NCBI GenBank assembly: GCA_003023565.1
Contig: PXSA01000032.1
Coordinates: 64,501 to 128,500 of the forward strand
Direction: 5' to 3'
Length of the DNA stretch: 64,000 bases
From: Halobacteriales archaeon QS_9_68_17
Lineage (GTDB): Archaea > Halobacteriota > Halobacteria > Halobacteriales > Natronoarchaeaceae
A program made the translations under genes and the position numbers. The notes beneath the pieces were generated by a model. The model was given only the letters and a program-made list of their open reading frames with translations. It had not been told where the DNA came from and ran no database searches. Positions 1 through 64,000 of the stretch are shown here, in pieces (positions within the stretch are counted from its first letter, which is position 1; every line of letters begins with the position of its first letter).

Positions 1-15
1 CGATTCGTTCGCACA

Positions 16-71
16 CCAGAAATCTCTGATTTCTGGGGACGCTGTATCCCCGCCGTAAACGGCGGGGTTTT
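16..71 (+). mobile_element. Right-end hairpins of a probable IS200/IS605 (TnpB/IS1341-type) element
   Basis: Two hairpins lie side by side. The first has a perfect 9-bp stem (16-24 with 28-36) and a 3-base loop. The second has an 8-bp GC stem (48-55 with 60-67), a TAAA loop and a following TTTT run. A GC hairpin with a short T run just after the coding region is typical, from memory, of haloarchaeal TnpB-only insertion elements, where it forms the element end or part of the guide RNA. The transposase gene itself would lie left of base 1, so the assignment is inference. No gene is visible in 72-243 apart from the promoter area of the next gene. Confidence 0.45.
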
Positions 72-243
72 AGCGCCTGCAATTCAATAATTCGGTGGCG
101 TGCGACGGATCACCGATTAGCCGTTCTACCGCCGGATCACCGGCGCGCCGGAGCACTCGTTCAGTAGTGATTCGTGATCGAGTACCAAATAACCTGGAGA
201 AGGCCAGATACTTGAGCCATAACCGTGGTTCTCTCGTATAGCT

Positions 244-1575
244 ATGGCAGAACGGGAAGTATGGGGCACCCGGATCGGGTTCATTCTGGCGGCGGTCGGC
301 AGCGCCGTCGGGTTGGGCAACATCTGGCAGTTCCCATTCAAGACGGCAACGTTCGGCGGGGCGGCGTTCCTCGTCGTGTACCTGCTCGCGGCGGTCGCCA
401 TCGGGCTCCCGGCGATGCTCGCGGAGTTCGTCATCGGGCGGCGCTCGAACCTGAACGTCGTGAGCGCGTTCCGCGGACTGGGCTACCGCAAGTGGCGCTT
501 CGTGGGTATCGTCGGTCTGGTAACGGGCTTCTGGATCCTCTCGTACTACTCGGTCGTCGGCGGTTGGGTGATCCGCTACCTGTTCGGAAGCCTGACCGGC
601 GCGTACTTCGGTGACCCGGCGGGGTACTTCGGGACGATCAGTTCCGGCACGATAACGGTCGTGTTCCAGGCGCTCTTCATGGCGATCACCGTCGGTATCG
701 TCGCGTTCGGGATCGAAGACGGCATCGAGAAGGCGACGAAGGTGATGGTGCCGAGCATCGTCGTCCTGCTCGCCGGTCTGGCCGTCTGGGCCGCGACGCT
801 CCCCGGCGGCGGCGAGGGCTACCGGTTCTTCCTCTCGCCCGACCTGAGCGACATCACCGAGAACTGGCGCGATATCGTTCCGTTCGCGGTGAGTCAGGCG
901 TTCTTCTCGCTGTCGCTCGGGATGGGCGCGATGATCACCTACTCGTCGTATCTCGGGGCCGACGACAACCTCGGACAGGACAGCCTCTCGATCGTCGCGT
1001 TCAACACGTTCGTCGGCGTTCTCGCCGGGCTCGTCGTCTTCCCCCTCCTGTTCGCGCAGGGCGTCGAACCGGGCGAGGGCGGCGCGGGCGCGGTGTTCAT
1101 CAGCCTCGCGCAGGCGTTCTCCGAACTGCCGGCCGGCCGACTGCTCGGCGTCGTCTTCTTCGGCGTCGTCCTCATCGCGGCGCTGTCCTCGGCCATCAGC
1201 CTGCTCGAAGTCGTGACCTCGTACGTCGTCGACAACTACGACGTCTCGCGACCGGTGACGGCGAGCGGCCTCGGACTCGTGTTGTTCCTCCTCGGCGTCC
1301 CCTCGGCGCTGGACATCGCGGTGTTCACCTGGTTCGACGCGGTGGCGTACGGCGCGCTCCTACCGCTGTCCGTCCTGTTGGTACTCGTGTTCGTCGGCTG
1401 GGTGCTCGCCGACGAGGCGCTCGACGAACTCCGGAAGGGGACGAACGGCATCCCGACGCTCGGTTCCGTCTGGCTCTGGACGGTACGGGTCGTCGTGCTC
1501 GTCGCCGTACTGGGGACGCTCGTGCTCGGCGTACAGGGTCTCGCCGAGGACCCGGGCCTCCTGCCGCCGGTCTGA
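244..1575 (+). CDS. Sodium-dependent symporter, NSS/SNF family (first of a tandem pair)
   Basis: This 443-residue polytopic membrane protein belongs to the neurotransmitter:sodium symporter family. The N-terminus carries the family signature in TM1 (GSAVGLGNIWQFPF), whose unwound glycine/asparagine region binds sodium and substrate. About eleven hydrophobic segments follow and the protein ends soon after the last, as in prokaryotic members of the LeuT/MhsT type, which lack the eukaryotic TM12. The substrate is probably an amino acid but cannot be read from the sequence. A paralogue follows about 140 bases downstream on the same strand, suggesting tandem duplication. The ATG at 244 directly precedes the conserved first helix, which fixes the start. 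Confidence 0.9.
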   Translation: MAEREVWGTRIGFILAAVGSAVGLGNIWQFPFKTATFGGAAFLVVYLLAAVAIGLPAMLAEFVIGRRSNLNVVSAFRGLGYRKWRFVGIVGLVTGFWILSYYSVVGGWVIRYLFGSLTGAYFGDPAGYFGTISSGTITVVFQALFMAITVGIVAFGIEDGIEKATKVMVPSIVVLLAGLAVWAATLPGGGEGYRFFLSPDLSDITENWRDIVPFAVSQAFFSLSLGMGAMITYSSYLGADDNLGQDSLSIVAFNTFVGVLAGLVVFPLLFAQGVEPGEGGAGAVFISLAQAFSELPAGRLLGVVFFGVVLIAALSSAISLLEVVTSYVVDNYDVSRPVTASGLGLVLFLLGVPSALDIAVFTWFDAVAYGALLPLSVLLVLVFVGWVLADEALDELRKGTNGIPTLGSVWLWTVRVVVLVAVLGTLVLGVQGLAEDPGLLPPV

Positions 1576-1714
1576 CGGAACGATCTTTGATCCGTGTCGA
1601 TCCCCTCGACCGCGTCGAACCGAACGTACGTTCCGAAACACGAACGACACTGTGACGTTCGTTATAGATCTCGGTTCGGAACCCTCTTCTACGCCCCCGG
1701 TCGATCGACCACCA

Positions 1715-3115
1715 GTGACACGCGAATCCTGGACGACGCGGACGGGATTTATCCTCGCCGCCGTCGGAAGCGCCGTCGGCCTGGGGAACGTCTGGCGATT
1801 CCCCTGGATGACGGCCGAGAACGGCGGGAGCGCCTTTCTCGTGCTGTATCTCGGATTGGTCCTGCTCGTGGGCGTCCCCGGCTTGGTCGCTGAGTTCGTC
1901 ATCGGTCGGCGGTCGCGACGGAACCCGGTCGGCGCGCTCTCGACGCTCTCGGGGTCTGACCGTTGGGGCCTCGTCGGCTTGCTCCCGGTCGTCACGACGG
2001 TGCTTCTGCTCTCGTTTTACAGCGTCGTCGGCGGTTGGATCCTCCGGTACTTCATCGCGAGTACGACCGGCGCGTACTTCGACGCCCCCGGGGCGTACTT
2101 CGACGCCGTCGCGTTCGGCCCCTCTGCGGTCGGCTACCACGTCGTCTTCCTGTTCGCGACGGCGACCATCGTCCTCGCGGGCGTCAGACGCGGTATCGAG
2201 GCGGCGACGACGGTGATGGTGCCCGCTATCCTCGTCCTGCTCGTCGGGTTAGCGGCGTGGGGAACGACGCTTCCGGGTGCGGGCGACGGCCTGACGTACT
2301 TCCTCTCGTTCGACGCCGCCTACCTCCGCGAGAACTTCTTCGACGTTCTCGGGGCCGCCACCGGACAGGCGCTTTTCACCCTCTCGGTCGGGGCCGGAAC
2401 GATGGTTACCTACGCCTCCTACCTCGGCGAGGACCGCTCGCTCCCGGCCGACAGCGCGGTCATCGCCGTGTTCAACACGACCGTGGGGGTTATCGCCGGT
2501 CTCGTCGTCTTCCCGCTCCTGTTCGCGCAGGGGCTACCGATCGGCGAGAGCGGCCCGGGCGCGCTGTTCGTCAGCCTCGCCACCGCCTTCTCGACGCTGC
2601 CGGCGGGCCGGTACGTCGCCGTCGTCTTCTTCGGCGTGATGACGCTCGCGGCGCTGTCGAGCTCGATCAGCATGCTGGAACTCCCCGTCGCGTACCTCGT
2701 GGACGAACACGGCGTCGACCGGCGACGAGCGACGGCCGGACTGGCGGCCGTGTTCCTCGTCTCCGGGTCCGTGAACGCGCTCCGCCCGGCGGTTTTCGAC
2801 GTCGTCGCGTCGACGCTCGTCGACCTCCTCCTCTCGCTCGGCCTGCTCTGTTTCCTGCTGTTCGCCGGGTGGGTACTGGGGGCGGAGGCGCTGGCGGAGT
2901 TCCGCGAGGGCACGGGGTCGTTCGCCGGGTCGCTCGGAACCCCGTGGCTGTACGTCGTCGGCGTCGCGCTCCCGGTCTTTCTCATCTTCACGGTCCTCAC
3001 CGGGGTCCTCGGCGCGGTGAACGTCCCGCTGGGGTCCGCCGCGGTCGGCGTCCTGACGGCCGCGCTGGCGGTCGCCGCGTTCGCCACCCTGCGGCGGTCC
3101 CGGTCGGTACTGTAA
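1715..3115 (+). CDS. Sodium-dependent symporter, NSS/SNF family (second of a tandem pair)
   Basis: This is a paralogue of the upstream gene with the same TM1 signature (GSAVGLGNVWRFPW), here in the more usual WRFPW form, and the same set of roughly eleven membrane segments. The frame is open from a GTG at 1652, but I place the start at the GTG at 1715. That leaves five residues before the conserved WTTRTGFILAAVG region, like the paralogue, and puts the TTATAGAT box (1662-1669) upstream as a promoter rather than inside the gene. Expected role: Na+-coupled uptake of amino acids or similar solutes. Substrate unknown. Confidence 0.87.
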   Translation: MTRESWTTRTGFILAAVGSAVGLGNVWRFPWMTAENGGSAFLVLYLGLVLLVGVPGLVAEFVIGRRSRRNPVGALSTLSGSDRWGLVGLLPVVTTVLLLSFYSVVGGWILRYFIASTTGAYFDAPGAYFDAVAFGPSAVGYHVVFLFATATIVLAGVRRGIEAATTVMVPAILVLLVGLAAWGTTLPGAGDGLTYFLSFDAAYLRENFFDVLGAATGQALFTLSVGAGTMVTYASYLGEDRSLPADSAVIAVFNTTVGVIAGLVVFPLLFAQGLPIGESGPGALFVSLATAFSTLPAGRYVAVVFFGVMTLAALSSSISMLELPVAYLVDEHGVDRRRATAGLAAVFLVSGSVNALRPAVFDVVASTLVDLLLSLGLLCFLLFAGWVLGAEALAEFREGTGSFAGSLGTPWLYVVGVALPVFLIFTVLTGVLGAVNVPLGSAAVGVLTAALAVAAFATLRRSRSVL

Positions 3116-3199
3116 CGGCGAGCGCCTGCGGCTTACGGAAACCTTTTCCCTCCACTGGTAGTGCGATCGGTCAATGATGATACACGGGTGGTCCTACCA

Positions 3200-4750
3200 A
3201 TGACGATGGAGGATCGCATCGAAGAACTCCGTGAACTGCGCGCTGAGGCCGAGACGGGCGGCGGCGAGGCGCGCATCGAGTCGCAACACGAGAAGGGCAA
3301 GATGACCGCCCGCGAGCGCATCGAGTACTTCCTGGACGACGGGACCTTCAACGAGTTCGACCGGTTCAGGACCCATCGCTCGCACAACTTCGGGATGGAG
3401 GAGAAACAGACCCTCACCGACGGCGTCGTGACGGGCTACGGCGACGTGAACGGGCGGAAGGTGTTCGTCTTCGCCCACGACTTCACCGTGTTCGGCGGGT
3501 CGCTCGGCGAGGTGTTCGCCGAGAAGATCACCAAGGTGATGGACATGGCGATGGAGGTCGGCGCGCCGATCATCGGCCTGAACGACTCCGCGGGCGCGCG
3601 CATCCAGGAGGGCGTCCAGTCGCTCGCCGGGTTCACCGAGATCTTCCACCGCAACCAGCAGGCCAGCGGCGTCGTGCCGCAGATCTCCGGGATCATGGGA
3701 CCCTGCGCCGGCGGCGCGGTGTACTCCCCGTCGATCACGGACTTCGTCTTCATGGTGAAGGACACGAGCCACATGTACATCACCGGTCCCGGCGTCACGG
3801 AGACGGTCACCGGCGAGGACGTGACCCACGAGGAACTCGGCGGCGCGATGACTCACTCCTCGGAGACCGGCGTCGCCCAGTTCGCCTGCGAGGACGACGA
3901 GGAGGCGCTGGACCGGATCCGCCGCCTGCTCTCCTATCTCCCGCAGAACAACGTCGAGGACCCGCCGCGGGTCGAACCGTGGGACGACCCGGAGCGCCGC
4001 GACGACGACCTGACGGAGATCGTGCCGGACAGCCCGCAGAAGCCCTACGACATGGAAAACGTCGTCGACTCGATCGTCGACGAGGGGTCGTTCTTCGAGG
4101 TCAGCGCCGACTTCGCGAAGAACGTCCTCGTCGGGTTCGGCCGGCTCGACGGCCACTCGGTCGGCGTCGTCGCCAACCAGCCCCGCGTGAACGCGGGCAC
4201 GCTGACGGTCAACTCGTCGATGAAGGCCTCGCGGTTCGTCCGCTTTTGCGACTCGTTCAACATCCCGATCGTCACCTTCGTCGACGTGCCCGGCTACATG
4301 CCCGGCACGGACCAGGAACACCGCGGCATCATCCGCCACGGCGCGAAGTTACTGTACGCCTACAGCGAGGCGACCGTGCCGCTCATGACGGTCATCACGC
4401 GGAAGGCCTACGGCGGCGCGTACTGCGTCATGGCGTCGAAGCACCTCGACGCGGACGTCAACTACGCCTGGCCGACCGCCGAGATCGCCGTCATGGGGCC
4501 ACAGGGCGCAGTGAACCTGCTGTACGACGACGAGCTGGCGGCCGCCGAGGACACCGAGTCGCTCCGGCAGGAGCTCATCGACGAGTACCGCGAGGAGTTC
4601 GCCAACCCGTACACGGCGGCGGACCGCGGCTTCCTCGACGACGTGATCGAACCGACCGAGACGCGGCCGCGGCTCATCCAGGACCTCGAGATGCTGCGCT
4701 CGAAGCGCGAGGACCAGCCCGACAAGAAACATGGAAACATCCCGCTCTGA
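3200..4750 (+). CDS. pccB: Acyl-CoA (propionyl-CoA) carboxylase, carboxyltransferase beta subunit
   Basis: This 516-residue carboxyltransferase transfers CO2 from carboxybiotin to propionyl-CoA (and possibly acetyl-CoA), giving methylmalonyl-CoA. Both crotonase-fold halves are present: an N-terminal half with the GGSLGE and GGAVYSP oxyanion-hole regions and a C-terminal half with the [15 protein letters not shown] and [10 protein letters not shown] regions typical of PccB/AccD5 proteins. The frame is open from 3161, but the ATG at 3200 gives the MTMEDRI start seen in haloarchaeal PccB. The next gene overlaps its end by 20 bases, so the two are co-transcribed and probably translationally coupled. 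Confidence 0.93.
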
Positions 4751-5054
4751 GGCGACCGCGGCGGCGGCCGACGGCGAGGTGCCCGACCTGCTTCCGGCGG
4801 ACGTCGCGATAGACGTCCCGGACGACGCCTCGGACCCGGAGGCCGCGGCCATCGTCGCCGCGGTGGGCGCGCACCTCACCGACCGCGACCGCGCCGCCGC
4901 GGCCGCCGCGGCCGCCGACGGCGAGCCGACGTGGGAGGGCAAGCGCTGGGCGTTCGCAGGCCGGGTGGAGGCGACGCAGGACCGGACCCACCGCGTGCCG
5001 ACGAGCGCGCCGACCGACGAGTGGACGGCGGCCGGGCGGACCGACCGGTTCTGA
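4731..5054 (+). CDS. pccX: PccX, small accessory (epsilon-like) subunit of the acyl-CoA carboxylase
   Basis: A 107-residue protein encoded between the beta and alpha subunit genes, exactly where Haloferax mediterranei has pccX, a small subunit needed for propionyl-CoA carboxylase activity. The C-terminal [11 protein letters not shown] segment resembles the short conserved core of acyl-CoA carboxylase epsilon subunits. The middle contains an alanine-rich helix and the N-terminus is acidic and probably flexible. It is somewhat longer than my recollection of the Haloferax protein (about 84 residues). Its start codon lies inside the end of pccB, implying coupled translation. Confidence 0.8.
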
Positions 5055-5193
5055 GCGGCCTCGGCGGCGTCGCGACCGTCCCGAGCGAGGCGGAGCGTTC
5101 GCGGGTCCTTCCCTCGTCAACCCCGTGTGCCTCCAGTGTACGAACGGGGTTGCGAAAAAGTAAGGTAGCCGCCTATAGAGGTACCGCGTAGGA

Positions 5194-7041
5194 ATGTTCA
5201 GGAAGGTTCTGGTCGCGAACCGCGGTGAGATCGCGGTTCGGGTCATGCGGGCGTGCGAGGAACTGAACATCGGGACCGTCGCCATCTACAGCGACGCCGA
5301 CAAGAACGGGGGCCACGTCCGCTACGCTGCCGAGGCGTACAACGTCGGACCCGCGAAGGCCAGCGAATCGTACCTCGACCAGGAGGCGATCATGGAGGCC
5401 GCGCGGAAGGCCAACGCGGACGCCATCCACCCCGGTTACGGGTTCCTCGCCGAGAACGCGGAGTTCGCCGAGCGCGTCGAGGAGAGCGAGATCACGTGGA
5501 TCGGCCCGGCGAGCAGCGCGATGGAGCAGATGGGCGAGAAGACGAAGGCGCGGACGGTGATGCAGGAGGCCGACGTGCCGATCGTCCCCGGCACGACCGA
5601 CCCCGTCACCGACGTCGAGGAGGTGACCGACTTCGGCGACGAGTACGGCTACCCCATCGCGATCAAGGCCGAGGGCGGGGGCGGTGGCCGGGGGATGAAG
5701 GTCGTCCAGAGCGCCGAGGAGACCGGGGAGCAACTGGAGAGCGCGCGCCGCGAGGGCGAGGCGTACTTCTCCAACGACTCCGTCTACCTGGAGCGGTACC
5801 TGGAGAACCCGCGTCACATCGAGGTGCAGATCATCGCGGACAAGCAGGGCAACGTCCGCCACCTCGGCGAGCGCGACTGCTCGCTCCAGCGCCGCCACCA
5901 GAAGGTCATCGAGGAGGGACCGAGCCCCGCCCTGTCGGACGAGCTCCGCGAGGAGATCGGCGAGGCGGCCCGCCGCGGGGCCGACGAGGCCGGCTACTAC
6001 AACGCGGGGACGTTCGAGTTCCTCGTCGAGGAGGCGGAAGGTCGCGGCCCGGACGAACTCCTCGGCCCGGACGCGAACTTCTACTTCCTCGAAGTGAACA
6101 CGCGGATCCAGGTCGAGCACACCGTCACGGAGGAGATCACCGGCATCGACATCGTCAAAGAGCAGATCCGCGTCGCCGCCGGCGAGGAACTGGAGTTCTC
6201 GCAGGAGGACGTGACGTTCGACGGCCACGCGATGGAGTTCCGCATCAACGCCGAGAACGCCGCCAACGAGTTCGCGCCGGCCCAGGGCGGCGACCTGGAG
6301 ACGTACGACCCGCCGGGCGGCATCGGCGTCCGCATGGACGACGCGCTGCGGCAGGGCGACGAGGTCGTCACCGACTACGACTCGATGATCGCGAAGCTGA
6401 TCGTCCACGGGTCCGACCGCGAGGAGTGTATCTCCCGGAGCCTCCGGGCGCTCCGCGAGTACGATATCGAGGGCGTCGTCACCATCGTTCCGTTCCACCG
6501 CCTGATGCTCACGGACGAGCGGTTCACCAACGGGACGCACACGACGAAGTACCTCGACGAGCAGATAGACCGGTCCCGGATCGAGGAGGCCCAGAAGCAG
6601 TGGGGTCCCGAGGACACCGGCGGCGCGAGCGACGACGAGGAGGTCGTCGAGCGCGAGTTCACCGTCGAGGTCAACGGCAAGCGCTTCGAGGTCAACCTCG
6701 AAGAGCGTGGCGCGGCCCCGATCACGGCGGCGTCCGGCGGCGGTGGCGGCGGCGCGACGGCCGAGCGCCCCGACTCCGCCGGTTCGAGCGGCGACTCCGG
6801 CGGGGGCGGTACCGAGGTCACCGGCGAGGGCGAGCGGGTCACCGCCGAGATGCAGGGCACCATCCTCGAAGTGAACGTCGGCGAGGGCGACGAGGTCGCG
6901 TCCGGCGACGTCATCTGCGTGCTGGAGGCGATGAAGATGGAGAACGACGTGGTCGCCGAGCGCGGCGGCACCGTCACGCAGGTCGCCATCGACGAGGGCG
7001 ACAGCGTCGACATGGGCGACGCGCTCGTCGTGATGGACTAA
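5194..7041 (+). CDS. pccA: Acyl-CoA (propionyl-CoA) carboxylase alpha subunit: biotin carboxylase plus biotin carrier
   Basis: A 615-residue two-function subunit. Residues 1-450 form an ATP-grasp biotin carboxylase, with the glycine-rich ATP loop [10 protein letters not shown], the [16 protein letters not shown] active-site region and an RHIEVQI motif. A Gly/Ser-rich linker near residues 510-550 leads to a biotin-carrier domain whose EAMKMEN motif places the biotinylated lysine at residue 581. It charges biotin with bicarbonate using ATP and hands it to PccB. The 139-base gap after pccX contains a weak TATA-like CCTATAGAGG about 20 bases before the start, so it may have its own promoter besides operon read-through. 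Confidence 0.94.
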
Positions 7042-7153
7042 GGCGGCCCTCGTTCTCGCGGTTCGCCTTCGCCGTTCGCCGACCGCGAAGCGGCGGTTCG
7101 CGCGGCCTGGGTACCGAGGAGGTCGCCTACCACTCGGCGACGCTGCCGTCCTC

Positions 7154-7430
7154 GTGACGCCGGACCGGGGTGTGCCGGTTCACGTCGCCGGCGCGTTCGC
7201 GGACGACCGCCTCGTCTGTCTCGACGCCGAAGCCGGAGCTGTCGGCAGGTCGACGTACCTGTTCGACTGGCCGGTCGATCCGACCGACCCCGACCGGATG
7301 CGGGACCTCGTCACCGGCTCGCACTCGGCCTCGACACCGACCGGTTCGTGCGACCGACTGGGACGTGAAACGCGTCACCGCGGAACCCGACGACGAGAGC
7401 GCCCCGACAGAGCACCGCAGCGGTCGAACA
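7154..7430 (+). pseudogene. Possible decayed gene fragment next to tRNA-Glu
   Basis: The 559 bases between pccA and tRNA-Glu hold no intact gene. A stretch from 7154 to about 7310 has coding-like codon use (strong G/C third positions) and reads VAGAFADDRLVCLDAEAG and YLFDWPVDPTDPDRMRDLV. The signal then appears to pass through another frame (GLDTDRF) and into a third (ATDWDVKRVTAEPDDE) by about 7400. This suggests a gene broken by two small indels. I do not recognise the family. The minus strand near 7456-7521 could encode only a 21-residue peptide, which I do not call. Confidence 0.25.
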
Positions 7431-7600
7431 TTGCCTGCGCCGGTTCACGGAACGATCCTACAAATCGGCGAGAACTTCTCGCGCGGTGCGAATCGCCGCC
7501 ACGTACGGGTTTTCGAGGTTCATAGGGCGGTAGGCTGTAGACGGTCGAGAACGAGGACAGTTACGTACAGCGACCGCTCACCGGGTAGCTCGCCGAAAAG

Positions 7601-7675
7601 TGCTCCGGCAGGGATTTGAACCCTGGTCCTTGCCGTGAGAGGGCAAGATGATTGGCCGGACTACACCACCAGAGC
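7601..7675 (-). tRNA. tRNA-Glu (anticodon CUC)
   Basis: Read on the minus strand this folds as a complete cloverleaf. The 7-bp acceptor stem GCUCUGG/CCGGAGC has one G-U pair. The anticodon stem UUGCC/GGCAA encloses the 7-base loop CUCUCAC, giving anticodon CUC. The T-arm CCAGGG/CCCUGC region carries the loop UUCAAAU. The discriminator base is A at 7601 and CCA is not encoded, as usual in haloarchaea. No intron is seen. Confidence 0.95.
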
Positions 7676-7852
7676 GCATTCGATCGTGAGGGGGTAGGGT
7701 AATTTAACGGTTGCGTTTCGATGCCGCCGTGGGGCGGTTTCACGTTCGACAGGCGCTCTCTCCCGAAGCCGTGGGTCCGGGCGCTGTCGAGAGTCAGAAC
7801 CGTCCCGATGAGCCGCGAAAACCGTGCCGAGCGGGTCGCTACCGGGGGACGG

Positions 7853-9067
7853 TCACTCGTCGTCGAACGGCGACCCCGCCGCGTCCGGTTCGTCGCCGTC
7901 GAGGCTGATGATGTTCTCCCGGCCGACCCGCAACTTGCTGATGGTGCCCTCGTCCTCCATGTCCGAGAGGAGCATGCTGACCTTGGACTTGGACCACCCC
8001 GTCTCGTCGACGATGTTGACCTGCTTCATCCGGCCGCCGTTCTCGTCCAGGAGTTCGACGACCCGGTCCTCGTCGGAGAGCAGTTGCTCGTCCTCGACCG
8101 CCGGTTCGGACGGCGTCGCGGGTCCGGAGTCGGCGTCGCGCGAGTCTGTCCCGCCCGCGGCCGCCGCCGCGGACTCGTCCTCCCCGAGAGGCGTGCCGTT
8201 CCGGCGGAGCGCGACGACGGCGGCCGCGCCGAGCGCGAGCGCGGCGACGAGCGCGAGGATCGGGAGCGCGTTGCTCGCCAGCGTGTTCGATGCCGTATCG
8301 GCGGTCGTCGCGTCGGTGCCGCTCGCAGTGGTCCGGTCCTCCTCCGGGGTTTCGGTCGTCGTCAGTGCGTCCGCCGACGCGAGGACGACCCGGGGTCGGT
8401 TGTCGGTGAACCGCTGTTCCCCGGCCCAGGTCACGGTGTCGCTCGTTTCGAGCGATCCGCCGGACGACTCGGCCGCGGGGCTGACGGAGTCGAACGCGAG
8501 GTCGCCGCCGGCGCTGACGACGAGCGCCTGTTCCGGGCCGACGTAGAGACCGTCCTCGAACACGTCGCCGACGACGACGCGGTCGCCGTCCCGGCTGGCG
8601 AACCCGGTCCAGGTGAACGACATCTCCACGACGCCGGTGCTCGTGCTCGCCCCGAGTTCCTCTTCGACGCCGGCGGTCCGCGAGAAGGCGACAGCGTCCA
8701 TCGAGCGGTTCGTCTCGTTCTCGCCGGCGGCGGCGAGAGCGGTCGCTTGCCGCCGGAAGTCGTCGTACAGTTGCGTCTCGTTCTCCTCGAACCGGTCCGT
8801 GAACGTTCGGAACTGCTCCGTCTCGGAGTCGTTCCTCAGGTGGCGCTCGTAGTGAAACGTCCAGCGCGCGGAGCCGTTCGCCAGTACCTCGATGCGGAAC
8901 TCCGTGTAGTCGAACCGTTGCGTGCCCATCGAGTCGGTCTCCGCGGCGTGTCGAACGTCGGCGCTCGCCGACGAGCGGTCGGCGGGGGAGGGGTCGAGCG
9001 CGATCGCTCCGCCGAGTACCGCGACGCCGACCGCGAGAACGAGAGCCACACCGAACGCCCGTTTCAT
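7853..9067 (-). CDS. Secreted/membrane-anchored protein with cytoplasmic winged-helix domain (DUF7345/DUF7343-type)
   Basis: A 404-residue protein with four parts. Residues 1-30 form a signal peptide (FGVALVLAVGVAVLGG). An extracellular domain of about 240 residues contains several N-x-T/S sites. One transmembrane helix lies near residues 265-290 (LPILALVAALALGAAAVVAL). The C-terminal cytoplasmic region contains a winged helix (VNIVDETGWSKSKVSMLLSD). The layout fits a one-component sensor-regulator that reads an outside signal and binds DNA inside the cell, a common haloarchaeal design. DUF numbers are from memory. It faces tRNA-Glu and is separated from thyX by about 110 bases, so it is probably monocistronic. 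Confidence 0.8.
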   Translation of the reverse strand: MKRAFGVALVLAVGVAVLGGAIALDPSPADRSSASADVRHAAETDSMGTQRFDYTEFRIEVLANGSARWTFHYERHLRNDSETEQFRTFTDRFEENETQLYDDFRRQATALAAAGENETNRSMDAVAFSRTAGVEEELGASTSTGVVEMSFTWTGFASRDGDRVVVGDVFEDGLYVGPEQALVVSAGGDLAFDSVSPAAESSGGSLETSDTVTWAGEQRFTDNRPRVVLASADALTTTETPEEDRTTASGTDATTADTASNTLASNALPILALVAALALGAAAVVALRRNGTPLGEDESAAAAAGGTDSRDADSGPATPSEPAVEDEQLLSDEDRVVELLDENGGRMKQVNIVDETGWSKSKVSMLLSDMEDEGTISKLRVGRENIISLDGDEPDAAGSPFDDE

Positions 9068-9176
9068 TCATATAATTGCAAACAGGGTAGTGTCAAATGC
9101 CTTGTGACTGCGATCGGGTAAACTTTACTAGAAATTAATCGGCGCTTTCTATTCGACCGTCCGGAACCTGTCGGAG

Positions 9177-9920
9177 TTACGGTGCGAGTCGGTTCTTGCG
9201 GTTTTTCATAGTCTCCTCGTAATGTTCGAAGGTGATCGGGCACCACTCGTCCGCGAGGTCGAGAACGCGCTCGGTCATCTCACGGATCTCCCACTGTGCG
9301 TCCGCGGCGGCGCGCATGTCCGCGACGTGCATCAGCATCCGCGCGTTCATCGACGTCACCATGTTCACCTCCGTTCCGATGGGGAGGACGAAACGGGCGT
9401 CCTCCGGCGGCATTCCCAGGTCCAGCAGCTCCTGATACTCCTCGACGGAGCGTCGGACTGAGCGGCGGAACAGTCGCTCGCGCTTCTCGACGGTCTCCTC
9501 GTCGACCGTGCCCGCCTGCTGATTGCGTCCGACCCAGCCCGGGTCCGACGCCGAGGGCGGCGTGACCACCATCGCGCCCTCCTCGACCTCGGCGGGGTCG
9601 ACGTCGTCGAACGCGACGTATCGCATCGACTGCACGTCGAAGCTGACGTGGCGATGGCGGGTGATCTGCGCCATGCAGGACCGGCTGATCCCCTTTACCG
9701 CGAACGTCGCCTGCGGGTGTTCGAACGGGCCGAAGTGCCCGTGATCGAGCAGGTGAGCGATGAGGGTCCGCTTTTTCTCCTCCGTGTCGTCGCCCTCGAT
9801 ACTCGACATCGTCTCCTCGAAGGACTGGTCGCCGACGAACTCGCCCATGTAGTCGTTGCGCGCCGCCGAGCAGATGACCCGTTCGGGGTCCTCGGTCGCC
9901 TCTATGAGTTCGACTTCCAT
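9177..9920 (-). CDS. thyX: FAD-dependent thymidylate synthase ThyX
   Basis: A 247-residue flavin-dependent thymidylate synthase, making dTMP from dUMP with methylene-tetrahydrofolate and NAD(P)H. The ThyX signature is clear: RHRHVSFDVQSMRY, which matches the RHRxxSxxxxSxR motif binding FAD and dUMP. The C-terminal region with NARMLMHVADMRA is also typical. The reading frame is open further upstream to 10238, but the ATG at 9920 gives the normal MEVELIEATED beginning. It depends on the folate pool supplied by glyA and folD, which also lie in this window. Confidence 0.93.
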   Translation of the reverse strand: MEVELIEATEDPERVICSAARNDYMGEFVGDQSFEETMSSIEGDDTEEKKRTLIAHLLDHGHFGPFEHPQATFAVKGISRSCMAQITRHRHVSFDVQSMRYVAFDDVDPAEVEEGAMVVTPPSASDPGWVGRNQQAGTVDEETVEKRERLFRRSVRRSVEEYQELLDLGMPPEDARFVLPIGTEVNMVTSMNARMLMHVADMRAAADAQWEIREMTERVLDLADEWCPITFEHYEETMKNRKNRLAP

Positions 9921-10077
9921 GCTATCACTGGGTTCCCCGTCGCACTCGGCGGTAAAAGGATCACTGTTCCGTCGTCCGCCGCGTCGCGACGGGACTGCCG
10001 GACGCCGCTCGACGCGGCCGCCCGCCCGTCTCCCGGAAACGAGAAGACCCAAGCGTGGTGCTGCCCAACTGGCGGAC

Positions 10078-10656
10078 ATGATCCACAACCTGGCACAGGG
10101 CGTGCAGGCGTTCACGAGCAACGCGTTTCTCGTCGGTGGCGACCGAACCGTGCTGGTCGATCCGGGCGCGAACTTCGACGTCGTCTCGGCGGTGCGAGAG
10201 CGCGTCGACGCGCTGGACGCCGTCGTCCTGACGCACACTCACCCGGACCACGTCGGCAACCTGCCGGACGCGGTCGACGCGTTCGACACGGAGGTGTGGG
10301 CGTTCGACGGCGGACGCGACGACGTCGACCGGGCCATCGCGGACGAGGACGCGGTGGCGCTCGGCGACCACGAGTACGTCGCCCTGCACACGCCGGGCCA
10401 CAAGGACGACCACCTCTGTTTCTACTCGGAGGGCGCGGGCGTGCTGTTCGCCGGCGACCTGATCTTCCAGCACGGAAGTTTCGGACGGACGGACCTCGAA
10501 GAGGGCGACCGCGCGACGCTGGTCGAGAGCATCGACCGCGTCGCCGACAGCGTGAGCGAAGACCTCCGAGGGATGCACACCGGGCACGGGCCGAGCGTCG
10601 TCGACGACCCGTACGACCACATCGAACTCGCCGCGGAGACGGCGCGGAGAGGCTGA
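10078..10656 (+). CDS. MBL-fold metallo-hydrolase (glyoxalase II-like)
   Basis: A 192-residue metallo-beta-lactamase-fold hydrolase. The metal-binding motif THTHPDHVGN (HxHxDH) sits near residue 55, the second histidine site in HTPGHKDDH, and the aspartate bridge in LFAGDLIF. The final histidine is in MHTGHGPSV. The compact form resembles haloarchaeal hydroxyacylglutathione hydrolase-like proteins; the substrate is not determinable. The start ATG at 10078 is preferred because upstream codons in this frame show no conserved character. It is divergent from thyX and convergent with the broken HalOD1 gene. Confidence 0.87.
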   Translation: MIHNLAQGVQAFTSNAFLVGGDRTVLVDPGANFDVVSAVRERVDALDAVVLTHTHPDHVGNLPDAVDAFDTEVWAFDGGRDDVDRAIADEDAVALGDHEYVALHTPGHKDDHLCFYSEGAGVLFAGDLIFQHGSFGRTDLEEGDRATLVESIDRVADSVSEDLRGMHTGHGPSVVDDPYDHIELAAETARRG

Positions 10657-11020
10657 TCAGTCCGCGGCGTCAGCCACGGTCACCGTTCCATCGCCCTGAA
10701 CGGTGACGCGACAACCGACGTAGGTGAACGAGATGCTGTCGGGGGTCCCTCCGCTCTCCCGCCGGAACAGCGCGTCCAGGGCGTCAGCGTCGATCGTGTC
10801 CGAGAGCGGGGGCAGTTTCCAGCAGCGGCACGTCGACGGCGTCCGAGACCGCTGACACTGCCGTCGTGCTGAGGTCGTGGACGCTGTCGAGACCGTGTCT
10901 GAGAGCGATGTTCGACGGTGACTTCGAGGTCGGCGAGACGGCGTCGCTTCGGATCTCATTACGACCGACACCGGCGGTAACCGATTTAAAACGAGCTGGA
11001 CGTTCCCAGTTGCTTACCAC
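10657..11020 (-). pseudogene. HalOD1 output-domain protein, frameshifted
   Basis: HalOD1 domains are small haloarchaeal output modules of signalling proteins. The C-terminal half (LPPLSDTIDADALDALF, then ISFTYVGCRVTVQGDGTVTV) is in one frame. The N-terminal half (STTAVSAVSDAVDVPLLE) is in another. The two join perfectly as ...PLLE-LPPL... if one A is removed from the AAA run at 10816-10818. A TTTTAAAT box near 10984-10991 suggests transcription started around 10960, so the true start is unclear. This is a single-base lesion in a homopolymer, equally compatible with a sequencing error. Confidence 0.7.
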
Positions 11021-11319
11021 CTACAACCAGTACTCGAACGACCGTTTCGGTGGCGGCCGACGGGTCGCCGTATCGGGATCCGAGGCGACCGACCGCCCTT
11101 CAGGGGTGGATCCGGTTTCAGTTCCGAATCGTGGCGACCGTTGCGCCGAGCGCGGTCCCGTGGGCGTCCGCCGCGGGGCAAACCGACCTTCGCGTCGCTG
11201 CGGTCGAGTCGGAAACCGCTGCCATCGAGGGCTCGTCGCCGCCGTCGGTCCGCGTCGCGAAACCGGACGGAAACGCAGTTCCGCCGGCGTCGAAACGGCG
11301 TTCCCGACGGCCGGCGGTG

Positions 11320-11586
11320 TCACTGCTTCAGGCCGTAGTACCCCGGGTCCTCGTCGTCGCGGGGTTCGCCGACGACGAGGTCGTCCGCGTTGCGCATGAC
11401 CCACGGGATGGCCCAGTCCAGCAGGACCTCCTCCGTCTCGACGTCTATCCCCGCGTCGGGGGCTAAGTCCTGAAGCATGCGGGCTATCTCGTAGACGGTG
11501 TACATGCGGTCCGGCTCCAGCAGTTCCTCTGCGGTGTAGAAGTCACAGGGGTGGAGCTGGTCGAACTCGTCTTTCGGGACGGGCAT
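11320..11586 (-). CDS. Conserved haloarchaeal protein, DUF5827 family
   Basis: An 88-residue soluble acidic protein. The sequence MPVPKDEFDQLHPCDFYT, the central MYTVYEIARMLQDL helix and the VLLDWAIPWVM segment match my memory of DUF5827, a small family restricted to haloarchaea with no known function. It is full length for the family. The roughly 300 bases between it and the HalOD1 remnant show no gene on either strand that I can support. Confidence 0.8.
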   Translation of the reverse strand: MPVPKDEFDQLHPCDFYTAEELLEPDRMYTVYEIARMLQDLAPDAGIDVETEEVLLDWAIPWVMRNADDLVVGEPRDDEDPGYYGLKQ

Positions 11587-11799
11587 GCACCCGGCTATGC
11601 GGGGTACCCGGGTAAGTCGTGCGATGTCGAGGGCAGGAGCCGGGGCGGACGCCTCGGAGGCTGGCAGTAGTGAAACGGTGGGACCGCCGAACAGCGGACG
11701 ACCACGGCCGCTGGCGGACGGCTGTGCGCCGCGTCCGCAAGCGGAACAGACGGTCCCGCCGGTATAAGGATATCGGTCAGGATCTACGTAGGGCTATCG

Positions 11800-12533
11800 A
11801 GAACTGGGGGTCGGTTAGGGTCGATCACCCGCTCGCCGTCCGCCTCGCGGATCACCTTCCGGAAGTTGTAGCCGCTGACCGTTCGCTTCAGGTCGGGGTA
11901 GCGCTCGGCTATCTCGTCGGCGTTGTCCTTGATGACGGCGCGGACGGTCCGGTAGATCGCGCCTCGCGGTCGTCCTTGTCGGTCACGGCGTCCCACTCGT
12001 CGCTATCTAACACGACGTCGCGCGTCCGGATCACCGACCCGTCCGCGAGGACCACGCGGAGTTCGTCCACGTACGCGTCGGTCATCCCGTAGCGGACGGA
12101 GTGAGCGCCGGTCGAGTTGTTGCCGATGCCGCCGCCTATCGTCGCCCGGTTCGACGGGGCCGGATCGGGCGCGAACTTCGGCCCGTACTGCGCGAGGTGG
12201 GCGTCGAGGTGGTCCCGCACGACGCCGGGTTGCACCGTTGCGTCCCCCGCCTCGGGGTACACGATGTCGTCCATGCGCCGGGACAGGTCGAGGACGAGAC
12301 AGCCCGGCCCGACGGCCTGCCCGGCCAGCGAGGAGCCGGCACCGCGCGGCAGCACGGGCACGCCGTGGTCGCCGGCGACGCGGACGGTCGGACCGAACTT
12401 CCCCCGCTACCGCCGCCCGGAGGTCCTCTGCGAGCGCGACGTACTCGTCGACGTCGGGGCCGGCGTAGCCCGGAGCGCGGTCGTCGTCGTCGGCCACAGT
12501 CGCGTCACGCCATCCACGATCACGGAAGTACAC
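11800..12533 (-). pseudogene. FAD-binding oxidase (glycolate/D-lactate dehydrogenase type), truncated and frameshifted
   Basis: Three frames together spell the N-terminal half of a GlcD/Dld-type flavoprotein. The first, from 12533, ends in ALAEDLRAAVAGEVRSD. The second (about 12390-11975) contains the FAD-binding PVLPRGAGSSLAGQAV and IGGGIGNNSTGAHSVRYG motifs. The third (about 11970-11815) reads VYRTVRA-like AIYRTVRAVIKDNADEI and DLKRTVSGYNF. At the first junction about 35-40 residues expected between GEVR and VPVLPRGAG are missing; at the second a small indel shifts frame. The C-terminal half and any Fe-S domain are absent. The fragment cannot make an active enzyme. Confidence 0.8.
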
Positions 12534-12628
12534 CTATCGGTACCGAGGGCCATGCACGGAAGGCGACGGCGAGGCTGCCGGGGAGGCCGATGCGGCGCGA
12601 AAAAACAGGCGGGTGAACGGCTCGTCGC

Positions 12629-13231
12629 TTACTCGAACAGCCGGGCGACGTCCTGGTAGTTGCCGGCGACTTCGTCCCAGTCGACCACGTCGAAGAACCC
12701 GTCGATGAAGCTACCGCGGTCCGGACCGTAGTCGTAGTAGTAGGAGTGCTCCCAGACGTCGAGCGCCATGATCGGGTGCGCGCCCCAGAGGGCGTGCAGG
12801 TCGTGACGGTCGACCTTCAGGTTGCGGAGCTGCTTGGCGACGGGGTCGTAGACGAGCAGCGCCCAGCCGCCCGCGGCCCCGGCGGCGGCCTCGAACTCGC
12901 CTTTCCAGGCCTCGTAGGAGCCGAAGTCCGCCTCGATGCGGTCGGCGAGTTCGCCCTCGGGCTCGCCGCCGCCGTCCGGGTGCATGTTCTCCCAGAACAG
13001 GGTGTGGAGGTAGTGACCACAGCCGTTGTGGGTGACGTTCTCCAGCGCGGCGGGCGTCGACTCGAAGTCGCCCGCCCCACGGTTCTGCTGTAGCTCCTCC
13101 TCAGCGCTGTTGAGGCCGTTGACGTACCCCTGATGGTGGGTGTCGTGATGCCAGGTGAGTACCTGTTGGCTGAGAGCCGGTTCCAGAGCGTCGTAGTCGT
13201 ACGGCAGTGGCGGTAGTTCGTGGTCGGACAT
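12629..13231 (-). CDS. sod: Superoxide dismutase, Fe/Mn family
   Basis: A 200-residue cytoplasmic superoxide dismutase that dismutates superoxide to H2O2 and O2. Metal-ligand regions are present: the HHDTHHQGYVN helix, HNGCGHYLHTLFWENM, and the C-terminal D-x-WEHSYYYDYG ligand motif. Length and order match haloarchaeal Mn-type SODs; the metal itself is inferred. The frame is open to 13279, but ATG 13231 gives the normal MSDHELPPLPYDYDALE start. Upstream, the minus strand has a TTTTAACTTG box near 13265-13274, at a distance suited to a short leader. Confidence 0.93.
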   Translation of the reverse strand: MSDHELPPLPYDYDALEPALSQQVLTWHHDTHHQGYVNGLNSAEEELQQNRGAGDFESTPAALENVTHNGCGHYLHTLFWENMHPDGGGEPEGELADRIEADFGSYEAWKGEFEAAAGAAGGWALLVYDPVAKQLRNLKVDRHDLHALWGAHPIMALDVWEHSYYYDYGPDRGSFIDGFFDVVDWDEVAGNYQDVARLFE

Positions 13232-13339
13232 GGTGAGTTCCTCCACGGTCCTGTTTCCCGCTACACAAGTTAAAACCACACGTAGCGGTCACCCTATCCG
13301 AAACTCGATTTCAGTAAAATACTTTATGATCAACGGGCC

Positions 13340-13816
13340 TCGATTCACCGTCTGGCTGTGGCCTCCGGTCGGTCGTCGCCCCCACCTCGACCTCGCAGCG
13401 CGTGAAGGAGTGCCCCGCCCGCGACGCCGACTCGCCGTCCGAAAACAGCGTCACGTTCGTCTTCTTCGGATCGTCGCTGACGCGGTCGGCCGAGGTCGTA
13501 CACGGCCGCTCGGTCGGCCCACCCCACGTCGCGGTTCGCGATGGAGTCGGGAGCGCTCGGCGGGTCGTCCGGTCTGTACGTCACGACCACGAACTGGTCC
13601 CCGTAGTTCCCCTCCCGGGGGTCGCCCTGCTCTTCGATCATCGTCTCTCGTGCTCCCTGCGTCGTCAGCGACGGTCTCGTCCCCCGCGTCGCCCGCGCTG
13701 CTCCCGTCCCCGTCGCGAGTCCCTCGACGGTCGTCCCCCCGACCGGCGAGAAACGTCCGTCGGTCGATCGCGGACGTGCGCTGCCAGTCGGTGCGTCCTG
13801 ACGTATCGTCCCCCAC
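13340..13816 (-). pseudogene. Tat-exported protein of unknown function, frameshifted
   Basis: This gap between sod and the photolyase gene hides a broken gene. A twin-arginine signal (IDRRTFLAG) lies near 13755. It shifts frame in a run of six G just after, continues as GTTVEGLATGTGAA and then MIEEQGDPREGNYGDQFVVV and WADRAAVYDL. It shifts again near 13490 into ADRVSDDPKKTNVTLFSDG and AGHSFTRCEVEV. Codon use is coding-like throughout once the frame is corrected. I do not recognise the family. Two single-base lesions separate it from an intact exported protein of about 150 residues. Confidence 0.55.
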
Positions 13817-13893
13817 GCTCGACGGCGGGTTTCGTCGTATCTAACGTTTCGTGCTCCTATCAGCGGTCCCGAAGGACTCGGGGTCGCCCGGTC

Positions 13894-15291
13894 TCACTCC
13901 CCTCTGGCCGCCTCGAACATCGCGAGGGCCGTCTCGCGGCGCTCCGCGTGGTCGACGATCGGCGCGGGGTAGTCGGGCGCGATCCGTTCGCGGTCGGCGA
14001 GCGAGAGGTCGGGCCAGTCGTGGATCTGCCCGGCGGTCGCGTCGGCGAGTTCGGGGACGTACGCCCGGACGTACTCCCCGTCGGGGTCGAAGCGCTCGCC
14101 CTGCGTCGTCGGGTTGAAGATCCGGAAGTACGGTTGGGCGTCCGTGCCGGTGGAGGCGGCCCACTGCCACCCGCCGGCGTCGTTCGCCGCGTCGTGGTCG
14201 ACGAGCCGCTCGCGGAACCAGTCGTACCCCTCGCGCCAGTCGATCAGGAGGTCCTTCGTCAGGAAAGAGGCGACGATCATCCGCACGCGGTTGTGCATCC
14301 ACCCCTCCTCGCGTAACTGCCGCATCCCGGCGTCGACGACGGGGTAGCCCGTCTCGCCGTCCTTCCAGGCGCGCAGAGCGGCCGGGTCGTCGCGCCACTC
14401 GATGGGGTTCTCGTACGCTTTGTAGTTCTCCGTCACCGTCTCCGGGTTGTAGAAGAGGACGTGCGCGTAGAACTCCCGCCAGGCGAGCTGTCGCTGGAAC
14501 TCCTCGACGGACTCCCGGTCCGCGTCGGTCTCCGCGGCGGCCGCGGCGTCCTCGGTGGCGGCGTAAACCGCTCGGACTCCGACGGTGCCCCACTTCAGAT
14601 GCGGCGAGAGCCGTGAGGTGCAGTCGTCGGTGGGGTAGTCCCGTCGCTCGTCGTACCGGTAGATAGCGCCGTCGGTGAACGCATCGAGGCGCTCGCGAGC
14701 GCGGTCCGGGTCGGCCGGCGGCACTTCGGCGTCGGGAGCGTCGAACCCGAGGTCGGTAAGCGTCGGCAACGGGTCCCCGGACACGTCGGCCAGGTCGTCG
14801 GCCGACGGCGGGTCGTACGGCGACTCCTTCTCCCGGTCGAGCCACTTCCGGCCGAAGTAGGTAAACGTCCGGTACGGGTCGCCGTCGGCGGTGGTGATCG
14901 ATCCCGGACCGTGGTGGAGGGTGTCGCGGACCGCTTCGCGGGCGATATCCGCGTCGTCGAGGGCGCGTCTGACTGCGGCGTCGCGCTCGCGGGCCAGTCC
15001 GGAGTAGTCCCGCGCCCACGTCACGCCGTCCGCGCCGTGTTCCGTCGCGAGCGCCGGCAGGACTTCCCGCGGGTCGCCGCGTCGAACGATCAGGTCGCTG
15101 CCGCGCTCCCGGTAGCGGTCGCGGAGCGACGCCAGCGCGTCGAGCATGAACGCGACCCTGGGCGGCGATCCGTGGGCCAACACGTTCCGATCGAACACGA
15201 ACACGGGGACGACCGGGCCGTCGGCCGCCGCGCGGGACAGCGCCCGGTCGTCCGCGACACGGAGGTCGCGTCGGTGCCAATGAACTCGCAT
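13894..15291 (-). CDS. phr: Deoxyribodipyrimidine photolyase (class I CPD photolyase)
   Basis: A 465-residue photolyase that uses blue light and FADH- to split cyclobutane pyrimidine dimers. The N-terminal antenna domain starts MRVHWHRRDLRVADD. The C-terminal FAD domain contains the ARDYSGLARERD region, EFQRQLAWREFYAHVLFYNP and the strongly conserved GYPVVDAGMRQL, GWMHNRVRMIVASFLTKDLL and AANDAGGWQWAASTGTDAQP blocks that bind FAD and DNA. The last of these fits DNA photolyase rather than DASH cryptochrome. ATG 15291 is chosen because it begins the canonical domain; the frame extends 13 codons further. The divergent pterin cluster nearby is interesting because some photolyases use a pterin antenna, but this link is speculative. 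Confidence 0.92.
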   Translation of the reverse strand: MRVHWHRRDLRVADDRALSRAAADGPVVPVFVFDRNVLAHGSPPRVAFMLDALASLRDRYRERGSDLIVRRGDPREVLPALATEHGADGVTWARDYSGLARERDAAVRRALDDADIAREAVRDTLHHGPGSITTADGDPYRTFTYFGRKWLDREKESPYDPPSADDLADVSGDPLPTLTDLGFDAPDAEVPPADPDRARERLDAFTDGAIYRYDERRDYPTDDCTSRLSPHLKWGTVGVRAVYAATEDAAAAAETDADRESVEEFQRQLAWREFYAHVLFYNPETVTENYKAYENPIEWRDDPAALRAWKDGETGYPVVDAGMRQLREEGWMHNRVRMIVASFLTKDLLIDWREGYDWFRERLVDHDAANDAGGWQWAASTGTDAQPYFRIFNPTTQGERFDPDGEYVRAYVPELADATAGQIHDWPDLSLADRERIAPDYPAPIVDHAERRETALAMFEAARGE

Positions 15292-15548
15292 ACGTCCGCT
15301 GAGGGCGGCACCCCTAAAAGGCCGATGCACCGCTCCGCTCGTTCGAGCGCGGCGCTCGGCCGGTCGGCGGTATCGACCGGTCGCCGAGACGGTCCGCCGG
15401 GCTGGCCCTTCGAGCGGCCGTCTGTCCCTCGCTACGGTTAGTTCTATACGCGGTCCCCCTCACGGCGGGAGCGTAACCGTTTGAGAGGACGTAACAGGAC
15501 CCGGATGCGGAGCAAGGTACAACACGCCGCCCGACGAACGCTCCCCTG

Positions 15549-16355
15549 ATGGCCACTCGCTCGGCGACCGAGAGCGCCGCTCGTCAGGCTTTCTACCGCC
15601 TCCGCCGCGTCGCGTACCGGGCGTACTACGGACTCGCGCGGCTGAACTACGAGCGGGAGGTCCTCGCGACGCCGAAGCGAACGGCCGCGGGCGCGATCCG
15701 GACGTACGACCCGCTCAACCGCCACGGGAGAGACGCCGCCCTCGCGCGCCTCGCCGAGGCGGCCGACCCGGGGGACGTCGTCGTCGATGCCGGCGCGAAC
15801 GTCGGCGTGTACGCGCTCGGGCTGGCGAGCGACCCGGGCTGTCGCGTCGCGGCGTTCGAGCCCGCGCCGGCGACGTTCCGCCGTCTCCGGGCCAATCGCG
15901 CGGCCACGGACACGGACGGTCGCGTGTCCGCCCATCGGATCGGGCTCTCGGACGAGGACGGGACCGCGGCGTTCTATCGCTCTACGTACCCCGAACTCTC
16001 CTCGTTCGAGCGGGGTAATGCGAGTCGCTGGGAGGCCGAGGCGCGCGAGGCCGTCGAGGTGCCGGTCCGCCGGCTCGACGGACTCGTCGCCGACGGTATC
16101 GTCCCGCCGCCGGACTTCCTGAAGGTCGACGTCGAAGGACACGCCCTCGAACTCCTCCGGGGCGCTCGCGAGACGCTGACGCGGCATCGGCCGGCCGCGG
16201 TCGTCGAAGTCCACCCCGTCGGCGGTTGCGACGGAGGGCGAGACAGGGGCGCGAACGGTCGCGAGGACGCCGTCCGCGCGCTGTTTCGCGACTGCGGCTA
16301 CGCGGTCGAGGCGGACGGCGACGTCTGGGTCTGCCGCCATGATGCTGAAATTTAA
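15549..16355 (+). CDS. FkbM-family SAM-dependent methyltransferase
   Basis: A 268-residue methyltransferase. The SAM-binding motif I is VVVDAGANVGVYALGLAS near residue 80. The acidic end of the second strand follows (VAAFEPAPATFRRL), and the FkbM-typical LKVDVEGHALELLRGA lies near residue 195. FkbM enzymes O-methylate polyketides, sugars or glycans; the acceptor here is unknown. It is followed 25 bases later by a CDP-alcohol phosphotransferase and further modification genes on the same strand, so it may methylate a membrane glycolipid or a secreted small molecule. Start ATG 15549. Confidence 0.87.
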   Translation: MATRSATESAARQAFYRLRRVAYRAYYGLARLNYEREVLATPKRTAAGAIRTYDPLNRHGRDAALARLAEAADPGDVVVDAGANVGVYALGLASDPGCRVAAFEPAPATFRRLRANRAATDTDGRVSAHRIGLSDEDGTAAFYRSTYPELSSFERGNASRWEAEAREAVEVPVRRLDGLVADGIVPPPDFLKVDVEGHALELLRGARETLTRHRPAAVVEVHPVGGCDGGRDRGANGREDAVRALFRDCGYAVEADGDVWVCRHDAEI

Positions 16356-16380
16356 CATCGGTCTCGCCGTACTCTGACCG

Positions 16381-17166
16381 GTGACGGGATTCCGGAACTC
16401 CGACGCGTCGCCGCGGTCGCGGCGCGCGTCGCTATGGCTTCGCTGGGCCGGAGCGGCGGCTATGGCCGCTTTCGCGCTCGGCGGGGCCGCGGCCGCTCTC
16501 GACGCTCGCTGGCCGACGGCCCGCGTCGCCCGCTGGACCGCGGTCGCAGTCGGCCTCGCCGCCTGCGAACTGGCGCTTTTCGGCTACGGCCTCGATAGGA
16601 ACCGGCGCGGCCCGGAGGCCCCGCTGTTGCCCGGTCTCGGGGTCGCCAACGCGATGACGCTCGCGCGGGGCCTGCTCGCCGCCGGCGTCGGCGGCTTCCT
16701 CCTCGTCGACGCGCCCGGCGGTCTGGTCTGGGCACCGGGCGCGCTCTTCCTGGGCGCGGTGGCTCTCGACGGCGTCGACGGCGTCGCGGCCCGCCGACTC
16801 GGTCGCGTCACGACACTCGGCTCGTTCCTCGATATGGAGTTCGACTCGCTGGGGCTTCTCGCCGGCGTCCTCGTGGGGATCGCCTGGGGCCAACTGCCGC
16901 CGTGGTACCTGCTCGCCGGGCTCGCCCGCTACGCGTTCGTCGCCGGCGCGACGCGGCGTCGCCGGCGCGGTCTGCCGGTCCACTCGCTGCCCGACAGCCC
17001 CCGGCGGCGGGTGCTCGCGGTCGCGCAGATGCTGGTAGTCGGCGGGGCGCTCCTCCCCGTCGTCGGCCCGCCGGCGACGTGGGCGGTGGCGACCGTCGCC
17101 CTCGTCCCGTTCCTCCGGGGCTTTCTCGTCGACTGGCGGGCGCTCTGTCGGGGGATGGACGGATGA
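16381..17166 (+). CDS. CDP-alcohol phosphatidyltransferase family membrane enzyme
   Basis: A 261-residue membrane protein with about six hydrophobic helices. It carries the diagnostic metal-binding pattern D-x2-D-G-x2-A-R-x8-G-x3-D-x3-D, seen as DGVDGVAARRLGRV followed by GSFLDMEFD near residues 125-150. Such enzymes transfer a phosphatidyl (in archaea, archaetidyl) group from a CDP-alcohol to an alcohol such as serine, glycerol phosphate or inositol phosphate. The acceptor cannot be read. The start is GTG at 16381. Its stop overlaps the start of the next gene (ATGA), indicating translational coupling with the DoxX protein. Confidence 0.87.
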   Translation: MTGFRNSDASPRSRRASLWLRWAGAAAMAAFALGGAAAALDARWPTARVARWTAVAVGLAACELALFGYGLDRNRRGPEAPLLPGLGVANAMTLARGLLAAGVGGFLLVDAPGGLVWAPGALFLGAVALDGVDGVAARRLGRVTTLGSFLDMEFDSLGLLAGVLVGIAWGQLPPWYLLAGLARYAFVAGATRRRRRGLPVHSLPDSPRRRVLAVAQMLVVGGALLPVVGPPATWAVATVALVPFLRGFLVDWRALCRGMDG

Positions 17167-17552
17167 CCGCGAGGGAGGCCGTCCGTCGGTGGCTCCCGCT
17201 TTTCTTCCGGGCGGTCGTGCTCGCGGTGGTCACCCCGGCCGCCGCACAGAAAGCGGTCGACTACGGCGGGCAGGTGGCGTTCTTCGAAAGCCTCGGGGTC
17301 CCCGCCCCGGCCGCGATGGTCGCCGTCGTGGGCGCGACGGAAGCCGTGACTGCGGTACTGATCGCCGTCGGTACGTTCGGGCGTCTCGCCGACCTCGTCC
17401 TCGCCGTCGTCATGGTCTCGGCCGCCGCGCTCGGCGGACCGAACGCGTTCAACCTCTCGGCGCTTGCCGCCGCCCTCGGCGTCGCCGCCCTCGGCACTGG
17501 CGCGTTCTCGCTCGGGCCGACGACGGCGGAACTGCTCGGTCGCGGGGGCTAG
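17163..17552 (+). CDS. DoxX-like small membrane protein
   Basis: A 129-residue protein with four predicted membrane helices, consistent with the DoxX/DoxD-like superfamily: a first helix (LFFRAVVLAVVTPAAAQK), GQVAFFESLGVPAP, then GATEAVTAVLIAVG. Members have roles in quinone-linked redox or respiration, but many are uncharacterised. The ATG overlaps the stop of the preceding phosphotransferase, so both are made from one message. The precise function is unknown; a link to lipid or membrane redox chemistry is inferred from the neighbours. Confidence 0.7.
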   Translation: MTAREAVRRWLPLFFRAVVLAVVTPAAAQKAVDYGGQVAFFESLGVPAPAAMVAVVGATEAVTAVLIAVGTFGRLADLVLAVVMVSAAALGGPNAFNLSALAAALGVAALGTGAFSLGPTTAELLGRGG

Positions 17553-17648
17553 AACAATGGTCGGCCAGTCCATACGGGTGTGCGTGACGAGTTCGCACTA
17601 CCACAGACACCGCACCGGATCCGACCGACGCGCGCCGTCAGCCGTCCG

Positions 17649-18668
17649 ATGACCGGCCGATCGCTTCGCTTCACCGGGCCGCGATCGGTCGAGGTCCGGG
17701 AACGACCGGTCCCCGCGCCGGACGACGGCGAGGTGCTCGTCGAGACGACCGCGTCGGGGGTCAGCCCCGGCACCGAACTGCTGGTCTACCGGGGCGAAGC
17801 GCCGACGGGGATGGAGGCCGACGAGACGATCGACGCGCTGGCTGGCGACCTCTCGTTCCCGCTGTCGTACGGCTACGCGGCCGTCGGTCGCGTCGTCGAG
17901 ACCGGGAGCGACGTGAGCGGGGAGTGGCGCGACCGCAGGGTGTTCGGGTTCAACCCCCACGAGAGCCACTTCGTCGCCGACCCGGACGACCTCGTCCCGG
18001 TCCCCGACGACCGGTCCGACGCCGAGGCGGTGATGCTCCCGAACGCGGAGACCGCGGTGAACCTCGCGCTGGACGCCCGCCCCCGCGTCGGCGAGCGCGT
18101 CGCCGTGTTCGGGCAGGGCCTCGTCGGCCTGCTGACGACCGCCGTCCTCGCGGACTTCCCGCTGGCGTCGCTTCGCACGACGGACTGCTACGAGACGCGC
18201 CGGGCGGTGTCGACGGCACTGGGGGCTGACGGGAGCGTCCCCCCGGCCAGCGACGACGCGGTCGCGCGACTGTGCGGTGACGAGGGCGACGGGGCGGACG
18301 GCGTCGACCTCGCGGTCGAGCTATCGGGGGACCCCGCCGCGCTGGACCGGGCGATCGACGTCACCGGGTTCGACGGTCGCGTCGTCGTCGGGTCGTGGTA
18401 CGGCACCAAGCGCGCCGACCTCGACCTCGGCGGGGGGTTCCACCGCGACCGGATCGAACTGGTGAGCAGTCAGGTGAGCACTCTCGACCCCGGTCTCAGG
18501 GGCCGCTGGACGAGCGAGCGCCGGATCGAGACGGCATGGGACCGGCTCGACCGGATCGACGTCGAACCCCTGGTCACTCACAGAGTGCCTCTCGAGGACG
18601 CGGACGAGGCGTACCGCCTGCTAGACGAGGCCCCGAACGAGGCGATCGGGGTCCTTCTCACGTACTGA
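17649..18668 (+). CDS. Zinc-type (MDR) alcohol dehydrogenase-like oxidoreductase
   Basis: A 339-residue medium-chain dehydrogenase/reductase. The N-terminal GroES-like domain is recognisable (VLVETTASGVSPGTELLVYRG), and the Rossmann domain has VGERVAVFGQGLVGLL with a glycine-rich NAD(P) loop. The usual catalytic-zinc Cys of the first motif is replaced (SGVSPGTE), as in the MDR subgroup seen in natural-product and polysaccharide clusters. ATG 17649 begins the conserved fold, although the frame is open from 17580. It lies 7 bases before the pterin-synthase-like gene and probably forms one operon with it, the glycosyltransferase and the methyltransferase. Confidence 0.85.
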   Translation: MTGRSLRFTGPRSVEVRERPVPAPDDGEVLVETTASGVSPGTELLVYRGEAPTGMEADETIDALAGDLSFPLSYGYAAVGRVVETGSDVSGEWRDRRVFGFNPHESHFVADPDDLVPVPDDRSDAEAVMLPNAETAVNLALDARPRVGERVAVFGQGLVGLLTTAVLADFPLASLRTTDCYETRRAVSTALGADGSVPPASDDAVARLCGDEGDGADGVDLAVELSGDPAALDRAIDVTGFDGRVVVGSWYGTKRADLDLGGGFHRDRIELVSSQVSTLDPGLRGRWTSERRIETAWDRLDRIDVEPLVTHRVPLEDADEAYRLLDEAPNEAIGVLLTY

Positions 18669-18675
18669 AGAACCG

Positions 18676-19050
18676 ATGTACACAGTCACCGTCTCCGAGA
18701 CGTTCGTCGCACAGCACTTCCTGACCGTCCCCGACCCCGGCCCGGAGGGCGACCGCCACTCGCACACGTTCACCGCCGAGGTCGAGTTCGCCGGGCCGGA
18801 ACTGGACGAGTACGGCTACCTGATCGATATCGACGACGCGGTCGCCGCCGTCGAGGCCGCCGCCGAGCGCTACCGCGACGCGACGCTGAACGACCTCGAC
18901 GGGATCGAGGGGAACCCGAGCGCGGAGCGACTCGCGGCCGCGTTCGGCGACCGCGTCGCCGACCGGGTCGACGCGCCCGCGGCCGACGCGATGACCGTCA
19001 CCGTCCACGAGGACGACGTCGCCGAAGTGAGCCACCGGCGGGAGGTCTGA
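18676..19050 (+). CDS. 6-pyruvoyl-tetrahydropterin synthase / QueD-like protein, catalytic Cys apparently absent
   Basis: A 124-residue T-fold protein. Zinc-ligand histidines are recognisable in VAQHFL and HSHTF near residues 14 and 33-35, and the family's later acidic region (VTVHEDD) is present. In classical PTPS and QueD enzymes a catalytic cysteine precedes the H-x-H motif; here the region GPEGDRHSH has none, so the chemistry is probably altered. It is tightly linked to an MDR dehydrogenase upstream and a glycosyltransferase downstream (stop and start overlap at 19047-19052). A role in making or modifying a pterin-like compound is inference. Confidence 0.82.
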   Translation: MYTVTVSETFVAQHFLTVPDPGPEGDRHSHTFTAEVEFAGPELDEYGYLIDIDDAVAAVEAAAERYRDATLNDLDGIEGNPSAERLAAAFGDRVADRVDAPAADAMTVTVHEDDVAEVSHRREV

Positions 19051-19993
19051 TGCGCGTCGGCATCGTCGTCTACGGCGACCTCGGCGGCACCTCGGGGGGC
19101 TTCCGCTACGACCGCCGCCTCGCCGCCGCGCTCCGCGACGCCGGCCACGACGTCGAACCGGTCGAACTCCCGTGGCGGTCGTGGGGGCGCGCGCTCGCGC
19201 ACAACCTGTCGCCCGGAGTCCACCGCAGTCTCCGGGGGTACGACCTGCTCGTCGTCGACGAGCTCTGTCACCCATCGCTCGCCGGCGTCGTCGGCCGCGC
19301 CGACGCGCCGACGGTCGCCGTCGTCCACCACCTGCGCTCCCGGGAGCGCCACCCGCGACCGCTCCGGGCCGCCTACCGCGCCGTCGAGCGGCGGTTCCTC
19401 CGGGCCGTCGACGCCGCGCTCTGCGTCAGCGAGGCGACCCGTGACGACGTGCGAGCGCTCGCGTCGGTGCCGACGGCGGTCGGCGACTGCCGCGGGACGG
19501 CTGGCGACTGGACGCGGTGGGCGCACTGACGGCCGACCCCGCCCACGCGGAGCGGTGCCGGCGACTGGCGGCCGACTTCGGCGTCGCAGACCGGGTGCGG
19601 TTCCGCGGGCGTCTCCCGGACGACGACCTCGCCGACGCCCTCGCGCGGAGCCACGTCCTCGCCGTCCCGTCGCGGTACGAGGGGTTCGGCATCGCCTATC
19701 TGGAGGGGATGGCGTTCGGCCTACCCGCGCTGGCGACGACCGCCGGCGGCGCGTCGGAGGTCGTCGCCCACCGCGAGACGGGGTCCCTCGTCCCGCCCGA
19801 CGACCCCGACAGGCTCGCGGCCGCGCTCCGGGCACTCCTGAGCGACCGCGACCGCCTCCGCGAGCGGAGCCTCGCGGCGCGCGACCGGTACGAGGCCCAC
19901 CCCTCGTGGGACGAGAACACGGCCGAGGCCCGGGCGTTCCTCGGCGAGGTGGCCGAGAAGCGAGCCGCGGCGGCGGACGCTTCCCGGGCGTAA
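19050..19993 (+). pseudogene. GT4-type glycosyltransferase, internal out-of-frame deletion
   Basis: The N-terminal half (19050 to about 19480) is a normal GT-B acceptor domain: VGIVVYGDLGGTSGGFRYD, then LCVSEATRDDVRALA. The C-terminal half (from about 19498, another frame) is a normal donor-sugar domain: GWRLDAVGALTADP, RVRFRGRLPDDDLADAL, and the E-x7-E type SRYEGFGIAYLEGMAFGLP. Between them the expected stretch of about 40 residues with the GN-x-x-x-RKG region is missing, and the halves are out of frame. Either the gene is dead or the assembly has dropped about 100-150 bases. It sits between the pterin-synthase-like gene and a methyltransferase. Confidence 0.8.
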
Positions 19994-20003
19994 ACCTTTG
20001 CCG

Positions 20004-20963
20004 ATGGCGTCCGACGAGTCCACCATGGACGACGCGGGAGACGACCGCCTCCGCTACCTCGCGGCGAAAGGCCCCGTCGACGACCGGGCGCGGAACCGCC
20101 GCGTCGAGGAGCGACTGGTCGAGGAGCTCCGCGGCCGCGACTCGCTCTCCGTGCTCTCGGTCGGGGCCGGCCTCGGTAACGCGCTCGACCGCCTGCTGTC
20201 GCTCCCCCTCTCGGTCGACGAGTACGTGGCCGTCGACGCGGACCCGGCCGTCGTCGACGCGGCCAGCGAACGGGTCCCCCGACGCCTCGGGACCGCGGGG
20301 TTCGAGGTCTCCGACCACGACCCGCTTCGGGTGCGCCGCGACGGCCGCGAAACGACCGTGCGCTTCGAGACCGACGACGCGTTCGCGTTCGCCGCCGACA
20401 ACCGGTCTCGGTTCGACCTGCTCGTCGGCCAGTCGTTCGTCGACCTCGTCGGCGCGGAGCGAGCGCTGGCGGACCTCACCGCCGCGCTCGCGCCGGGCGG
20501 GCACTGGTACTTCCCGATCACCTTCGACGCCGGGACGGTCTTCCGACCGGCGCTCGACCGCTCGGTGGACGACGCGGTCGAACGCGGCTACCACGACCAC
20601 ATGGACCGGGTCCCCGAGGGCGAGGGGTGCAGTCGCGCCGGCCGGAACCTGCTCGACGCGGCGCGGCGGCGCGACGACCGCACCCTGCTCGCCGCCGGGG
20701 GGTCGGACTGGGTGGTCCGCCCGCGGGACGAGAGAGCGACGAGCGAGGCGGACGGGGACGGCCCGCGCGACACCGCCTACCCCAACGACGAGGCGTACTT
20801 CCTCCGCCGTATCGTGGGGTTCATCGACGCGGCGCTGGCCGAGCGCCCCGCGGTCGACGCCGCCGACCGTGAGCGCTGGGTCCGCCGCCGCCGCGAGCAG
20901 GTCGACGCGGGCGAGTTGACGTACATCGCCCACCAGGTCGACGCGTTCGGGCGGGCGGAGTGA
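20004..20963 (+). CDS. Class I SAM-dependent methyltransferase
   Basis: A roughly 319-residue methyltransferase. SAM motif I is LSVLSVGAGLGNALDRLL near residue 50; motif II ends in AVDADPAVVDAA; a post-I acidic segment and LLVGQSFVDL follow. The C-terminal third (YLRRI-like AYFLRRIVGFID, then LTYIAHQVDAFG) is typical of methyltransferases acting on small molecules. It closes the MDR-PTPS-GT4 cluster, starting 10 bases after the glycosyltransferase stop. A TTG two codons earlier is a possible alternative start; I prefer ATG 20004. The acceptor is unknown. Confidence 0.83.
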   Translation: MASDESTMDDAGDDRLRYLAAKGPVDDRARNRRVEERLVEELRGRDSLSVLSVGAGLGNALDRLLSLPLSVDEYVAVDADPAVVDAASERVPRRLGTAGFEVSDHDPLRVRRDGRETTVRFETDDAFAFAADNRSRFDLLVGQSFVDLVGAERALADLTAALAPGGHWYFPITFDAGTVFRPALDRSVDDAVERGYHDHMDRVPEGEGCSRAGRNLLDAARRRDDRTLLAAGGSDWVVRPRDERATSEADGDGPRDTAYPNDEAYFLRRIVGFIDAALAERPAVDAADRERWVRRRREQVDAGELTYIAHQVDAFGRAE

Positions 20964-20982
20964 CGCGTCGCCGGCCGAGTGC

Positions 20983-21372
20983 TCAGTCCGCCACGGCGAC
21001 CGCGACCTCCCGCGTCCGCGGGCCGTCACACTCCACCAGCAGCACCGACTGCCACGTGCCGAGTTCGAGGTCGCCGTCCGCGACGGGGACGCTCACATCC
21101 GGGCCGAGGAGGGCCGCTCGGAGGTGCGAGTCCGTATTACCGTCCAGCCGGTCGTGGGCGTGGCCCTCGTCCGGAACGAGGTCGCCGAGCAAGTCCGCCA
21201 CGTCGTCGCGCAGGCGCGACTCGTCCTCCTGAACCACGAGCGCGGCGGTCGTGTGCCGGACGAACGCGGTACAGACGCTGTCCGCGTCGTCGGGCACGGC
21301 CGCGGCCACGCGGTCGGTCACGTCGACGGTCGTCAGACGGGCGTCCGTGTCGACGGCGAAGCGCTCTGCCAT
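20983..21372 (-). CDS. YjbQ/UPF0047 family protein (secondary thiamine-phosphate synthase type)
   Basis: A 129-residue protein with the UPF0047 signature: FVRHTTAALVVQEDE near residue 40 and the histidine-rich DEGHAHDRLDGNTDSHLRA region. The fold binds a metal through these histidines. Some members can complement thiamine-phosphate synthase mutants in vivo, but the physiological role is unsettled. ATG 21372 is used because it gives the standard length. It is convergent with the methyltransferase, the two stops being 20 bases apart. Confidence 0.88.
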   Translation of the reverse strand: MAERFAVDTDARLTTVDVTDRVAAAVPDDADSVCTAFVRHTTAALVVQEDESRLRDDVADLLGDLVPDEGHAHDRLDGNTDSHLRAALLGPDVSVPVADGDLELGTWQSVLLVECDGPRTREVAVAVAD

Positions 21373-21404
21373 ACCGCCCACGTCGCCCGCGGCGGGCAAA
21401 AAGC

Positions 21405-22037
21405 TCAGTCGAGGCGGAGGCGGCCGACCCAGCACCGGCCGACGAGCGCAAGCGCGAGGACGACCGCGTACCCCTGCGGTTCGGTCCGGGCCGCCATGGA
21501 CGCCGGTCCCGCGAAGTGCAGGCGAGCGAGCGCGACAGTCGCGACGAGGACCGCCGCGGTGGCGAACAGCAGGCCGCCGTCGAGCGCGACCTGCGACCCC
21601 GGCGAGAGCGATCCGCGGGTCCGGTAGGCGGTGACGTATAGCGCCGCGGCCGCCGCGAGCGCGCCGTAGACCAGGCCGAGCGCGAGGTCCGGAGTGAGAT
21701 AGAGCGTCCCCGTCACCGCGTAGACGGCGACCTCGGGGGCGACGGCGATGCCGAACGCGAGGACCGGCCCGCCGTTGAACAGGGCGTACGCGAGGGGGAC
21801 GACGAACGTCGACAGCACGACGAGGAGTACGAGCGCCCAGTACAGCGTGTCGAACGCCGGCGTCATCGTCACCACGCGGACGCCGGCGACGCTCGCTCGG
21901 GCGGCCGCGGCGCTGGTCGCCGCGAGCGCGATAAGCCCGACGAGGTAGGTCACGCCGACCAGCGTTCGACGCCGCGACACGCCGAGCAGCGCCGAGTCCA
22001 GCGACGGCGTCGGGACGGACCGACGGACGTGTTTCAC
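21405..22037 (-). CDS. Haloarchaeal membrane protein of unknown function
   Basis: A 210-residue protein with about six hydrophobic helices (for example TLVGVTYLVGLIALAATSAA and FDTLYWALVLLVVLSTFVVP) and little else. I do not recognise the family. The start is GTG at 22037, overlapping the stop of the Tat-signal gene upstream, so the two are translated from one message and probably work together at the membrane. Nothing in it suggests catalysis or transport with confidence. Confidence 0.65.
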   Translation of the reverse strand: MKHVRRSVPTPSLDSALLGVSRRRTLVGVTYLVGLIALAATSAAAARASVAGVRVVTMTPAFDTLYWALVLLVVLSTFVVPLAYALFNGGPVLAFGIAVAPEVAVYAVTGTLYLTPDLALGLVYGALAAAAALYVTAYRTRGSLSPGSQVALDGGLLFATAAVLVATVALARLHFAGPASMAARTEPQGYAVVLALALVGRCWVGRLRLD

Positions 22038-22672
22038 GGCCGGATCACCGTCACGTGCCCGTCGTGGTCGGGCGATTTCTCGTTGGCGAAGCGGACGGTC
22101 CCGTCGACGGTCCACCCCGCGTCGTCGAACAGGTACTCGACCCGGCGCTGCGCTCGCCGGTACGACTCGATGCCGTGGTTCGGCGTCGCCGCGGTGTCCT
22201 CGTGGGCCTGCATCGAGACGGCCCCTTCGAGTTCCCAGCACCGGACGTGCCGGCGGCCGACCGTCCCGTAAAACGCCTCCGCGGCCGTCGCCTGCTGGAG
22301 TTCGTACTCCTCTCGCTCCCGGTGCCACGCGTACCGCACGTACTCGATCGGCGCGGACCGCCACCCCACTCGGTCGAGGACGGCCATCACGTCGGCCAGC
22401 CCCCGGTCGGACGACGCCAGCGGGAACACCACGTTGATCGGACTCGTCGGCACGTGTCCGTCGCCGGTCGGCTTGTACTGCCACACCGCGTACGGCGAGT
22501 CGTCCTCGGTCGTCACCGCCGGTTCGCGCTCGTCCGGGGCCGCCGAGGGCGACCGGTCGCGGGGCATGAGCGCGTCCTCGGCCTCCGGCGTGGACGGGAG
22601 CGCCGCCACGCCGACGCCCGTCACGGCGAGAGTCGCGGCCGCCGTCCGGAGGAAGTCCCGTCGACCGGTCAC
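22034..22672 (-). CDS. Tat-exported protein of unknown function
   Basis: A 212-residue protein beginning with a twin-arginine signal (GRRDFLRTAAATLAVTG), followed by a Pro/Glu-rich linker and a globular domain with paired YRRAQRRVEYLFDDAGW and EEYELQQATAAEAFYG segments. The RR-x-F-L motif indicates folded export through Tat. No lipobox cysteine is evident near the cleavage region. The GTG start at 22672 overlaps the stop of a short upstream reading frame (GTGA), and its own stop overlaps the start of the membrane protein downstream. Family not recognised. Confidence 0.7.
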   Translation of the reverse strand: MTGRRDFLRTAAATLAVTGVGVAALPSTPEAEDALMPRDRSPSAAPDEREPAVTTEDDSPYAVWQYKPTGDGHVPTSPINVVFPLASSDRGLADVMAVLDRVGWRSAPIEYVRYAWHREREEYELQQATAAEAFYGTVGRRHVRCWELEGAVSMQAHEDTAATPNHGIESYRRAQRRVEYLFDDAGWTVDGTVRFANEKSPDHDGHVTVIRP

Positions 22673-22734
22673 GCCGGGGCACCTCCGGCGGTACGGGACG
22701 TTCGCGGATCCGGCGTCCGAACTCCTCCGACCAT
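22669..22734 (-). CDS. Possible 21-residue leader peptide coupled to the Tat-protein gene
   Basis: An ATG at 22734 opens a 21-codon frame whose TGA overlaps the GTG start of the Tat-protein gene. The ATG lies about 30 bases below a good TATA box, which is where a leaderless haloarchaeal start is expected, whereas the GTG start lies about 90 bases below it. The peptide (beginning MVGGVRTPDPRTS) shows no recognised motif, so it may act only by coupling translation. Confidence 0.35.
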   Translation of the reverse strand: MVGGVRTPDPRTSRTAGGAPA

Positions 22735-22760
22735 CACCTGAACGGTTACGGTTTACACGT

Positions 22761-22770
22761 TTTAAATATA
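22761..22770 (-). promoter_or_regulatory. TATA box for the leader/Tat-protein/membrane-protein operon
   Basis: The AT-only stretch TTTAAATATA stands in very GC-rich DNA. On the minus strand it lies 27-36 bases before the ATG at 22734, the standard TATA-to-start spacing for leaderless haloarchaeal transcripts. Apart from this box, bases 22735-22948 hold no gene that I can support. Confidence 0.6.
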
Positions 22771-22948
22771 TCTGTCTTCACACTGAAATAGGCGCGAAGC
22801 TCGGGACCGGACCACCGGCGACGCCGCCGGGAACCACGACTCGCTCCGCGACGAGTCGGGTCCGGCGCTCGCCGCTACGCGGCGGCGACGCGGCCGTCGC
22901 CTCCGAAAAAGTCCCCCCGCTCCGGACCCGCTCCGGACGCGGCCGGAG

Positions 22949-25900
22949 TCAGGTCAGCCACTCGTCGGGCTTGGTGTCGTAGTCGACGTCGCTCGCGGCG
23001 ATGTCCTCGACCTCCTCCCATGGGAGGTCCTCGACGGTGTGTTCCTCGCCGTCGTAGCGCAGGAGCTTCCCCGTCTCCTCCGGGTCCGGCTCCTTGTCGC
23101 GGCGCTTCGCCACCTCGACGTCGTGGTCGTCGACCTCCTTGACGATGGTCATGAGGTTGACCGGCCGGCCCCATAGCTCGAAGACGCGTTCGAGCGTGCG
23201 CCTCGCCTGCCCGATGTCGAGCATCACGCCGTTGTAGTGGTGCCCGAGCAGCAGTTCGTTCCGGTTGTTGTAGTTGCCGTCGTAGACGGCGACGGTCGGC
23301 TTGCCGAAGTTGGTGAACTGCAACAGCAGTTTCTTCTTGACGTCCTCGTAGTCGGTGCTGGCGACGCGGTTCTGGCCGGCGGCCTGCGAGTACTCGTAGG
23401 TGAAGTACTCGTTCTCGTCGACGAACTCCTGCGTGAGGAACTCGTCGAGGAACGTCACGTCGTTGTGGCTCTCCCGGATCTCGCGCATCCGGTCCCAGCC
23501 GCGGGTGAAGTCCACGTCGTCGAGCGCCTCGTCGACGTCGTCGTACACCGCGTCGTCGAACATGTACCGCCCGATGTGTTCGAGGTCGTTCTGGCTGATC
23601 TGGCCGAGGAACCCGCGGTACTGGCGCTTGACCAGCGAGTAGTGCCGCCGGGCCAGCCCCTCGTAGGTCAGGACCTTCCAGGGGTGGCGGTCCACGTCCA
23701 CGGGTTCGCTGGCCCGTTCCGGACCGGCGTCCTCGGAAGCACTCCGTGCTTCTGATGTGCCCACAGGATCGCTATGCGATTCCGGGACGGCGGTAGCCGC
23801 CCCGTCGACCGCGCCCTCGCGGGCGCGGTCGAGCGCCTCGCGGTCGACGTACTCGTCCGGCAGTTCCGCGACCGCATCGAGCGAGTCCGAGTCGATCGAG
23901 TTCAGCGCTTCCGGCGGCTCTAACGCCTTCAGCACACGCTCGAAGTCGACGGTGTCGGTGAAGTTCCGCCAGGTGATCCCCTCGACGCGGAGCAGGGTCT
24001 CGACCACTTCGCGGCGGTTCGTCGTGTTCTCGACGTACTCCCACAGTTCCTTGCCGAGGCTGTACGGGTTGAGGCCGGGCGACCCGAGGACGCGAGCCAT
24101 GTGGTCGGCGTAGCTGACGAACTCGTCGGCGTCGGCGAAGGCTTCGCCGCTCATCATGGTCGACTCCCAGTAGGAGTTGTGATTGACGAACCCCGCGCCG
24201 GCGTACCGGTGAGTCTCCTCGACGGAGATGTCGTACACGGTGCCGGTGCTCTCCTCGATAGCGACGACTTCGTCGGTCCACGACTCGTCCTCGTCCCACT
24301 CGATCCCGTCGAGGTACTCCTGGATCGCGGACGCTTTCTCCGGGAATCCGAACCCCACGCGGTCGACGAACCGCTCGGCCGACTCGCCGGTAACGTGGAC
24401 GTGATAGCAACCATCGGCCTGTTCGCGGCGTCGGCTGAGGATCCCGAAGTTCGTCAGGAGCAACTGAACGGTTTCGCTCATCGGCTCGCTTTTCGTGCTG
24501 AGGACGATCCCCTGATCGCCGGCGTATCCGTCTGCGTCGAACAGACCACGCAGGAACTCCGCGACGACCGCTTTCGGCGAGCGGAGGACGGGACCGGGTA
24601 CCGACTTTCGGTCGGCCGCTTCCCCGTCCGGGAGACCGGTCACTTCGACCAGGAGGTCGACGAGATGGTCCGAGTACACGTGAGCCCGCCACCGCGACCC
24701 GTCCTTCTCGACGGTCGGGTCGACGCCGAACAGTTCGTCCGCGAGTCCGGCGAAGTGGTCGGCGTGGCGGCGGTCCCCGTTCGTGAAGCCGACGACGCCA
24801 GCGGCGGACGAGACGTGTCCGTCGCCCACGAGCAGCCCCAGGAAGCGGCCGAACTCCTCGGAGACCGTTTCCGGGACTCGAACGGGGTCGCGCTGCGTGA
24901 GACGTTGGTCTTCGCCGTCGTACGCCGACAGTGCGGCATCGATAGCGTCGGCTCTCTCTGCCCGCCCCGTACGCCGGTATCGCATCACCGTCCACACCGA
25001 GACGCCAGCCTCGTCGGCGACGTCTTGTAGGGTGACGTGTTCCTGCGGCGTCCAGTCGACCGGAACCGGTCGCGACGGCCAGACGCCGTTTCCGCCCGTC
25101 ACCTCGATCCCGTCCCCGACGTCCAGTTCGTCGAGCCTGACCCACGACCCGTCGGGTCTCCGGACCCGGTGATTGTTCGATCCCGTGAGTTCGAACCCCC
25201 GACGGGTCTCGACCGTAACCGTGTCGTGGTCGGAGATGACGTTCGAGTCGTACACATCCCGCGTCGCTTCGCCGTCGGAGACGGGGACGTGTCGCCCGAC
25301 GACTTCCTCCATCGGAACGAGACCGTCGGCCGTAAACACGAGGGTGTCCGGCGCGACGCAGGCCCACCCCTCGTTCATCACCTTCGTCATCTTCTGGGCG
25401 GCAAAGTAGTACGCTTCCGCGCGGAGCATGTCGAGCACGTCGCGCTGCCACGGCTCCATCTCCGTCGCCTTCTCGGCCTCCGCCTCGTACTGCTTGCCGT
25501 GTGCCCGGAGGAACGCGAGCACGTCCTTCTGGGGCTCGTCCGGGAGCGAGACCGGTTCGCCCTCGTCGCCCTGCCGTTCGAGCCACTCGTCGCTGAACAC
25601 CTCCTCGCGCACCTCGTCGGAGAGTTCGAGTTCCGAGAGCTGCTTGCTCAGGTCGTCGTCGGCCTCCGTCTCGGAGGTCCCGCCGGGGAGTATCTCGGGG
25701 TCGAACACCTGATGCTGGTCGATGTTGTCCTCCAGCGTGAGCAGGTTGTCTATCCACCGTTCGACCTCCGCGCGGTCGATGTCGGGGTCCTGCATGTACT
25801 CGTCGATGGTGCGGGCGTGGCGCTCCAGCATCGCCGCGGCGTCGAGGTCGTCGGCGAACATGCCGAACCACTCGTTGTTGGCGAAGAAGTCGGCGTGCGC

Positions 25901-26239
25901 CTCGACGTGGGTGACCACCGCCTTCTGGTCGGCGAGGTCGTTCGATTCCTGCAGGAACGCATGCGAGGGGTTGTCGTTGTTGACTATCTCGAACGCCTTG
26001 CCGCCGCCGTAGCGGTCCTGCTTGCGCTGCTTGTCGTACTTCATCCCCCAGCGCCAGTGCGGGTAGCGGCGCTGGAACCCGTCGTAGGCGATGAGCTGGT
26101 TCATCTCGTCGTAGTCGACGATCCAGTAGTTCACCGGGTACGGTTCGAGACCGAGGCGCTCGGCCAGTTCGTTGGCGTCGTCGACGGGTTGCTGCAGGTC
26201 GGCGGCGATCCGTCGCGCCTCGTAGCGGTCGAAGCTCAT
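22949..26239 (-). CDS. SpoVR family protein interrupted by an intein
   Basis: The 1096-residue precursor contains a SpoVR/YcgB protein of 701 residues once the 395-residue intein (residues 294-688) is removed. The mature sequence joins as KVMNEGWA-SYWESTMM, restoring the conserved SpoVR block. Other SpoVR blocks are present: YPHWRWGMKYDKQR near residue 45, AHADFFANNEWF near 130, and HHYNGVMLDIGQARRTLERV near the end. A variable Glu/Ala-rich insert lies about 130 residues after the splice point. SpoVR proteins are co-expressed with PrkA kinase and YeaH in starvation or sporulation; their biochemical function is unknown. The gene starts 16 bases after yeaH and is last in the operon. Confidence 0.92.
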   Translation of the reverse strand: MSFDRYEARRIAADLQQPVDDANELAERLGLEPYPVNYWIVDYDEMNQLIAYDGFQRRYPHWRWGMKYDKQRKQDRYGGGKAFEIVNNDNPSHAFLQESNDLADQKAVVTHVEAHADFFANNEWFGMFADDLDAAAMLERHARTIDEYMQDPDIDRAEVERWIDNLLTLEDNIDQHQVFDPEILPGGTSETEADDDLSKQLSELELSDEVREEVFSDEWLERQGDEGEPVSLPDEPQKDVLAFLRAHGKQYEAEAEKATEMEPWQRDVLDMLRAEAYYFAAQKMTKVMNEGWACVAPDTLVFTADGLVPMEEVVGRHVPVSDGEATRDVYDSNVISDHDTVTVETRRGFELTGSNNHRVRRPDGSWVRLDELDVGDGIEVTGGNGVWPSRPVPVDWTPQEHVTLQDVADEAGVSVWTVMRYRRTGRAERADAIDAALSAYDGEDQRLTQRDPVRVPETVSEEFGRFLGLLVGDGHVSSAAGVVGFTNGDRRHADHFAGLADELFGVDPTVEKDGSRWRAHVYSDHLVDLLVEVTGLPDGEAADRKSVPGPVLRSPKAVVAEFLRGLFDADGYAGDQGIVLSTKSEPMSETVQLLLTNFGILSRRREQADGCYHVHVTGESAERFVDRVGFGFPEKASAIQEYLDGIEWDEDESWTDEVVAIEESTGTVYDISVEETHRYAGAGFVNHNSYWESTMMSGEAFADADEFVSYADHMARVLGSPGLNPYSLGKELWEYVENTTNRREVVETLLRVEGITWRNFTDTVDFERVLKALEPPEALNSIDSDSLDAVAELPDEYVDREALDRAREGAVDGAATAVPESHSDPVGTSEARSASEDAGPERASEPVDVDRHPWKVLTYEGLARRHYSLVKRQYRGFLGQISQNDLEHIGRYMFDDAVYDDVDEALDDVDFTRGWDRMREIRESHNDVTFLDEFLTQEFVDENEYFTYEYSQAAGQNRVASTDYEDVKKKLLLQFTNFGKPTVAVYDGNYNNRNELLLGHHYNGVMLDIGQARRTLERVFELWGRPVNLMTIVKEVDDHDVEVAKRRDKEPDPEETGKLLRYDGEEHTVEDLPWEEVEDIAASDVDYDTKPDEWLT
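24176..25360 (-). other. Intein with LAGLIDADG homing endonuclease inside SpoVR
   Basis: A 395-residue intein. It starts with Cys1 (CVAPDTLVFTADGLVPMEEV), has a block B region with GSNNHRV, and ends VYDISVEETHRYAGAGFVNHN with Asn as last residue and Ser as the first C-extein residue. This is a standard class 1 self-splicing layout. Two LAGLIDADG-type motifs (FLGLLVGDGHVSS and LRGLFDADGYAG) indicate a homing endonuclease, and an HTH-like segment (TLQDVADEAGVSVWTVMRYR) probably aids DNA recognition. All motifs look intact, so both splicing and homing are likely. The insertion lies in the most conserved SpoVR block, as is usual for inteins. Confidence 0.93.
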
Positions 26240-26255
26240 GGGTTCACCATCGGTA

Positions 26256-27569
26256 TCACGATTCTTCCTCCTCCGTGCTCAGGATCTCGTAGATCGCGTC
26301 GGTCACGTCCTCCGGACTGGTGACGTACGTCACCGCGACATCGTCGCTGTCCTCGCCGAAGTGGCGCTCGACCTCCTCGGCGTGGGTGGCGTTGATCGCG
26401 TTCCCGCTCGGCTGGGTCTCCACGTAGGCGTGGAGGTTCGCCGGGATCCGCTCCATCAGCGGAATGACGCCCTCCTCGGTGTCGTTCGAGGAGTTCTCGC
26501 TGTCGCCGGCCGCGAACACGTAGCGGTTCCAGTCGCTCCAGGGGTACTCCGCCAGTAGCTGGTCCGCCAGCTCGTACGCCGACGATATCTTCGTCCCGCC
26601 GCCCGAGCGGATGCCGAAGAAGTCGTCGCGCTCGACCTCCCAGGCCTCCGCGTCGTGGGCGATGTAGACGAACTCGGCGTTGTCGTACTTCCCCTGCAGG
26701 TACCAGTCCAGCGGCGTGAACGTCCGCTCGACCAGCTCTCGTTTCTTCTCGCGCATCGAGCCGCTCACGTCGCGGATGTTCACGACGACGACGTTCTTCT
26801 CCTTCTCCTCGATGATCTCCGGGTGGCGGTAGCGTTCGTCCTCGCGGCGGAACGGGACGTGGTCGACCCCGTCGCGGCGGATCTGCTCTTTGATGTCCTC
26901 GCGCTCGACGTTCGCCTCGACTTCGTCGATGCTCTCCCACTCGCCGCGCTCGTTCTCCGGGATATCGGCGTAGCGCTCGTCCAGCCACGCCTTCGAGACG
27001 GGGATGGACTCGCCGCGCGCCCACTCGAAGGCCGTCTGCGGGCCGACGCCCCCGACCTTCAGCACCTCGGTGAGGAACTCCTCGTCGAAGTCCATCGCCA
27101 GCTTGCGCTTTAGCCCCTGCTTGAACATGCGCTCGAAGTCGAGCGTGCTGTCGGGACCGGTCTTCGTGAGGTCCTTGAACGGACCCTCCTTCTCCTCGAC
27201 GACGGATTTCCCCTTGGGTTCGAGTTCGAGACCGAGCTCCTCGTCGAGTTCCTCGGCGAACTTCTCGGGGTCCATCTCGTAGTACTCGTGTTCGCCGCCC
27301 TCTTCCCCGGGCTCTCCCTCCTCGTCGCCGTCGCCGGGCTGGGGCTGCGGCTGGCCGACGGTGTCGCCCACGTCGGCGTCGCCCTGTCCGACGCCGCCCT
27401 GGTCTCGCTGGTCGTACTGGAACTCCGGGAGGTCGACTATCTTGATCGGCACCCGGATCTCCGACGGGAGGCTCTGTCCGAGGTCGCCGTACTGGATGAA
27501 GTCCGCGAGGTCCTCGCGGCGCTCCTCCCCGACCTCGTAGAACCGTTCCAGGTCGTCTTTCAGTCCCAT
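26256..27569 (-). CDS. yeaH: YeaH/YhbH (UPF0229) family protein
   Basis: A 437-residue protein of the UPF0229 family. An acidic, Gly/Pro/Gln-rich region near residues 60-95 precedes the conserved part. The C-terminal half carries a von Willebrand-A-like fold with a MIDAS-type DVSGSM motif and the block [13 protein letters not shown]. The family is always found beside the PrkA kinase and often SpoVR, and is thought to form part of the same nutrient-stress module. Its start overlaps the stop of the upstream prkA gene by 10 bases. Function at the molecular level is unknown. Confidence 0.9.
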
Positions 27570-29842
27570 TTGTAGCTCACCTGTCCCATGACGTGTCTGC
27601 TCGTCAGTTCCGCCGACGCCTCGGTGTAGTCGAACATCTCGACCATGTTCTCGATCGTCTGCTCTTTGACCGCCGCCGTCTCGGTGCCGCTCGGCGGGTC
27701 GTCCCACTGCCGCGGGTCGAAGTCCTCGAAGATCCGCGCCACGTCGTCCCAGTCGTGGGACTCCAGCACGCTCTTGATGATCGGGATCTCCGTGAGGTCG
27801 ACGTCCGCGACCGAGAACTCGTCGTCGCGGTGCTCCCACGCGTGGCGGTTCAGCGCCGTTATCACCTTCTCCGTACGGAACTGCCGGACGGCGGGCGACG
27901 GTTCGTTGCCGTCGTAGCTCTCCGGCGAGAACCGGCCGAGGTGCTCGGTCTCGAACACCTTCATCTTCAGCGGGTCCGGTGCGACCCGTTCGCCGCGCTC
28001 GTTCTCCAACTTCTCGTCGGTCGCCCAGGCGTAGACGTGTTCGACGTACTCGCCGACGGTCTCCTCGTCGACCTGCTGCTCGCGCATCGTCGCGTCGATG
28101 ACGTCCGCCTCCTGCCGCTGGAAGACGTGGTTTTTCACGGGCACGACCCGGTTCTCGAACTCGGTACGCTCGCCCGGCGAGAACACCGGCGCGTCGGTCA
28201 GCCCCTCGGCCATCGCGTTCAGCACGTCGCGGGGCATGATCACGTCCTCGACGGCCAGTTCGGGATGGTGCCGGTCGCGCACCTCGTGCAGCAGGTCGGC
28301 GATCCCGTCGCGGGTGTACGTGACCGGGATGCCGTGCTCGCCGTTCGAGGCGTCGTCCTCGAACTCGAAGTCCTCCTTCTCTAAGCGCTCGTCGCCGTCC
28401 TGGAGGTAGCCCCGGTCGAACAGCAGCGCCTTGTCGACCAGGTCCAGCCCGGCGGGGAGGTCCTCGTCGTCGAGGCGGGTGACGACGCTGTACAGCGCCG
28501 CCGCCTCGATAGCGTGGGGCGCGAGTTCGCGCTCGCGGAGTTCCCCCTCGGCGTCTTTCACCTCGACCGTCAGCGGCTCCGCTATCTTCTCCTCGACCAC
28601 GTCGTCGGCCGCCGCGTCCCACACCTCCGTCTCGTTCGTGAGTTCGCGGCGGATGAGCTCGGTCTCGAGGCTGAGGTTCGTCAGGTACGTGAACTCGTGT
28701 TTGTCGAGGCGGCGCTTGAGCGCCTTCAGCGGGTCCATCCCGTTCTTCTCGGCGTGCTGGTTCAGCTTCGCCTCCAGGTCGGGGTTCGAGATGATGACCA
28801 GTTGCGTGTCGATGTCCATCCCGATCCCCTTGTCGAGTTTCACCGTGCGCTCGTCGGGGACGTTCAGCAGCTTCTGGAGGAGGTCGGCGTGCTGGGCGGC
28901 GTCCTCGACGACCGTGAGGAGGCCGTTGCCCTGCGAGAGCACGCCGTCGTAGGAGAACGCCTGCGGGTTCTTCCGGCCGCGGGAGTCGAGTTCCTGTAGC
29001 ATGCCGCGCATCCAGGTGCCGACCAGACGCTCCTTGGGCTGGCCCTCGTCCTCCGAGTGGAGGACGCCGATGCCCCGTCCCACGTCGACGACGTAGTTCT
29101 TCACGCGCAGGTGCGACGAGTCCGCCACCGTCGAGAACAGGTCGTCGTCCCCGCGACGGCGGTACTGCTCCTCTAAGTACTCGTAGGCCTCCCGGGAGAA
29201 CGGGTCGAGGCGCTGGTCGACCCGGACGTCGAGGTGGTCGTCGTTGGACCCGTTGAGCTCCGCGAGCAGTTCCTCGCGGACCTCGTCCGGGAACACGGAG
29301 AGCGGGTGGGCCTGAACGGGACTCTCGTACCAGTGGTCCTCATCGACGGGGGAGTCGCCGCCGTAGCTCAGCCCGCGGGTGTCCTCGGCCGTCGCGACGT
29401 TCCACTCGACGGTGTAGCGCCGCCCCTCCGGCGTCTTCGAGTACTCGCGCAGGCCGTTGATCAGACAGCGCTTGAGTTCGGACTTGCCGGTCGCCGTCGG
29501 CCCGTCGAACCAGACGATCTTCTCGTCTTTGGCCCGCTCGGCCGCGATGGAGCGGAGGTCGTCGACGAAGGCGTTCAGCACCTCGGTGTTGCCGAGCACG
29601 GCGTGCTCGCCGTCGTTGTGCGGGTCGTCGAAGAAGCGGTAGCGCTCCTTCTCCTCGCCCTTCTCGACGACGGTCCGCGTGCCGGCGGCCTCGATCGCTT
29701 CGAGGAGGTACTTGCTCGCGTGCGAGGCGATCCGCGGCGTCTCGAACACCGCGTCGACGTACTCGTCGAGGCTCATCGGCTCCTCGTACGTGTCCTCGAG
29801 CGCGCGGTCGGCCTCGCTGACGAACTCGTCGCCGCGGCTCAT
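27560..29842 (-). CDS. prkA: PrkA-type serine protein kinase (second copy in the operon)
   Basis: A 760-residue PrkA family protein. The P-loop [12 protein letters not shown] lies near residue 120 within an AAA+-like ATPase domain; conserved blocks include [34 protein letters not shown] and, near the C-terminus, a kinase-like region. PrkA/YeaG phosphorylates target proteins under starvation. The ATG overlaps the upstream prkA stop (ATGA) and the stop overlaps yeaH, giving a tightly coupled four-gene operon. This copy diverges strongly from its neighbour and is longer, so the two are probably distinct partners, not recent duplicates. Confidence 0.9.
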
Positions 29843-31914
29843 CAGTCCTCCATCTCGGCTTTGGCGACCTCGGCGCCGGCGAACTCCAGCACCTCGCGGG
29901 CACCCCCTTCGGAGTAGCCCTGCTCGATGAGCGCGTCGATCCACTCGTTGCGCTCGTCGTCGTCGAACTCGTTGCTGGAGACCAGCGCCGAGAAGTTGAT
30001 GTTGTGCTTCTTGTCCTCCCAGAGCTTCCGTTCGAGGGCGCGGCGCAGGCGCTCGTTGTCCTGCGGGTTGAACGCCTCGCCCTCGCGGGCGCGGCGGGAC
30101 ACCCAGTTCGACACCTCCTGCCGGAAGTCGTCCTTGCGGTCCTCGGGCACGTCGAGTTTCTCCTCGACGGCGCGCAGGAACGTCTCGTCGGGTTCCTGCT
30201 CGCGGCCGGTGAGTTCGTCCTCGACGGTCTGGTCGTCGATGTAGGCCATCACGTGGTCCATGTACTTCTCGCCCTGGCGCTCGATCTCGTCGATGTCGTA
30301 GGCCAGCGCGTGGCGCACGTCCTCGATGGCCCGCTCCTTGTACTCCTCGCGGACGGTCTCGAGGTAGCGGTAGTACGTGTCGAAGTTCTCCTCCGGGATG
30401 GAGCCGTGGTGTTCGAGGTTCTCCTCGAAGAAGTTGAACACCGTCAGCGGCGAGAGGAAGCCGCGCTCACGGTGTTTCGAGTCCATGATCGCCTCGGCGA
30501 TCTCGTCCCCGATGAACCGCGGCGAGACGCCCTCCATGCCCTCGCCGATCTCGGCTTTCTCCTCGGCCTCCTCGCGGAGCTTCTTCTCGTCGATGTCGTC
30601 GCCCTCGTCGACCTCGCCGTTGTACGCCTTGGCCTTCTGGAGCAGGTCGACGGTCTCGGTGTCGGGCTCCTCGATGCGGGTGAGGACGCCGAACAGGCCG
30701 GCCATCTCGTGGGTGTGGGGCTCCACGTTGATGTCGGGCACGTCCGCGTTCGACAGCATCTTCCGGTAGATCTCGGCCTCCTGCTCGTAGGAGAGGACGT
30801 ACGGGAAGTCGATCCGCTTGGTGCGGTCGTTGAACGCCTCCATCTTCTCGTCGCCCTTCTTGTCCTTGTACTCGGGCATGTTGGTGCGGCCGACGATCAC
30901 CTGGTCGATGTCGATCCGCGGGTTGTTCTTGGGCTTGATCGTCTGTTCCTGCGTGGCGTGCAGGAAGTCGTAGAGGAACTCCCGCTGGAGCTTCAGCAGC
31001 TCCTCGCCCGAGAAGATACCGCGGTTGGCGTTGCAGAACGCGCCCGAGTAGTCGAACGCCCGCGGGTCGGACTCCCCGTAGACGGCGATCTTCGAGTAGT
31101 TGACGTCCCCGGTGAGCTCCGTCTCGTCCTGGTTTTTCTTGTCCTTGGGCTCGAACGTCTCCAGCCCCTGGCGCTTGTTCTCGTCGGCGACGAGGCGGAC
31201 GACCTCGACGTGGTTCCGGAGCACCTGCTGGAGGTCGTCCTCGTAGTGCGCCAGCAGGCGGTCCATGTAGAACTCCGACTCGGGGTCGAGGCTCTGCTCG
31301 CTGCGGATTGAGTAGGGCGCATCGAGGCGCTCGTTCAGGTCGTCGATGATCGACTCGCGCTGTTCCTGCGGGACGAGCACCAGCGGGTCCTGATTCATCG
31401 GCGACCTGACCGTGTCGTCCGCGGGGTCCTGGTCGTCTATGACGTCACAGAGGTTCGTCCAGCGGAACGTGTACATCCGGCCCTCGTCCCGCATCGTGTA
31501 GTCCTCGTAGTACTGACGCACCTGCTGGTCGAACGCGGACTTCCCGGACCCGACCGGACCGAGCAGGAGTTTGATGCGACGCTCCGGACCGAGGCCGCGG
31601 GCCGAGGACTTCACCTTGTTGACGAACTCGTGGATGGCCTGATGGATCACCTTCCCGTAGAAGGTGTTCTCGCCGTCGTTGATCGGGTCCTCGGACACCA
31701 TCTCGTACTCGACGACGCCGGCTTCCTCGTCGTACTCGGTGCCGTAGCAGTCGAACATGTCCGCCACGCGCTGGTGCGCGTTGCGGGCGATCTTCGGGTC
31801 GTCGTACACCTCGTCGAGGTACCAGTCGAACGACTTCGTGTCGCGCAGGTCCGCAGGAACCGATTCCTGGTACTCCTCGCTCAACGCTTCGAGTGTGTCG
31901 ATGTCTCCTGTCAT
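29842..31914 (-). CDS. prkA: PrkA-type serine protein kinase (first copy in the operon)
   Basis: A 690-residue PrkA/YeaG homologue. The P-loop GPVGSGKSAFDQQ is near residue 120. Conserved family blocks follow: FDYSGAFCNANRGIFSGEEL, RTNMPEYKDKKGDEKMEAF and KRIDFPYVLSYEQEAEIYRK. The last two match the canonical bacterial PrkA more closely than the second copy does. First gene of the prkA-prkA-yeaH-spoVR operon. The start ATG 31914 is preceded by a long non-coding leader with the likely promoter about 400 bases upstream. Confidence 0.92.
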   Translation of the reverse strand: MTGDIDTLEALSEEYQESVPADLRDTKSFDWYLDEVYDDPKIARNAHQRVADMFDCYGTEYDEEAGVVEYEMVSEDPINDGENTFYGKVIHQAIHEFVNKVKSSARGLGPERRIKLLLGPVGSGKSAFDQQVRQYYEDYTMRDEGRMYTFRWTNLCDVIDDQDPADDTVRSPMNQDPLVLVPQEQRESIIDDLNERLDAPYSIRSEQSLDPESEFYMDRLLAHYEDDLQQVLRNHVEVVRLVADENKRQGLETFEPKDKKNQDETELTGDVNYSKIAVYGESDPRAFDYSGAFCNANRGIFSGEELLKLQREFLYDFLHATQEQTIKPKNNPRIDIDQVIVGRTNMPEYKDKKGDEKMEAFNDRTKRIDFPYVLSYEQEAEIYRKMLSNADVPDINVEPHTHEMAGLFGVLTRIEEPDTETVDLLQKAKAYNGEVDEGDDIDEKKLREEAEEKAEIGEGMEGVSPRFIGDEIAEAIMDSKHRERGFLSPLTVFNFFEENLEHHGSIPEENFDTYYRYLETVREEYKERAIEDVRHALAYDIDEIERQGEKYMDHVMAYIDDQTVEDELTGREQEPDETFLRAVEEKLDVPEDRKDDFRQEVSNWVSRRAREGEAFNPQDNERLRRALERKLWEDKKHNINFSALVSSNEFDDDERNEWIDALIEQGYSEGGAREVLEFAGAEVAKAEMED

Positions 31915-32484
31915 TGTATCACGGTCGGTTGGTTGCCCACCCTGTTGCCGGACGCCGTCGCGGTCCTCCGCATGCCGGACCGACCCGTCGTCGCCGACGA
32001 GGGGAGAGCGCGGGGCCGAACCCGCGGTGTCGGGACGCGTCCGCCTTCGGGACCACCGCTTTGCGACACCGCTGGAACCGCGACTCCCGCCAGGGGCGGA
32101 CGCGACGGGACGACCGGATTTCGATCGAAGCGTGACATGTGTGGTCTGTTACCACGCCCGTGCGCGTAACCGCTGCTTCCGCCGCGGGAGCGGCTGAAAA
32201 CGTCGTCGACGACTGAACCGATGCGGGGCGCCAGGGTGGGTTCGGCGGCGGACGGCCACCGATAGTGTTTAATTAATGAGTTTCGGATACACTTAAGCCT
32301 AACTCCAAAAGGTATTTATATGTATAAATATTCCGATACGGATCGGGCGAAACCGCAGGAGCGACCCCGGCCGCTGGTCGGAGACGGTCCCCGACGGAGG
32401 TTCCTTTTTATATAGGCTCCGGGGCGTCGGCCGTTACCTTCTGCAACCGGGAAGTCCTTAGTCGGCGGGGGACAACCGGCTCCC
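31915..32484. promoter_or_regulatory. Divergent intergenic region: long prkA leader and AT-rich divergent promoter
   Basis: This 570-base gap contains no gene that I can support. Bases 32262-32340 are strikingly AT-rich and include the inverted repeat TATTTATA-TG-TATAAATA (32313-32330), which presents a TATA box on both strands, plus TTTAATTAA at 32264-32272. A further TTTTTATATAG lies near 32405. No good TATA box lies closer to prkA, so transcription of that operon probably starts near 32290 and leaves a leader of nearly 400 bases. The 32405 box is about 80 bases above the rightward gene at 32485. Confidence 0.5.
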
Positions 32485-32874
32485 ATGAGCGACATCGACG
32501 TGCCCGAGGGCTGGGTCGTCTGGAACGAGGACCCGGACGGCCGGCTAATCTTCGCCTACCGCCCGGACGTGTTCGACTCGGATGACTTCCCGGCCGAGTG
32601 CCTCCCCACGCTGTATCTGACACGCGGTCGGCGCGACGCCCGCCGGCCCGGAGCATCGCCCGCTCCGGACGCCGACTGGCACGTGACGCTGTATCTGGAA
32701 CCGGACATCGACCACGGCGGCGACCGGTACGAGAGCCGCGACGCCGCGGTGGCGGGCGCGCTTGACCTCGCCGACTCGTTCGCGCGCGGCGAGATGGACT
32801 ACCGCGACCTGTATCAGGTTCCCCGGGAGCCCTACTTCGAGCGTCTCGACGAACTGACCGGACGAGAAACTTAA
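32485..32874 (+). CDS. Conserved haloarchaeal protein, DUF5820-like
   Basis: A 129-residue acidic protein starting MSDIDVPEGWVVWNEDPDGR, with FAYRPDVFDSDDFPAECLPT and WHVTLYLEPD. I recall this pattern as DUF5820, a haloarchaeal family of unknown function. It has no membrane helix or known catalytic motif. It ends 25 bases before the UPF0179 gene on the same strand, so the two may be co-transcribed. Confidence 0.65.
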   Translation: MSDIDVPEGWVVWNEDPDGRLIFAYRPDVFDSDDFPAECLPTLYLTRGRRDARRPGASPAPDADWHVTLYLEPDIDHGGDRYESRDAAVAGALDLADSFARGEMDYRDLYQVPREPYFERLDELTGRET

Positions 32875-32899
32875 CCATCGTGACCGTCTACGGTTGCCC

Positions 32900-33571
32900 A
32901 TGACCCGGGTTACGCTCGTCGGCACGCGCCTCGCGTCCGTCGGCGAGGAGTTCGTCTATCACGGGGAGGCCCCCGGTTGTGAGGGCTGTCCCTACCGCAG
33001 TCAGTGTCTCGGTCTCGATGACGGCGTCAGGTACCGCGTCACGGGCCTCCGCGACAACGCCCGGACGCTCGACTGCGCGGTCCACGACGACGGCGTCCGC
33101 GCCGTCGAGGTCGAACCCGCGTCGGTCCGCGCGAACGTCCCGTCGAAGAACGCCTACGCCGGGGGCAAGACGTCGCTCGCCGGCCCCTGCCCCCACGTCG
33201 AGTGTCCGAGCCACGAGTACTGCGTCGCCGACGGGGCCGGGGACGACGAGGAGCGACAGATCGAGGAGGTCGTCGGCGACCCGCGGACCGAGATAACCCA
33301 CTGGCCGCGCTGGCGGTTCATCGCCAGCGCGCGGGGAAGGGCAGGCGCTCGGAGCGTGCGCCGCCGACCGGCGGCGCTCGCGCAAACTGGCGGCCTGGAA
33401 CGAACGCCTCCGGCGTTCGTTGGAGGACATAGAAAGGGCGCAGCGAGGCCTGCCAAGGCCGAGCAAGGGCTTTCTTTTAAAGCGTCTCCAGTTTCTCCGC
33501 CGCGTACCCGAAGACGTTGGCGTAGCCGTACGGTGAGAGGAGGACGGGGTAGAAGTCGTCCTCGGCGGTGA
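32900..33571 (+). CDS. UPF0179 family protein with C-terminus replaced by a structured repeat element
   Basis: The first 133 codons encode a standard UPF0179 protein: RVTLVGTRLASVGEEFVYHG, a CEGCPYRSQC cysteine cluster, VPSKNAYAGGKTSLAGPCPH and ECPSHEYC. The family normally ends with roughly 20 more residues after VVGDP, including another cysteine. Here the frame runs from VVGDPRTEIT directly into the structured element that begins at 33299 and stays open to 33571, antisense to the next gene, without any plausible protein sequence. The protein is therefore truncated or given a foreign tail. The cysteines suggest metal binding; function unknown. ATG 32900 is preferred over TTG 32894. Confidence 0.7.
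   Translation: MTRVTLVGTRLASVGEEFVYHGEAPGCEGCPYRSQCLGLDDGVRYRVTGLRDNARTLDCAVHDDGVRAVEVEPASVRANVPSKNAYAGGKTSLAGPCPHVECPSHEYCVADGAGDDEERQIEEVVGDPRTEITHWPRWRFIASARGRAGARSVRRRPAALAQTGGLERTPPAFVGGHRKGAARPAKAEQGLSFKASPVSPPRTRRRWRSRTVRGGRGRSRPRR
33299..33476 (+). ncRNA. Structured repeat element, copy A (four hairpins; covarying with copy B)
   Basis: About 178 bases with four hairpins. I: a perfect 10-bp stem (33306-33315 with 33322-33331). II: an 8-bp stem with a GACC loop near 33359-33378. III: a 10-bp stem near 33399-33421. IV: a short stem near 33447-33461. It ends in GGGCTTTCTTTT. Copy B at 46409 shares the linkers almost exactly (GGGCAGGCGCTC, GCTCGCGCAAACTGGCGG, GGACATA-AAAGGGCG-AGCGAG) but has different stem sequences that still pair. 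The coding strand is unsure: the plus strand ends in a T run, while on the minus strand hairpin IV followed by CCCTTT could terminate the gene whose stop codon it touches. Confidence 0.6.
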
Positions 33572-34253
33572 GTTCCGCGCCGTCGGCCGCCGCGAACGGT
33601 TCGCCCGCGTCGACGCGTTCGAAGTTCTCCGCGAACACCTCGTACTCGTCGGCCGGTTCCTTGTCGATCGGGTAGAGCAGTTTGTACGCCGGGACCTCGC
33701 GCCCGATCGCGTCGCCGGGCAGGACGCCGGTCGCGGTCAGGAACTCCCGGACGATCCGGAGCGCGTTCTCCTCGGACTGGTCGGACCCCTGAAGCCCGGT
33801 CTCGACCTCTATCGCGTCGGTGGCGACGAAGATGCGTCCCTGGATGTACTCGCTGGTCTCGACGACGGCCGCGACGGACAGTCGCGGGCAGATATCGCGG
33901 ACCATATCGTCGATGCCGTCGACGACCGCGAAGGGTTCGGCGTACGACTGCGTCGAGTGGAGCGCGAGCGTCAGACAGCCCTCTATCTCGTCGGAGACGG
34001 CGGCCGCGAGGCGGCGCTCGTGTTCGTCGGCGTCGGAGTCCCCGGGGAACGAGCGGTTCAGGTCCGCCTCCAGATAGCGCTCGCCCGCCTCGATCGCCTC
34101 CTCGTTCGCGACCACGAACTTCACCGGCCGGTCGGCGGTGAGCGGTTCGTCGAGCAGTCGTTCGACGGCGCGCACGCCGCCCAGTTCGTCGCCGTGGATG
34201 CCGGCGACGACCGCTATCTCCGGCGTCCCTTCGCCGACCTGTTCGACTCGCAT
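33477..34253 (-). CDS. Succinylglutamate desuccinylase/aspartoacylase family zinc hydrolase
   Basis: A 258-residue M14-type (AstE/AspA) zinc-dependent hydrolase. The first zinc-ligand motif is GIHGDELGG near residue 19, the substrate-binding DLNRSFPG lies near residue 65, and the second zinc site is LALHSTQSY. These enzymes remove an acyl group from N-acyl amino acids or similar; the substrate is not known. The stop codon at 33477-33479 touches structured element A. The C-terminal beta domain (YPVLLSPYGYANVFGY) appears intact, so the element has not truncated this gene. Confidence 0.87.
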   Translation of the reverse strand: MRVEQVGEGTPEIAVVAGIHGDELGGVRAVERLLDEPLTADRPVKFVVANEEAIEAGERYLEADLNRSFPGDSDADEHERRLAAAVSDEIEGCLTLALHSTQSYAEPFAVVDGIDDMVRDICPRLSVAAVVETSEYIQGRIFVATDAIEVETGLQGSDQSEENALRIVREFLTATGVLPGDAIGREVPAYKLLYPIDKEPADEYEVFAENFERVDAGEPFAAADGAELTAEDDFYPVLLSPYGYANVFGYAAEKLETL

Positions 34254-34293
34254 TGTGTAATGTCAGAACCCCCGGGGTAAAGTGCGTTGAGAT

Positions 34294-34466
34294 TCAGTGC
34301 TCCATCGCCTCGACGTACTCGAAGTCCTCCTCCCGGGCGGTCGGGCGTTCCCCGTCGAGGGGAACCTTCCACCCGTGGAGCGCTACGGGGTCGTTCAGCG
34401 CGTTCGAGAGCGTCGTGCGAACGTCGAGCAGGTCGACGCCGTAGAAGTCGTTCGGGACGCCGCTCT
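34294..34466 (-). pseudogene. C-terminal remnant of a DUF309 protein
   Basis: Minus-strand reading gives [20 protein letters not shown] followed by [18 protein letters not shown] and a stop at 34294. It aligns with the last third of the intact DUF309 protein encoded at 34896-35390 ([30 protein letters not shown]). Upstream of about 34466 the similarity stops abruptly. Together with the N-terminal remnant at 35418-35588 on the same strand it forms one gene split by about 950 bases of inserted DNA. Confidence 0.75.
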
Positions 34467-34615
34467 CGGACCTCCGGGACGCCGGGAACCGCGTGGTGGC
34501 CGACGGGGTGCTCCCCGAGGAGATACCGGAGTGCCCCGAGACCGAGAGCTATCCGGGGTGCGAGCACCTACTCGTCACGCCGGTCCGGGAGCAGGACCTC
34601 GGCCGGCTCCGGCCG

Positions 34616-34801
34616 TTACCGTTCGGCCCACCGACGCCGAAACTCCACCAAGTCCCGCGGGTGTTGGTGGTCTCGCGCCCACTGCTTGGCCTCGACCGCC
34701 CCGTCGCAACGTTCCGCCGTCTCGCAAATCGTGCACTTGGCGGCAACGCCGATCACCATGGTTGGGTTGTCCGTATCCGGCATTTCGTCGGCGTATTCCA
34801 T
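34616..34801 (-). CDS. Small zinc-finger-like protein, virus/plasmid-like
   Basis: A 61-residue protein with a CTICETAERC cysteine arrangement, a histidine (DHQHP) further on and a basic C-terminus (EFRRRWAER). Small Cys/His proteins of this kind are common in haloarchaeal viruses and plasmids; the function is unknown. A TATA box (34824-34831) lies 23-30 bases before ATG 34801, exactly right for a leaderless transcript, which supports expression. It lies inside the segment that splits a DUF309 gene. The adjoining 34467-34615 shows only a coding-like fragment on the plus strand ([19 protein letters not shown]) that I cannot assign. Confidence 0.55.
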   Translation of the reverse strand: MEYADEMPDTDNPTMVIGVAAKCTICETAERCDGAVEAKQWARDHQHPRDLVEFRRRWAER

Positions 34802-34823
34802 ACGCGGGACGTTGCCGTGATAG

Positions 34824-34831
34824 TATTTAAA
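34824..34831 (-). promoter_or_regulatory. TATA box for the small zinc-finger-like gene
   Basis: TTTAAATA on the minus strand, 23-30 bases upstream of ATG 34801, in otherwise GC-rich DNA. On the plus strand the same AT patch is also about 65-70 bases above the start of the DUF309 gene at 34896, so it could serve both directions. Confidence 0.55.
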
Positions 34832-34895
34832 CGTCCGTTACGGGATAGTCGGGCCGTCCGACGCGGTTACGTGAGAGGAGCGAAAAGATAGCCGC

Positions 34896-35390
34896 ATGAA
34901 CGACCACACCCGAGACGACACCGTGGGTCCGCCGACCTCCAGCACTCCGACCGGGTGGGACGCCGAGCGCGGGCCGTCAAACGGGTGGGAGCACGGCACG
35001 CTCCGACGGGCCGTAATGCACGGCGTTCGGCTCTACAACACCGGGGAATTTCACGAGGCGCACGATTGTTTCGAATCGGAGTGGTATAACTACGGAAACG
35101 GGACCACGGAGAGCGCGTTTCTCCACGGCATGGTACAGGTGGCCGCCGGGGCGTACAAGCACTTTGAATTCGAGGACGACGGCGGTATGCGCTCGCTTTT
35201 TGAGACCGCGCTCCAATACCTCCAAGACGTGCCGCGGGACTACTACGGCGTGGACCTTCTCGACGTGCGGACCACGCTCACCAACGCGCTCAATGACCCG
35301 ACGGTGCTCCACGGGTGGGAGATCGAGCTTGACGGGGAGTATCCGGTGGCGAGTGAGGTGGACCACGAGTACGCGGAGCGGCTTGAGTGA
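34896..35390 (+). CDS. DUF309 family protein (intact copy inside a split paralogue)
   Basis: A 164-residue protein with the DUF309 signature [18 protein letters not shown] near residue 50, corresponding to the family's F-x-EAHE-x-x-E-x-W helix, then [16 protein letters not shown], which is also typical. DUF309 proteins are small all-helical proteins of unknown activity. The N-terminal tail ([13 protein letters not shown]) closely matches the remnant at 35588 ([13 protein letters not shown]), so the two are close paralogues. This copy lies in the opposite orientation within the broken copy. Confidence 0.82.
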
Positions 35391-35417
35391 CCGTCACGAT
35401 TTGATTACACTTCCGAA

Positions 35418-35588
35418 ACCGATCTCGAACCGGTCGTGCGATCCGTGGAACTCGCCTGCATTGTACAAGCGGACGCCGTGGACCGTCGCCCGGCGGAGCG
35501 TGGCGTGTTCCCACTGTCCGTCGTCGCGCCATCCGGTCGGGGTCCCCGCAGGCGGGCCGACGGAGGCGTCCCGCGTGTGGTCGTCCAT
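35418..35588 (-). pseudogene. N-terminal remnant of a DUF309 protein
   Basis: Minus-strand ATG at 35588 gives [13 protein letters not shown], then [20 protein letters not shown] and [10 protein letters not shown], matching the start of the intact DUF309 protein. Similarity ends after DRFE at about 35420, and the frame stops shortly after at 35394. The rest of the gene is found about 950 bases away at 34294-34466. Confidence 0.75.
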
Positions 35589-35682
35589 GTGCCGACTGTC
35601 GCCCCGAAGAGGCGTAACTCCGTCGCCGCGAGCGATCAGCAGGCCTAAGTCGCGGTGGCGGGGACGTGCTATCGACTCCCTG

Positions 35683-36384
35683 ATGGAATACGACGCGATC
35701 CTCTTCGACCACGACGGCGTCATCACGACGCCGCCCCCGCTCGACCTGCTCCACGCCGCCGCCCGCCAGACGTTCGTCGAAGCGGGCGTCGAATCGCCGC
35801 CGGACCGCCACGTCGAGGGCCTCGCCCTGGGCGTCACCGTCGACTGGCTGGAGGACCGCTGCGCGGAGTACGGCCTCGACCGCGACGAGTTCTGGGAACT
35901 CCGCGACGGCACTGCCGCCGCCTTCCAGCGCGAAGCGGTTCGCGAGGGGGACAAGACGCCGTACGACGACGTGACCGCGCTGGACGCGCTCGACCACGAC
36001 CTCGGCATCGTCAGTTCGAACCAGCACGAGACGATCGAGTTCGTGCTGGAGCACTTCGACCTGGCCGACCGGTTCGAGACGTACTACGGGCGCGAACCGG
36101 TCGTCGAAAGCATCCGCCGGCGGAAGCCGAACTCCCACTACGTGGAGCGCGCCCTCTCGGACCTGAACGCCGAGCGCGCGCTGTTCGTCGGGGACAGCGA
36201 GAGCGACGTCGAGGCGGCCCACAACGCCGGTATCGACTCCGCGTACCTCCACCGGCCGCACCGCGACGGCTCGCTGTCGGTCGACCCCACCCACGAACTC
36301 GACTCACTGACGGACCTCCACGACCTCCCCGGCGTGCGGGCAGCCGCCGACGCCGGTCGCCGTGGATCGGTCACGGAGTCCTGA
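35683..36384 (+). CDS. HAD-superfamily hydrolase (phosphatase type)
   Basis: A 233-residue HAD hydrolase with the four expected motifs: [10 protein letters not shown] (nucleophile and acid/base aspartates) at residue 5; [19 protein letters not shown], the lysine in [26 protein letters not shown] helical cap between motifs I and II makes it a class C1 (phosphoglycolate phosphatase-like) enzyme. The substrate is unknown. The frame is open from 35164, but only from ATG 35683 does the fold begin. Confidence 0.88.
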
Positions 36385-36453
36385 TCCCCGCTCCACACCG
36401 TTTACCTGACGCCGTAGCGTACCTCCGGCCATGAACGGCTTTCTCGGGAGGAG

Positions 36454-37824
36454 ATGGGGATGGTAGACGTCGTCTTCTCCGTTGCGCGCGTCCTCGCCGC
36501 GCTGTTTCTGGTCGCCCTGAACGGCTTCTTCGTGGCGGCGGAGTTCGCCTACGTCCGGATCCGATCGACGGCCGTCGACCGACTGATGGAGGAGGGGAAA
36601 GCGGGGGCGACCCTCCTGCAGGATGCCATAGAGAACCTCGACGACTACCTCGCGACGACGCAGCTCGGGATCACGATCGCTTCCCTCGGGCTGGGGTGGA
36701 TCGGCGAACCGGCCGTGGCGGCGCTCATCGAACCGGTACTGGCCCCGGTGCTCTCCGAGGGCGTGCTTCACCTCGTGGCCTTCGCGGTCGGGTTCGGCAC
36801 TATCACGTTTCTCCACGTGGTCTTCGGCGAACTCGCGCCCAAGACGATCGCGATCGCGAAGGCCGAGCGGATCGCCCTGCTCGTCGCGCCGCCGATGAAG
36901 TTCTTCTACTACGTGTTCGTCCCCGGCATCGTCGTGTTCAACGGGACGGCGAACTCCTTCACGCGGCTTATCGGCATTCCGCCCGCCTCCGAGACCGAGG
37001 AGACGCTCACCGAGGAGGAGATCCTGACCGTCCTCTCCCGCTCGGGCAAGAAGGGCCACGTCGACAAGGAGGAGGTGTCGATGATCGAGCGCGTCTTCGC
37101 CCTCGACGACACCGTCGTCCGCGAGGTCATGGTCCCGCGGCCGGACGTCGTGACCGTCGACGCCGACCTCCCGCTGTCGGAACTCCGGTCGCTGATCGTC
37201 GAGGCCGGCCACACCCGGTACCCCGTCCTCGACGGGAGCGACGACGGTCAGGTGGTCGGGTTCGTCGACGCCAAGGACGTCCTCCGGGCGCACGAACCCG
37301 CCGGGGACCGGACGAAACAGGTCACCGCCGGCGACATCGCCCGCGACATGCCGGTCGTCCCGGAGACCGGCCACGTCGACGACCTCCTCGCCGAGTTCCA
37401 GTCCGAGCGCGTCCAGATGGCCGCCGTGATCGACGAGTGGGGGTGGCTGGAGGGGATCGCCACCGTCGAGGACGTCGTCGAACTGATCGTCGGCGACATC
37501 CAGGACGTGTTCGACGCCGCCGAACCCGAACCCGCGATCGACCGCATCGGCGCGGGCACCTACGTCGTGGACGGGAGCGTCAGCGTCTCGGAGGTCAACC
37601 ACGAACTGGACGCCGACTTCGGGGTCGAGGACTTCGGGACGATCGGCGGACTGGTGTTCGACCGCCTCGGACGCGCCCCGGAGACCGGCGACAGCGTCGA
37701 GGCCGACGGCTACGAACTGGAAGTGAAGGGCGTCGAAGGCGCGCGGATCGCGAGCGTCACGGTCCGCGAGCGCCGGACCGACGAGGTCGCGTCGGCGGAC
37801 GACGAGGAGACCGAAGGCGAGTGA
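36454..37824 (+). CDS. CNNM/HlyC-CorC family membrane protein with CBS pair
   Basis: A 456-residue membrane protein. The N-terminal DUF21/CNNM domain has four helices (LFLVALNGFFVAAEFAYVR, then LATTQLGITIASLGLGWIGE and VVFGELAPKTIAIAKAER). Two CBS domains follow (REVMVPRPDVVTVDADLPL and VDEWGWLEG-type VIDEWGWLEGIATVEDV), and a C-terminal CorC_HlyC domain (VNHELDADFGVEDFGTIGG). Such proteins are linked to Mg2+ or Na+ efflux and cation homeostasis. The historic name hemolysin is misleading. Start ATG 36454; an in-frame ATG two codons later is equally possible. Confidence 0.9.
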   Translation: MGMVDVVFSVARVLAALFLVALNGFFVAAEFAYVRIRSTAVDRLMEEGKAGATLLQDAIENLDDYLATTQLGITIASLGLGWIGEPAVAALIEPVLAPVLSEGVLHLVAFAVGFGTITFLHVVFGELAPKTIAIAKAERIALLVAPPMKFFYYVFVPGIVVFNGTANSFTRLIGIPPASETEETLTEEEILTVLSRSGKKGHVDKEEVSMIERVFALDDTVVREVMVPRPDVVTVDADLPLSELRSLIVEAGHTRYPVLDGSDDGQVVGFVDAKDVLRAHEPAGDRTKQVTAGDIARDMPVVPETGHVDDLLAEFQSERVQMAAVIDEWGWLEGIATVEDVVELIVGDIQDVFDAAEPEPAIDRIGAGTYVVDGSVSVSEVNHELDADFGVEDFGTIGGLVFDRLGRAPETGDSVEADGYELEVKGVEGARIASVTVRERRTDEVASADDEETEGE

Positions 37825-37833
37825 GTCGCCTCG

Positions 37834-38451
37834 TTACCCGTCCCCGTCGCGCCACTTCCCCCGAAGGAGCCCGTACTGCACCATGTCCCGGTGGTCGCCG
37901 TCGACGAACATGAACTCGCGACGGCGGCCCTCCTCGGCGAACCCGAGCGACTCCAGCAGGCCGCGCGAGGCGTCGTTGAAGCCGAACGCCGCCGCGCCGA
38001 TGGCGGGCGTGTCGTACGTCCGGAACGCGTAGTCGACGGCGAGCGAGACGGCTTCTTTTCCGTAGCCCTCGCCGTGAACTTCGGGGATCAACCAGTAGCC
38101 GAGTTCCGGCCGCTTGAAGTCGGCGTCCTGCACGGCCACCATCCCGATCCGCCCCACGGCGTCGGGTGCGTGGTCGTCCGGCGACCCGCCGAACGCCGCC
38201 ACTTCGTCCGGCTGTCCCGGCCCGGCGTCGTCGCCGTCGAGACAGACGACGAACCGGTCCGACCCGTCGTCCGAGATCTCGATCGCCTCCTGGTTCCTGA
38301 CCGGCGTACCGAGCGAGTAGCGGAGGTCTGGCTCCGTGGAACCGCGCTGGAGGAAGGGCACGTCGTCCTGCTCGGCCGTCCGGAGCGCGACTCGCTCGCC
38401 GCTCGCGACGCGTGCTCCCGGCATGTGCCGGGGGTCGCGGAGACGCAGCAT
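37834..38451 (-). CDS. GNAT-family N-acetyltransferase (RimJ/RimL-like)
   Basis: A protein of about 196-205 residues with the acetyl-CoA-binding pattern: LGYWLIPEVHGEGYGKEAV near residue 130 (Q/R-x-x-G-x-G/A type loop), then AAAFGFNDASRGLLESLGF. These features and the Arg/Glu-rich C-terminus (RRREFMFVDGDHRDMVQYGL) match the RimJ/RimL group that acetylates N-termini or small amines. ATG 38424 (MPGARVAS) is an equally likely start. It is convergent with the CNNM gene, with 9 bases between the stops. Confidence 0.83.
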   Translation of the reverse strand: MLRLRDPRHMPGARVASGERVALRTAEQDDVPFLQRGSTEPDLRYSLGTPVRNQEAIEISDDGSDRFVVCLDGDDAGPGQPDEVAAFGGSPDDHAPDAVGRIGMVAVQDADFKRPELGYWLIPEVHGEGYGKEAVSLAVDYAFRTYDTPAIGAAAFGFNDASRGLLESLGFAEEGRRREFMFVDGDHRDMVQYGLLRGKWRDGDG

Positions 38452-38587
38452 AGGCTTTGTGTCTCGTCGCGGCCGGGGAACGGCGGTGACCGGGAACCGT
38501 CGTGCGAACGGCAGTCGGGACCACGAAACCCCGGGAAGCGGAAACCGGAGCCTTCAACCTCGGCGAAGGAGTACGCCCCGAGTGCGT

Positions 38588-38671
38588 GCGAGGGTAGCCA
38601 AGCCTGGAAACGGCGGCGGACTCAAGATCCGCTCCTGTAGAGGTCCAAGGGTTCAAATCCCTTCCCTCGCA
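38588..38671 (+). tRNA. tRNA-Leu (anticodon CAA)
   Basis: An 84-base type II tRNA. The acceptor stem is GCGAGGG/CCCUCGC. The anticodon stem GCGGA/UCCGC encloses the loop CUCAAGA, giving anticodon CAA. A long variable arm follows, and the T loop is UUCAAAU. The discriminator is A at 38671. No encoded CCA and no intron are seen. Its 3' end is repeated twice downstream. Confidence 0.95.
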
Positions 38672-38716
38672 TCGCCGGGGCCACACCCCGTGATGCGGAG
38701 GGCGCTCTCGGAGCGC

Positions 38717-38732
38717 TCTTCCCTCGCAAAAC
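38717..38732 (+). repeat. Direct repeat of tRNA-Leu 3' end (inner boundary of cassette)
   Basis: The 16-base TCTTCCCTCGCAAAAC recurs at 40473-40488. Its first part (CTTCCCTCGCA) is identical to the last 11 bases of tRNA-Leu at 38661-38671. The preceding 15-20 bases are also partly alike between the two distant copies. This is the arrangement left by site-specific integration at a tRNA 3' end. Bases 38733-38989 contain no gene I can support. Confidence 0.55.
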
Positions 38733-38989
38733 TTCCTACCGAGGCGATTCGCCCGGAGTGTTAACCATGCCAACCCCAACGCACGTGTCCGTATCCATTC
38801 GGACTTTCGGGCGAATCGCGCGATGTACCCTAACCCAGGTGATCTCCGGTCCGTCTGCTATGGTCGAGATTCCGTTTCCGACAGCCGCCGAGGCGAGAGC
38901 GAACTCGCGGGTATTTCCTAATCGGGAAGATCACGAGTCAGAGCGTGTGTCCGTCAGGTTGGTGCGGAGCGGAGAGAAAGGGAGGTCTC

Positions 38990-39694
38990 TCAGGGCTCCG
39001 TCGCCTGCCCAGTGGGGTTCTCGTTGAGCCACCGTTCGAGCTCTTCTTCGTGCACTTGCCACTCGGCGAGCAGCCGGTCGTACTCCTCGCGGGCCGCGTC
39101 AGCGCCGCGGTAGTCGGCGATCGGTTTCAGCCGGTTCTTCATCATCTTCTGGCACATCGCGGTCTCGTCGTACCGGTCGTACCCACACTGTGTGAGGATA
39201 TCGTGGACGGCCGCCCAGAACCCGATCCCCTTCGGATTCTCGTCGACTTCGTCGCCGACCATCGGGAGCGGTTCCTCGAACGCTCGGTAGTACGCCAGAG
39301 AAAACGGTGTGACGAGCTGTTTCGATCGATGCGCCCACTCGCCACCGATCTCGCCTAACGCGTCCTCCTGCTGCTTCAGGAGGCTATCGTACCTTCCTCC
39401 CTCCCGTTCGTCTTCGAATCGTCGAAGGTCCCACGAAACGAGGCCGTCGAACTCGTTCCATCGGTTCGATTCGCGCGCAACGAGCGCGTCCGGGTCTCCC
39501 TCGAAGACCAGTCGAACCAGACCGCCGTCCGGCCCGGAGTCGTACGCCGCGAACTGCCGATACGACCAGAACCAACCGGTCTCCCAGTGCTCGCTCGCCT
39601 CGAAGCGATCCCACGCATCTACGAGATATGCTCGAACGAATCGCTCTTCGTCTGCCGTGGATTCGAACTCGAACTCGATGGTCGCGCCAGCCAT
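38990..39694 (-). CDS. Haloarchaeal protein of unknown function (cassette gene)
   Basis: A 234-residue protein, rich in Trp, Tyr and Glu, starting MAGATIEFEFESTADEERFV. A middle segment reads DEVDENPKGIGFWAAVHD, followed by an ending rich in charged helices. I do not recognise the family. It contains no membrane helix or known catalytic signature. It lies with the cytidine deaminase inside the 1.76-kb segment bounded by tRNA-Leu 3'-end repeats, and is less GC-rich than the flanking genes, consistent with transfer. Confidence 0.65.
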   Translation of the reverse strand: MAGATIEFEFESTADEERFVRAYLVDAWDRFEASEHWETGWFWSYRQFAAYDSGPDGGLVRLVFEGDPDALVARESNRWNEFDGLVSWDLRRFEDEREGGRYDSLLKQQEDALGEIGGEWAHRSKQLVTPFSLAYYRAFEEPLPMVGDEVDENPKGIGFWAAVHDILTQCGYDRYDETAMCQKMMKNRLKPIADYRGADAAREEYDRLLAEWQVHEEELERWLNENPTGQATEP

Positions 39695-39818
39695 AACGTG
39701 GGTTTCCGCGAAAATATTGATGTACTTCCTGTCCAGCGGTCTGGTTTCCGGCGAGTCGGCCCCGCGGAATCTCTCAGAGTATCACGTGCTCGCCCGGCAG
39801 TTCTTCCCGGCGTCTCAA

Positions 39819-40253
39819 TTACCAGGTGCGGGTCGGGAGCAGGTCGATAGCGCTCACGGCCCTCTTTTCTCCGTCGACGGGGACGATGACGCGCATCTCG
39901 TCGTTGTAGTCCGCCAGTAGTTCTCGGCAACTTCCGCACGGTGGAACGACCCGTGCCTCGTCCGTATCGTGAGACGGCATCGGGTACGCGACGGCGACGC
40001 AGGTGTCGATATCGTCGTGACTGCACCCGTCGGCGATCGCGGCACCGAGCGCCACCGGTTCCGCGCACATCGACGCCCGACCGACAGATGCAGGCAAGCT
40101 CACGCCCTCGTACACAGCGCCGTCGGTCGTTCGAACTCCGGCAGCCACGATGTGTGCGCCCTCGAAGAAATCCGGATCGAAGGTGCGCTCGTTCGTCTGT
40201 ACGATGTGCTCGACAAGACCCTCGTCTTCCGACGAGAGGGGAGCAGTCTCCAT
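39819..40253 (-). CDS. cdd: Cytidine deaminase
   Basis: A 144-residue cytidine deaminase-fold protein that would deaminate cytidine or deoxycytidine to uridine. The zinc motif is complete: SMCAEPVALG supplies the Cys ligand and the proton-shuttle Glu, and VVPPCGSCRELL supplies the PCxxC pair. I use ATG 40253, but in-frame ATGs at 40271 and 40292 cannot be excluded. It is part of the putative integrated cassette. Confidence 0.85.
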   Translation of the reverse strand: METAPLSSEDEGLVEHIVQTNERTFDPDFFEGAHIVAAGVRTTDGAVYEGVSLPASVGRASMCAEPVALGAAIADGCSHDDIDTCVAVAYPMPSHDTDEARVVPPCGSCRELLADYNDEMRVIVPVDGEKRAVSAIDLLPTRTW

Positions 40254-40472
40254 ACTCGTTCGACCGACCATCGAGTGATAGCGTTTTTGCACCGCTGTTC
40301 CGAGTAATCCGGAGCATCGTTGGATTCCCCAGCCGCTTCACGGAGCCTTCGCCGGCGAACTGTCGCGGATGCGAGCGCCTTCTCGCGGTCCATCCGTTCA
40401 AATCGCGTCACGCGTACTGCCGGCCCACGCGGGTCCTCACGGACAGTACGAGGGACCGTCTCTTCGGGGCGT

Positions 40473-40488
40473 TCTTCCCTCGCAAAAC
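40473..40488 (+). repeat. Direct repeat of tRNA-Leu 3' end (outer boundary of cassette)
   Basis: Second distant copy of TCTTCCCTCGCAAAAC, 1756 bases from the first. It contains the 11 terminal bases of tRNA-Leu(CAA). Together with 38717-38732 it brackets exactly the unknown protein and cdd. No integrase gene is present between them. Confidence 0.55.
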
Positions 40489-40519
40489 GTCTCACGGCAC
40501 CGCGTCGACAGCGACGTCC

Positions 40520-41269
40520 TCAGTCAGGGCACTCGCAGGCGAACACGTCCTCGTGGAGGTGCTCACAGACCGTCTCCATTAGCGCCGCGAGGTTCACCGT
40601 GTCCTCGCGGTTGTAGGCGACGAGCGTCTCCAGCGCCTCGTCATCGCCGGCCTCGTACTCGCGCCAGAGGCGGACGGCGTCCTCGCCGGAGATGTCGGGG
40701 CGGTCGCGTTCGAGGCCGATGTCGCGCTCGACGGCCTGCAGGCCGCCCGAGAGGCCGAGGCGCTTGCAGGGGTACATGAGGTCGACGTGGGGCACGTCGA
40801 TGGAGACGTCGAACGACTGCTTCAGGAAGGGGACGTCGAAGCGCTTGCCGTTGAACGTCGCGACGAGCGACGCGTCGGCGAACTGCTCGCGGATCCGCTC
40901 GGCGGTGAGGTCCTCGCCGCGGACGAGCGTCGTCGTCTCGCCGTCTCGGTGGAAACTCACCGTCGTCACGTCGTTGTAGTCGGCGCTCAGGCCGGTCGTC
41001 TCGATGTCGAAGTAGCAGGTCTCGTCGCGGAAGTTCTCGTACAGTCGCCAGTGCTCGCCGCCGGGGAACTGCTCGGCGAAGAACTCGGCGTCGCCGTCGT
41101 CCAGGTGCTCCCAGGCGTCGGCGATGAACGACTCGACGCGCTCGCCCGTCGTCGGGCCGAGCGCGTCGGGGTCGAACGCCTCCCAGCGCGTGATGCCGTC
41201 GCGCCAGAGGCGTCGCTCGGTCGTCTCGCCCACGCCGCGGACGGGGATGAAACTGTTCTCGATTCGCAC
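40520..41269 (-). CDS. YprB-like RNase H-fold 3'-5' exonuclease
   Basis: A 249-residue DEDD-type exonuclease. The four acidic sites are visible: CYFDIETTGL (motif I, Asp and Glu), NGKRFDVPFLKQSF (motif II, Asp) and AYNREDTVNLAAL (motif III, with the Tyr-x3-Asp pattern). The N-terminal 90 residues contain a helix-hairpin-helix-like start (FIPVRGVGETTERRLWRDG) that may bind nucleic acid. It probably processes single-stranded DNA or RNA ends; the substrate is unknown. Confidence 0.83.
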   Translation of the reverse strand: MRIENSFIPVRGVGETTERRLWRDGITRWEAFDPDALGPTTGERVESFIADAWEHLDDGDAEFFAEQFPGGEHWRLYENFRDETCYFDIETTGLSADYNDVTTVSFHRDGETTTLVRGEDLTAERIREQFADASLVATFNGKRFDVPFLKQSFDVSIDVPHVDLMYPCKRLGLSGGLQAVERDIGLERDRPDISGEDAVRLWREYEAGDDEALETLVAYNREDTVNLAALMETVCEHLHEDVFACECPD

Positions 41270-41360
41270 GTGTCGGTGAGGGAACCACGCCGACTAAATG
41301 CTTTCTACCGGAGGGCGGCGGGCAGTATCGTTATAGTGATGGATCGTGAACGACTGAACG

Positions 41361-41741
41361 ATGGAGAACGCACTCCTCGCCGACGAGTCGGCCGACCGGA
41401 TCGTCACCCTCTGCCGAACGGCTATCGGGGACAGCCTCCGCTCGGTCACGTACTTCACCCGCGACGACTTCGAGCAACTGTACCTCCGCGGCGACCTGGA
41501 GCAGGACGCGGACCTGATGGGCTTCATCGGCCACGAGTGGCAGGACTTCAAGAACACGCAGACCGCCTACGAGGGGTCGGAACTCGGCGACTACGAGTAC
41601 ACCATCCGCGCGTTCGAGAACGGCTATCTGGTGCGCGTGACCACGGGTCGGGAGGGCGTGTTCGCCACGACGGACAGCCTCACCCTCCAGCAGTACGAGG
41701 AGGTCGCGGGGGCCATCAGGAAAGTTCTCCGGGAGCAGTAG
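41361..41741 (+). CDS. Conserved haloarchaeal protein (DUF7522-like)
   Basis: A 126-residue soluble protein, MENALLADESADRIVTLC at the start and LQQYEEVAGAIRKVLREQ at the end, with a conserved YFTRDDFEQLYLRGDLEQD core. I recall it as a haloarchaeal family (DUF7522, from memory) without known function. It is followed 43 bases later by the inositol-monophosphatase family gene. Confidence 0.65.
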   Translation: MENALLADESADRIVTLCRTAIGDSLRSVTYFTRDDFEQLYLRGDLEQDADLMGFIGHEWQDFKNTQTAYEGSELGDYEYTIRAFENGYLVRVTTGREGVFATTDSLTLQQYEEVAGAIRKVLREQ

Positions 41742-41784
41742 CAGTGCCGGCACGCCTTTCGGGCGCGGCGTCGACGGGTGACGT

Positions 41785-42609
41785 ATGGACGACCAGGCAC
41801 GCGCGGAACTCGCGGAGCGGGCGGCGGCCGCCGGGGCGACGGTCGCGTCCGACGCGTTCCGCACGGCGGTCGAGGTCGAGACGAAGGCGGACGCCGAACC
41901 GGTCACGCAGGTCGACAGGGACGCCCAGCGGCGCGTGACCGAGGTGATCCGCGAGGAGCGCCCCGACGAGACGGTGGTCGGCGAGGAGGGCGAGACGCCG
42001 AAGTCGATCCCCGAGGGCGAACCGTCGTGGGTCGTCGACCCCATCGACGGGACGAAGAACTTCGCCCGCGGCTCGCGGACGTGGGGGACGAGCGTCGCCG
42101 CGGTCACCCCCGACGGCGTCGCCGGGGCCGCGAACGTCTTCCCGGCGGTCGACGACGTCTACGTCGTCGGCGGGAACGGTCTGGGTCCCGAGAGCGCGGG
42201 GCCGCGTCGGAACGGCGAACCGGTCGCGGTCAGCGACGTCGACACGCCCGAGGAGGCACTCGTCGGACCGCTGATGCTGTGGACTCGGGATCGCCGTGAC
42301 GAGTTCGTGGCGGCGCTCGGCGAGACCGCGCGGCGGTTCGACGACGTGCGCCGCGTCGGGTCGGCGCAGGCGATGCTGTCGCGGACCGCCGCCGGCGAGA
42401 TAGACGGGACGTTCACGAACCTCTCGCCGCCGCCGTGGGACACCGTCGCCGGCGTGGCGCTGGTCCGGGCGGCCGGCGGGCGCGTGACGAACCTCGACGG
42501 GGACCGCTGGTCGCCGGACGACCGGGGGCTGGTCGCGTCCAACGGCGAGATACACGACGCCCTGCGCGAGGCCGCGGCGGCGCTCCCGTCCGGCGGGGAC
42601 GGGGAGTAG
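41785..42609 (+). CDS. Inositol monophosphatase family phosphatase
   Basis: A 274-residue Mg2+-dependent, Li+-sensitive-type phosphatase. The metal-binding motifs are VVGEEGET (motif A Glu), WVVDPIDGTKNFARG (motif B) and PPPWDTVAGVALVRAAGG (motif C). Archaeal members commonly act on inositol-1-phosphate or fructose-1,6-bisphosphate, or both; the sequence does not decide which. Length is normal for the family. Confidence 0.9.
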   Translation: MDDQARAELAERAAAAGATVASDAFRTAVEVETKADAEPVTQVDRDAQRRVTEVIREERPDETVVGEEGETPKSIPEGEPSWVVDPIDGTKNFARGSRTWGTSVAAVTPDGVAGAANVFPAVDDVYVVGGNGLGPESAGPRRNGEPVAVSDVDTPEEALVGPLMLWTRDRRDEFVAALGETARRFDDVRRVGSAQAMLSRTAAGEIDGTFTNLSPPPWDTVAGVALVRAAGGRVTNLDGDRWSPDDRGLVASNGEIHDALREAAAALPSGGDGE

Positions 42610-42639
42610 ATTGACGGGAGCGGGGTCTGAGATCCGAGC

Positions 42640-43092
42640 ATGGACCTCGACGACACCGACCGCGAGATCCTGCGGATCCTGCAGGACGACGCGCGGACGC
42701 CGTTCAGCGAGATCGCCCGCGAGATCGACATGTCCAGCGCGACGGTTCACGACCGCGTCTCGCGGATGGAGGAGGCGGGGGTCATCGAGGGGTACCACGC
42801 GAGCGTCGACCCGCGGACGGTCGGCCTCGGCATCTCCGCGATAGTCGGTCTACGCGTCGAGCAGGGGCGAGAACAGGACACGCTCGACCGCCTCGCGGCG
42901 ATAGACGGCGTGCAGGAGGTCCACCTGACCACCGGCGAGTGGGACGTGATGGCGCGGGTGTACGCCGAGGACGCGGACGAACTGCGCGAGATGATGTTCG
43001 AGCGGATCGCCCGGATGGACGGCTTCGCCCGGTCCCAGACGATGGTCATCCTCGGCACGCACCACGAGGACGAGCGGTTGCCGGTCGAGTGA
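42640..43092 (+). CDS. Lrp/AsnC family transcriptional regulator
   Basis: A 150-residue regulator. The N-terminal winged HTH ([20 protein letters not shown], then [16 protein letters not shown]) is followed by an AsnC/Lrp ligand-binding RAM domain ([20 protein letters not shown]-like). Members sense amino acids or related metabolites as octamers. Its stop overlaps the GTG start of the DUF63 gene, so the two are co-expressed. The regulated genes are not evident. Confidence 0.9.
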
Positions 43093-44279
43093 CGACCGAC
43101 GGCCGGACCGCGACACGGGGAGCGAGAACGGCCGTCGACGGCGACGAGCGGGCGTGGGCCGCGCTCGTCGCGAGCGCCGTCGCGCTACTGGGTATCGGGT
43201 CGGCCCTGTTCCCCCGGCGAGTGTACGCGAACTTCATCTGGCAGTACTTCTGGGGGCCGGTGTACGCCGACTCGGAGGGCGCGAACTGCGTCGCGTGGGC
43301 GAACGGCGACCAGCGCCTGCTCGGCAGCAGCGAGTGCGCGTCGCTACGGAACGACCCCCAGCGGCTGTCCGAACTCGGCCCGGTCGCGGAGCCCGGCTAC
43401 ACCGTGGTATCCGAGGTGGGGTACGTCGTCATCCTGCTCGTGATGCTGGTCGGCGTCATCTTCCTGCTTCGGCGGCTCGACCTCTCGCGCTACCGGTCGC
43501 TGTTCTACGCGCTGTTCCCGTTCATGCTGTTCGGCGGGGCGCTCCGGGTCGTCGAGGACGGAAACGTCGCGGCGATGCGGGCCGGCGTCGACCAACCGAT
43601 CAGCTACCCGCTCAACACCCTCCTCATCAGCCCCCTTATCTACTTCACGATGTTTTTCATCGCGCTCGGCGCGCTCGTCGGCGCGGTGTGGCTCGAACGG
43701 AGCGGTCACGTCGACCGCTACGAGTACCCGCTCGCGGGCATCGGGACGGCGGCGCTGGTGGCCTGCGTCGGCTACCTCTCCGTGCTCGCCGCGACGACCG
43801 ACTACGTGTACTTCTACCCCTCCATCCCGGCCGTCGTCCTCCTCGGCGCGTCCGGCGCGGCGGCCGCGACGTGGCTCGCCGTCGAGCGGTACGCACCGGA
43901 GATCAACCGCGGGACGGGCCTGATCGGCCTGGTGATACTCTGGGGCCACGCGATAGACGGCGTCGCGAACGTCGTCGGCCTCGACTGGGCCGCCGAACTC
44001 GACGTCCACTACGGCGACCTCGGCCCGAAACACCCCGTCAACGCCGGTATCGTCGACATAACCGACGCCGTGCTGCCGGCGAGTATCACCCACTACACCG
44101 GCACGGCGTGGCCGTTCCTGCTGGTCAAACTCGCGGCCGCCGTCCTCGTCGTCTGGATCTTCGACGACCAGATCTTCGAGGAGAGCCCCCGCTACACGAT
44201 ACTGCTACTGATAACGGTGCTAGCGGTCGGTCTCGGTCCCGGGACCCGCGATATGCTCCGCGCGACCTTCGGCATTTAG
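43089..44279 (+). CDS. DUF63 family membrane protein
   Basis: A 396-residue archaeal membrane protein with about nine hydrophobic helices. The recognisable DUF63 blocks are [16 protein letters not shown], the [14 protein letters not shown] loop and the [18 protein letters not shown] segment with a conserved histidine and aspartate. Function is unknown; the conserved charged residues within helices suggest an enzyme or transporter. Start GTG 43089 overlaps the Lrp stop. The last 60 bases overlap the convergent zinc-ribbon gene. Confidence 0.85.
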
Positions 44280-44441
44280 CCGCTCCAGCGCGCTCTCCGG
44301 GAAGTACCGGTTCCCGCACTCGGCACACACCGCGACCTGCACCGGTTCCGCCATGTCGACGCCCGCGACCTCCGTCCCGACCGACCGCTTCCTGAGCGCG
44401 CCACCGCAGGTCGCACACCCGAGGTCGAACTCGGTCGTCAT
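44220..44441 (-). CDS. Small zinc-ribbon protein (YgiT-type)
   Basis: A 73-residue protein with two Cys pairs: CATCGG near residue 9 and [17 protein letters not shown] near residue 39. This matches the YgiT/MqsA-type zinc finger that occurs alone in many archaea; here there is no HTH domain and no toxin partner nearby. Its 3' end overlaps the 3' end of the DUF63 gene on the opposite strand by 60 bases, so the transcripts overlap tail to tail. Confidence 0.7.
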
Positions 44442-44582
44442 ACTCGCCCCACAGGGATGATACGGTCGTTCATGGTAAGTATTGGCACACCGCTAGTCCC
44501 TACGACACTCCGCGACATAAAACTACGGTGCCACGGGCCGGACCGAGTCGAGATCGGGCGACAGCGGCGGACTGTCCGGCGA

Positions 44583-46192
44583 TCAGGGGTACAGGTGGTG
44601 CTCGCGACCGAGTCGCGGTTCGAAGCCGAGGTCGGCCGGAACGCTCCGCGCACGCTCGCCGAAGACCGGGTCGCCGGTGAACAGCGGTTGCGCGCCCGGC
44701 ACGAGGACCCGGACCGCTTCCAGACCGACCGCCGCCACGTCCCGCGGGGTCAGTCGCGCCGCGTACGGCGTCAGGTCCGCCTCCCCGACCCGCTCGACCA
44801 CGGCGTCGAGTTCCGCTTCGCCCGCTGGTACGTCCGTCGGTCCGACGCGCTCGCCCGGCACGACGCCGTCGGTCTCGACGAACGCCTCGGCCGCCGGCGG
44901 GAACTCGGCGTAGCGCGCGATGGCGCTCGGGTCCTCGGCGGACTCCTCCGGACCCATGGAGCGCAGTTCCATCCAGTTCTGGATCGCCTCGGCCAGCGCC
45001 GACGCGGCCGCCCGGTCCGGGTCCAGGTCCGCGTCCGACCCCGCCGCGAAGCGCGGCCACTCGCCGTCGCGGTGAACCGCGACGCTCACCACCGGCACGT
45101 CGACGTCCTGCGTGACCAGCAGCGGGGTCACGCGCAATCCCTCCGAGCGTGCCCGCTTCGCCAGCGTCTCGAAGCGCTCGTCGTCGACGCGGAGTTCGAG
45201 GGGGTCGAACGTAGAGTACCACGCGAGCATCGTCGCGTCGCGCTCGATAACCTCGTACAGGCCGGACAGCAGCGCACCGACCCCGGAACTCCCCAGTCCG
45301 AGCCCCGTGGTGATCGCCCGAACGTGGCGCTCGTCGGGCGGCGGGAACTGCACGGCCTCGGCGGGCAACTGTGCCGTCTCGCCGCTCGCGAGGTTCTCCC
45401 CGGGCACCCACGGAACCGGTTCGTCGACCGGGTCGTCGCTCCCCCGAACGAAGTCGACGGGTCGGACCGCTCCCTCGACCGCGTCCGGCCGCGCCACCTC
45501 GAACTCGCTCTCGCGGTAGACGCCGGCGCTGTACCGCTCGACCGCCTCGCCGAGCGCCTTCATGAACGCGCCGTCCCAGTCGGCGTCGACGCCCGCCGCC
45601 TTCCGCGCCGCCGTCGCGTCGCTGAACCCGCTCGTGTCGCCGTTGGTCGCGAGGTAGTACGGGGCCGGGAACGATTCGAACTCGCCGACGTTGCCGACGA
45701 CGCCGACGCGCTCGTCCAGCGCGCGCTCGGCGCTGGCGAGCGCTCGAAGACCCCGCCGACCACGGACGAGTCCTCGCCGGAGAGCAGGGCGACCGCCTCG
45801 CGGCCCGCCACGGCACCCGCGACCCCGACGGCGCTCCGGTCGGCCGACGGCGACTCCGCGACCGCCGTTTCCTCGGCGTTCGCGGCGACCCGCCGACCGA
45901 GACACCGGAAACACCCGGTCGACGCGCCGAACCCCGAGACTGCGGCGTCGACGTCGGACAGCGGTACGCCGCCGACGCCGCCCACCTCGACGGCCAGCCA
46001 CGGCGTCCCGCCCTCGCGTGCCGCGCGGTTCGCCACCGCGAAGGCCTCGTCGCCCGCGACGCCGCTGACGACCGCGAAGTCCGCGTCCGCGACGCCTCCG
46101 GCGTCGCCGGTCTCCCCGTCGACCCCGACGTCGGCGAGCGCGGCCTCGACGGCGTCTATCCCGGGACCGCTCCCGACGAACGTGACGTTCAT
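44583..46192 (-). pseudogene. YcaO-like cyclodehydratase-family protein, internal out-of-frame deletion
   Basis: The N-terminal part (from ATG 46192) is a Rossmann-like region starting MNVTFVGSGPGIDAVEAALA, with a CFRC cysteine pair (GASTGCFRCLGRR). After VVGGVFER near 45755 the frame changes. The remaining 380 residues form a full YcaO domain: AERALDERVGVVGNVGEF, KALGEAVERYSAGVY, TTGLGLGSSG and GLYEVIERDATMLAWYS, the ATP/Mg-binding blocks. Compared with haloarchaeal homologues about 30-40 residues, normally containing a second Cys pair, are missing at the junction. YcaO proteins activate amides with ATP to form azolines or thioamides. Either the gene is dead or bases are missing from the assembly. 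Confidence 0.75.
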
Positions 46193-46408
46193 GCCCGAGA
46201 GGATTCGCGGCGGGAGCAAAAACGCGGCGGCTTCGCGGCGGGCGAGACAGTCGTGGCAGTCCCCGCGTCGAACCCCGAAAGATCCGGAGCAATCGTACGG
46301 CATTCGTACGAACCGCTCGAAGTTCGCACAGACTCAGTCCGGAGCCGGAGCTGGCCGATCAGCCGAGAACATAGAACGGGGACAACGCGGGGCAGAGGCG
46401 GCGCGGAA

Positions 46409-46588
46409 CAGTGGCCGCGCTGGCGTCTCGTCGCCAGCGCGCGGGGGAGGGCAGGCGCTCAAAGCGTGCCTCCGCGACCGCGGAGGCTCGCGCAAACTGG
46501 CGGGCCTTAGCGAGAATCGCTTGCGATTCTCGCGGTGGACATAAAAAGGGCGAAGCGAGCGCCCGCCAGGCGCTCGCGAGGGCTTTTT
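46409..46588 (+). ncRNA. Structured repeat element, copy B (four hairpins; covarying with copy A)
   Basis: About 180 bases. Hairpin I has the same 10-bp stem as copy A with a different loop. Hairpin II has stem GCCTCCGC/GCGGAGGC, with the same GACC loop as copy A but four base pairs changed on both sides. Hairpin III is GCGAGAATCG/CGATTCTCGC, unrelated in sequence to that of copy A but equally well paired. Hairpin IV is GCGAGCGCC/GGCGCTCGC. The linkers are nearly identical to copy A, and the element ends in GGGCTTTTT at the stop codon of the minus-strand regulator gene. On the minus strand hairpin IV plus CGCCCTTTTT would make a good intrinsic-type terminator. Boundaries are accurate to a few bases. 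Confidence 0.6.
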
Positions 46589-47405
46589 AGTTGAGGATGG
46601 ACTGCGCGACGCTCGCGACCTGGTCGTCCTCGGCACCGCTAAGGCGCTCGTCGCCGAGTTTGAGACGCAGACGCGGGCGACCGACGTCGATCGGGACCTT
46701 CTCCGTGTCGAGGAGACCCATGTCTTCGAGCTTCGTCTTGGTGCGGGAGAACGTCGCCTTGGAGGCGATGCCCACGTCCTCGCCCCACTTGCTGATGTCG
46801 TACAGCAGGGCCTCGTTCTTCGCCGCGACGAGGAGGCTAATCGTCACTTCGTCGAGGCCGTCGCCGTCGCCGCGAGCGGTTTCGAGCGTGTCGAGGATGC
46901 CGGAGAAGTCCTCCTGAGCCTCGGGACTGATCTCCTCGGTGAGGGTCTCGCGGACCTTCGTGATCGGGGGCGTGCGGAGATGGAACTCGTCCGCCTCCTC
47001 CCACTGAGTGGCGTAGGTGTCGTAGGCGGCGTCGACGAACGCCTCGTCGGCAGCCGTGAGGCCGCCGACGTGGCTGCCGGCGTCGACGAACGCGACGACC
47101 GTCTCGCCCGTGACGAGGACCGAGTTCTGCCGTGCGTCCCCGGTCGTCCGGAGCGTCAGCGTGCCCGCGTCGATGAGGTCGGCCGTGTGACTGGCGACGA
47201 TGAAGTCGTCCATCACGCCCTTGAGCGTCCGTTCGTCCGCCAACATCCGGACCTCGGGGGTGTCGCCGTCGAACTCAGTCGCGACGCGGATCAGGTCTTC
47301 GATCGCGTCGGCGGACGGGTTGACGACGATGACTTCGTCGTCCGCGTCCGCCAGGACCTGTGTCAGGAGATCGCCTAGCTGCTTATCGAGTAAATTTGAG
47401 GTCAT
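46587..47405 (-). CDS. tbsP: TbsP-type transcriptional regulator
   Basis: A 272-residue regulator. The N-terminus MTSNLLDKQLGDLLTQVL and the DEVIVVNPSADAIEDLI, VRMLADERTLKGVMDDFIVA and GDGDGLDEVTISLLVAAK blocks match haloarchaeal TbsP, a protein reported to act with TrmB on central carbon genes such as glyceraldehyde-3-phosphate dehydrogenase. A C-terminal winged helix (VGIASKATFSRTKTKLEDMG) binds DNA. The frame is open to 47456 but 47405 is the standard start. A TAAAATTAAGTA box on the minus strand (47435-47446) lies 30-41 bases upstream. Name from memory. Confidence 0.8.
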   Translation of the reverse strand: MTSNLLDKQLGDLLTQVLADADDEVIVVNPSADAIEDLIRVATEFDGDTPEVRMLADERTLKGVMDDFIVASHTADLIDAGTLTLRTTGDARQNSVLVTGETVVAFVDAGSHVGGLTAADEAFVDAAYDTYATQWEEADEFHLRTPPITKVRETLTEEISPEAQEDFSGILDTLETARGDGDGLDEVTISLLVAAKNEALLYDISKWGEDVGIASKATFSRTKTKLEDMGLLDTEKVPIDVGRPRLRLKLGDERLSGAEDDQVASVAQSILN

Positions 47406-47650
47406 GCCTGTGTCGAGGAAAAGACGTGCGGCGTACTTAATTTTACTGGCCGTCACGAAAGCAAATCGTGGTCGTGTGCCGTCGAACCGATACTTCAGAG
47501 GGGGGTTTGCTAACGTTTCTCCGGTGGAATAGAGTGGAGCTGTATGTTACCGCGTGACAGTGTGTCACCGAGTACTCTCCACCGTTCCGTCCTCGCCCTG
47601 ACCCGGTCGCTGTCGGTCCGCCGCTCCAGCGACGGGGGTTACACCGGCCT

Positions 47651-49711
47651 CTAAAGCGCGCCGTACAGTTCGCCGGACCAGTAGAGGTCGCCGTCGTAAA
47701 TGACCGGCATCTCCGCCCGTCGGAGGAACGACCGCGTCGCCTCCCGGTCGAGCGCGAACTCCGACTCGTTGCCACAGAGGTAGGAGTACTCGTTCCCCTC
47801 AATGTAGGGTCGGTAGAACGCGCCCAGGTTCCCGGCCGAGAACTGGTCATAAGCGAGTAGGAACCCGCCAGCGTCCGTCTCCTGGAGCGTTACCGTCGCG
47901 GGGAGGCGGTTGCTGCTCTGGGTGAGGACGTGCGTCCCGTCGCCGACGACGGCGTAGTCCTTCCCCATCATGATGCGCCGCCGGGCGAGTCGCACCGCCC
48001 GTTCCATACTGAATCCGTGGACCAGTAGCCGCGCGAACGTCGACCCGACCTTGACCGCGTGGTCGTTGAGTACGCCCGAGAACGTCACCGCGCCGGCGAC
48101 GCTCCCTTTCTCGATGAGTTCTCGCCCCTGGTGGAAGGAGCCGCAGGCGTTGAGGAAGAACGTCTCGGCGTTACACTCGCTCAGGCTGCTCGCCGAGAGG
48201 TAGCCGTCGGGGCAGCGCAGGCCGTGGGTCTCGCAGTGGCCGATGTAGTGGACGAAGTCGGTGTGGGACTCGAACTCGCGGGCGAGTTCGGCCTGTGGCA
48301 GGTACTCGCGCACCGTCACGTCGAGCGAGATGTCCTCGCCGCGCTCCCGGTAGATACGCTCGACATCGTCGTGTTCGTCGCCCATTTCGTCGTCGTTGAG
48401 CACGACCGTCACGGTCGTCTCGTCGCTCTCGCGCTGAAGGTACGACAGCCGGTTCTCGTACGCGCGATGGGAGGACGTGAACACGTCGATGGGCGTCCCC
48501 TCGGCGAGCCAGCCGTGGATCCGACCGCCGCGCAGTTCCGGCTTGACGACGTCGACAGACGCGACCTGCCCCGCGCTGCCCGGCGTCGAGGGGCCGCGGT
48601 AGAAGTCGTCGAGCGAGCGCTCGATCAACTCGCTTCCCTCCAGTTCGGAGGTTCGGGGGCGATAGACGAGGCTCATGTCGTCGAGCAGGAACGGGAGGCA
48701 GTCGACGCGGTCCGGCCCCGGGTCGACGTACGTCGTGAGGTGCCAGTCCGGGAGCCGCTGTTCGATCGCCTCGTACGGCACGTCGACGTACGTCGCCAGT
48801 CGCTCGGCCGGGGAGCAGTCGTACAGCGCCTCGGCGTCGAGACCGAGCGCGTCGAGGAGGCTCGCCTCGGCGAGGTTCGTCGCGTAGGGGCCGACGTTGC
48901 GGACCAGACAGTCCAGAAGGAACGACTTGCGGAGGAGCCGCGTCGCGTCGCGTTCGAGGTCCGGCAGGGGGTCGAGGTCCCGGGAGACGCCGACCGCCGG
49001 CGCGCGGAGGACCGGAGCCTCGCGGTCCTCGATCGCGACCGACGCCTGGAGGTAGTACGCGAGCGGCGAGAGGACGAACAGCTTCTCGAACGACGGCGGC
49101 GCTGCCAGTTCGATCCCGGTATCTGGCGTCTCGTCGGCGATATCGTCGGGGATCGCCGTCCCACCCTCGCTCGTCTCGATGAGCGGCGGGTGCCCCCGGA
49201 GGGTCGGAAAGGAGCGGTCGGTCCCGGTGGTCTTGTGCGACGACGGGAGGTGCGTAAGCGCCGTCGCCAGCCCCTCCGGCGTCGGGGGTACCTCGACCAC
49301 GCCCGCGGGGTGCTCGTGTCGGCTCCGAAAGCCGGCGATACAGCGCCGCGTCTCCGGAAAGGAGACGACGACCTCGTCGAACCCGTCGGTCGTCCGGACC
49401 GTGACGCTTCCCTCGAACCGGAGGTACACCTTGATCCGGGCGTCGATGTCGACGACGTACTCGTCGTCGGGGAGTTCCAGCGGCGAGGTCCCGTCGCCGA
49501 GTTCGTACCGCTCGCCGCTGGTCACGGAGGTGAGATAGACGACCGACACCGGAAAGCGAAGCTTCTCGGCCGAGAGGTCGACCGCCGTGTCGACCGGCCG
49601 GGGGAGGTCAGCGTCGCTGGACCGGAGCTCGAAGCTCGCCGCCGTCACCGAGAGTTCCGAGTCGTCGTCGAACACTCGGAGACCTGTCTCCGTCACCTCC
49701 CACTCGATCAT
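47651..49711 (-). CDS. CHAT-domain (caspase-like) cysteine protease family protein
   Basis: A 686-residue protein. The C-terminal half is a CHAT domain. The catalytic histidine is in HYIGHCETHG (His492) and the cysteine in FFLNACGSFHQG (Cys523), at the usual spacing. The N-terminal 400 residues have no recognised domain and include a region predicted as beta-rich (VYLRFEGSVTVRTTDGF). CHAT proteases act in regulated proteolysis and, with partners such as TPR or CRISPR proteins, in defence; no such partner is present here. ATG 49711 is chosen as it directly starts the conserved MIEWEVTETGLRVF region. It is divergent from glyA. Confidence 0.8.
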   Translation of the reverse strand: MIEWEVTETGLRVFDDDSELSVTAASFELRSSDADLPRPVDTAVDLSAEKLRFPVSVVYLTSVTSGERYELGDGTSPLELPDDEYVVDIDARIKVYLRFEGSVTVRTTDGFDEVVVSFPETRRCIAGFRSRHEHPAGVVEVPPTPEGLATALTHLPSSHKTTGTDRSFPTLRGHPPLIETSEGGTAIPDDIADETPDTGIELAAPPSFEKLFVLSPLAYYLQASVAIEDREAPVLRAPAVGVSRDLDPLPDLERDATRLLRKSFLLDCLVRNVGPYATNLAEASLLDALGLDAEALYDCSPAERLATYVDVPYEAIEQRLPDWHLTTYVDPGPDRVDCLPFLLDDMSLVYRPRTSELEGSELIERSLDDFYRGPSTPGSAGQVASVDVVKPELRGGRIHGWLAEGTPIDVFTSSHRAYENRLSYLQRESDETTVTVVLNDDEMGDEHDDVERIYRERGEDISLDVTVREYLPQAELAREFESHTDFVHYIGHCETHGLRCPDGYLSASSLSECNAETFFLNACGSFHQGRELIEKGSVAGAVTFSGVLNDHAVKVGSTFARLLVHGFSMERAVRLARRRIMMGKDYAVVGDGTHVLTQSSNRLPATVTLQETDAGGFLLAYDQFSAGNLGAFYRPYIEGNEYSYLCGNESEFALDREATRSFLRRAEMPVIYDGDLYWSGELYGAL

Positions 49712-49841
49712 TCGATTGAGGGCATGAGGTAAAGACAGGTTATTCTTTCGGAAAGCCAAGAGTTTGCACGGCGACCGTTCGCACGCCCGTGGCCGACGCC
49801 GGAAAGGTACACTTATGAACGGCGCAGACGGCGGATAAGAC

Positions 49842-51089
49842 ATGAACTACGACCGCGTTCGCGAGGTGGACCCGGCCGCCGCCGACGCCCTCGGCGGCGA
49901 AGTCAAGCGCCAACAGGACACGCTCGCGATGATCGCGAGCGAGAACCACGTCAGCGAAGCAGTCATGGAGGCTCAGGGGAGCGCGCTGACGAACAAGTAC
50001 GCAGAGGGCTACCCCGGCTCCCGCTACTACGCGGGCTGTGAGCACGCCGACGAGGTCGAGCAACTAGCCATCGAGCGCGCGAAGGAGCTGTGGGGCGCTG
50101 AACACGTCAACGTTCAGCCCCACAGCGGCACGCAGGCCAACATGGGCGTCTACCTCGCGATGCTCGACCCCGGCGACAGGATCCTCTCGCTGGACCTAAA
50201 CCACGGCGGCCACCTCAGCCACGGCCATCAGGCCAACTTCACCGGTCAGCTCTACGAGGTCGAGCAGTACGAGGTCGACGAGGAGACCGGCTACATCGAC
50301 TACGAGGGCCTCCACGAGCAGGCCGAGGAGTTCGACCCCGACATCGTCGTCTCGGGCTACTCCGCGTACCCGCGCGAGGTCGACTTCGAGCGCGTTCAGG
50401 CGGCGGCCGACGCCGTCGACGCGCTGCACCTCGCGGACATCGCCCACATCACCGGGTTGGTCGCCGCCGGCGTCCACGAGTCGCCGGTCGGCGTCGCCGA
50501 CTTCGTCACCGGCAGCACGCACAAGACCATCCGCTCCGGTCGGGGCGGCATCATCATGTGCGACGAGGAGCACGCCGACGACATCGACCCGGCCGTCTTC
50601 CCCGGCGGGCAGGGCGGCCCCCTCATGCACAACATCGCGGGCAAGGCCGTCGGCTTCAAGGAGGCGCTGGAACCCGGGTTCGAGGACTACGCCGAGCAGG
50701 TCGTCGAGAACGCCGAGGTGCTCGGCGAGACGCTCGTCGACCGCGGGTTCGGCCTCGTCTCCGGCGGCACGGACACCCACCTCGTGCTCGCCGACCTCCG
50801 CGAGTCTCACCCGGACGTCACCGGGAGCGACGCCGAGGAGGCACTCGAAGCGGTCGGCATCGTCCTCAACGCGAACACGGTACCCGGCGAGACGCGCTCG
50901 CCGTTCGTCGCCAGCGGCGTCCGCGCCGGCACCCCCGCGCTCACCTCGCGCGGGTTCGGCCCCGCGGAGATGGAGCAGGTCGGTGCCTGCATCGCCGACA
51001 TCGTCGACAACATCGGCGACGAGGACGTGATGGCCGAGGTCACCGAGCGGGTGCAGGACCTCTGCGACGAACACCCCCTCTACGAGTAG
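49842..51089 (+). CDS. glyA: Serine hydroxymethyltransferase
   Basis: A 415-residue PLP enzyme converting serine and a tetrahydropterin cofactor to glycine and the methylene form. Motifs: [45 protein letters not shown], and the PLP-binding lysine at residue 228 in [15 protein letters not shown]. It is normal in length. folD follows 190 bases downstream on the same strand, giving a one-carbon metabolism pair that would also feed thyX. An ACACTTATGA stretch (49808-49817) about 25-34 bases upstream may be the promoter. Confidence 0.95.
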
Positions 51090-51280
51090 CGCGACCGCCG
51101 GACTGGCCTTTCTCCCCGTCGGCACCGTAGCAGTCTGGCCTCCGGACGCGCCCCTCTTCGCGGAGCGACGGGCCGCTCGTCGCCGTGTCGATCCGCAAAC
51201 GTGCATAGATGCGTTTTCTGAACGCGGAATATGGGCACGAACCCGAGAGTTGAAGGGCACTGCGCTCCCTCGTTCACGTA

Positions 51281-52095
51281 ATGACGCACGTCATCGACGG
51301 CAACGCCGTGGCCGACGGTATCCGCGACGACCTCTCCGACGCCATCGACTCGCTCGACGACGCGGGCGTGACGCCCGGTCTCGCCACCGTCCTCATGAGC
51401 GACGACGGCTCCAGCGAGACGTACGTGACGATGAAACAGCGCGCCTGCGAGGAGGTCGGCATCAACGGGATCCACGTCGAGGTAGACGCCGACGCCCCCG
51501 CCGAGGAGCTGTACGAGACCATCGACGACCTGAACGACGACCCCGAAGCCCACGGCATCCTCGTCCAGATGCCCCTTCCCGACCACGTCGACGAGCGCGA
51601 GGTCCTGCGCCGGGTCGACCCGACGAAGGACGTGGACGGCTTCCACCCCGAGAACGTCGGCCGCCTCGTCGCGGGCGACGCCCGGTTCAAGCCCTGCACG
51701 CCCCACGGCATCCAGCGCCTCCTCGCCGCCGCCGACGTCGACCCCGAGGGGAAAGACGCCGTCGTCGGGTGTGTCACTCGCGCACCGACGACCTCGCCGC
51801 GAAGACCCGCGACGCCGACATCGTGGTCGCCGCGGCCGGCGTGCCGGAGATGATCGACGGGTCGATGGTCGGCGAGGGCGCGACCGTCATCGACGTGGGG
51901 GTCAACCGGGTGGACGCGGACAACGACAAGGGGTACGAACTCGTCGGCGACGTCGAGTTCGAGAGCGCGAAGGAGAAGGCGAGCGCCATCACGCCCGTCC
52001 CCGGCGGCGTCGGCCCGATGACCATCGCGATGCTCCTCCGCAACACGGCGAAGGCGGCGGGGATGCAGGAGAGCGTCTCCGTGGAACTCCCCTGA
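51281..52095 (+). pseudogene. folD: Methylenetetrahydrofolate dehydrogenase/cyclohydrolase FolD, internal out-of-frame deletion
   Basis: The N-terminal catalytic domain (51281-51765) is normal: [33 protein letters not shown] and [13 protein letters not shown]. At GKDAVVG the frame breaks. The C-terminal NADP domain resumes in another frame as [20 protein letters not shown], then [12 protein letters not shown] and [16 protein letters not shown], through to the normal end at 52095. About 30-35 residues with the conserved GRSxIVGxP motif that binds the cofactor are missing. An enzyme lacking these could not work. As folD is usually essential in organisms using this pathway, missing assembled sequence is at least as likely as a true pseudogene. 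Confidence 0.85.
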
Positions 52096-52108
52096 GCGAC
52101 GTTTCATC

Positions 52109-52813
52109 CTTCGCGAGCTCCTGCGCCTTTTCTCTCGTGGTACGGACCGGAAGGAGCCGAAACTCGAAACCGACGGCCTCGTCAGAGCCGTCGACGGCAT
52201 CGTCGACGGCGTCGTCGACGGCGTGGACCTCCGCGTCCACGAGGGGGAAGTGGTGGCCGTCATCGGCTCGTCGGGGGCGGGCAAGTCCCCGTCCCTCCGA
52301 CTGCTCGACCGCCTCGACGAGCCGACCGGCGGCACTGTCTACTTCGACGGGGTCGGCTGCCGCGAACCGGACCCGCAGGAGCTGCGCCAGCGGGTCTGCT
52401 TGGTCCCGCAGGGCGCGGCGCTCCGACCGGGGACCGTCTTCGAGAACGTCACGGTCAGTCCACGCCTTCGCGGCGACCCCCTCGACGAGGGACGGGTCAC
52501 GGCGCTCCTCGACCGGGTCGACCTGCCGGGGTACGGGGACCGCGACGTGGACGACCTCTCCGGCGGCGAGCGCCAGCGGGTCGCCGTCGCCCGGCCGCTC
52601 TACGTCGACCCGGAGGTCCTGCTGCTCGACGAACCGACCGCGCACCTCGACGAGGAGACGGAAGCGCGGGTCGAGGACCTGCTCACCGACCTGATCCGGG
52701 AGGACGGCCCGACCTGCGTGCTCGTCACCCACGACGCCGCGCAGGCGGAGCGCCTCGGCGACCGGGTCGTCGAGTTCGAGGCCGGGCGCGTCGTCGACCG
52801 AGGGACGCCGTGA
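52109..52813 (+). pseudogene. FetA-like ABC transporter ATPase, start lost
   Basis: An ABC ATPase of the FetA/YbbL (or phosphate-type) group. Walker A reads GSSGAGKSPS, where a T normally follows the KS; the signature is LSGGERQRVAVARPL, Walker B is VLLLDEPTAHLD, and the H-loop is VLVTHDAAQ. Upstream, the first 30 codons are coding-like (KLETDGLVRAVDGIVDGVV) but have no in-frame ATG, GTG or TTG at the expected place, so the start seems lost or shifted; the first in-frame ATG-like start (GTG, 52223) would remove the first strand. Its stop overlaps the permease gene, which is itself broken. Confidence 0.65.
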
Positions 52814-53627
52814 AAGGTGATCACGCGACCGAACAGGCGGTCGGGACGTTCCTCGACCACGCGTCCGATCCCGTGAAGGGGTTCGTCCGGGTCGGTATCG
52901 CGGCGGCGCTCGCCGCGGTCATGACCGGCGTCGCCTCGCTGCTGAACCGCGGGTTCGAACTGGAGATCGCCACGTCGTCGGCCCGGGGGCTGGTGCAGAT
53001 CCTCGCCGCGGGAGCGGTGATCGGGGTCCTGCTCGCGGCGCATCTCGCCCAAGCCGGCGTCGGCCTCGCGTTCGTGGTCGGTGCGGCGGCGTGGATCCCC
53101 CACCAGCGCGGCGGCGCGACCCCCGGCGCGTTCCTGACCTCCGCAGCGGCGATCGGGGTCGGCGCGGGAGCGGTCGTCGTCGCGATGACGGCCGCCGGCG
53201 TGGTCGAGCGGTCGATGCGCGACCTCGTCGTGACCGACAGCATGGTGGCGATGGCGATGAAGACCAACTCGTTGACGCTACACTGCTTCACCGGCGAGGT
53301 GGCCGACAACCGCGACGAGACCGAGGCGGCGCTCGCCGTCGGCGCGCCGCCGCGGGCCATCAGCGAGTACGTCTCCACCGGCGTCTACGCCGCTCCCGGT
53401 ACTCGACCGGACCAAGAGCCTCGGCATCGTGTCGAGCCCCGGTGTCCGGCGTGATCATCGCCGGCGCGAACCCGGTGTACGCGGCGCAGTACCGGTTCGC
53501 GGTCATGCTGATGCTGTTCGCGGCCGGCGGCCTGACCAGCACGGCGAGCATGCTGCTCGTCCGCCGCCGCGTGTTCGTCGAGGCGAAGCAACCGAACGAT
53601 CCCGTCCTCGACGCCATCGACGGGTAG
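52810..53627 (+). pseudogene. FetB/UPF0014-like ABC permease, frameshifted twice
   Basis: A permease of the FetB (YbbM, UPF0014) family, about 260 residues if repaired. The first frame runs to ISEYVSTGVYAA near 53393 and includes MAMKTNSLTLHC-type and GEVADNRDETEAALAVGAPP blocks. A second frame gives LPVLDRTKSLGIVSSPG (about 53396-53442). A third gives SGVIIAGANPVYAAQYRFAV to the end. Family members export iron or other small solutes with FetA. Both indels are small, and the second could be a 5-base loss in a short repeat (GTC-ATGTC). The transporter is non-functional as sequenced. Confidence 0.75.
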
Positions 53628-53821
53628 GAGCGTTCGTCCCGTCTTTCGGACGGCCGTACCGGCCCGACTGCGACAGAAGTATAGCCTGGAGTATGTTTCA
53701 CAAAGGCTTCACAAATATTTACTGACTGTTACGGTGGTTCATATTACTGAGGAAGACGCGAGACGTTCAACTATCTATATTGCTGTTGGTGAGGTAACAG
53801 ATACCGCCTTCATAAGAAAAC

Positions 53822-54898
53822 ATGAGCGATTCGATCGAACCCGGACGGGGCGGTAAAGGGTCGACGGCGTCGGCCGGGCCGCGTGCGGTGGTCCACAAGA
53901 AGATCCTCGAGGCCGCCGAGGCCCGACCGGACGCCTCGTACGACGAACTCGCGGACGCCGTCAGCGGGGCGTCCACCGACCTCGTCGAGCGGGTCATCGA
54001 CGAGTACGGCGACCCGGCGGAGAACGGCGAGGGGGGAGACGCGGACGACGATCAGAACACCCCGACAGAACCGTCGGCGGACACCGACGAAACCATGAGT
54101 ACGCCAGACGCCCACGATAGCGACGACACCGATCCGGACCTCGACCAGCTAACCGACCGCCAGGAACGCGTCCTCCGGGCCGTCCGCGACCGTCCGAACG
54201 CGACTCAGGAGGAGATCGCGGCGCAGTTCGACGTCAGCGCCGCCACGATCAGCCAGCGGGTCAACGCCATCGACGGGTTCGACTGGCCGTATCGCCGTGG
54301 GTTCGTGGAGTCGCTGTTCGAAGACGAGGGGGAGTTCGAGGCCGATGCCGAGCCCCAGTCTCCCGGTTCCGAGGCGGAGTCCGACGACCCCACGCCGGGG
54401 AGCGAAACCCGGCCGGCGTCCGGTGACGGCGCGACCGACCCCGAGACACCCGATCCGGAACCTGCCGCACCGGATCCGGAAGCAGACGCTCCCGGGCCGG
54501 ACTCCGGCGGTGCCAACCCGGTGCCCGACGACGACTCGGGACCGGACGCGGCCGAACCGCGCTCCGGCACCGCCGGTTCGGATCCGGCGGCTTCCCACGC
54601 GGGAACGGACACTCCCGGTCCGGAGTCTGCCGGTTCCGGGGCACCCTCAAACGGAGAGCAGCCGGCGGGGACGGAAGCGGTCGATCGACTGTCCGGGCGG
54701 GTCGGCGACCTCACGGAGCGGGTCGCCGCGCTGGAGGGTCGGATCGAGGAGCGGTCCCCCGCCGAGGGGTCGTTCTCCGACCCGGACCTGGTCAGCAAGA
54801 TGGTTCACGCGTGCATGGAGTCCGAACGCGTCTCGGAGGAGGAGGAGTTACGGATACTCCGTCAGGTCCTGACGACCGGGCGGCCCGCCGACTCCTGA
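53822..54898 (+). CDS. HTH-domain protein with long acidic/proline-rich linker
   Basis: A 358-residue protein. An N-terminal region with a predicted helical pair (VVHKKILEAAEARPDASYDE) may be a first DNA-binding module. A winged-HTH (LTDRQERVLRAVRDRPNA, then QEEIAAQFDVSAATISQRV) lies near residues 110-150. A disordered Pro/Asp/Ser-rich linker of about 100 residues follows. A C-terminal coiled coil (VGDLTERVAALEGRIEE) precedes a short helical end. It is likely a transcription regulator or DNA-associated protein. The gap upstream (53628-53821) is AT-rich, with ATCTATATTG near 53770 as a possible TATA box. Confidence 0.75.
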   Translation: MSDSIEPGRGGKGSTASAGPRAVVHKKILEAAEARPDASYDELADAVSGASTDLVERVIDEYGDPAENGEGGDADDDQNTPTEPSADTDETMSTPDAHDSDDTDPDLDQLTDRQERVLRAVRDRPNATQEEIAAQFDVSAATISQRVNAIDGFDWPYRRGFVESLFEDEGEFEADAEPQSPGSEAESDDPTPGSETRPASGDGATDPETPDPEPAAPDPEADAPGPDSGGANPVPDDDSGPDAAEPRSGTAGSDPAASHAGTDTPGPESAGSGAPSNGEQPAGTEAVDRLSGRVGDLTERVAALEGRIEERSPAEGSFSDPDLVSKMVHACMESERVSEEEELRILRQVLTTGRPADS

Positions 54899-54933
54899 GG
54901 GTCCTCGCGCCCGGGACCGCGCCGCCGGTACTG

Positions 54934-55647
54934 CTAGCGGGCTGACCGGTCAAGCCGGTCCCGTGCGTTCGCCAGCGCGACCTCGTCGTCGTCCCGCAGG
55001 TATCGCGCGAGGCCGCGGGTCGCGGCGACGAGCGCCTCGGCCGTGCCGGGGTCGAGGTCACCGCCGAGGGCCTGCAGGCGTTTCTGGTGCTCGCGAACGC
55101 TCTCCAGCGCGTCCTCGGCTGCCGGGTCGTCGCCGTCGTGCCACCGTTTGAGTTCGCGCCGGTACTGCTTCACGGCGTCGGCGACGGCCAGCCCGCGGGC
55201 CTCGCGCATCGACTCGGGAACGTCGACGGGGTCGGGCCGCTCTCCCCGGTCCGCGCCGCGAAGCAGTTCGAGGAAGTAGTACGCCTCGTCGTCGGTCGGC
55301 TGAAACGACCGCCCGAACACGTCGGCCGCGTGGAGGAGCTCGGTCGCCGCGAGGTAGGTGTCGTCGAGGTCGCGTAGGTCGCCGGCGTGGACGAACCCCC
55401 GGCGGCGAACGTACTCCCGGCAGGCCTCCTTTGCCGTCGCCGCGACCCGGTGGAGCGGGTCGGCGTCCACCTGCTCTCGCGCCGCCGTCAGGTCGAAGTC
55501 GACGGGGGACGTCGTGTGGAGGTTGCGCTCCTCGTCGACGCCGACGCTGTGCATGCTCCCGCAGTCGGGGCAGGTGACGCTGCCCGTGTCGTAGTACGAC
55601 CACCGCGTCCCGCAGTTCTGGCACTCGCGCTCGCCGCGGATCTCCAT
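54934..55647 (-). CDS. Zinc-ribbon haloarchaeal protein (DUF7117-like)
   Basis: A 237-residue protein. The N-terminal zinc ribbon is CQNCGTRWSYYDTGSVTCPDCG (described by its two Cys-x2-Cys pairs, about 17 residues apart). A helical domain with conserved ACREYVRRRGFVHAGDLRDL follows. I recall this as DUF7117, of unknown function and restricted to haloarchaea. The frame is open to 55746, but ATG 55647 directly precedes the ribbon. It is convergent with the HTH gene. Confidence 0.7.
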   Translation of the reverse strand: MEIRGERECQNCGTRWSYYDTGSVTCPDCGSMHSVGVDEERNLHTTSPVDFDLTAAREQVDADPLHRVAATAKEACREYVRRRGFVHAGDLRDLDDTYLAATELLHAADVFGRSFQPTDDEAYYFLELLRGADRGERPDPVDVPESMREARGLAVADAVKQYRRELKRWHDGDDPAAEDALESVREHQKRLQALGGDLDPGTAEALVAATRGLARYLRDDDEVALANARDRLDRSAR

Positions 55648-55824
55648 GCCTGCGGGTTCGCGGCGCTCGGTCAAAACTCCGGCGACGGCGGCCGGCGGAG
55701 AGCGTCCGACGACTGGGGCGGTGGCCGGTCCACACGCACCCGACACTGTGCCCCCCGCGGTCGGACAGCCGGACCTGCACGACCACGTGGGTTTATACGG
55801 CGGCGGACGCTATCGTCGGGCGCA

Positions 55825-56365
55825 ATGTCGTCTCAGACTGCGGCCGACGAGGATAGAGGAAGTCGCCACGCGGCGGCTGGTCGAGAAATTCTCGACCGAC
55901 AGTGACCACTCCGTAGACGGCGACCGGTTCTCGCGTGAGAGCGATGACGACCAGCGACCGGTGTCGGTGCGGTCCGACGGCGACGCGGTCGTGCTGGACG
56001 CCGATGGCGTCAGTCGCGAACTGACCAGAGATCAGGCCGGAGAGCTACGGGCGGCGCTCGGCGACGCGCTCACGGAGCGCCGCGAGTTCGTGCGCACGGT
56101 CGGCACGCGCCGGGACGACGGCGCGTACGTCGTCGAGCGCCGGGGCGCGGACTCCGCGGGGCACCGGAAAGTGTTCGAGGACTTCGCGGAGTGTCGCCGC
56201 CTGTACGACCGGCTTCCGGCCGAGTTCACGGCCGACGACGTGCGCCACGTCGGCGTAACCGGCGGTCGACGGCACATGCTCGTCTGGCACTTCGCCGAGC
56301 ACGACGCCTTCGACTGCGCGCTCGTCTCCCGGCAACCGCTCACGGCGAGAAAAGGGGGTGAGTAA
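55825..56365 (+). pseudogene. DUF7528-like protein, frameshift near the start
   Basis: A TTTATAC box (about 55791-55797) lies 28-34 bases before ATG 55825, marking a leaderless start. That ATG frame (MSSQTAADED) stops after 26 codons. From about 55853 another frame continues as EEVATRRLVEKFSTDSDH and into the conserved ADSAGHRKVFEDFAECRRLY, GVTGGRRHMLVWHFAEHDAF and ending. Removing one base near 55850-55853 joins them. If instead the gene starts at the in-frame GTG near 55962, it would be intact but lacking its first 45 residues. Function unknown. Confidence 0.6.
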
Positions 56366-56403
56366 GACCGGGGTTCTTACCGCAGGGGTCCGTAGCCCCG
56401 CGC

Positions 56404-56550
56404 ATGCGATCGGAAGACGAGATCCGCGAGCAGTACGAGTTCTTGAAGGAAGAACTGGACGACGAGGAGATGAACCACGAGGGCGTCCGGCGGATGTTCA
56501 GCTACTACCGCCGCGCCCTCGGGTGGGTTCTCGAAGAAGAGCACATGTAG
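56404..56550 (+). CDS. Conserved 48-residue haloarchaeal protein
   Basis: A very short gene with strong coding character: MRSEDEIREQYEFLKEELDD, then a NHEGVRRMFSYYRRALGWVL segment and EEEHM at the end. The mixture of charged helix and the aromatic motif MFSYYRRALGWVL resembles a small protein widespread in haloarchaea; I do not know its function. It begins 39 bases after the DUF7528-like gene and may be co-transcribed with it. Confidence 0.7.
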   Translation: MRSEDEIREQYEFLKEELDDEEMNHEGVRRMFSYYRRALGWVLEEEHM

Positions 56551-56619
56551 CCCCGTCGGGACCTACCAGTCGCCCGTCCTGTGTCGTTACATTTAAGGTA
56601 TCGTGGCATCTTCGTTCAG

Positions 56620-56713
56620 ATGACGCTTCGCTTGGAGGGCCGAAGCGTCAGCGGGGACCAATTCAGGGCGGCAAGCGACCCACGCGCGCTTTTCACTCGC
56701 GTGGGTCGCTTTC
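56620..56713 (+). ncRNA. Candidate small RNA with two strong hairpins
   Basis: Two perfect stems lie in an intergenic gap. The first is 10 bp, TGACGCTTCG with CGAAGCGTCA (56621-56630/56641-56650), with the loop CTTGGAGGGC that contains an anti-anti-Shine-Dalgarno-like GGAGG. The second is 13 bp, AGCGACCCACGCG with CGCGTGGGTCGCT (56674-56686/56698-56710), followed by TTTCC. A CATTTAAGG box at 56590-56598 lies about 25-30 bases above the first stem, as for a promoter. No ORF spans the stems. The remaining 56714-56860 shows nothing supportable. I do not recognise the family. Confidence 0.45.
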
Positions 56714-56860
56714 CATTTCCGATTCGACTGCTTCATAACGAGCCTCGGCTACGCGTGTTCCATCGACCGCGGCGGGACAGCGTCGCCAGTCGATACCCGC
56801 GCCCAGTGACGGCAGCACGAACTCACCAGAAAAGAGCCGCCGGTCACGACCCGAGACGCG

Positions 56861-57145
56861 TCACTCGATGCGCAGTTCGCCGCCGTCACCGTCGCCGCCC
56901 GCGTCGCTCTCGTCCCACTCCAGTTCGAACTCGATGCTCATCTCGTCGGGGCCGGACCCCGTCTCCCGTTCGACTTTGACCTCGAACGTCGGCGACGCCG
57001 GCGGGTTCACGGTGACCGAGCGCTCGCCCTCGGCGACCGACACCGGGTCGCCCGCTTCCAGTTTGTCCGCGACGCCGCGGAGCATCGCCGCGACGTCCGT
57101 TCGGTCGCGCTTTCCCTCGGACTCGAAGAGCACTTCCTCTGCCAT
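56861..57145 (-). CDS. Amphi-Trp domain protein
   Basis: A 94-residue protein matching the amphi-Trp family: EEVLFESEGKRDRTDVAAML at the start, LRGVADKLEAGDPVSV, then a beta-strand region ending in SIEFELEWDESD, which includes the conserved tryptophan. The family is common in haloarchaea, sometimes attached to other domains, and has no established function. The ATG at 57145 begins the domain. Confidence 0.8.
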   Translation of the reverse strand: MAEEVLFESEGKRDRTDVAAMLRGVADKLEAGDPVSVAEGERSVTVNPPASPTFEVKVERETGSGPDEMSIEFELEWDESDAGGDGDGGELRIE

Positions 57146-57369
57146 ACGTCCCCCACGTCTCCGAACGAGATAAACGTGTACGCCCCTCCGTACAGGTCGT
57201 TTTGGAGATAGGACAGGCGTCGTCTCCGTTCACTCATCACACTTCAGTCAGATACGTTAGAGTTGATTTCCGCCTGAAACTCGCGGCAGGAAGCCCTGTT
57301 TATCCGGTATCAGGAAATAGTCGTTATACTTATCTTATTCCAATAACAACACCAGTCTGTACTTAAACA

Positions 57370-57645
57370 ATGTACGACCTGACAGGATTCCAGCGAGACT
57401 TGTTGTTCGTCATCGCGGGAGAGGAAGAACCGCATGGGCTCGCTATCAAAGAGGAACTCGAAGCGTACTACGAGAAAGAGATCCACCACGGGCGGCTCTA
57501 TCCGAATCTCGACACGCTCGTCGACAAGGGGCTCGTCGAGAAGGGTCAGCGCGACCGACGCACCAACTTCTACACGCTCACGCGCCGCGGGCGACGGGAG
57601 ATCGAGGCACGCCGCGACTGGGAGAGCCAGTACATCAGCGCGTAA
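57370..57645 (+). CDS. PadR-family transcriptional regulator
   Basis: A 91-residue winged-helix regulator of the PadR family (MYDLTGFQRDLLFVIAGEE, HGLAIKEELEAYY, GRLYPNLDTLVDKGLVEKG, then a wing with RRTNFYTLTRRGR). It lacks the C-terminal coiled helix of long PadR proteins, as is usual for haloarchaeal short forms. The upstream region 57146-57369 is AT-rich, with GTTATACTTATC near 57323-57334 as the likely promoter. It may regulate the adjacent MgtC gene, though nothing proves it. Confidence 0.85.
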   Translation: MYDLTGFQRDLLFVIAGEEEPHGLAIKEELEAYYEKEIHHGRLYPNLDTLVDKGLVEKGQRDRRTNFYTLTRRGRREIEARRDWESQYISA

Positions 57646-57766
57646 CTCGGAGTGGTCGTTCGCCGTCGATGACCGCCGAGAGACCGATCCCGAGTCGCGC
57701 CGCCCGGCCTCGTCCGAAGCACAGCGACGCTCAACGCTTAACTTTCCGACCCTTGTAGGTCCTCAG

Positions 57767-58922
57767 ATGTCGGTGTACGCCGCACAGGTCGCCTCGGATC
57801 CGCTGCAGAGTACGGTCGCTCGTATCGTACTCGCGGGAGCGCTCGGACTGTTCCTCGGGCTGGAGCGGGAATGGTCGCACAAGCCGGCCGGCATCCGGAC
57901 GTTCTCTCTCGTCGGTCTGCTCGGCGCGGTGTTTACCGTGCTCGGCCGACCGGAACTGCTCGTCGTCGGCGGCGTTCTCGTCATCGTCCAGGGGATCCTG
58001 CTGGCCTCACAGGGACTGCTGACCGACTCGGAGGAGGCCGGCCTCTCGCTTACGACCTCCGTTTCGATGCTGGTCGCCTACGGCGTCGGCGTACTGGTCA
58101 CCGCCGGCCACGTTCTGGAGGGCGTCACCGTCGCCGTCCTCTCCTCGCAACTGCTCGTGCTGAAGCGGGAACTCCACCGCTTCGCGGGGAACCTCTCGCG
58201 CGAGGAGATGCAGTCCGCGACGGAGTTCGCCATCCTCGCGTTCGTCGTTTACCCCCTGCTCCCGGCCGGGGAGGTGACGGTCGGGTACGACCCGGTCACG
58301 GTGTCGTTCGAACCCCGAGTGGTCTGGCTGATGGTCGTCACCGTCGCCGCCATCGGCATCGTCAACTACGTCGTCGTGCAGACCTACGGCGGCCGCGGTA
58401 TCGCCGTCACCGGCTTCTTCGGCGGTCTCGCCTCATCGACGGCCGTCGTCGGGACGATGCTCGACCACGTGCGCCAGACCCCCAGCGCCGCGTCGTACGC
58501 GGTGGCCGCCATCCTGCTCGCCGACGCGGCGATGGCGGTCGGAGTCCGTCACGATGGAACTCGAGGACCCGTTCTCCCTGAAGAACGCGCTCGCGTTCGG
58601 CGGTATCTTCGCGCTCGTGATCGTCGCCGGGGCCGTCGGCCAGCAGCAGTTCGGGTCCGCCGGGTTCTACGTCGCGACCTTCCTTTCGGGACTCGTCTCC
58701 AGCGCCGGCGGTACCACGTCCGCGGTAGTGCTCTACCGCGCCGGCACGGTCGACCAGTCGTCGGCCGTGTTCGGTATCTTGCTCGCGACCGCGTCGTCGA
58801 TCATCGTAAAAGTCATCCTCACGCTGATGGGCCCGAGTCGCGAGTTCGCGTACCGAGTCGCGGTGTGGAGCGCCGTACTGCTCGTGGTTTCGGGGATCGC
58901 GTCGCTCGCTGTCGGCGTGTAA
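57767..58922 (+). pseudogene. MgtC/SapB-DUF4010 family membrane protein, internal out-of-frame deletion
   Basis: The first 260 codons (from ATG 57767) encode an MgtC-like domain (GALGLFLGLEREWSHKPAGI with RTFSLVGLLGAVF), then part of the DUF4010 half (YGGRGIAVTGFFGGLASSTA). After ILLADAAMAV near 58540 the frame breaks. The next frame resumes with MELEDPFSLKNALAFGGIFA and the last helices, ending at 58922. The expected loop and helix of roughly 30 residues are missing. The protein would have been a polytopic membrane protein of about 415 residues. Confidence 0.8.
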
Positions 58923-58944
58923 GTGTTGCGGGAAACGCAACGAA

Positions 58945-58958
58945 TTATTTAAATTATA
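58945..58958 (+). promoter_or_regulatory. TATA box of the class-III aminotransferase gene
   Basis: TTATTTAAATTATA lies 19-32 bases before the ATG at 58977, with the core TTTAAAT 22-28 bases away, the expected place for a leaderless haloarchaeal promoter. Confidence 0.65.
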
Positions 58959-58976
58959 CCTCGCTGTAGTTAGACT

Positions 58977-60344
58977 ATGGACCGCCACACTGCGGAGCCT
59001 CAGGTCACGGAGATGCCGGGCGAGCGCGCCCGGGAGTGGGCCGACCACCACGGCGACGCCGCCGCGACCACGACGTACGTCTACGACTTCGTCTGGGACG
59101 TGACGGCCGACGCGGAGGGTCCCTTCTGTACGGACGTCGACGGCAACGTGCTGATGGACTTCACGAGCCACGTCGCCGCCGCACCGCTCGGGTACAACAG
59201 CCCCAAGGTCATGGACAAGCTCCGGGAGTTCGACCTCGTCGACCCCCTCAAGATCGCCGGGCAGGACTTCTACGCGAGCGGCGGGTTGCCGCCCGAGGAC
59301 CCGGAGTTCCCCGGTCCGACCCAGCTGATGCATCGACTCACCGACCTCACGGACCACTACGACATGGACACCGTCTTCCTCTCGAACTCCGGGGCTGAGG
59401 CGGTCGAGAACGCGATGAAGGTCTGTTACGACGACCGCGACGGCGCGAAGTACGCCATCACCTTCGACGGTGCGTTCCACGGGCGCACGCTCGGCGCGCT
59501 CTCGCTCAACCGCTCGAAGGGGAAGTACCGCCGGGACTTCCCCGAGGTGGCGGGCGTACACGACGTCCCGTTCTGCGGCGACGAGGACTGCACCCCCGGT
59601 AACTGCCCCTGCGGCTTCTTCCCCGGTGAGGCCGACGACCCCTCCGTTCTCCGGCGGAAACTCGACCCGAAAACCGGTCACGTCGACCCGAGCGAGGTCG
59701 CGTTCCTCATCATGGAGCCGATCCAGGGCGAAGGCGGCTACCGCTTCCCCAGTGACGCGTTCATGCAGGAAATTCAGGACGTCTGCAAGGAACACGGCAT
59801 CCCGGTCGTCGCCGACGAGATCCAGGCCGGGGTGGGCCGTACCGGTGAGATGTGGGGCTCCGACCACTACCCGGTCGAACCGGACGTCATCTCCAGCGCG
59901 AAGGGGCTGCGCGTCGGCGCGACCATCGCGAACGGCGACGTGTTCCCCGACGAGCGCGGCCGCCTCTCCTCGACGTGGGGCGCGGGCGACGTCGTCGCCG
60001 CGATGCAGGGCGTCCTCACGCTCGACGCCATCGAGGAACACGACCTGATGGACAACGCCGTCGAGCGCGGCGAGCAGTTGCAGTCCCGACTCCGCGAGGC
60101 CGACGACGAGGTCGTCACCGACGTCCGCGGCAAGGGGCTGATGGTCGCTATCGACCTCGACAGCGAGGACCGGCGCGACGACGTGATCGAGGCGGCGCTT
60201 CGTCGGGGCCTCCTCACGCTCGGTTGCGGACACCGCACCCTTCGCCTGCTCCCGCCGCTCGACGTGACGGAGCGAGAGGTCGACATCGGCGCGGACCTGC
60301 TCTTCGACGCAGTCACCGAAGCGGCACCGACGGCGAGCATCTAG
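58977..60344 (+). CDS. Class III aminotransferase (4-aminobutyrate/ornithine type)
   Basis: A 455-residue PLP-dependent aminotransferase. Class III features: FLSNSGAEAVENAMKVCYD near residue 140, TFDGAFHGRTLGALSLN, the aspartate motif VVADEIQAGVGRTGEMW and the PLP lysine in SSAKGLRVGA. A cysteine-containing insert (CGDEDCTPGNCPCGFFPGE) occurs in archaeal members near residue 205. The archaeal subgroup includes 4-aminobutyrate aminotransferases and also amino-acid racemases, so the donor substrate is not settled. Confidence 0.88.
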   Translation: MDRHTAEPQVTEMPGERAREWADHHGDAAATTTYVYDFVWDVTADAEGPFCTDVDGNVLMDFTSHVAAAPLGYNSPKVMDKLREFDLVDPLKIAGQDFYASGGLPPEDPEFPGPTQLMHRLTDLTDHYDMDTVFLSNSGAEAVENAMKVCYDDRDGAKYAITFDGAFHGRTLGALSLNRSKGKYRRDFPEVAGVHDVPFCGDEDCTPGNCPCGFFPGEADDPSVLRRKLDPKTGHVDPSEVAFLIMEPIQGEGGYRFPSDAFMQEIQDVCKEHGIPVVADEIQAGVGRTGEMWGSDHYPVEPDVISSAKGLRVGATIANGDVFPDERGRLSSTWGAGDVVAAMQGVLTLDAIEEHDLMDNAVERGEQLQSRLREADDEVVTDVRGKGLMVAIDLDSEDRRDDVIEAALRRGLLTLGCGHRTLRLLPPLDVTEREVDIGADLLFDAVTEAAPTASI

Positions 60345-60515
60345 CGGTAGTTGCTAGCGCAGGTTCTTTAGATATCGCCTGCCACTGCATCGGGAAATCG
60401 GGTTGGTTACCAGTAGATAGTAGCACGGTTTCTGTATCCAGTTCACAGGGTGAACGGCGCGGTAAGTATAGGAGACTCACGGATCGCTCAACACAGATGA
60501 TGTACTCCGCGTGAG

Positions 60516-60851
60516 TCAGTCTAGTGTTTTGAGCGCATCCTCTGGCGTGAATTCAGCACGCTCTACGTCATCAGCGTGGATTTGAATCGTCTCGATGGTT
60601 CCTTCGACGATTTCGGGAAGGGATTCGACGAACTGGCGGTACTGTTCGGATTCTGTGTGGGCTTCGGCCGCATCGACATCTTCGTACTGTTCAAAGAAAC
60701 GCACGACATCGGAGTCACCAACGTCGGTCATCGCACGATAGTGGACTGTTCCATCCTCAGCCTGTGAACGCTCACGGAGGTTATCGATCAGCTCCATCGC
60801 CTCAGAGCGTTTTGACGACTTGAGCCGAATCGTCGTGTGGTTGACCAGCAC
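60516..60851 (-). CDS. Antibiotic-biosynthesis-monooxygenase (ABM)-fold protein
   Basis: A 111-residue ABM-fold protein starting VLVNHTTIRLKSSKRSEAME, with the core FFEQYEDVDAAEAHTESEQY typical of the quinol monooxygenase YgiN group. The fold is a dimeric ferredoxin-like barrel; many members are unlinked to antibiotics. An ATG lies further upstream at 60905, but a TATA box at 60871-60886 is 20-35 bases before the GTG at 60851, which supports the GTG as the true leaderless start. Substrate unknown. Confidence 0.8.
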   Translation of the reverse strand: MLVNHTTIRLKSSKRSEAMELIDNLRERSQAEDGTVHYRAMTDVGDSDVVRFFEQYEDVDAAEAHTESEQYRQFVESLPEIVEGTIETIQIHADDVERAEFTPEDALKTLD

Positions 60852-60870
60852 GTCGGGAGTTAGACAACCA

Positions 60871-60886
60871 CCGAAATGTATTTTTT
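60871..60886 (-). promoter_or_regulatory. TATA box for the ABM-fold gene
   Basis: Minus-strand GAAAAAATACATTT lies 20-35 bases above the GTG at 60851, matching leaderless spacing and deciding the start choice. Confidence 0.55.
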
Positions 60887-61050
60887 CATCGAATGATTCG
60901 CACACGTAGTTACCGAATCGAACGATTCCTCCTCAGATACCGTCATGGATAAAGAAACTGTATTACCAACTACTGTTACTTGGCGTTCGATCGATAGAAC
61001 CTCTTTATCGCAGAGGGTTTCAACTGAGTTGGTCAGATAGCCTTCGAAGT

Positions 61051-61585
61051 CTAGCCGTCCGCCCGCACGGACTCCTGATACATATTGACGGTAAACTCGA
61101 CGGATTCCGGGAGGTCACCGAAGTGCATGATCACGATGACCGGGTGAACGTGGTCCAGTGTCTCGTTGACGGTTGCTATCATCTCCTGCTGGTTTTTAGT
61201 AAGCCGGACACGACTGCCGCTCGTGACTGCCTTTACCTCAATAGCGTAGTAGACGATTCCTGTCCGCCGGCATCTCGATCCTGACTCTCACCCTCCGTAG
61301 CGTCCTCTGCGTTCTCGTCGGCCGTGAGCGGACACCGAGCAGCGATGATATCGTCAGGAATCTACCAGTTCGAGTCCCCATGCTCCGTCGTCGGGTACAT
61401 CCACCCCGTCTAATGTCTCAAATGTGACTTCACTGCTTGTACCCCGACTCTCGGAATAGAGCGAAACGGCCTCAGTGCACGTGATCTGACTGCCGCGGTG
61501 CTCTAGTAAATGTTTCCTGATTTCCCGTCCCGATTGTGGAGGGCACCCCGCGTAGTGCCCCGCGATCGCTTCTACGATGTACCGT
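61051..61585 (-). pseudogene. Decayed PD-(D/E)XK-like / DUF3883-like nuclease-domain gene
   Basis: In a patch of clearly lower GC than the rest of the window, the minus strand reads as one decayed protein across three frames. The first runs YIVEAIAGHYAG, then GREIRKHLLEHRGSQITCTE and EVTFETLDGVDVPDDGAWG, stopping near 61357. The second is PDDIIAARCPLTADENAED. The third is GIVYYAIEVKAVTSGSRVRL, then TKNQQEMIATVNETLDHV and VIMHFGDLPESVEFTVNM, with a stop at 61051. The AIEVKA motif followed by RLTKNQQEMI is typical of nuclease-like DUF3883 domains of defence genes. Assignment is inference. Bases 60906-61050 and 61586-61690 hold nothing I can support. Confidence 0.5.
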
Positions 61586-61694
61586 GACTATTGGTCGACA
61601 ACTCGTATGTGAACACCTGTACGAATCGACTCGTTCGATAGAACCTTTCCATCCATCGACTGTTTCGGCCGCTACTCCGAATCGGCAGCGACCG

Positions 61695-62054
61695 TCAGCG
61701 ACGGTCGGGGGTCTGCGAGAGCACGACCAGATTCGCGACCATCCCGCCGACGGTTAGCGTGACGATTCCCGTCCCGAGGACCAGCAGCGCGAACGCGAGC
61801 GTCGCGGGAGCGCTCCCGACGTACCGGTCACCGAGGACGCCGACGAGGCCGAGCGCCATCGCCGGGGCACCGACGGCCATGCCGGCGCGGAAGGCGACGT
61901 CGACCCGTCGGTCGAGACGGTTGACGCCCTCCTCGTCGCGCGCGAACAGCCGGTACGCGAGGACCGCGCCGGCGACCACGACCGCGACGAGCAGCGCGAA
62001 CAGCGCGAGACCGACCTCGACCGCGTTCAGCTCGGGAAAGTCGGGGTGGAACAC
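61695..62054 (-). CDS. Small membrane protein of unknown function
   Basis: A 119-residue protein with three predicted helices (VGLALFALLVAVVVAGAVLA, AGMAVGAPAMALGLVGVLG and ALLVLGTGIVTLTVGGMVA) and a charged loop (RDEEGVNRLDRRVDVAF). Not recognised. It begins two bases before the stop of the neighbouring gene on the same strand, so the two are co-transcribed. Confidence 0.6.
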   Translation of the reverse strand: MFHPDFPELNAVEVGLALFALLVAVVVAGAVLAYRLFARDEEGVNRLDRRVDVAFRAGMAVGAPAMALGLVGVLGDRYVGSAPATLAFALLVLGTGIVTLTVGGMVANLVVLSQTPDRR

Positions 62055-62056
62055 GC

Positions 62057-62383
62057 CTAGAACTGGTAGCGTCGGTCGTCTTTCTGCTGGTCCTGCGGGA
62101 AGCTGTTACCGGTCATCTCGTCGAACGTCACCCCGGAGAGGTACTCGTCGTAGGTCACGTCGTAAGTGCTCCGCAGGTGAAAGTCGAGCTTGCCGGTCTC
62201 GACCGTCGATCGGAAGAGGAGGTGGACTGCCCGGCGGACCAGGTCCTCCGGCTCCTCCGGGTCGAGCGCGGCGACGAGCATCGTCAGTTCCCGTTTGGTC
62301 TCCTCGTCGAGGGTGACGTCGAGGCTTTCGTCGATATCGGCGTAGGTGGCTTCCGCGTCGTCGTTCAGGTCGTCGAGGCTCAT
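62057..62383 (-). CDS. Conserved small acidic haloarchaeal protein
   Basis: A 108-residue soluble acidic protein, MSLDDLNDDAEATYADIDES at the start, with DLVRRAVHLLFRSTVETGKL and VTYDEYLSGVTFDEMTG. I do not recognise the family. ATG 62383 is chosen since upstream codons in this frame lack conserved character. Two bases separate its stop from the downstream membrane protein. Confidence 0.65.
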   Translation of the reverse strand: MSLDDLNDDAEATYADIDESLDVTLDEETKRELTMLVAALDPEEPEDLVRRAVHLLFRSTVETGKLDFHLRSTYDVTYDEYLSGVTFDEMTGNSFPQDQQKDDRRYQF

Positions 62384-62439
62384 AGACGGGATGTAGAGTG
62401 CCCGAGGGATACGGTTTTCGAGTCTCCGCGACCGCGAGT

Positions 62440-62697
62440 TCACGCCTCGATCGGCGTTCCGCAGTGGCCGCAGGTCTCGGCGTCCGGGTCGTTCGGACTG
62501 CCGCAATCGGGGCAGTTCACGGGTGGAACGTGGGGGTCGTCGTCGGCCTCGTCGAACACCGTGGTCAGGATGCCGGCAACGACGAGCGCGCCCCCCAGCC
62601 CGAACCAGAGGAGCGGTCCGGCGGCGAGAAACAGGGAGATCACGAACGGGAAGAGGGCGACGGCGAGGCCGAGGACGATGAGGTCGGTTCCTTCCAT
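62440..62697 (-). CDS. Membrane protein with C-terminal zinc ribbon
   Basis: An 85-residue protein. Two membrane helices (LIVLGLAVALFPFVISLFLA and WFGLGGALVVAGILTTVF) are followed by a soluble tail with CPDCGSPNDPDAETCGHCG, a four-cysteine zinc ribbon. Similar short membrane zinc-ribbon proteins are common in haloarchaea; function unknown. It lies upstream of the previous two genes on the same strand and diverges from mutY. Confidence 0.65.
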   Translation of the reverse strand: MEGTDLIVLGLAVALFPFVISLFLAAGPLLWFGLGGALVVAGILTTVFDEADDDPHVPPVNCPDCGSPNDPDAETCGHCGTPIEA

Positions 62698-62799
62698 AGT
62701 TCTTCAAAATAGCCGACGCGAAATAAACGTTCGCCCGTCCGCCCGGCCGTCCGACCGCGACCGGCAGGCGTATCCCGTTCGCGTCGTAAGCCGACGGCG

Positions 62800-63720
62800 A
62801 TGAGCGAGGCCGACGAATCCCCGTTGCCCGCGGACGCCGACGCCGTCCGGGCGGCCCTGGTCGAGTGGTACGAGGCGGACCACCGCGACTTCCCCTGGCG
62901 GCGGACCGAGGACCCCTACGAGGTCCTCGTCTCGGAGGTGATGAGCCAGCAGACCCAGCTGAGCCGCGTCGAGACGGCGTGGGCGGCGTTCCTGGAACGC
63001 TGGCCGACCGCGGCCGACCTCGCCGCGGCCGACCGCGCAGACGTGGTCGGGTTCTGGACGGACCACAGCCTCGGCTACAACAACCGGGCGCGCTACCTCC
63101 ACGAGGCGGCCGGACAGGTAACGGAGGAGTTCGGCGGCGAGTTCCCCGAACCGCCCGAGGCGCTACAGGAACTGCAGGGCGTCGGGCCGTACACCGCAAA
63201 CGCCGTCGCCAGTTTCGCGTTCGACAACGGGAACGCCGTCGTCGACACCAACGTCAAGCGCGTGCTGTACCGCGCGTTCGACGTGCCCGACGACGACGGC
63301 GAGTTCGAGCGCGTGGCGGGAGAACTCATGCCGGCGGGCGAGTCGCGGGTGTGGAACAACGCGATAATGGAACTCGGCGGCGTCGCCTGCGAGCAGACGC
63401 CCGCCTGCGAGGAGGCCGGTTGCCCGTGGCGCGAGTGGTGTTCCGCCTACCACACCGGCGACTTCACCGCGCCGGACGTGCCGACACAGCCCTCCTTCGA
63501 GGGGAGCAGGCGGCAGTTCCGCGGGAAGGTCGTTTCCCTGCTCGACGAGTACGGCGAACTCGCGCTCGACGACCTCGGCCCGCGCGTCCGCGTCGACTAC
63601 AACCCCGACGGCGAGGGCGAAGCGACGCGGGAGTGGCTCCGCGGCCTCGTCCGGGACCTGGCGGACGACGGCCTCGTGGAGTTCGACGGGGAGAGCGGCG
63701 TCGCGCGACTACGGAAGTGA
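62800..63720 (+). CDS. mutY: A/G-specific adenine glycosylase MutY
   Basis: A 306-residue DNA glycosylase removing adenine mispaired with 8-oxoguanine. The HhH-GPD fold is shown by VSEVMSQQTQLSRV, the hairpin LQGVGPYTANAVASFAF and the catalytic aspartate in VVDTNVKRVLYRAF. The [4Fe-4S] ligands lie in GVACEQTPACEEAGCPWREWC. The C-terminal recognition domain is shorter than in bacterial MutY, as usual in archaea. It fits with the photolyase as DNA-repair capacity in a high-light, high-oxygen habitat. Confidence 0.9.
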   Translation: MSEADESPLPADADAVRAALVEWYEADHRDFPWRRTEDPYEVLVSEVMSQQTQLSRVETAWAAFLERWPTAADLAAADRADVVGFWTDHSLGYNNRARYLHEAAGQVTEEFGGEFPEPPEALQELQGVGPYTANAVASFAFDNGNAVVDTNVKRVLYRAFDVPDDDGEFERVAGELMPAGESRVWNNAIMELGGVACEQTPACEEAGCPWREWCSAYHTGDFTAPDVPTQPSFEGSRRQFRGKVVSLLDEYGELALDDLGPRVRVDYNPDGEGEATREWLRGLVRDLADDGLVEFDGESGVARLRK

Positions 63721-63736
63721 TTCACGAAGCGGAGCG

Positions 63737-64000
63737 TCACACCTCGCGAGCCATCATCACCTCGTCGACGAGGTCGCCGTCGAGCGTGTAGTGGTTCCGG
63801 CGGATCCCCTCGGTGTGCCAGTCGTGGGCCTCCAGAAACGCCATCGCCTCGTCGTTGACGGCCGGCACGCTGTTGTACACCTTGCGATAGCCGTTCGCGT
63901 TCGTCCACGCCGTCGCGCGGTCCAGCAGCGTCGTGCCGATGCCGCGCTCGCGGTACGCCTCGCGCACCCCGACGGTCAGCTGCGCGCCGTTGCTCATCTT
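63737..64000 (-). CDS. GNAT-family acetyltransferase, N-terminus beyond the window
   Basis: The last 86 residues of a GNAT acetyltransferase, with the acetyl-CoA loop motif VREAYRERGIGTTLLDRATA and the later FLEAHDWHTEGIRRNHY region. The frame remains open at the window edge, so the ATG at 63997 is probably internal and the gene continues to the right. Substrate unknown. It converges on mutY. Confidence 0.8.
   Translation of the reverse strand, partial: KMSNGAQLTVGVREAYRERGIGTTLLDRATAWTNANGYRKVYNSVPAVNDEAMAFLEAHDWHTEGIRRNHYTLDGDLVDEVMMAREV

Follow-up and report, generated by a model that had tools for sequence, protein, structure and literature searches.

The window, the whole 64,000-nucleotide stretch of DNA analysed here from Halobacteriales archaeon QS_9_68_17, contains seven closely packed genes on the same strand, the co-directional cluster that an earlier note on this DNA had described. 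Their positions, and that of the neighbouring photolyase gene, are as follows.

13894..15330, strand opposite to the cluster: photolyase
15549..16355, + strand: FkbM-family methyltransferase, an accessory cluster member (Pfam PF05050, 87 bits)
16381..17166, + strand: CDP-alcohol phosphotransferase (Pfam PF01066, 60.9 bits)
17163..17552, + strand: DoxX-family membrane protein, a local addition (Pfam PF07681, 41.3 bits)
about 17649..18668, + strand: MDR dehydrogenase lacking the customary zinc ligands (profile matches)
18676..19050, + strand: PTPS-like T-fold protein that lacks the catalytic triad of QueD (Pfam PF01242, 79.9 bits)
19050..19529, + strand: GT4 glycosyltransferase, N-terminal part (Pfam Glyco_transf_4, 45.3 bits)
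19517..19993, + strand: GT4 glycosyltransferase, C-terminal part, in another frame (Pfam Glycos_transf_1, 99.6 bits)
about 19998..20963, + strand: class I SAM methyltransferase of its own subfamily, common to archaeal and bacterial clusters (profile matches)

The GT4 gene, listed as an ordinary member in the earlier note, is not intact in the source genome. Its two halves (19050-19529 and 19517-19993) lie in different frames, and 142 bases near 19482 are absent relative to the GT4 gene of the same-genus genome G533, in which the frame is whole. Because the source genome is a draft (89% complete, 42 contigs), the break may be either true decay or an assembly error. As expected in archaeal DNA, no sigma-70-like site turned up in a scan for promoters.

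Conservation of the gene neighbourhood

The earlier note had proposed comparing gene order across haloarchaea, and had regarded the lack of a conserved neighbourhood in relatives as evidence against its reading. The comparison revealed that the neighbourhood is kept in haloarchaea and far beyond. A core encoding the CDP-alcohol phosphotransferase, MDR, PTPS-like protein, GT4 and methyltransferase recurs in haloarchaea and in other archaea of the same phylum (11 of the 13 matching genomes outside the class were examined). It is also present on plasmids of rhizobia, Rhodobacterales, Methylosinus, a purple sulfur bacterium, Streptomyces and Microbacterium, the bacterial carriers belonging to three classes (Alphaproteobacteria, Gammaproteobacteria and Actinomycetes).

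Haloarchaeal neighbours were counted at the named loci, the best 80 of 192, which lean to close relatives because they were found with patterns from the PTPS-like family itself; the tblastn thresholds for neighbours were set by hand. At the 62 named loci that were fully covered, we detected MDR at 56, the methyltransferase at 48, GT4 at 36, the CDP-alcohol phosphotransferase at 33 and ArfA at 17. The six without a detected MDR gene were L033, L035, L039, L043, L067 and L095. The MDR gene lay directly upstream of the PTPS-like gene on the same strand at 51 of the 62, a conservation which argues that the grouping is more than chance. No gene accompanied the PTPS-like gene more constantly than MDR (69/80 named loci, 16/20 bacterial records), and the CDP-alcohol phosphotransferase gene was nearby at 43 of the 80.

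The bacterial set comprised 20 plasmid records with a PTPS-like gene, some of them near copies. Besides the 16 with MDR, GT4 and the methyltransferase were each found in 15, RibD_C in 13, the CDP-alcohol phosphotransferase in 10, RibA and a flippase-like gene each in 9, cytochrome b561 in 7, FkbM in 5 and a creatininase in 2. The PTPS-like gene stood alone in four records (L118, L119, L127 and L195), and L124 and L128 contained no rib gene. As controls we inspected the QueD locus of the source genome (L150) and five other QueD-like loci; none of the six had MDR, GT4, the methyltransferase, ArfA or RibA nearby, and one gave a weak creatininase match. Across 292 haloarchaeal genomes the PTPS-like gene is present in 171 and absent from 121.

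The archaeal and bacterial partner proteins were compared directly. The methyltransferases of 18 archaeal and 10 bacterial clusters aligned in hhalign at 99.7% over 252 columns, and the CDP-alcohol phosphotransferase aligned with six bacterial cluster members at 99.2%, with 37% identity over 170 columns. All 86 cluster MDRs have in common Y73-G74-Y75, H103, S248-W249, Q274-V275, R285 and R291, and in a tree of 35 of them (18 of the 69 haloarchaeal ones) with five other MDRs, the cluster MDRs split off with a support of 95. These comparisons show, at the level of sequence, that the genes are conserved as a unit and that its core genes share ancestry across archaea and bacteria.

BchC was the best NCBIfam match of the window MDR, yet its 71.6 bits fall below the cut-off of 291.25; no chlorophyll genes were recognized among the recurrent cluster neighbours. 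The AlphaFold2 model of the methyltransferase (pLDDT 90.8) resembles many small-molecule methyltransferases; an uncharacterised protein of Methanosarcina mazei gives the best Z score (18.8), and the matches point to no clear substrate class. A sequence search of the PDB with this protein gave no match.

The earlier note had also counted FkbM and DoxX in the set. FkbM is better described as an accessory: it lies near the PTPS-like gene in G533, at only 5 of 80 named loci and in 5 of 20 bacterial records, and the window protein is 31% identical to the Peteryoungia FkbM over 161 columns. DoxX does not belong to the core, since no relative was found near the cluster at any of the 80 named loci and G533 is the only other genome with one there.

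Active site and relatives of the PTPS-like protein

We aligned the window PTPS-like protein with those of 24 of the 29 other family loci (all except L009, L010, L021, L022 and L026). As the earlier note had stated, the zinc histidines are kept (H14, H28 and H30) and no Cys precedes the H-x-H. The loss goes further, into other residues of the catalytic triad: the Asp-His pair of QueD is replaced by R67-D68. The column of the QueD Cys is filled exactly by a glutamate, E24, which the note had overlooked.

A residue census, from which the truncated sequence L151 was dropped, extended these observations to the family. The Cys column holds Glu in 94/94 archaeal and Ala in 15/15 bacterial cluster members, whereas all 16 QueD-like rows have Cys. 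The catalytic His column, occupied by His in 16/16 QueD-like rows, has Asp in 87/88 haloarchaeal rows and Tyr in all 15 bacterial ones, and both residues are replaced in 109/109 cluster proteins. Zinc histidines persist in the haloarchaeal rows (H14 and H30 in 88/88, H28 in 85/88) and in the archaeal rows as a whole (H30 94/94, H28 91/94). SCO6650 and the bacterial members, in contrast, have HGA for H-x-H, with Ala at position 30 in place of one zinc His, and Ala for Glu24. A single reaction common to all members is therefore uncertain. The ring-anchoring Glu112 is invariant in 125/125 rows, as is Glu84.

The closest solved fold to the AlphaFold2 model of the window protein (pLDDT 94.9) is that of SCO6650 (PDB 3d7j; Z 18.0, rmsd 1.7 Å, 124 residues). 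The S. fungicidicus cluster protein matches SCO6650 end to end with 266.7 bits, and the L117 protein is nearly identical to it. Spoonamore reportedly described SCO6650 in 2008 as having no zinc, no PTPS activity and no triad. In a tree that took in 22 of the 81 haloarchaeal named-locus or window sequences and likewise omitted L151, the subfamily split from the QueD-like rows with a support of 100/94. Grouping in the tree, absence of the triad and a nearby MDR gene thus all agree with the SCO6650 type. Judged from these sequence comparisons, the PTPS-like protein stands apart from QueD, in a separate subfamily together with SCO6650.

The window protein has in common with QueD the fold (Z 16.2), the zinc histidines and the ring-anchoring Glu, but the subfamily lacks the catalytic Cys of CxxxHGH and the DHxxL pair. 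We rejected a QueD identity on these grounds, on its separate clade and on a score of 38.4 bits against the NCBIfam cut-off of 89.25. A separate QueD is encoded in the source genome at G000:C22:26475. Public records label the subfamily 6-carboxytetrahydropterin synthase (queuosine), a label that its active site contradicts.

Linkage to GTP ring-opening enzymes

The cluster is linked to the GTP-opening step of the riboflavin type through two unrelated enzymes, ArfA in haloarchaea and RibA in bacteria and at two loci of archaea outside the class Halobacteria (L139 and L140). An ArfA gene lies within 6 kb on the same strand at 18 of the 80 named loci. These 18 represent at least 10 genera, and ArfA is upstream of MDR at 16 of them and downstream of the methyltransferase at 2; clustering also placed ArfA at L057, below the threshold of the tblastn count. 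To judge from the Haloferax loci L077, L078, L108 and L112, the MDR, PTPS-like and GT4 genes probably adjoin arfA in Haloferax volcanii as well. At the other 62 named loci and in the window ArfA is unlinked, and the ArfA gene of the source genome lies elsewhere. Two ArfA genes are present in 40 of 292 haloarchaeal genomes, and 34 of these 40 have the PTPS-like gene, compared with 171/292 overall (Fisher p 2e-4, uncorrected for kinship).

The three zinc cysteines are present in 8/8 cluster RibAs checked. The residue at E. coli position 105 is Tyr in 9 of 11 and Met in two Streptomyces clusters, both of which carry a creatininase gene; the seven remaining bacterial clusters with RibA combine Tyr with the lack of a creatininase gene, yet at L139 a RibA with Tyr has a creatininase gene about 2 kb away. 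SCO6655 is reported to make FAPy and to carry a Met switch. On the basis of this switch and the two Met-type clusters, the Streptomyces creatininase may deformylate FAPy. It scores below the ArfB equivalog cut-off (37 bits against 180), and its best match was MftE, at 141 bits against a cut-off of 172. The cluster RibD-family proteins consist of the reductase domain only (3/3 scanned).

None of the 80 named haloarchaeal loci has a RibA, RibD_C or creatininase gene nearby, and no RibD_C was seen in the source-genome cluster. The haloarchaeal route would therefore lean on ArfA and on unlinked genes. Enzymes of the kinds that begin riboflavin synthesis (ArfA, RibA, an ArfB-type creatininase and RibD_C/ArfC-like proteins) are encoded in or beside the cluster, but there they are accompanied by MDR, a T-fold protein, GT4 and a methyltransferase, and the annotations of the bacterial cluster stretches list neither a lumazine nor a riboflavin synthase. 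The precursor is probably a diaminopyrimidine of the riboflavin type rather than dihydroneopterin triphosphate, and because the cluster is tied to ArfA, RibA and RibD_C, the PTPS-like protein probably does not act on the usual PTPS substrate.

A possible pathway and its alternatives

On balance, and with modest confidence, we regard the cluster as the haloarchaeal form of one GTP-derived biosynthetic pathway found in both domains, for which we infer the substrates, reaction order, product and membrane link as follows. ArfA or RibA would open the imidazole ring of GTP to give a formylamino- or diamino-pyrimidine nucleotide as in riboflavin synthesis, a formylated product losing its formyl group to a creatininase-family enzyme, and a RibD_C-type reductase would convert the ribose into a ribityl chain. 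MDR and the triad-less T-fold protein may then work as a pair on the 2-amino-4-oxo-pyrimidine, MDR altering the side chain by oxidation or reduction while Glu112, with Glu84 nearby, holds the ring as a second ring is closed or reshaped. GT4 and the methyltransferase would decorate the product, and the CDP-alcohol phosphotransferase would tie it to a lipid or membrane, with flippase-like, cytochrome b561, FkbM or DoxX genes as accessories. The product is best pictured as a pterin or pyrimidine that is glycosylated, methylated and linked to the membrane. The earlier note's suggestion of a glycosylated, methylated pterin or a decorated lipid fits the gene content in its direction, but the usual PTPS substrate is improbable.

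A more specific and unlikely version is that the cluster divides the reaction of GTP cyclohydrolase I among separate enzymes. After ring opening by RibA/ArfA, a RibD-type reductase would make ribitylamine from ribosylamine, and MDR would oxidise C2' of the ribityl chain to a 1-deoxy-ketose, which GTP cyclohydrolase I reaches by Amadori rearrangement. The T-fold protein, related to GTP cyclohydrolase I in fold, would close the pterin ring before glycosylation, methylation and lipid anchoring. If true, this would define a membrane pterin cofactor common to archaea and bacteria.

The spread of the five-gene core across archaea and three bacterial classes, often on plasmids, suggests a widespread small molecule, and because the partner genes point to a precursor and enzymes, direct tests of what the orphan SCO6650 family catalyses are now possible. 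A literature search, with subscription journals poorly covered and its negative outcome correspondingly weak, found no paper on the cluster and no name for its small molecule.

Somewhat less unlikely than the split reaction, and the strongest alternative to the pathway as a whole, is that a polysaccharide or membrane lipid receives the decorations, with no pterin involved, and that MDR and the PTPS-like protein build or alter its sugar or headgroup. The frequent CDP-alcohol phosphotransferase, a Gfo/Idh-aldo/keto reductase fusion near the cluster at 19/80 named loci, a second GT4 at 13/80, the flippase-like genes and the sulfatases adjoining some bacterial clusters all suit this explanation. 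Without a GTP-derived pyrimidine, however, it is difficult to account for the ArfA link and for the RibA or RibD_C genes that 14 of the 16 MDR-bearing bacterial records contain, and the ring-anchoring Glu is invariant.

It is quite unlikely that the PTPS-like protein is a non-catalytic sensor of pterin or flavin precursors, or a scaffold, that controls MDR or ArfA. Loss of the triad in all members, of one zinc His in the bacterial ones, and the properties ascribed to SCO6650 (no zinc, no PTPS activity) speak for such a role, but the archaeal zinc histidines and invariant Glu in the Cys column look like a maintained active site.

The ArfA linkage could merely mirror the need for riboflavin, since deletion of arfA in Haloferax volcanii leads to riboflavin auxotrophy, as stated in PMC8305020, citing Phillips 2012. 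The linked arfA of Haloferax is that same riboflavin gene, and the MDR-PTPS-GT4-methyltransferase unit might be an unrelated neighbour in a riboflavin or F420 operon. This is very doubtful, given the two arrangements of ArfA, the enrichment of second ArfA copies in genomes with the unit, and the unrelated RibA beside it in bacteria and two other archaea.

Still more improbable is that the PTPS-like protein serves folate synthesis as a PTPS-III-type enzyme yielding 6-hydroxymethyl-dihydropterin. A Cys-to-Glu change gives Plasmodium PTPS this product-forming activity (PMC2229834), and certain bacteria use PTPS-III in place of FolB (PMC3223725); the archaeal members likewise have Glu for Cys, and the fold is similar (Z 14.3-14.6). 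Their Glu, however, lies four residues before the first His, compared with three in the Plasmodium motif FRETLH given in PMC2229834; the Asp-His pair is gone, the bacterial members have Ala, the gene is missing from many haloarchaeal genomes, and no folate gene was recognized among the recurrent partners. We rejected this as the main reading.

The earlier note was right to place a photolyase just upstream on the opposite strand, but that the cluster makes its pterin antenna is hardly credible: its best NCBIfam match is of the 8-HDF type (433.5 bits, below the model cut-off), it is absent among the conserved neighbours, and the DNA match with G533 begins at window position 15514, beyond the photolyase gene.

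The window locus and its recurrence in haloarchaea

The window lies on contig C32 of a draft haloarchaeal genome of 2.88 Mb. All seven genes that an earlier note had claimed for the cluster were found on one strand with little spacing between them, but the GT4 gene proved not to be intact, its halves lying in different frames. The features of the locus are as follows.

15549-20963 (+): cluster of FkbM, CDP-alcohol phosphotransferase, DoxX, MDR dehydrogenase, PTPS-like protein, GT4 and methyltransferase genes
about 17649-18668 (+): MDR dehydrogenase
18676-19050 (+): PTPS-like (T-fold) protein
19050-19993: GT4 gene, broken into halves in different frames and lacking 142 bases relative to genome G533
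20983-21435 (-): gene for YjbQ/UPF0047 (secondary thiamine-phosphate synthase), oriented convergently to the cluster
22949-26239 (-): SpoVR-like protein of 1096 residues with an apparent LAGLIDADG intein (matches to Pfam SpoVR and LAGLIDADG_3; Intein_splicing below its cut-off)

Genome G533, from the same genus, has all seven cluster genes in identical order and a whole GT4 frame, by comparison with which the window copy is short of 142 bases. The split and the gap reflect either true decay or an assembly error.

The PTPS-like protein is carried by 171 of 292 haloarchaeal genomes. Among genomes of the window's genus, the window genome and G533 have it, and none was found in G031, G053 or G128. 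The earlier note had named conservation of the neighbourhood as a check, and the same partners indeed recur at the named haloarchaeal loci examined, which are the best 80 of 192. Full coverage, meaning at least 5.5 kb on either side of the PTPS-like gene, was available for 62 of these best 80 of 192. Partners detected there were MDR (56), methyltransferase (48), GT4 (36), CDP-alcohol phosphotransferase (33), the GTP cyclohydrolase III ArfA (17) and FkbM (2), and DoxX was found in none of the 62. In 51 of the 62, MDR is the gene directly upstream of the PTPS-like gene, with both on one strand; in six (L033, L035, L039, L043, L067 and L095) MDR was undetected. A fused Gfo/Idh oxidoreductase-aldo/keto reductase, or a relative of it, was seen near the cluster at L046 (6086-8071) and 18 other named loci, and a DUF7475 small membrane protein, on either strand, at 36 of the 80 (for example L089, 3595-3963), both among the best 80 of 192.

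Related clusters in bacteria and other archaea

Bacterial clusters came to light when the window's MDR was searched against plasmid records; their PTPS-like protein matches 20 such records, near copies included (two from Methylosinus trichosporium OB3b and two from S. anthocyanicus, for example). All 20 were scanned for partners, giving MDR in 16, GT4 and methyltransferase in 15 each, a RibD-type reductase (RibD_C) in 13, CDP-alcohol phosphotransferase in 10, RibA and a flippase-like protein in 9 each, cytochrome b561 in 7, FkbM in 5 and creatininase in 2. Peteryoungia and Rhizobium sp. SL42 provide the best examples, with clusters that combine flippase-like, FkbM, CDP-alcohol phosphotransferase, RibA, MDR, PTPS-like, GT4, methyltransferase, RibD_C and cytochrome b genes. 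Streptomyces plasmids L118, L119, L127 and L195 carry a PTPS-like gene of this subfamily but no cluster around it; these lone genes lie near cupin, MBL-fold or MEKHLA-domain genes.

When 294 genomes of the phylum were searched with the family profile, 47 matched at a threshold of 1e-10, including 13 from outside the class. Eleven of the 13 were inspected for partners. Loci L139 and L140 have RibA, MDR, PTPS-like and GT4 genes, L139 adding methyltransferase and creatininase; L141-L144 pair the PTPS-like gene with MDR, and no core partner was found at the QueD-like loci L145-L149.

The core genes are the same in archaeal and bacterial clusters. In the PTPS tree, whose few columns leave the inner forks weak, 50 proteins from the clusters (29 from haloarchaea, 15 from bacteria and 6 from other archaea) split from 16 QueD-like proteins with support of 100/94. 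An unusual set of invariant residues is common to 86 cluster MDRs, and the usual MDR zinc ligands are not part of it. A quick tree separated 35 of the 86 from five other MDRs with support of 95, on long outgroup branches. By hhalign, the archaeal methyltransferases match the bacterial ones at 99.7% across 252 columns; for the CDP-alcohol phosphotransferase the match is at 99.2%, with 37% identity.

The precursor and the proposed pathway

ArfA occurs in 287 of 292 haloarchaeal genomes. At 18 of the 80 named loci (best 80 of 192), from at least 10 genera, it lies less than 6 kb from the PTPS-like gene and always on the same strand, 16 times upstream of MDR and twice downstream of the methyltransferase; with 1-2 copies per about 3 Mb, we estimate a chance expectation well under one. 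A second ArfA copy is enriched in haloarchaeal genomes bearing the PTPS-like gene, which is present in 34 of the 40 two-copy genomes among the 292 (Fisher p 2e-4, uncorrected for kinship). The window genome has a single copy, on contig C9, unlinked to the cluster. In the bacterial clusters, L139 and L140, the unrelated RibA stands in the place of ArfA. Since two unrelated enzymes for the same kind of step adjoin the same core, there is good evidence that the pathway starts from a riboflavin-type pyrimidine. Against this stands the unlinked ArfA gene of the window genome. RibD_C, creatininase and RibA were linked in none of the 80 haloarchaeal loci (best 80 of 192), and in Haloferax the linked arfA is required for riboflavin (PMC8305020).

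The three RibD-family cluster proteins scanned have the reductase domain only and no deaminase. RibA of both Streptomyces clusters has Met at E. coli position 105 and is accompanied by a creatininase-family protein, whereas seven alphaproteobacterial RibAs have Tyr there and creatininase is absent. SCO6655, an S. coelicolor RibA, reportedly has Met at that site and releases the formylated product; in archaea the deformylase is ArfB. If SCO6655 does so, the Streptomyces creatininase would act as a deformylase like ArfB; its NCBIfam ArfB score is far below the cut-off, so we only infer this role.

Our most specific mechanistic proposal, put forward as an idea, is that RibD_C reduction and MDR oxidation would jointly stand in for the Amadori rearrangement carried out by GTP cyclohydrolase I, after which the T-fold protein would close the ring. 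Judging from their families, GT4 and the methyltransferase may decorate the product, and the CDP-alcohol phosphotransferase may give a membrane link. No paper on the cluster was found in a literature search whose reach into subscription journals was small. The enzyme families are already known, and one member of the PTPS-like subfamily has a solved structure in the PDB. We therefore regard the cluster as a so far unassigned biosynthetic pathway made up of known enzyme families, among them a T-fold subfamily with an active site unlike the named ones.

The active site of the T-fold protein

The AlphaFold2 model of the PTPS-like protein is confident (pLDDT 94.9, pTM 0.87), and its closest structure is S. 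coelicolor SCO6650 (Z 18.0), followed by PTPS and QueD (Z about 16). Residues were compared between 109 cluster members (88 from haloarchaea, 6 from other archaea and 15 from bacteria) and 16 QueD-like proteins. The QueD-like proteins all have Cys at position 24 (16 of 16), where the archaeal cluster members all have Glu (94 of 94) and the bacterial ones all have Ala (15 of 15). The catalytic Cys is thus absent, as the earlier note had said, but it had missed the Glu exactly in the Cys column of QueD. At position 68 the haloarchaeal rows have Asp (87 of 88), the bacterial ones Tyr (15 of 15) and the QueD-like ones His (16 of 16); at position 30 every archaeal cluster member has His and every bacterial one Ala. 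H28 is replaced by Asn in three haloarchaeal rows. The zinc site is not common to all PTPS-like members, which counts against the pathway reading. Glu84 and Glu112 are invariant in 125 of 125 rows, and Glu112 matches the Glu that anchors the pterin in this family. The fold and ring pocket have thus been retained, and the QueD chemistry has probably been lost. In the public records of hits H41-H70, PTPS-like genes are mostly labelled 6-carboxytetrahydropterin synthase despite the missing QueD triad.

Follow-up and report, generated by a model that had tools for sequence, protein, structure and literature searches.

An intact homing-endonuclease intein in haloarchaeal and myxobacterial SpoVR that probably co-converts its +1 codon

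Co-conversion of the +1 codon along with an intein was inferred for the haloarchaeal MCM-d allele, since the empty sites of that gene mostly encode Pro at +1 and are splicing-incompetent (PMC10643990). In its treatment of MCM-d, the same paper calls such invasions low in rate and notes that MCM is essential (PMC10643990). The TliVMA and PI-TkoII inteins are known to carry accessory domains of the helix-turn-helix type (PMC8966425). The table of a 2014 survey of halobacterial inteins lists 13 extein genes with 24 sites, and SpoVR is not among them (PMC4071816). The first-pass annotation of the locus described here had called SpoVR a less expected host, and its absence from that table agrees with this, as does our failure to find a paper on a SpoVR intein. 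A search of full-text literature, in which few subscription journals are represented, returned nothing that pairs SpoVR or ycgB with an intein, and no article joining inteins with Myxococc, Halobacteria and homing endonuclease; intein and stage V sporulation never appeared together among the matches listed.

The window, that is, the whole stretch of 64,000 nucleotides that was analysed, encodes on its minus strand a SpoVR open reading frame (ORF) of 1096 aa, of which residues 294-688 (395 codons) are the intein; 701 aa are left after splicing. All coordinates are collected in Table 1. The letters at the two junctions are NEGWA/CVAPDT...FVNHN/SYWES. Pfam splits the SpoVR match in two and places LAGLIDADG_3 (PF14528, 3.5e-22) between the halves, while the NCBIfam models intein_Nterm and intein_Cterm match at the two ends of the insert. 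The Pfam model Intein_splicing scores 4.4e-08 in the whole protein, slightly below its cut-off, and 5.1e-09 for the intein alone, which is above it. When the insert was excised in silico, the remaining 701 aa aligned without interruption to the intein-free SpoVR of four congeners, with identities of 87-89% in the N part and 81-86% just past the site. Across 21 aligned intein-bearing SpoVR proteins, the NEGWA before the intein is invariant except for its last residue. The earlier annotation, which made no mention of the minus strand, had proposed that the intein is intact and contains a homing endonuclease, with Cys1, the terminal His-Asn, Ser+1 and two LAGLIDADG motifs all visible and with SpoVR restored by the removal of 395 residues. 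The ORF translation, the domain matches and the uninterrupted alignment bear out each of these points. An assembly artefact or chimera might be suspected in a draft genome of 42 contigs that is 89% complete. However, the same site and architecture are found in Halomicrobium katesii, Natrinema altunense, Halorussus halobius and Natribaculum breve, the G+C content of the intein (66.6%) is similar to that of the host (65.6%), and there are no stops inside, so that we consider such an origin exceedingly improbable. As judged from sequence, the intein is real and complete, and very probably active.

Table 1. Coordinates of the SpoVR precursor, its intein and neighbouring genes in the window
Feature	Position	Strand	Basis or remark
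SpoVR precursor ORF, 1096 aa	22949..26239	-	ORF and Pfam
N-extein, SpoVR residues 1-293, ending in conserved NEGWA	25361..26239	-	
Intein, 395 aa	24176..25360	-	Pfam, NCBIfam, model
N-terminal splicing (Hint) part, intein residues 1-100, block B S61xxH64	25061..25360	-	Cys1 codon 25358..25360
LacI-like helix-turn-helix, intein residues 106-150, probable accessory DNA-binding domain	24911..25045	-	Pfam LacI, model
LAGLIDADG homing endonuclease, intein residues 165-337	24350..24868	-	Pfam, model
LAGLIDADG motif 1, FLGLLVGDGHV, D180	24812..24844	-	
LAGLIDADG motif 2, FLRGLFDADGYA (LFDADGY), D277	24521..24556	-	
C-terminal splicing part, residues 338-395, block F D377/H384, N393-H394-N395	24176..24349	-	
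+1 extein codon TCC (Ser), C-extein nucleophile, probably co-converted with the intein	24173..24175	-	
C-extein, 408 aa	22952..24175	-	
DUF444 (YeaH-like) gene region, upstream of SpoVR, same direction	26256..27653	-	Pfam
PrkA-type gene region (YeaG-like), first of two adjacent paralogues	27560..29860	-	AAA_PrkA 2.6e-12
Second PrkA-type gene	29842..31914	-	AAA_PrkA 4.2e-62

DUF444 and PrkA genes are the usual starvation-operon partners of SpoVR. The AAA_PrkA score is far weaker for the first of the two PrkA-type genes than for the second. On contig C34 of the window's genome (G000), a further gene (L050, 1..2163, minus strand), which we take to be ribonucleotide-reductase-like, apparently holds two tandem inteins, one ending in ...VSHN/SPTLMNAG and the other starting at CFPPGTNV.

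Block names and motif definitions are those of class-1 inteins. All residues of a class-1 (Cys1) intein are present by sequence: Cys1, S61xxH64, D377, H384 and N393-H394-N395 occur in 40/40 full-length copies (27 haloarchaeal and 13 from Myxococcota), and block B reads SxxH instead of TxxH in every one of them. The catalytic acids of the nuclease are almost as constant, with D180 kept in 38 and D277 in 39 of the 40. Two copies, one haloarchaeal (G374, L019) and one myxobacterial (G395, L315), have replaced the first catalytic Asp by Gly and Ala, respectively, and kept all splice residues, which is possibly an early loss of homing. The window copy has both acids intact, and its PF14528 match is accompanied by structure matches of the I-DmoI type. 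An AlphaFold model of the intein, built on a 24-sequence alignment, reached a pLDDT of 91.2 and a pTM of 0.87; it contains the Hint fold (2in0, Z 19.0, 126 residues, 1.6 A), and its top match among solved structures is the TliVMA intein 7qsu (Z 33.3, 309 residues, 2.9 A). The N-terminal splicing part is followed, ahead of the nuclease, by a LacI-like helix-turn-helix with model helices at 111-118, 122-131 and 137-144; Pfam finds it in 24/24 aligned inteins, with an E-value of 8.3e-05 for the window copy that lies below the curated cut-off. The model of the whole precursor is poor (pLDDT 68, pTM 0.41) and at its worst in SpoVR near the site, and we do not claim that the intein splits the SpoVR catalytic site. 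The HxxxH and EGWA motifs of SpoVR presumably resemble those of metallopeptidases.

Full-length copies of 393-397 aa were found at the identical site in 27 of 392 genomes of the order Halobacteriales, and two additional partial copies lie at contig ends (G079 and G098). SpoVR itself was matched in 347 of the 392 genomes, and 36 of 345 near-complete genomes had no SpoVR match. Within the family, the eight remaining genomes all have SpoVR but no intein. Named carriers include Natribaculum breve, Natrinema altunense, N. pallidum (a fragment), Halorussus halobius, Halospeciosus flavus, Halovenus salina, Halomicrobium katesii, Halonotius roseus, two Halorubrum and Halorutilus salinus. In Myxococcota, 13 of 282 genomes have a full copy and one more a partial copy, and 13 were verified at the same site. 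The intein is thus no rarity: the host gene is new with respect to the survey table, but occupation of one site in 27/392 and 13/282 genomes lowers the novelty by the criterion that the first-pass annotation had itself set. The G098 bin contains an intein-free SpoVR (Ala, GCC at +1) in addition to its contig-end, intein-bearing SpoVR (Ser, TCG; loci L104 and L193), and is perhaps a mixed population carrying both alleles. Viral contigs gave distant matches only (at most 32% identity) and plasmids seven records, all below 60%, with no SpoVR annotation among those listed for either; the best 12 of 31 phage records had at most 25% identity, and none of these was annotated as SpoVR. The matches of about 30% that we inspected in Chloroflexi and Poribacteria are inteins at a different site, after GPNM(A/S)GK, in a host protein that we take to be MutS-like.

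The haloarchaeal and the myxobacterial inteins form two clean groups in the tree (support 100/100). In 60 pairs across the two domains, the mean identity was 53.7% for the inteins and 41.4% for the N-exteins, which suggests that the intein was transferred between Archaea and Bacteria after the host genes had parted. Among haloarchaeal carriers, intein identity follows host identity (r 0.83; means of 67% and 65%), as would be the case if the intein spread mostly between relatives or is old; hence, much of its distribution may be ancient or confined to relatives. Taken further, this correlation and the two clean groups could indicate an old, mostly vertical intein with many losses, whose nuclease is a relic. 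On a host tree of 168 genomes, however, the intein must have been gained or lost at least 24 times (FastTree, with columns within 20 of the intein site excluded; the codon-level set comprises 168 of the 347 SpoVR genomes). The nuclease does not look like a relic either. Its dN/dS is 0.09-0.12 in nine close pairs, similar to that of the splicing part (0.07-0.20), and the host value is above it in seven of these pairs and equal in two. The nuclease is also present in 40/40 full-length copies, and a polarised foreign patch in one carrier (G171, see below) speaks against purely vertical descent as well. We therefore consider a vertical history with a relic nuclease unlikely. The low dN/dS of the nuclease suggests active homing, and together with the lack of any nuclease-less copy (mini-intein) among the 40 full-length SpoVR inteins it fits an element that is kept by homing.

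It had also been proposed that the intein could make SpoVR activity depend on conditions that govern splicing (salt, redox at Cys1). In such a reading, low salt or oxidation of Cys1 would slow or block splicing and so switch SpoVR with the state of the cell. The intein directly follows the near-invariant NEGWA, so that unspliced SpoVR is probably inactive. Conditional splicing has been published for other inteins, and a salt-dependent Halobacterium intein exists. Besides Cys1, the window intein has a single cysteine, C318, which is kept in 27/27 haloarchaeal copies. Yet this residue lies in the nuclease domain and is missing from 4 of the 13 Myxococcota copies, the eight other genomes of the family manage SpoVR without any intein, and a patchy pattern with selection on the nuclease requires no benefit to the host. 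Nothing in these data supports control by salt or redox, nor is such control needed to explain what was seen, the cysteine pattern does not decide the matter, and we regard a regulatory role as improbable. The patchy distribution, the purifying selection on the nuclease and the co-converted flanks described below are what a selfish homing element would be expected to give, although they would be compatible with conditional splicing too.

The +1 codon is Ser, as TCC or TCG, in 27/27 full haloarchaeal copies, in both partial copies and in three further named carriers (L199, L204 and L208). It is TCN in 13/13 Myxococcota copies, and TCN Ser is thus found in 40/40 full-length copies. The 141 intein-free haloarchaeal genomes have 90 Ala, 33 Ser (16 TCN and 17 AGY), 17 Thr and 1 Val at this position, in a sample that is non-random (at most 60 regions from the best Pfam SpoVR rows, the rest from carrier genera and the family) and leaves out the loci G060, G157 and G067, in which the search pattern gave no empty site. 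Only Ser, Cys or Thr can act as the C-extein nucleophile (PMC10643990), so Ala and Val are unable to serve at +1. A congener was sampled for 17 carriers, and the empty allele closest to each has Ala in ten cases, Thr in three, an AGC Ser in two and TCN in two. In 22 independent pairs taken from the host tree, TCN tracked the intein about 19 times, the opposite pattern never occurred, and about three pairs showed no difference (median p 3.8e-06). Co-conversion of the MCM-d type is thus indicated both by these pairs and by the overall contrast between occupied (27/27) and empty (16/141) sites. In Myxococcota, 12 of 12 empty alleles have Ser at +1 (TCN in 10), indicating that the bacterial site permits splicing.

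The comparison with intein-free alleles suggested in the first-pass annotation was run: the coding stretch around the site is near-invariant, and the +1 codon differs in most carrier pairs (16 of 17, against 45 of 97 empty pairs). The next most differing codons are +6 (12/17 and 30/97) and +20 (12/17 and 35/97). The clearest case is G171, which is Halomicrobium katesii by matching coordinates, and the empty allele G102, whose SpoVR is 97.9% identical. The two genes are identical throughout codons -31 to -15 and again from +7 to +94, and their differences cluster between -14 and +6. Of the six codons directly after the site, five differ, and at +1 AGC has given way to TCC. In the downstream patch, G171 resembles other carriers and G102 resembles the empty G059, which indicates that G171 gained the intein. 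In two other pairs, the +1 codon is the only difference over a longer stretch, namely GCT to TCC within codons -39 to +14 (G153 and G047) and GCC to TCC within codons -18 to +10 (G007 and G158). Within five codons of the site, the mean near/far divergence was 1.93 for the 17 occupied-empty pairs and 0.75 for 97 empty-empty pairs (permutation p 0.0013), but the medians are closer (0.95 and 0.72), so that a few clear pairs carry much of this signal. The nearest sampled empty allele in such comparisons is not the true recipient. Recombination with an empty allele that removed the intein would also produce much the same patch, and the two directions can be told apart when an outgroup is available, as for G171. 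In G309 (L012), SpoVR just upstream of the intein is unlike that of all relatives (DDGGPTTKVMNEGWA), with about 35 codons barely alignable, which is a local deletion or frameshift beside the homing site.

A TCN codon at occupied sites might also result from selection or from the specificity of the nuclease, if only TCN alleles were cut or if Ala mutated to Ser after invasion. Ser is required or useful for splicing, and TCN occurs in some empty alleles already (16/141). However, empty alleles carry Ala in g19 (13/13), g1 (4/4) and g9 (13/14) and Thr in g7 (16/17), whereas their occupied relatives have TCN; Thr could in principle splice; and later mutation would not alter five of six downstream codons or turn AGC into TCC in a host that is 97.9% identical (G171). 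This makes selection or specificity an improbable source of the pattern, and homing probably co-converts the splicing nucleophile along with the intein.

We propose that the element is a splicing-competent, class-1-type intein with a LAGLIDADG nuclease and a LacI-like helix-turn-helix that homes with co-conversion of the +1 codon, and, from the sequence evidence, we assign this reading a probability of roughly 85%. The 1096-aa precursor would be translated and spliced through Cys1, Asn395 and Ser+1 into a 701-aa SpoVR and the free intein. The latter would cut empty spoVR where the coding sequence hardly varies, around NEGWA and the Trp-Glu that comes after it. Repair off the occupied allele would then carry over the intein and a short piece of flanking sequence, in every case with the +1 codon (TCN, Ser). 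Recipients with Ala at +1, in which no splicing is possible, or with Thr would become invadable through this copying of the flank. Co-conversion at +1 looks common in SpoVR. A plausible reason is that SpoVR seems dispensable, because some near-complete genomes (36/345) show no match. A broader idea, which we regard as evenly poised between right and wrong, is that the heritable unit is the intein plus the next codon, that a dispensable host lets a single homing event overwrite a non-splicing residue, and that the intein crossed from a Ser-bearing myxobacterial SpoVR into the mostly Ala-bearing archaeal genes and spread there. If this is true, the intein has reached hosts from which the need for a suitable +1 residue ought to bar it.

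SpoVR joins the genes invaded by inteins as a host outside replication and nucleotide metabolism, with one site common to Archaea and Bacteria. Because named isolates include occupied and empty alleles that are nearly the same, homing, tract length and the +1 rule can be tested directly, and since SpoVR seems dispensable, the essential-gene constraint of MCM would not interfere. The element itself is of a known kind; what is new is its host gene, and the natural record of +1 co-conversion that it offers is unusually clear. Like the alleles in the 2014 halobacterial survey, the SpoVR intein is patchy in its presence and seems to have moved between genera and between Archaea and Bacteria; the alleles of the survey, however, include mini-inteins (PMC4071816), and none was seen among the 40 full-length SpoVR copies. 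By fold and profile it is closest to TliVMA (7qsu, 7qss), in which a LAGLIDADG nuclease is likewise joined by a helix-turn-helix accessory domain (PMC8966425). TliVMA, however, resides in a V-ATPase, the identity is 26%, and the helix-turn-helix of the SpoVR intein scores as LacI-like in Pfam. With MCM-d (cdc21), as presented in PMC10643990, it shares a haloarchaeal setting, a homing endonuclease and Ser at the occupied +1 position. It differs from MCM-d in its host, SpoVR, in the residues at empty +1 sites (Ala, Thr or Ser, where MCM-d mostly has Pro), and in that the change at +1 is seen in most carrier lineages.

Follow-up and report, generated by a model that had tools for sequence, protein, structure and literature searches.

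A family of four-hairpin, non-coding elements in salt-loving archaea that ends flush against neighboring genes

Two structured sequences in the window (the whole stretch of 64,000 nucleotides analyzed here), which we call copies A and B, are members of an undescribed family of non-coding elements that span ~180 bases, fold into four hairpins and occur across salt-loving archaea. The element is found in about one third of the sampled genomes of the order, sits base-exactly at the borders of core genes, against either their ends or their promoters (aCPSF1, gyrB, PolD, IleRS and GDH), and is invisible to Rfam. We tentatively favor, as possible rather than probable, the reading that these are mobile or homing elements, directed to their target by the sequence at the right end.

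Copy A occupies positions 33303..33474 of the + strand, running from a left end GGCC to a right end GGGCTTTC, as judged from its sequence and from the other copies in the genome. Copy B, delimited by sequence, occupies 46413..46587 of the same strand and runs from GGCC to GGGCTTTT. An earlier note on this DNA had placed both copies where they are but had drawn their limits (33299-33476 and 46409-46588) about 2-4 bases too wide. Its description of nearly identical linkers around stems II-IV that differ and yet remain paired can be read directly from the two copies, the common linkers being GGCC / CGGGG(A/G)AGGGCAGGCGCTC / GCTCGCGCAAACTGGCGG / GGACATANAAAGGGCG / AGGGCTTT. Hairpin I of copy A (33306..33331, +; CGCGCTGGCG / CGCCAGCGCG with the loop GTTCAT, from sequence and fold) has a stem identical to that of copy B and a different loop. 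Hairpin II reads CGCCGCC-GACC-GGCGGCG in copy A (33359..33376, +) and CCTCCGC-GACC-GCGGAGG in copy B (46469..46486, +), with four pairs changed on both sides and the GACC loop retained, as the note had said; this loop is present in 15 of the 23 distinct hairpin-II matches. Likewise, hairpin III differs in sequence and forms a 10 bp stem in each copy (AACGAACGCC-TCC-GGCGTTCGTT at 33399..33421, +, in A; GCGAGAATCG-CTTG-CGATTCTCGC at 46510..46533, +, in B). The conserved 3' core that closes the element is GACATAGAAAGGGCG-hairpin IV-AAGGGCTTTC in copy A (33426..33474, +), defined by an alignment of 43 core sequences (A1), pair counts and the covariance model built from those sequences (R1), and GACATAAAAAGGGCG-hairpin IV-GAGGGCTTTT in copy B (46538..46587, +), where it was found as a match to that model. 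Hairpin IV differs between the two copies, and stem IV of copy A contains a tandem A-G/G-A. Both copies fold better than shuffled sequences (z = -3.15 for A and -3.68 for B).

Each copy ends against a gene that converges on it. The stop codon (33477-33479) of an AstE/AspA-like gene on the - strand (33477..34253; ORF, Pfam PF24827, L149) begins 2 bases past the end of copy A, and the stop codon TAA (46587-46589) of a TbsP transcriptional regulator gene, also on the - strand (46587..47456; ORF, Pfam and NCBIfam TbsP, L039), shares its position with the last base of copy B. Both sites are also occupied in Halostella pelagica. The gene to the left of copy A (32900..33297, +), which we take to be UPF0179-like, is missing the last ~20 codons of the H. 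pelagica version (PHDTCALDRDLTLVEFESEE*) and its reading frame continues into the element; rearrangement has therefore affected the left of copy A here. Elsewhere in the window, a leuA-Halobacteria RNA (RF03001) at 55842-55894 (+) is the sole non-tRNA Rfam match.

The two copies are far from alone. The earlier note had treated them as a two-copy element, a description that has to be abandoned: a BLAST-type search of the window's own Halostella genome (an assembly of 2.88 Mb in 42 contigs, 89% complete) returned ~15 full, partial or expanded copies, and the order holds hundreds. Four congeners gave 10-19 matches each, one of them apparently H. pelagica DL-M4, which has 16 copies. The covariance-model search of haloarchaeal genomes that the note had proposed also yielded many further copies, the 3' core (GACATNNAAAGGGCGA-hairpin-GAGGGCTTTC) being matched in 49 of 146 genomes of the order and in 19 of 56 genera, with up to 24 copies per genome in G035 (family f14, genus g16, the genus of Halalkalicoccus paucihalophilus). 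The note's remark that similar intergenic sequences occur in other haloarchaea is supported. An exact core pattern was present in 35 of 293 order genomes from 13 genera, where the reversed-pattern control gave zero throughout, and in none of 242 genomes drawn from the phylum outside the order. Named carriers include Natrinema, Haloterrigena, Halapricum, Halalkalicoccus, Halorussus, Halobium, Haloprofundus and Halegenticoccus. No match turned up in the plasmid, phage and viral collections to the extent that these were searched, and one hit to a Clostridia record (L136), inside a phage-like gene, was dismissed as chance. No named family corresponds to the element in Rfam 15, where no match reached the gathering threshold and none was credible at relaxed E-values, and we found no matching element in the open-access literature on Halostella repeats or on archaeal structured-RNA screens.

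Across genera, the order of parts is GGTGGCC, hairpin I, CGGGG(A)AGG.., hairpin II, ..GGCGG, hairpin III, CATNNAAAGGGCGA, hairpin IV and GAGGGCTTTC. The linkers are genus-typical, and outside the family of Halostella, sequence is shared in the 3' core (GGACATNNAAAGGGCG-hairpin-AGGGCTTT) alone. Hairpin III is closed by CCTGG..GGAC and holds either a four-base loop or a chain of extra hairpins, and the loop of hairpin IV is mostly GCCA. In genus g16 (Halalkalicoccus; L165-L201) and in L214 and L217, hairpin III has grown into an ordered chain of hairpin modules, and modules such as GCTGAAAAA..TTTTTCGCATGCCAAAAACG..CGTTTTTGAGC are common to Halostella and another family. Tandem core units occur at four loci (L167, L173, L191 and L198). 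Many copies (for instance, L010, L079 and L165) are preceded by degenerate GCGGT repeats (gcggtgcggt|GGCC), which may be part of the element's left end.

Compensatory changes in the stems exceed the controls, confirming that this is a real structured element. The 43-sequence alignment of the 3' core has a covariation score of 0.569, compared with 0.158 +/- 0.014 for shuffled alignments and at most 0.112 for slid partners. In this alignment the core's 5' arm and AGGGC show little or no variation, whereas both sides of every one of the nine stem-IV pairs vary. The 81 distinct hairpin-IV stems comprise 684 pairs, with 655 Watson-Crick, 6 G-T and 4 A-C. Tandem G-A/A-G mismatches (CGAG/CGAG) were seen on the + strand in 6 cases and tandem C-T in none, a hint, and the sole strand signal, in favor of the + strand. 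The stems differ mostly by replacement of whole cassettes. Identical hairpin-IV cassettes recur at unrelated sites and in unrelated species (114 distinct hairpins among 141 copies), and the stems found at one orthologous site in different congeners are unrelated. At three loci (L059, L131 and L145), the hairpin-IV loop is inverted, reading TTGGCA or TGGC rather than TGCCAA or GCCA, as if the hairpin had been flipped. Because covariation here partly reflects exchange of whole hairpins, it is not, taken alone, proof of a selected RNA, and strict pairing with almost no wobble also fits hairpin exchange or palindrome-correcting DNA synthesis. The earlier claim that such covariation is the mark of a selected RNA structure therefore stands as to the structure and its paired stems and was too strong as to selection, given the wholesale replacement of stems and the few G-T pairs.

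The most striking property of the family is where its right end falls. We read 147 distinct copies in full. In 91 of them (62%), no more than two bases (-2..+2) separate the right end from the stop codon of a convergent gene, compared with 0.08% of random anchors placed 30-250 bases away. In a further 30 copies the right end lies 36-47 bases before an ATG (random anchors, 1.3%). Haloarchaeal genes are often leaderless with a TATA box near -27, and this distance is the outer edge of the core promoter. Many of the remaining 26 copies are near misses, such as an offset of +4, codon-filter failures, frames ending inside the element, tandem units or gene-end duplications. Left ends are scattered, without a comparable edge. 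At offset -2 (38 copies), the element's own GA completes the stop codon TGA, and at four loci (L176, L211, L222 and L242) the frame of the convergent gene apparently enters the element, which supplies its last codons and stop. Profile searches identified the neighbors tested in this way as core genes, namely aCPSF1, GyrB, glutamate dehydrogenase, the PolD small subunit, TbsP, an IscA-type Fe-S protein, a PhoU-domain protein and a class I tRNA synthetase that we read as IleRS, and the same gene end is occupied in different families. Right flanks on the promoter side are conserved within Halalkalicoccus and not between genera. Genes on the left flank are only the orthologs of each site, and no autonomous copy with an inner or adjacent gene was seen among them.

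Comparison of orthologous sites showed that occupancy is patchy. At the aCPSF1 end in 30 genomes, intact, degenerate and empty states meet at one and the same base: the element is present in Halostella, Natrinema, Halalkalicoccus and one genome of family f6, while in others the site is empty or degenerate. At the end of an acyl-CoA dehydrogenase gene, the element lies in sense past the stop codon and is followed by a second copy of the last ~30-50 bases of the gene. This arrangement was found in 3 of 17 Halorussus genomes and in both genomes of genus g30; in the 14 remaining Halorussus genomes the gene end is single and the element absent. The same duplication occurs at L050 in G035 and at L143 in a MAG, and weakly at nuoD (L088). 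In most cases 1-4 bases of the right-hand gene end are mismatched with the intact gene. The idea that the duplicated end is systematically recoded, as in a gene drive, was suggested by L050 and found no support among congeners. Copies at convergent sites show no gene-end duplication, so the repeat is not a routine target-site duplication, and apart from those at the acyl-CoA dehydrogenase and nuoD sites we found no flanking direct repeats beyond background. The duplication appears only where insertion would otherwise remove the end of a gene.

On these grounds we infer that the element moves or homes and that its right flank specifies the target. The family would consist of miniature, non-coding, structured mobile elements whose folded + strand, as single-stranded RNA or DNA, could be recognized through the conserved linkers and the fixed 3' core by a putative trans-acting system. 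The sequence directly right of the 3' end would then set the site of insertion or re-insertion, much as a guide or a homology tag might. If the right flank sets the target in this way, the elements retained would be those whose tag is conserved, functional DNA and whose insertion spares the gene, which would leave them flush at a convergent stop codon, flush at a core promoter, or at a gene end with its end duplicated. The right-end rule, the loose left edge, patchy occupancy, gene-end duplications, tandem units and shared hairpin cassettes together suggest homing. Against it, no effector was found in the carrier genomes searched, the promoter-side right flanks differ between genera and would make a poor guide for long-range homing, and the right-hand gene-end copies carry the mismatches noted above. 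Most sites are also genus-wide and some cross-family, a pattern that fits old vertical inheritance too. The fuller proposal, of a new haloarchaeal homing element in which a folded RNA or DNA enters alleles programmed by its flank, settles at the edges of essential genes without breaking them and depends on an effector unrelated to TnpB, Y1 or reverse transcriptase, we hold with slightly greater reserve than homing itself. If the guide reading is true, the + strand RNA would end at GGGCUUUC or 15-30 bases inside the neighboring gene. The earlier note had offered an RNA gene, a terminator module or a mobile palindromic element; the last best fits the placement rule and the gene-end duplications, and a terminator role is still a candidate.

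That role belongs to a different reading, somewhat unlikely in our estimation, in which the element is an old, vertically inherited cis module, a bidirectional terminator or insulator lying flush against the unit it protects, kept at core genes and lost in many lineages. It would shield the 3' end of a gene from antisense reading, or a promoter from occlusion. Both core edges, CTTTC / CCCTTTTC, closely resemble the terminators of Haloferax volcanii, in which a T stretch is followed by C (PMC7237163). Orthologous genes carry the element in different genera and families, and each genus has its typical linkers, as though these were evolving together with a binding factor. However, such a module leaves unexplained why gene ends are duplicated at occupied sites only, why orientation to the neighboring gene is opposite in different classes of site, why a sharp right edge accompanies a loose left one and why there are tandem units; many left neighbors, moreover, point away from the element and have no use for a terminator on the + strand. 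A more doubtful account makes the element passive, a MITE- or REP-like sequence mobilized by a putative transposase without a guide, the sites now seen being the survivors of counter-selection. It is indeed multi-copy, palindromic, intergenic, patchy and non-coding, with fixed ends (GGCC on the left, GGGCTTTC on the right), yet neutral insertion would not fall <=2 bases from stop codons in 62% of copies, and a general target-site duplication is missing. Of the carrier genomes tested, the Y1 transposase (PF01797) is absent from 7 of 8, including the window's genome, H. pelagica and G035, reverse transcriptase (PF00078) is absent from 8 of 8, and no transposase or nuclease motif, and no tnpB, adjoins the copies. 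Since H. pelagica, by these profiles, has neither TnpB, Y1 nor reverse transcriptase, the IS200/IS605, REP/RAYT and retroelement machineries are removed as general answers.

That the covariation might come from hairpin-templated DNA correction together with hairpin swapping, leaving the folded form functionless, seems to us very improbable. The 96% Watson-Crick pairing, very few G-T pairs, whole-stem replacement and reversed hairpin-IV loops (TGCCAA/TTGGCA) are as this account would have them, but changes in the stems are not matched in the linkers or the 15-base 5' arm of the core, which are invariant from family to family, and the number and order of hairpins are preserved. A shade less probable again is an RNA-only member of the TnpB/omega-RNA class, in which the + strand RNA would be the scaffold, the right flank the 3' guide, and TnpB would act in trans. 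The layout of haloarchaeal omega-RNA is also a 3'-terminal hairpin followed by flanking sequence, and a 3' guide would be expected to select for just such flush placement against coding sequence. TnpB as partner was nevertheless rejected as a general mechanism: H. pelagica has no PF07282 protein despite its 16 copies, G035 (24 copies) and G040 have one each, and the ends of the genome's own TnpB elements, GGGGTAGTTCAC or TGTCAAAC, are unlike the element. The omega-RNA mechanism is thus largely refuted in general form, unless the H. pelagica copies are relics. The right ends of the genome's TnpB elements are of two kinds, a hairpin then GGGGTAGTTCAC (L093, L095 and L098) and a hairpin then GGAGGNTGTCAAAC (L094 and L099). 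Readings as H/ACA, kink-turn or attC, prompted by the ACA, the tandem G-A and the position after stop codons, were set aside, as the pocket, loop geometry and core-site sequences seem to us unsuitable.

Should flank-directed homing hold, the family would be a new and programmable system of DNA mobility in archaea. Should the element prove to be a cis module, it would define a new class of transcript-end or insulator elements in these organisms, attached among others to the gene of the archaeal termination factor aCPSF1. No known family fits the element. Like the omega-RNAs of TnpB (IS200/IS605) and the RNA-guided systems derived from them, it has a scaffold that ends in a hairpin followed by flanking DNA as a putative guide, whereas it has a different 3' end, no tnpB nearby and none in H. 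pelagica, and goes undetected by Rfam. Mapped terminators of Haloferax volcanii consist of a T-stretch then C (PMC7237163), and with haloarchaeal T-stretch or hairpin terminators of this sort the element shares its place shortly after genes and its combination of a hairpin with a short T run closed by C; unlike them, it is long and conserved, has four hairpins, occurs in a minority of genomes and also lies ahead of promoters and next to duplicated gene ends. The leuA-Halobacteria RNA (RF03001) and other haloarchaeal RNAs in Rfam are likewise structured non-coding sequences but match it in neither sequence nor structure. REP/BIME sequences, which depend on the Y1 transposase RAYT, are similarly dispersed, palindromic, non-coding and intergenic, often lie past stop codons and set short conserved motifs beside variable stems. 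In contrast to these, 7 of 8 carriers of our element that were tested are without a Y1 transposase, and the element has ~180 bases, four ordered hairpins and a right end that is base-exact at stop codons or promoters. The closest kind is that of REP-like structured intergenic repeats, from which the family is set apart by its lack of a known transposase, its architecture and its boundary rule.
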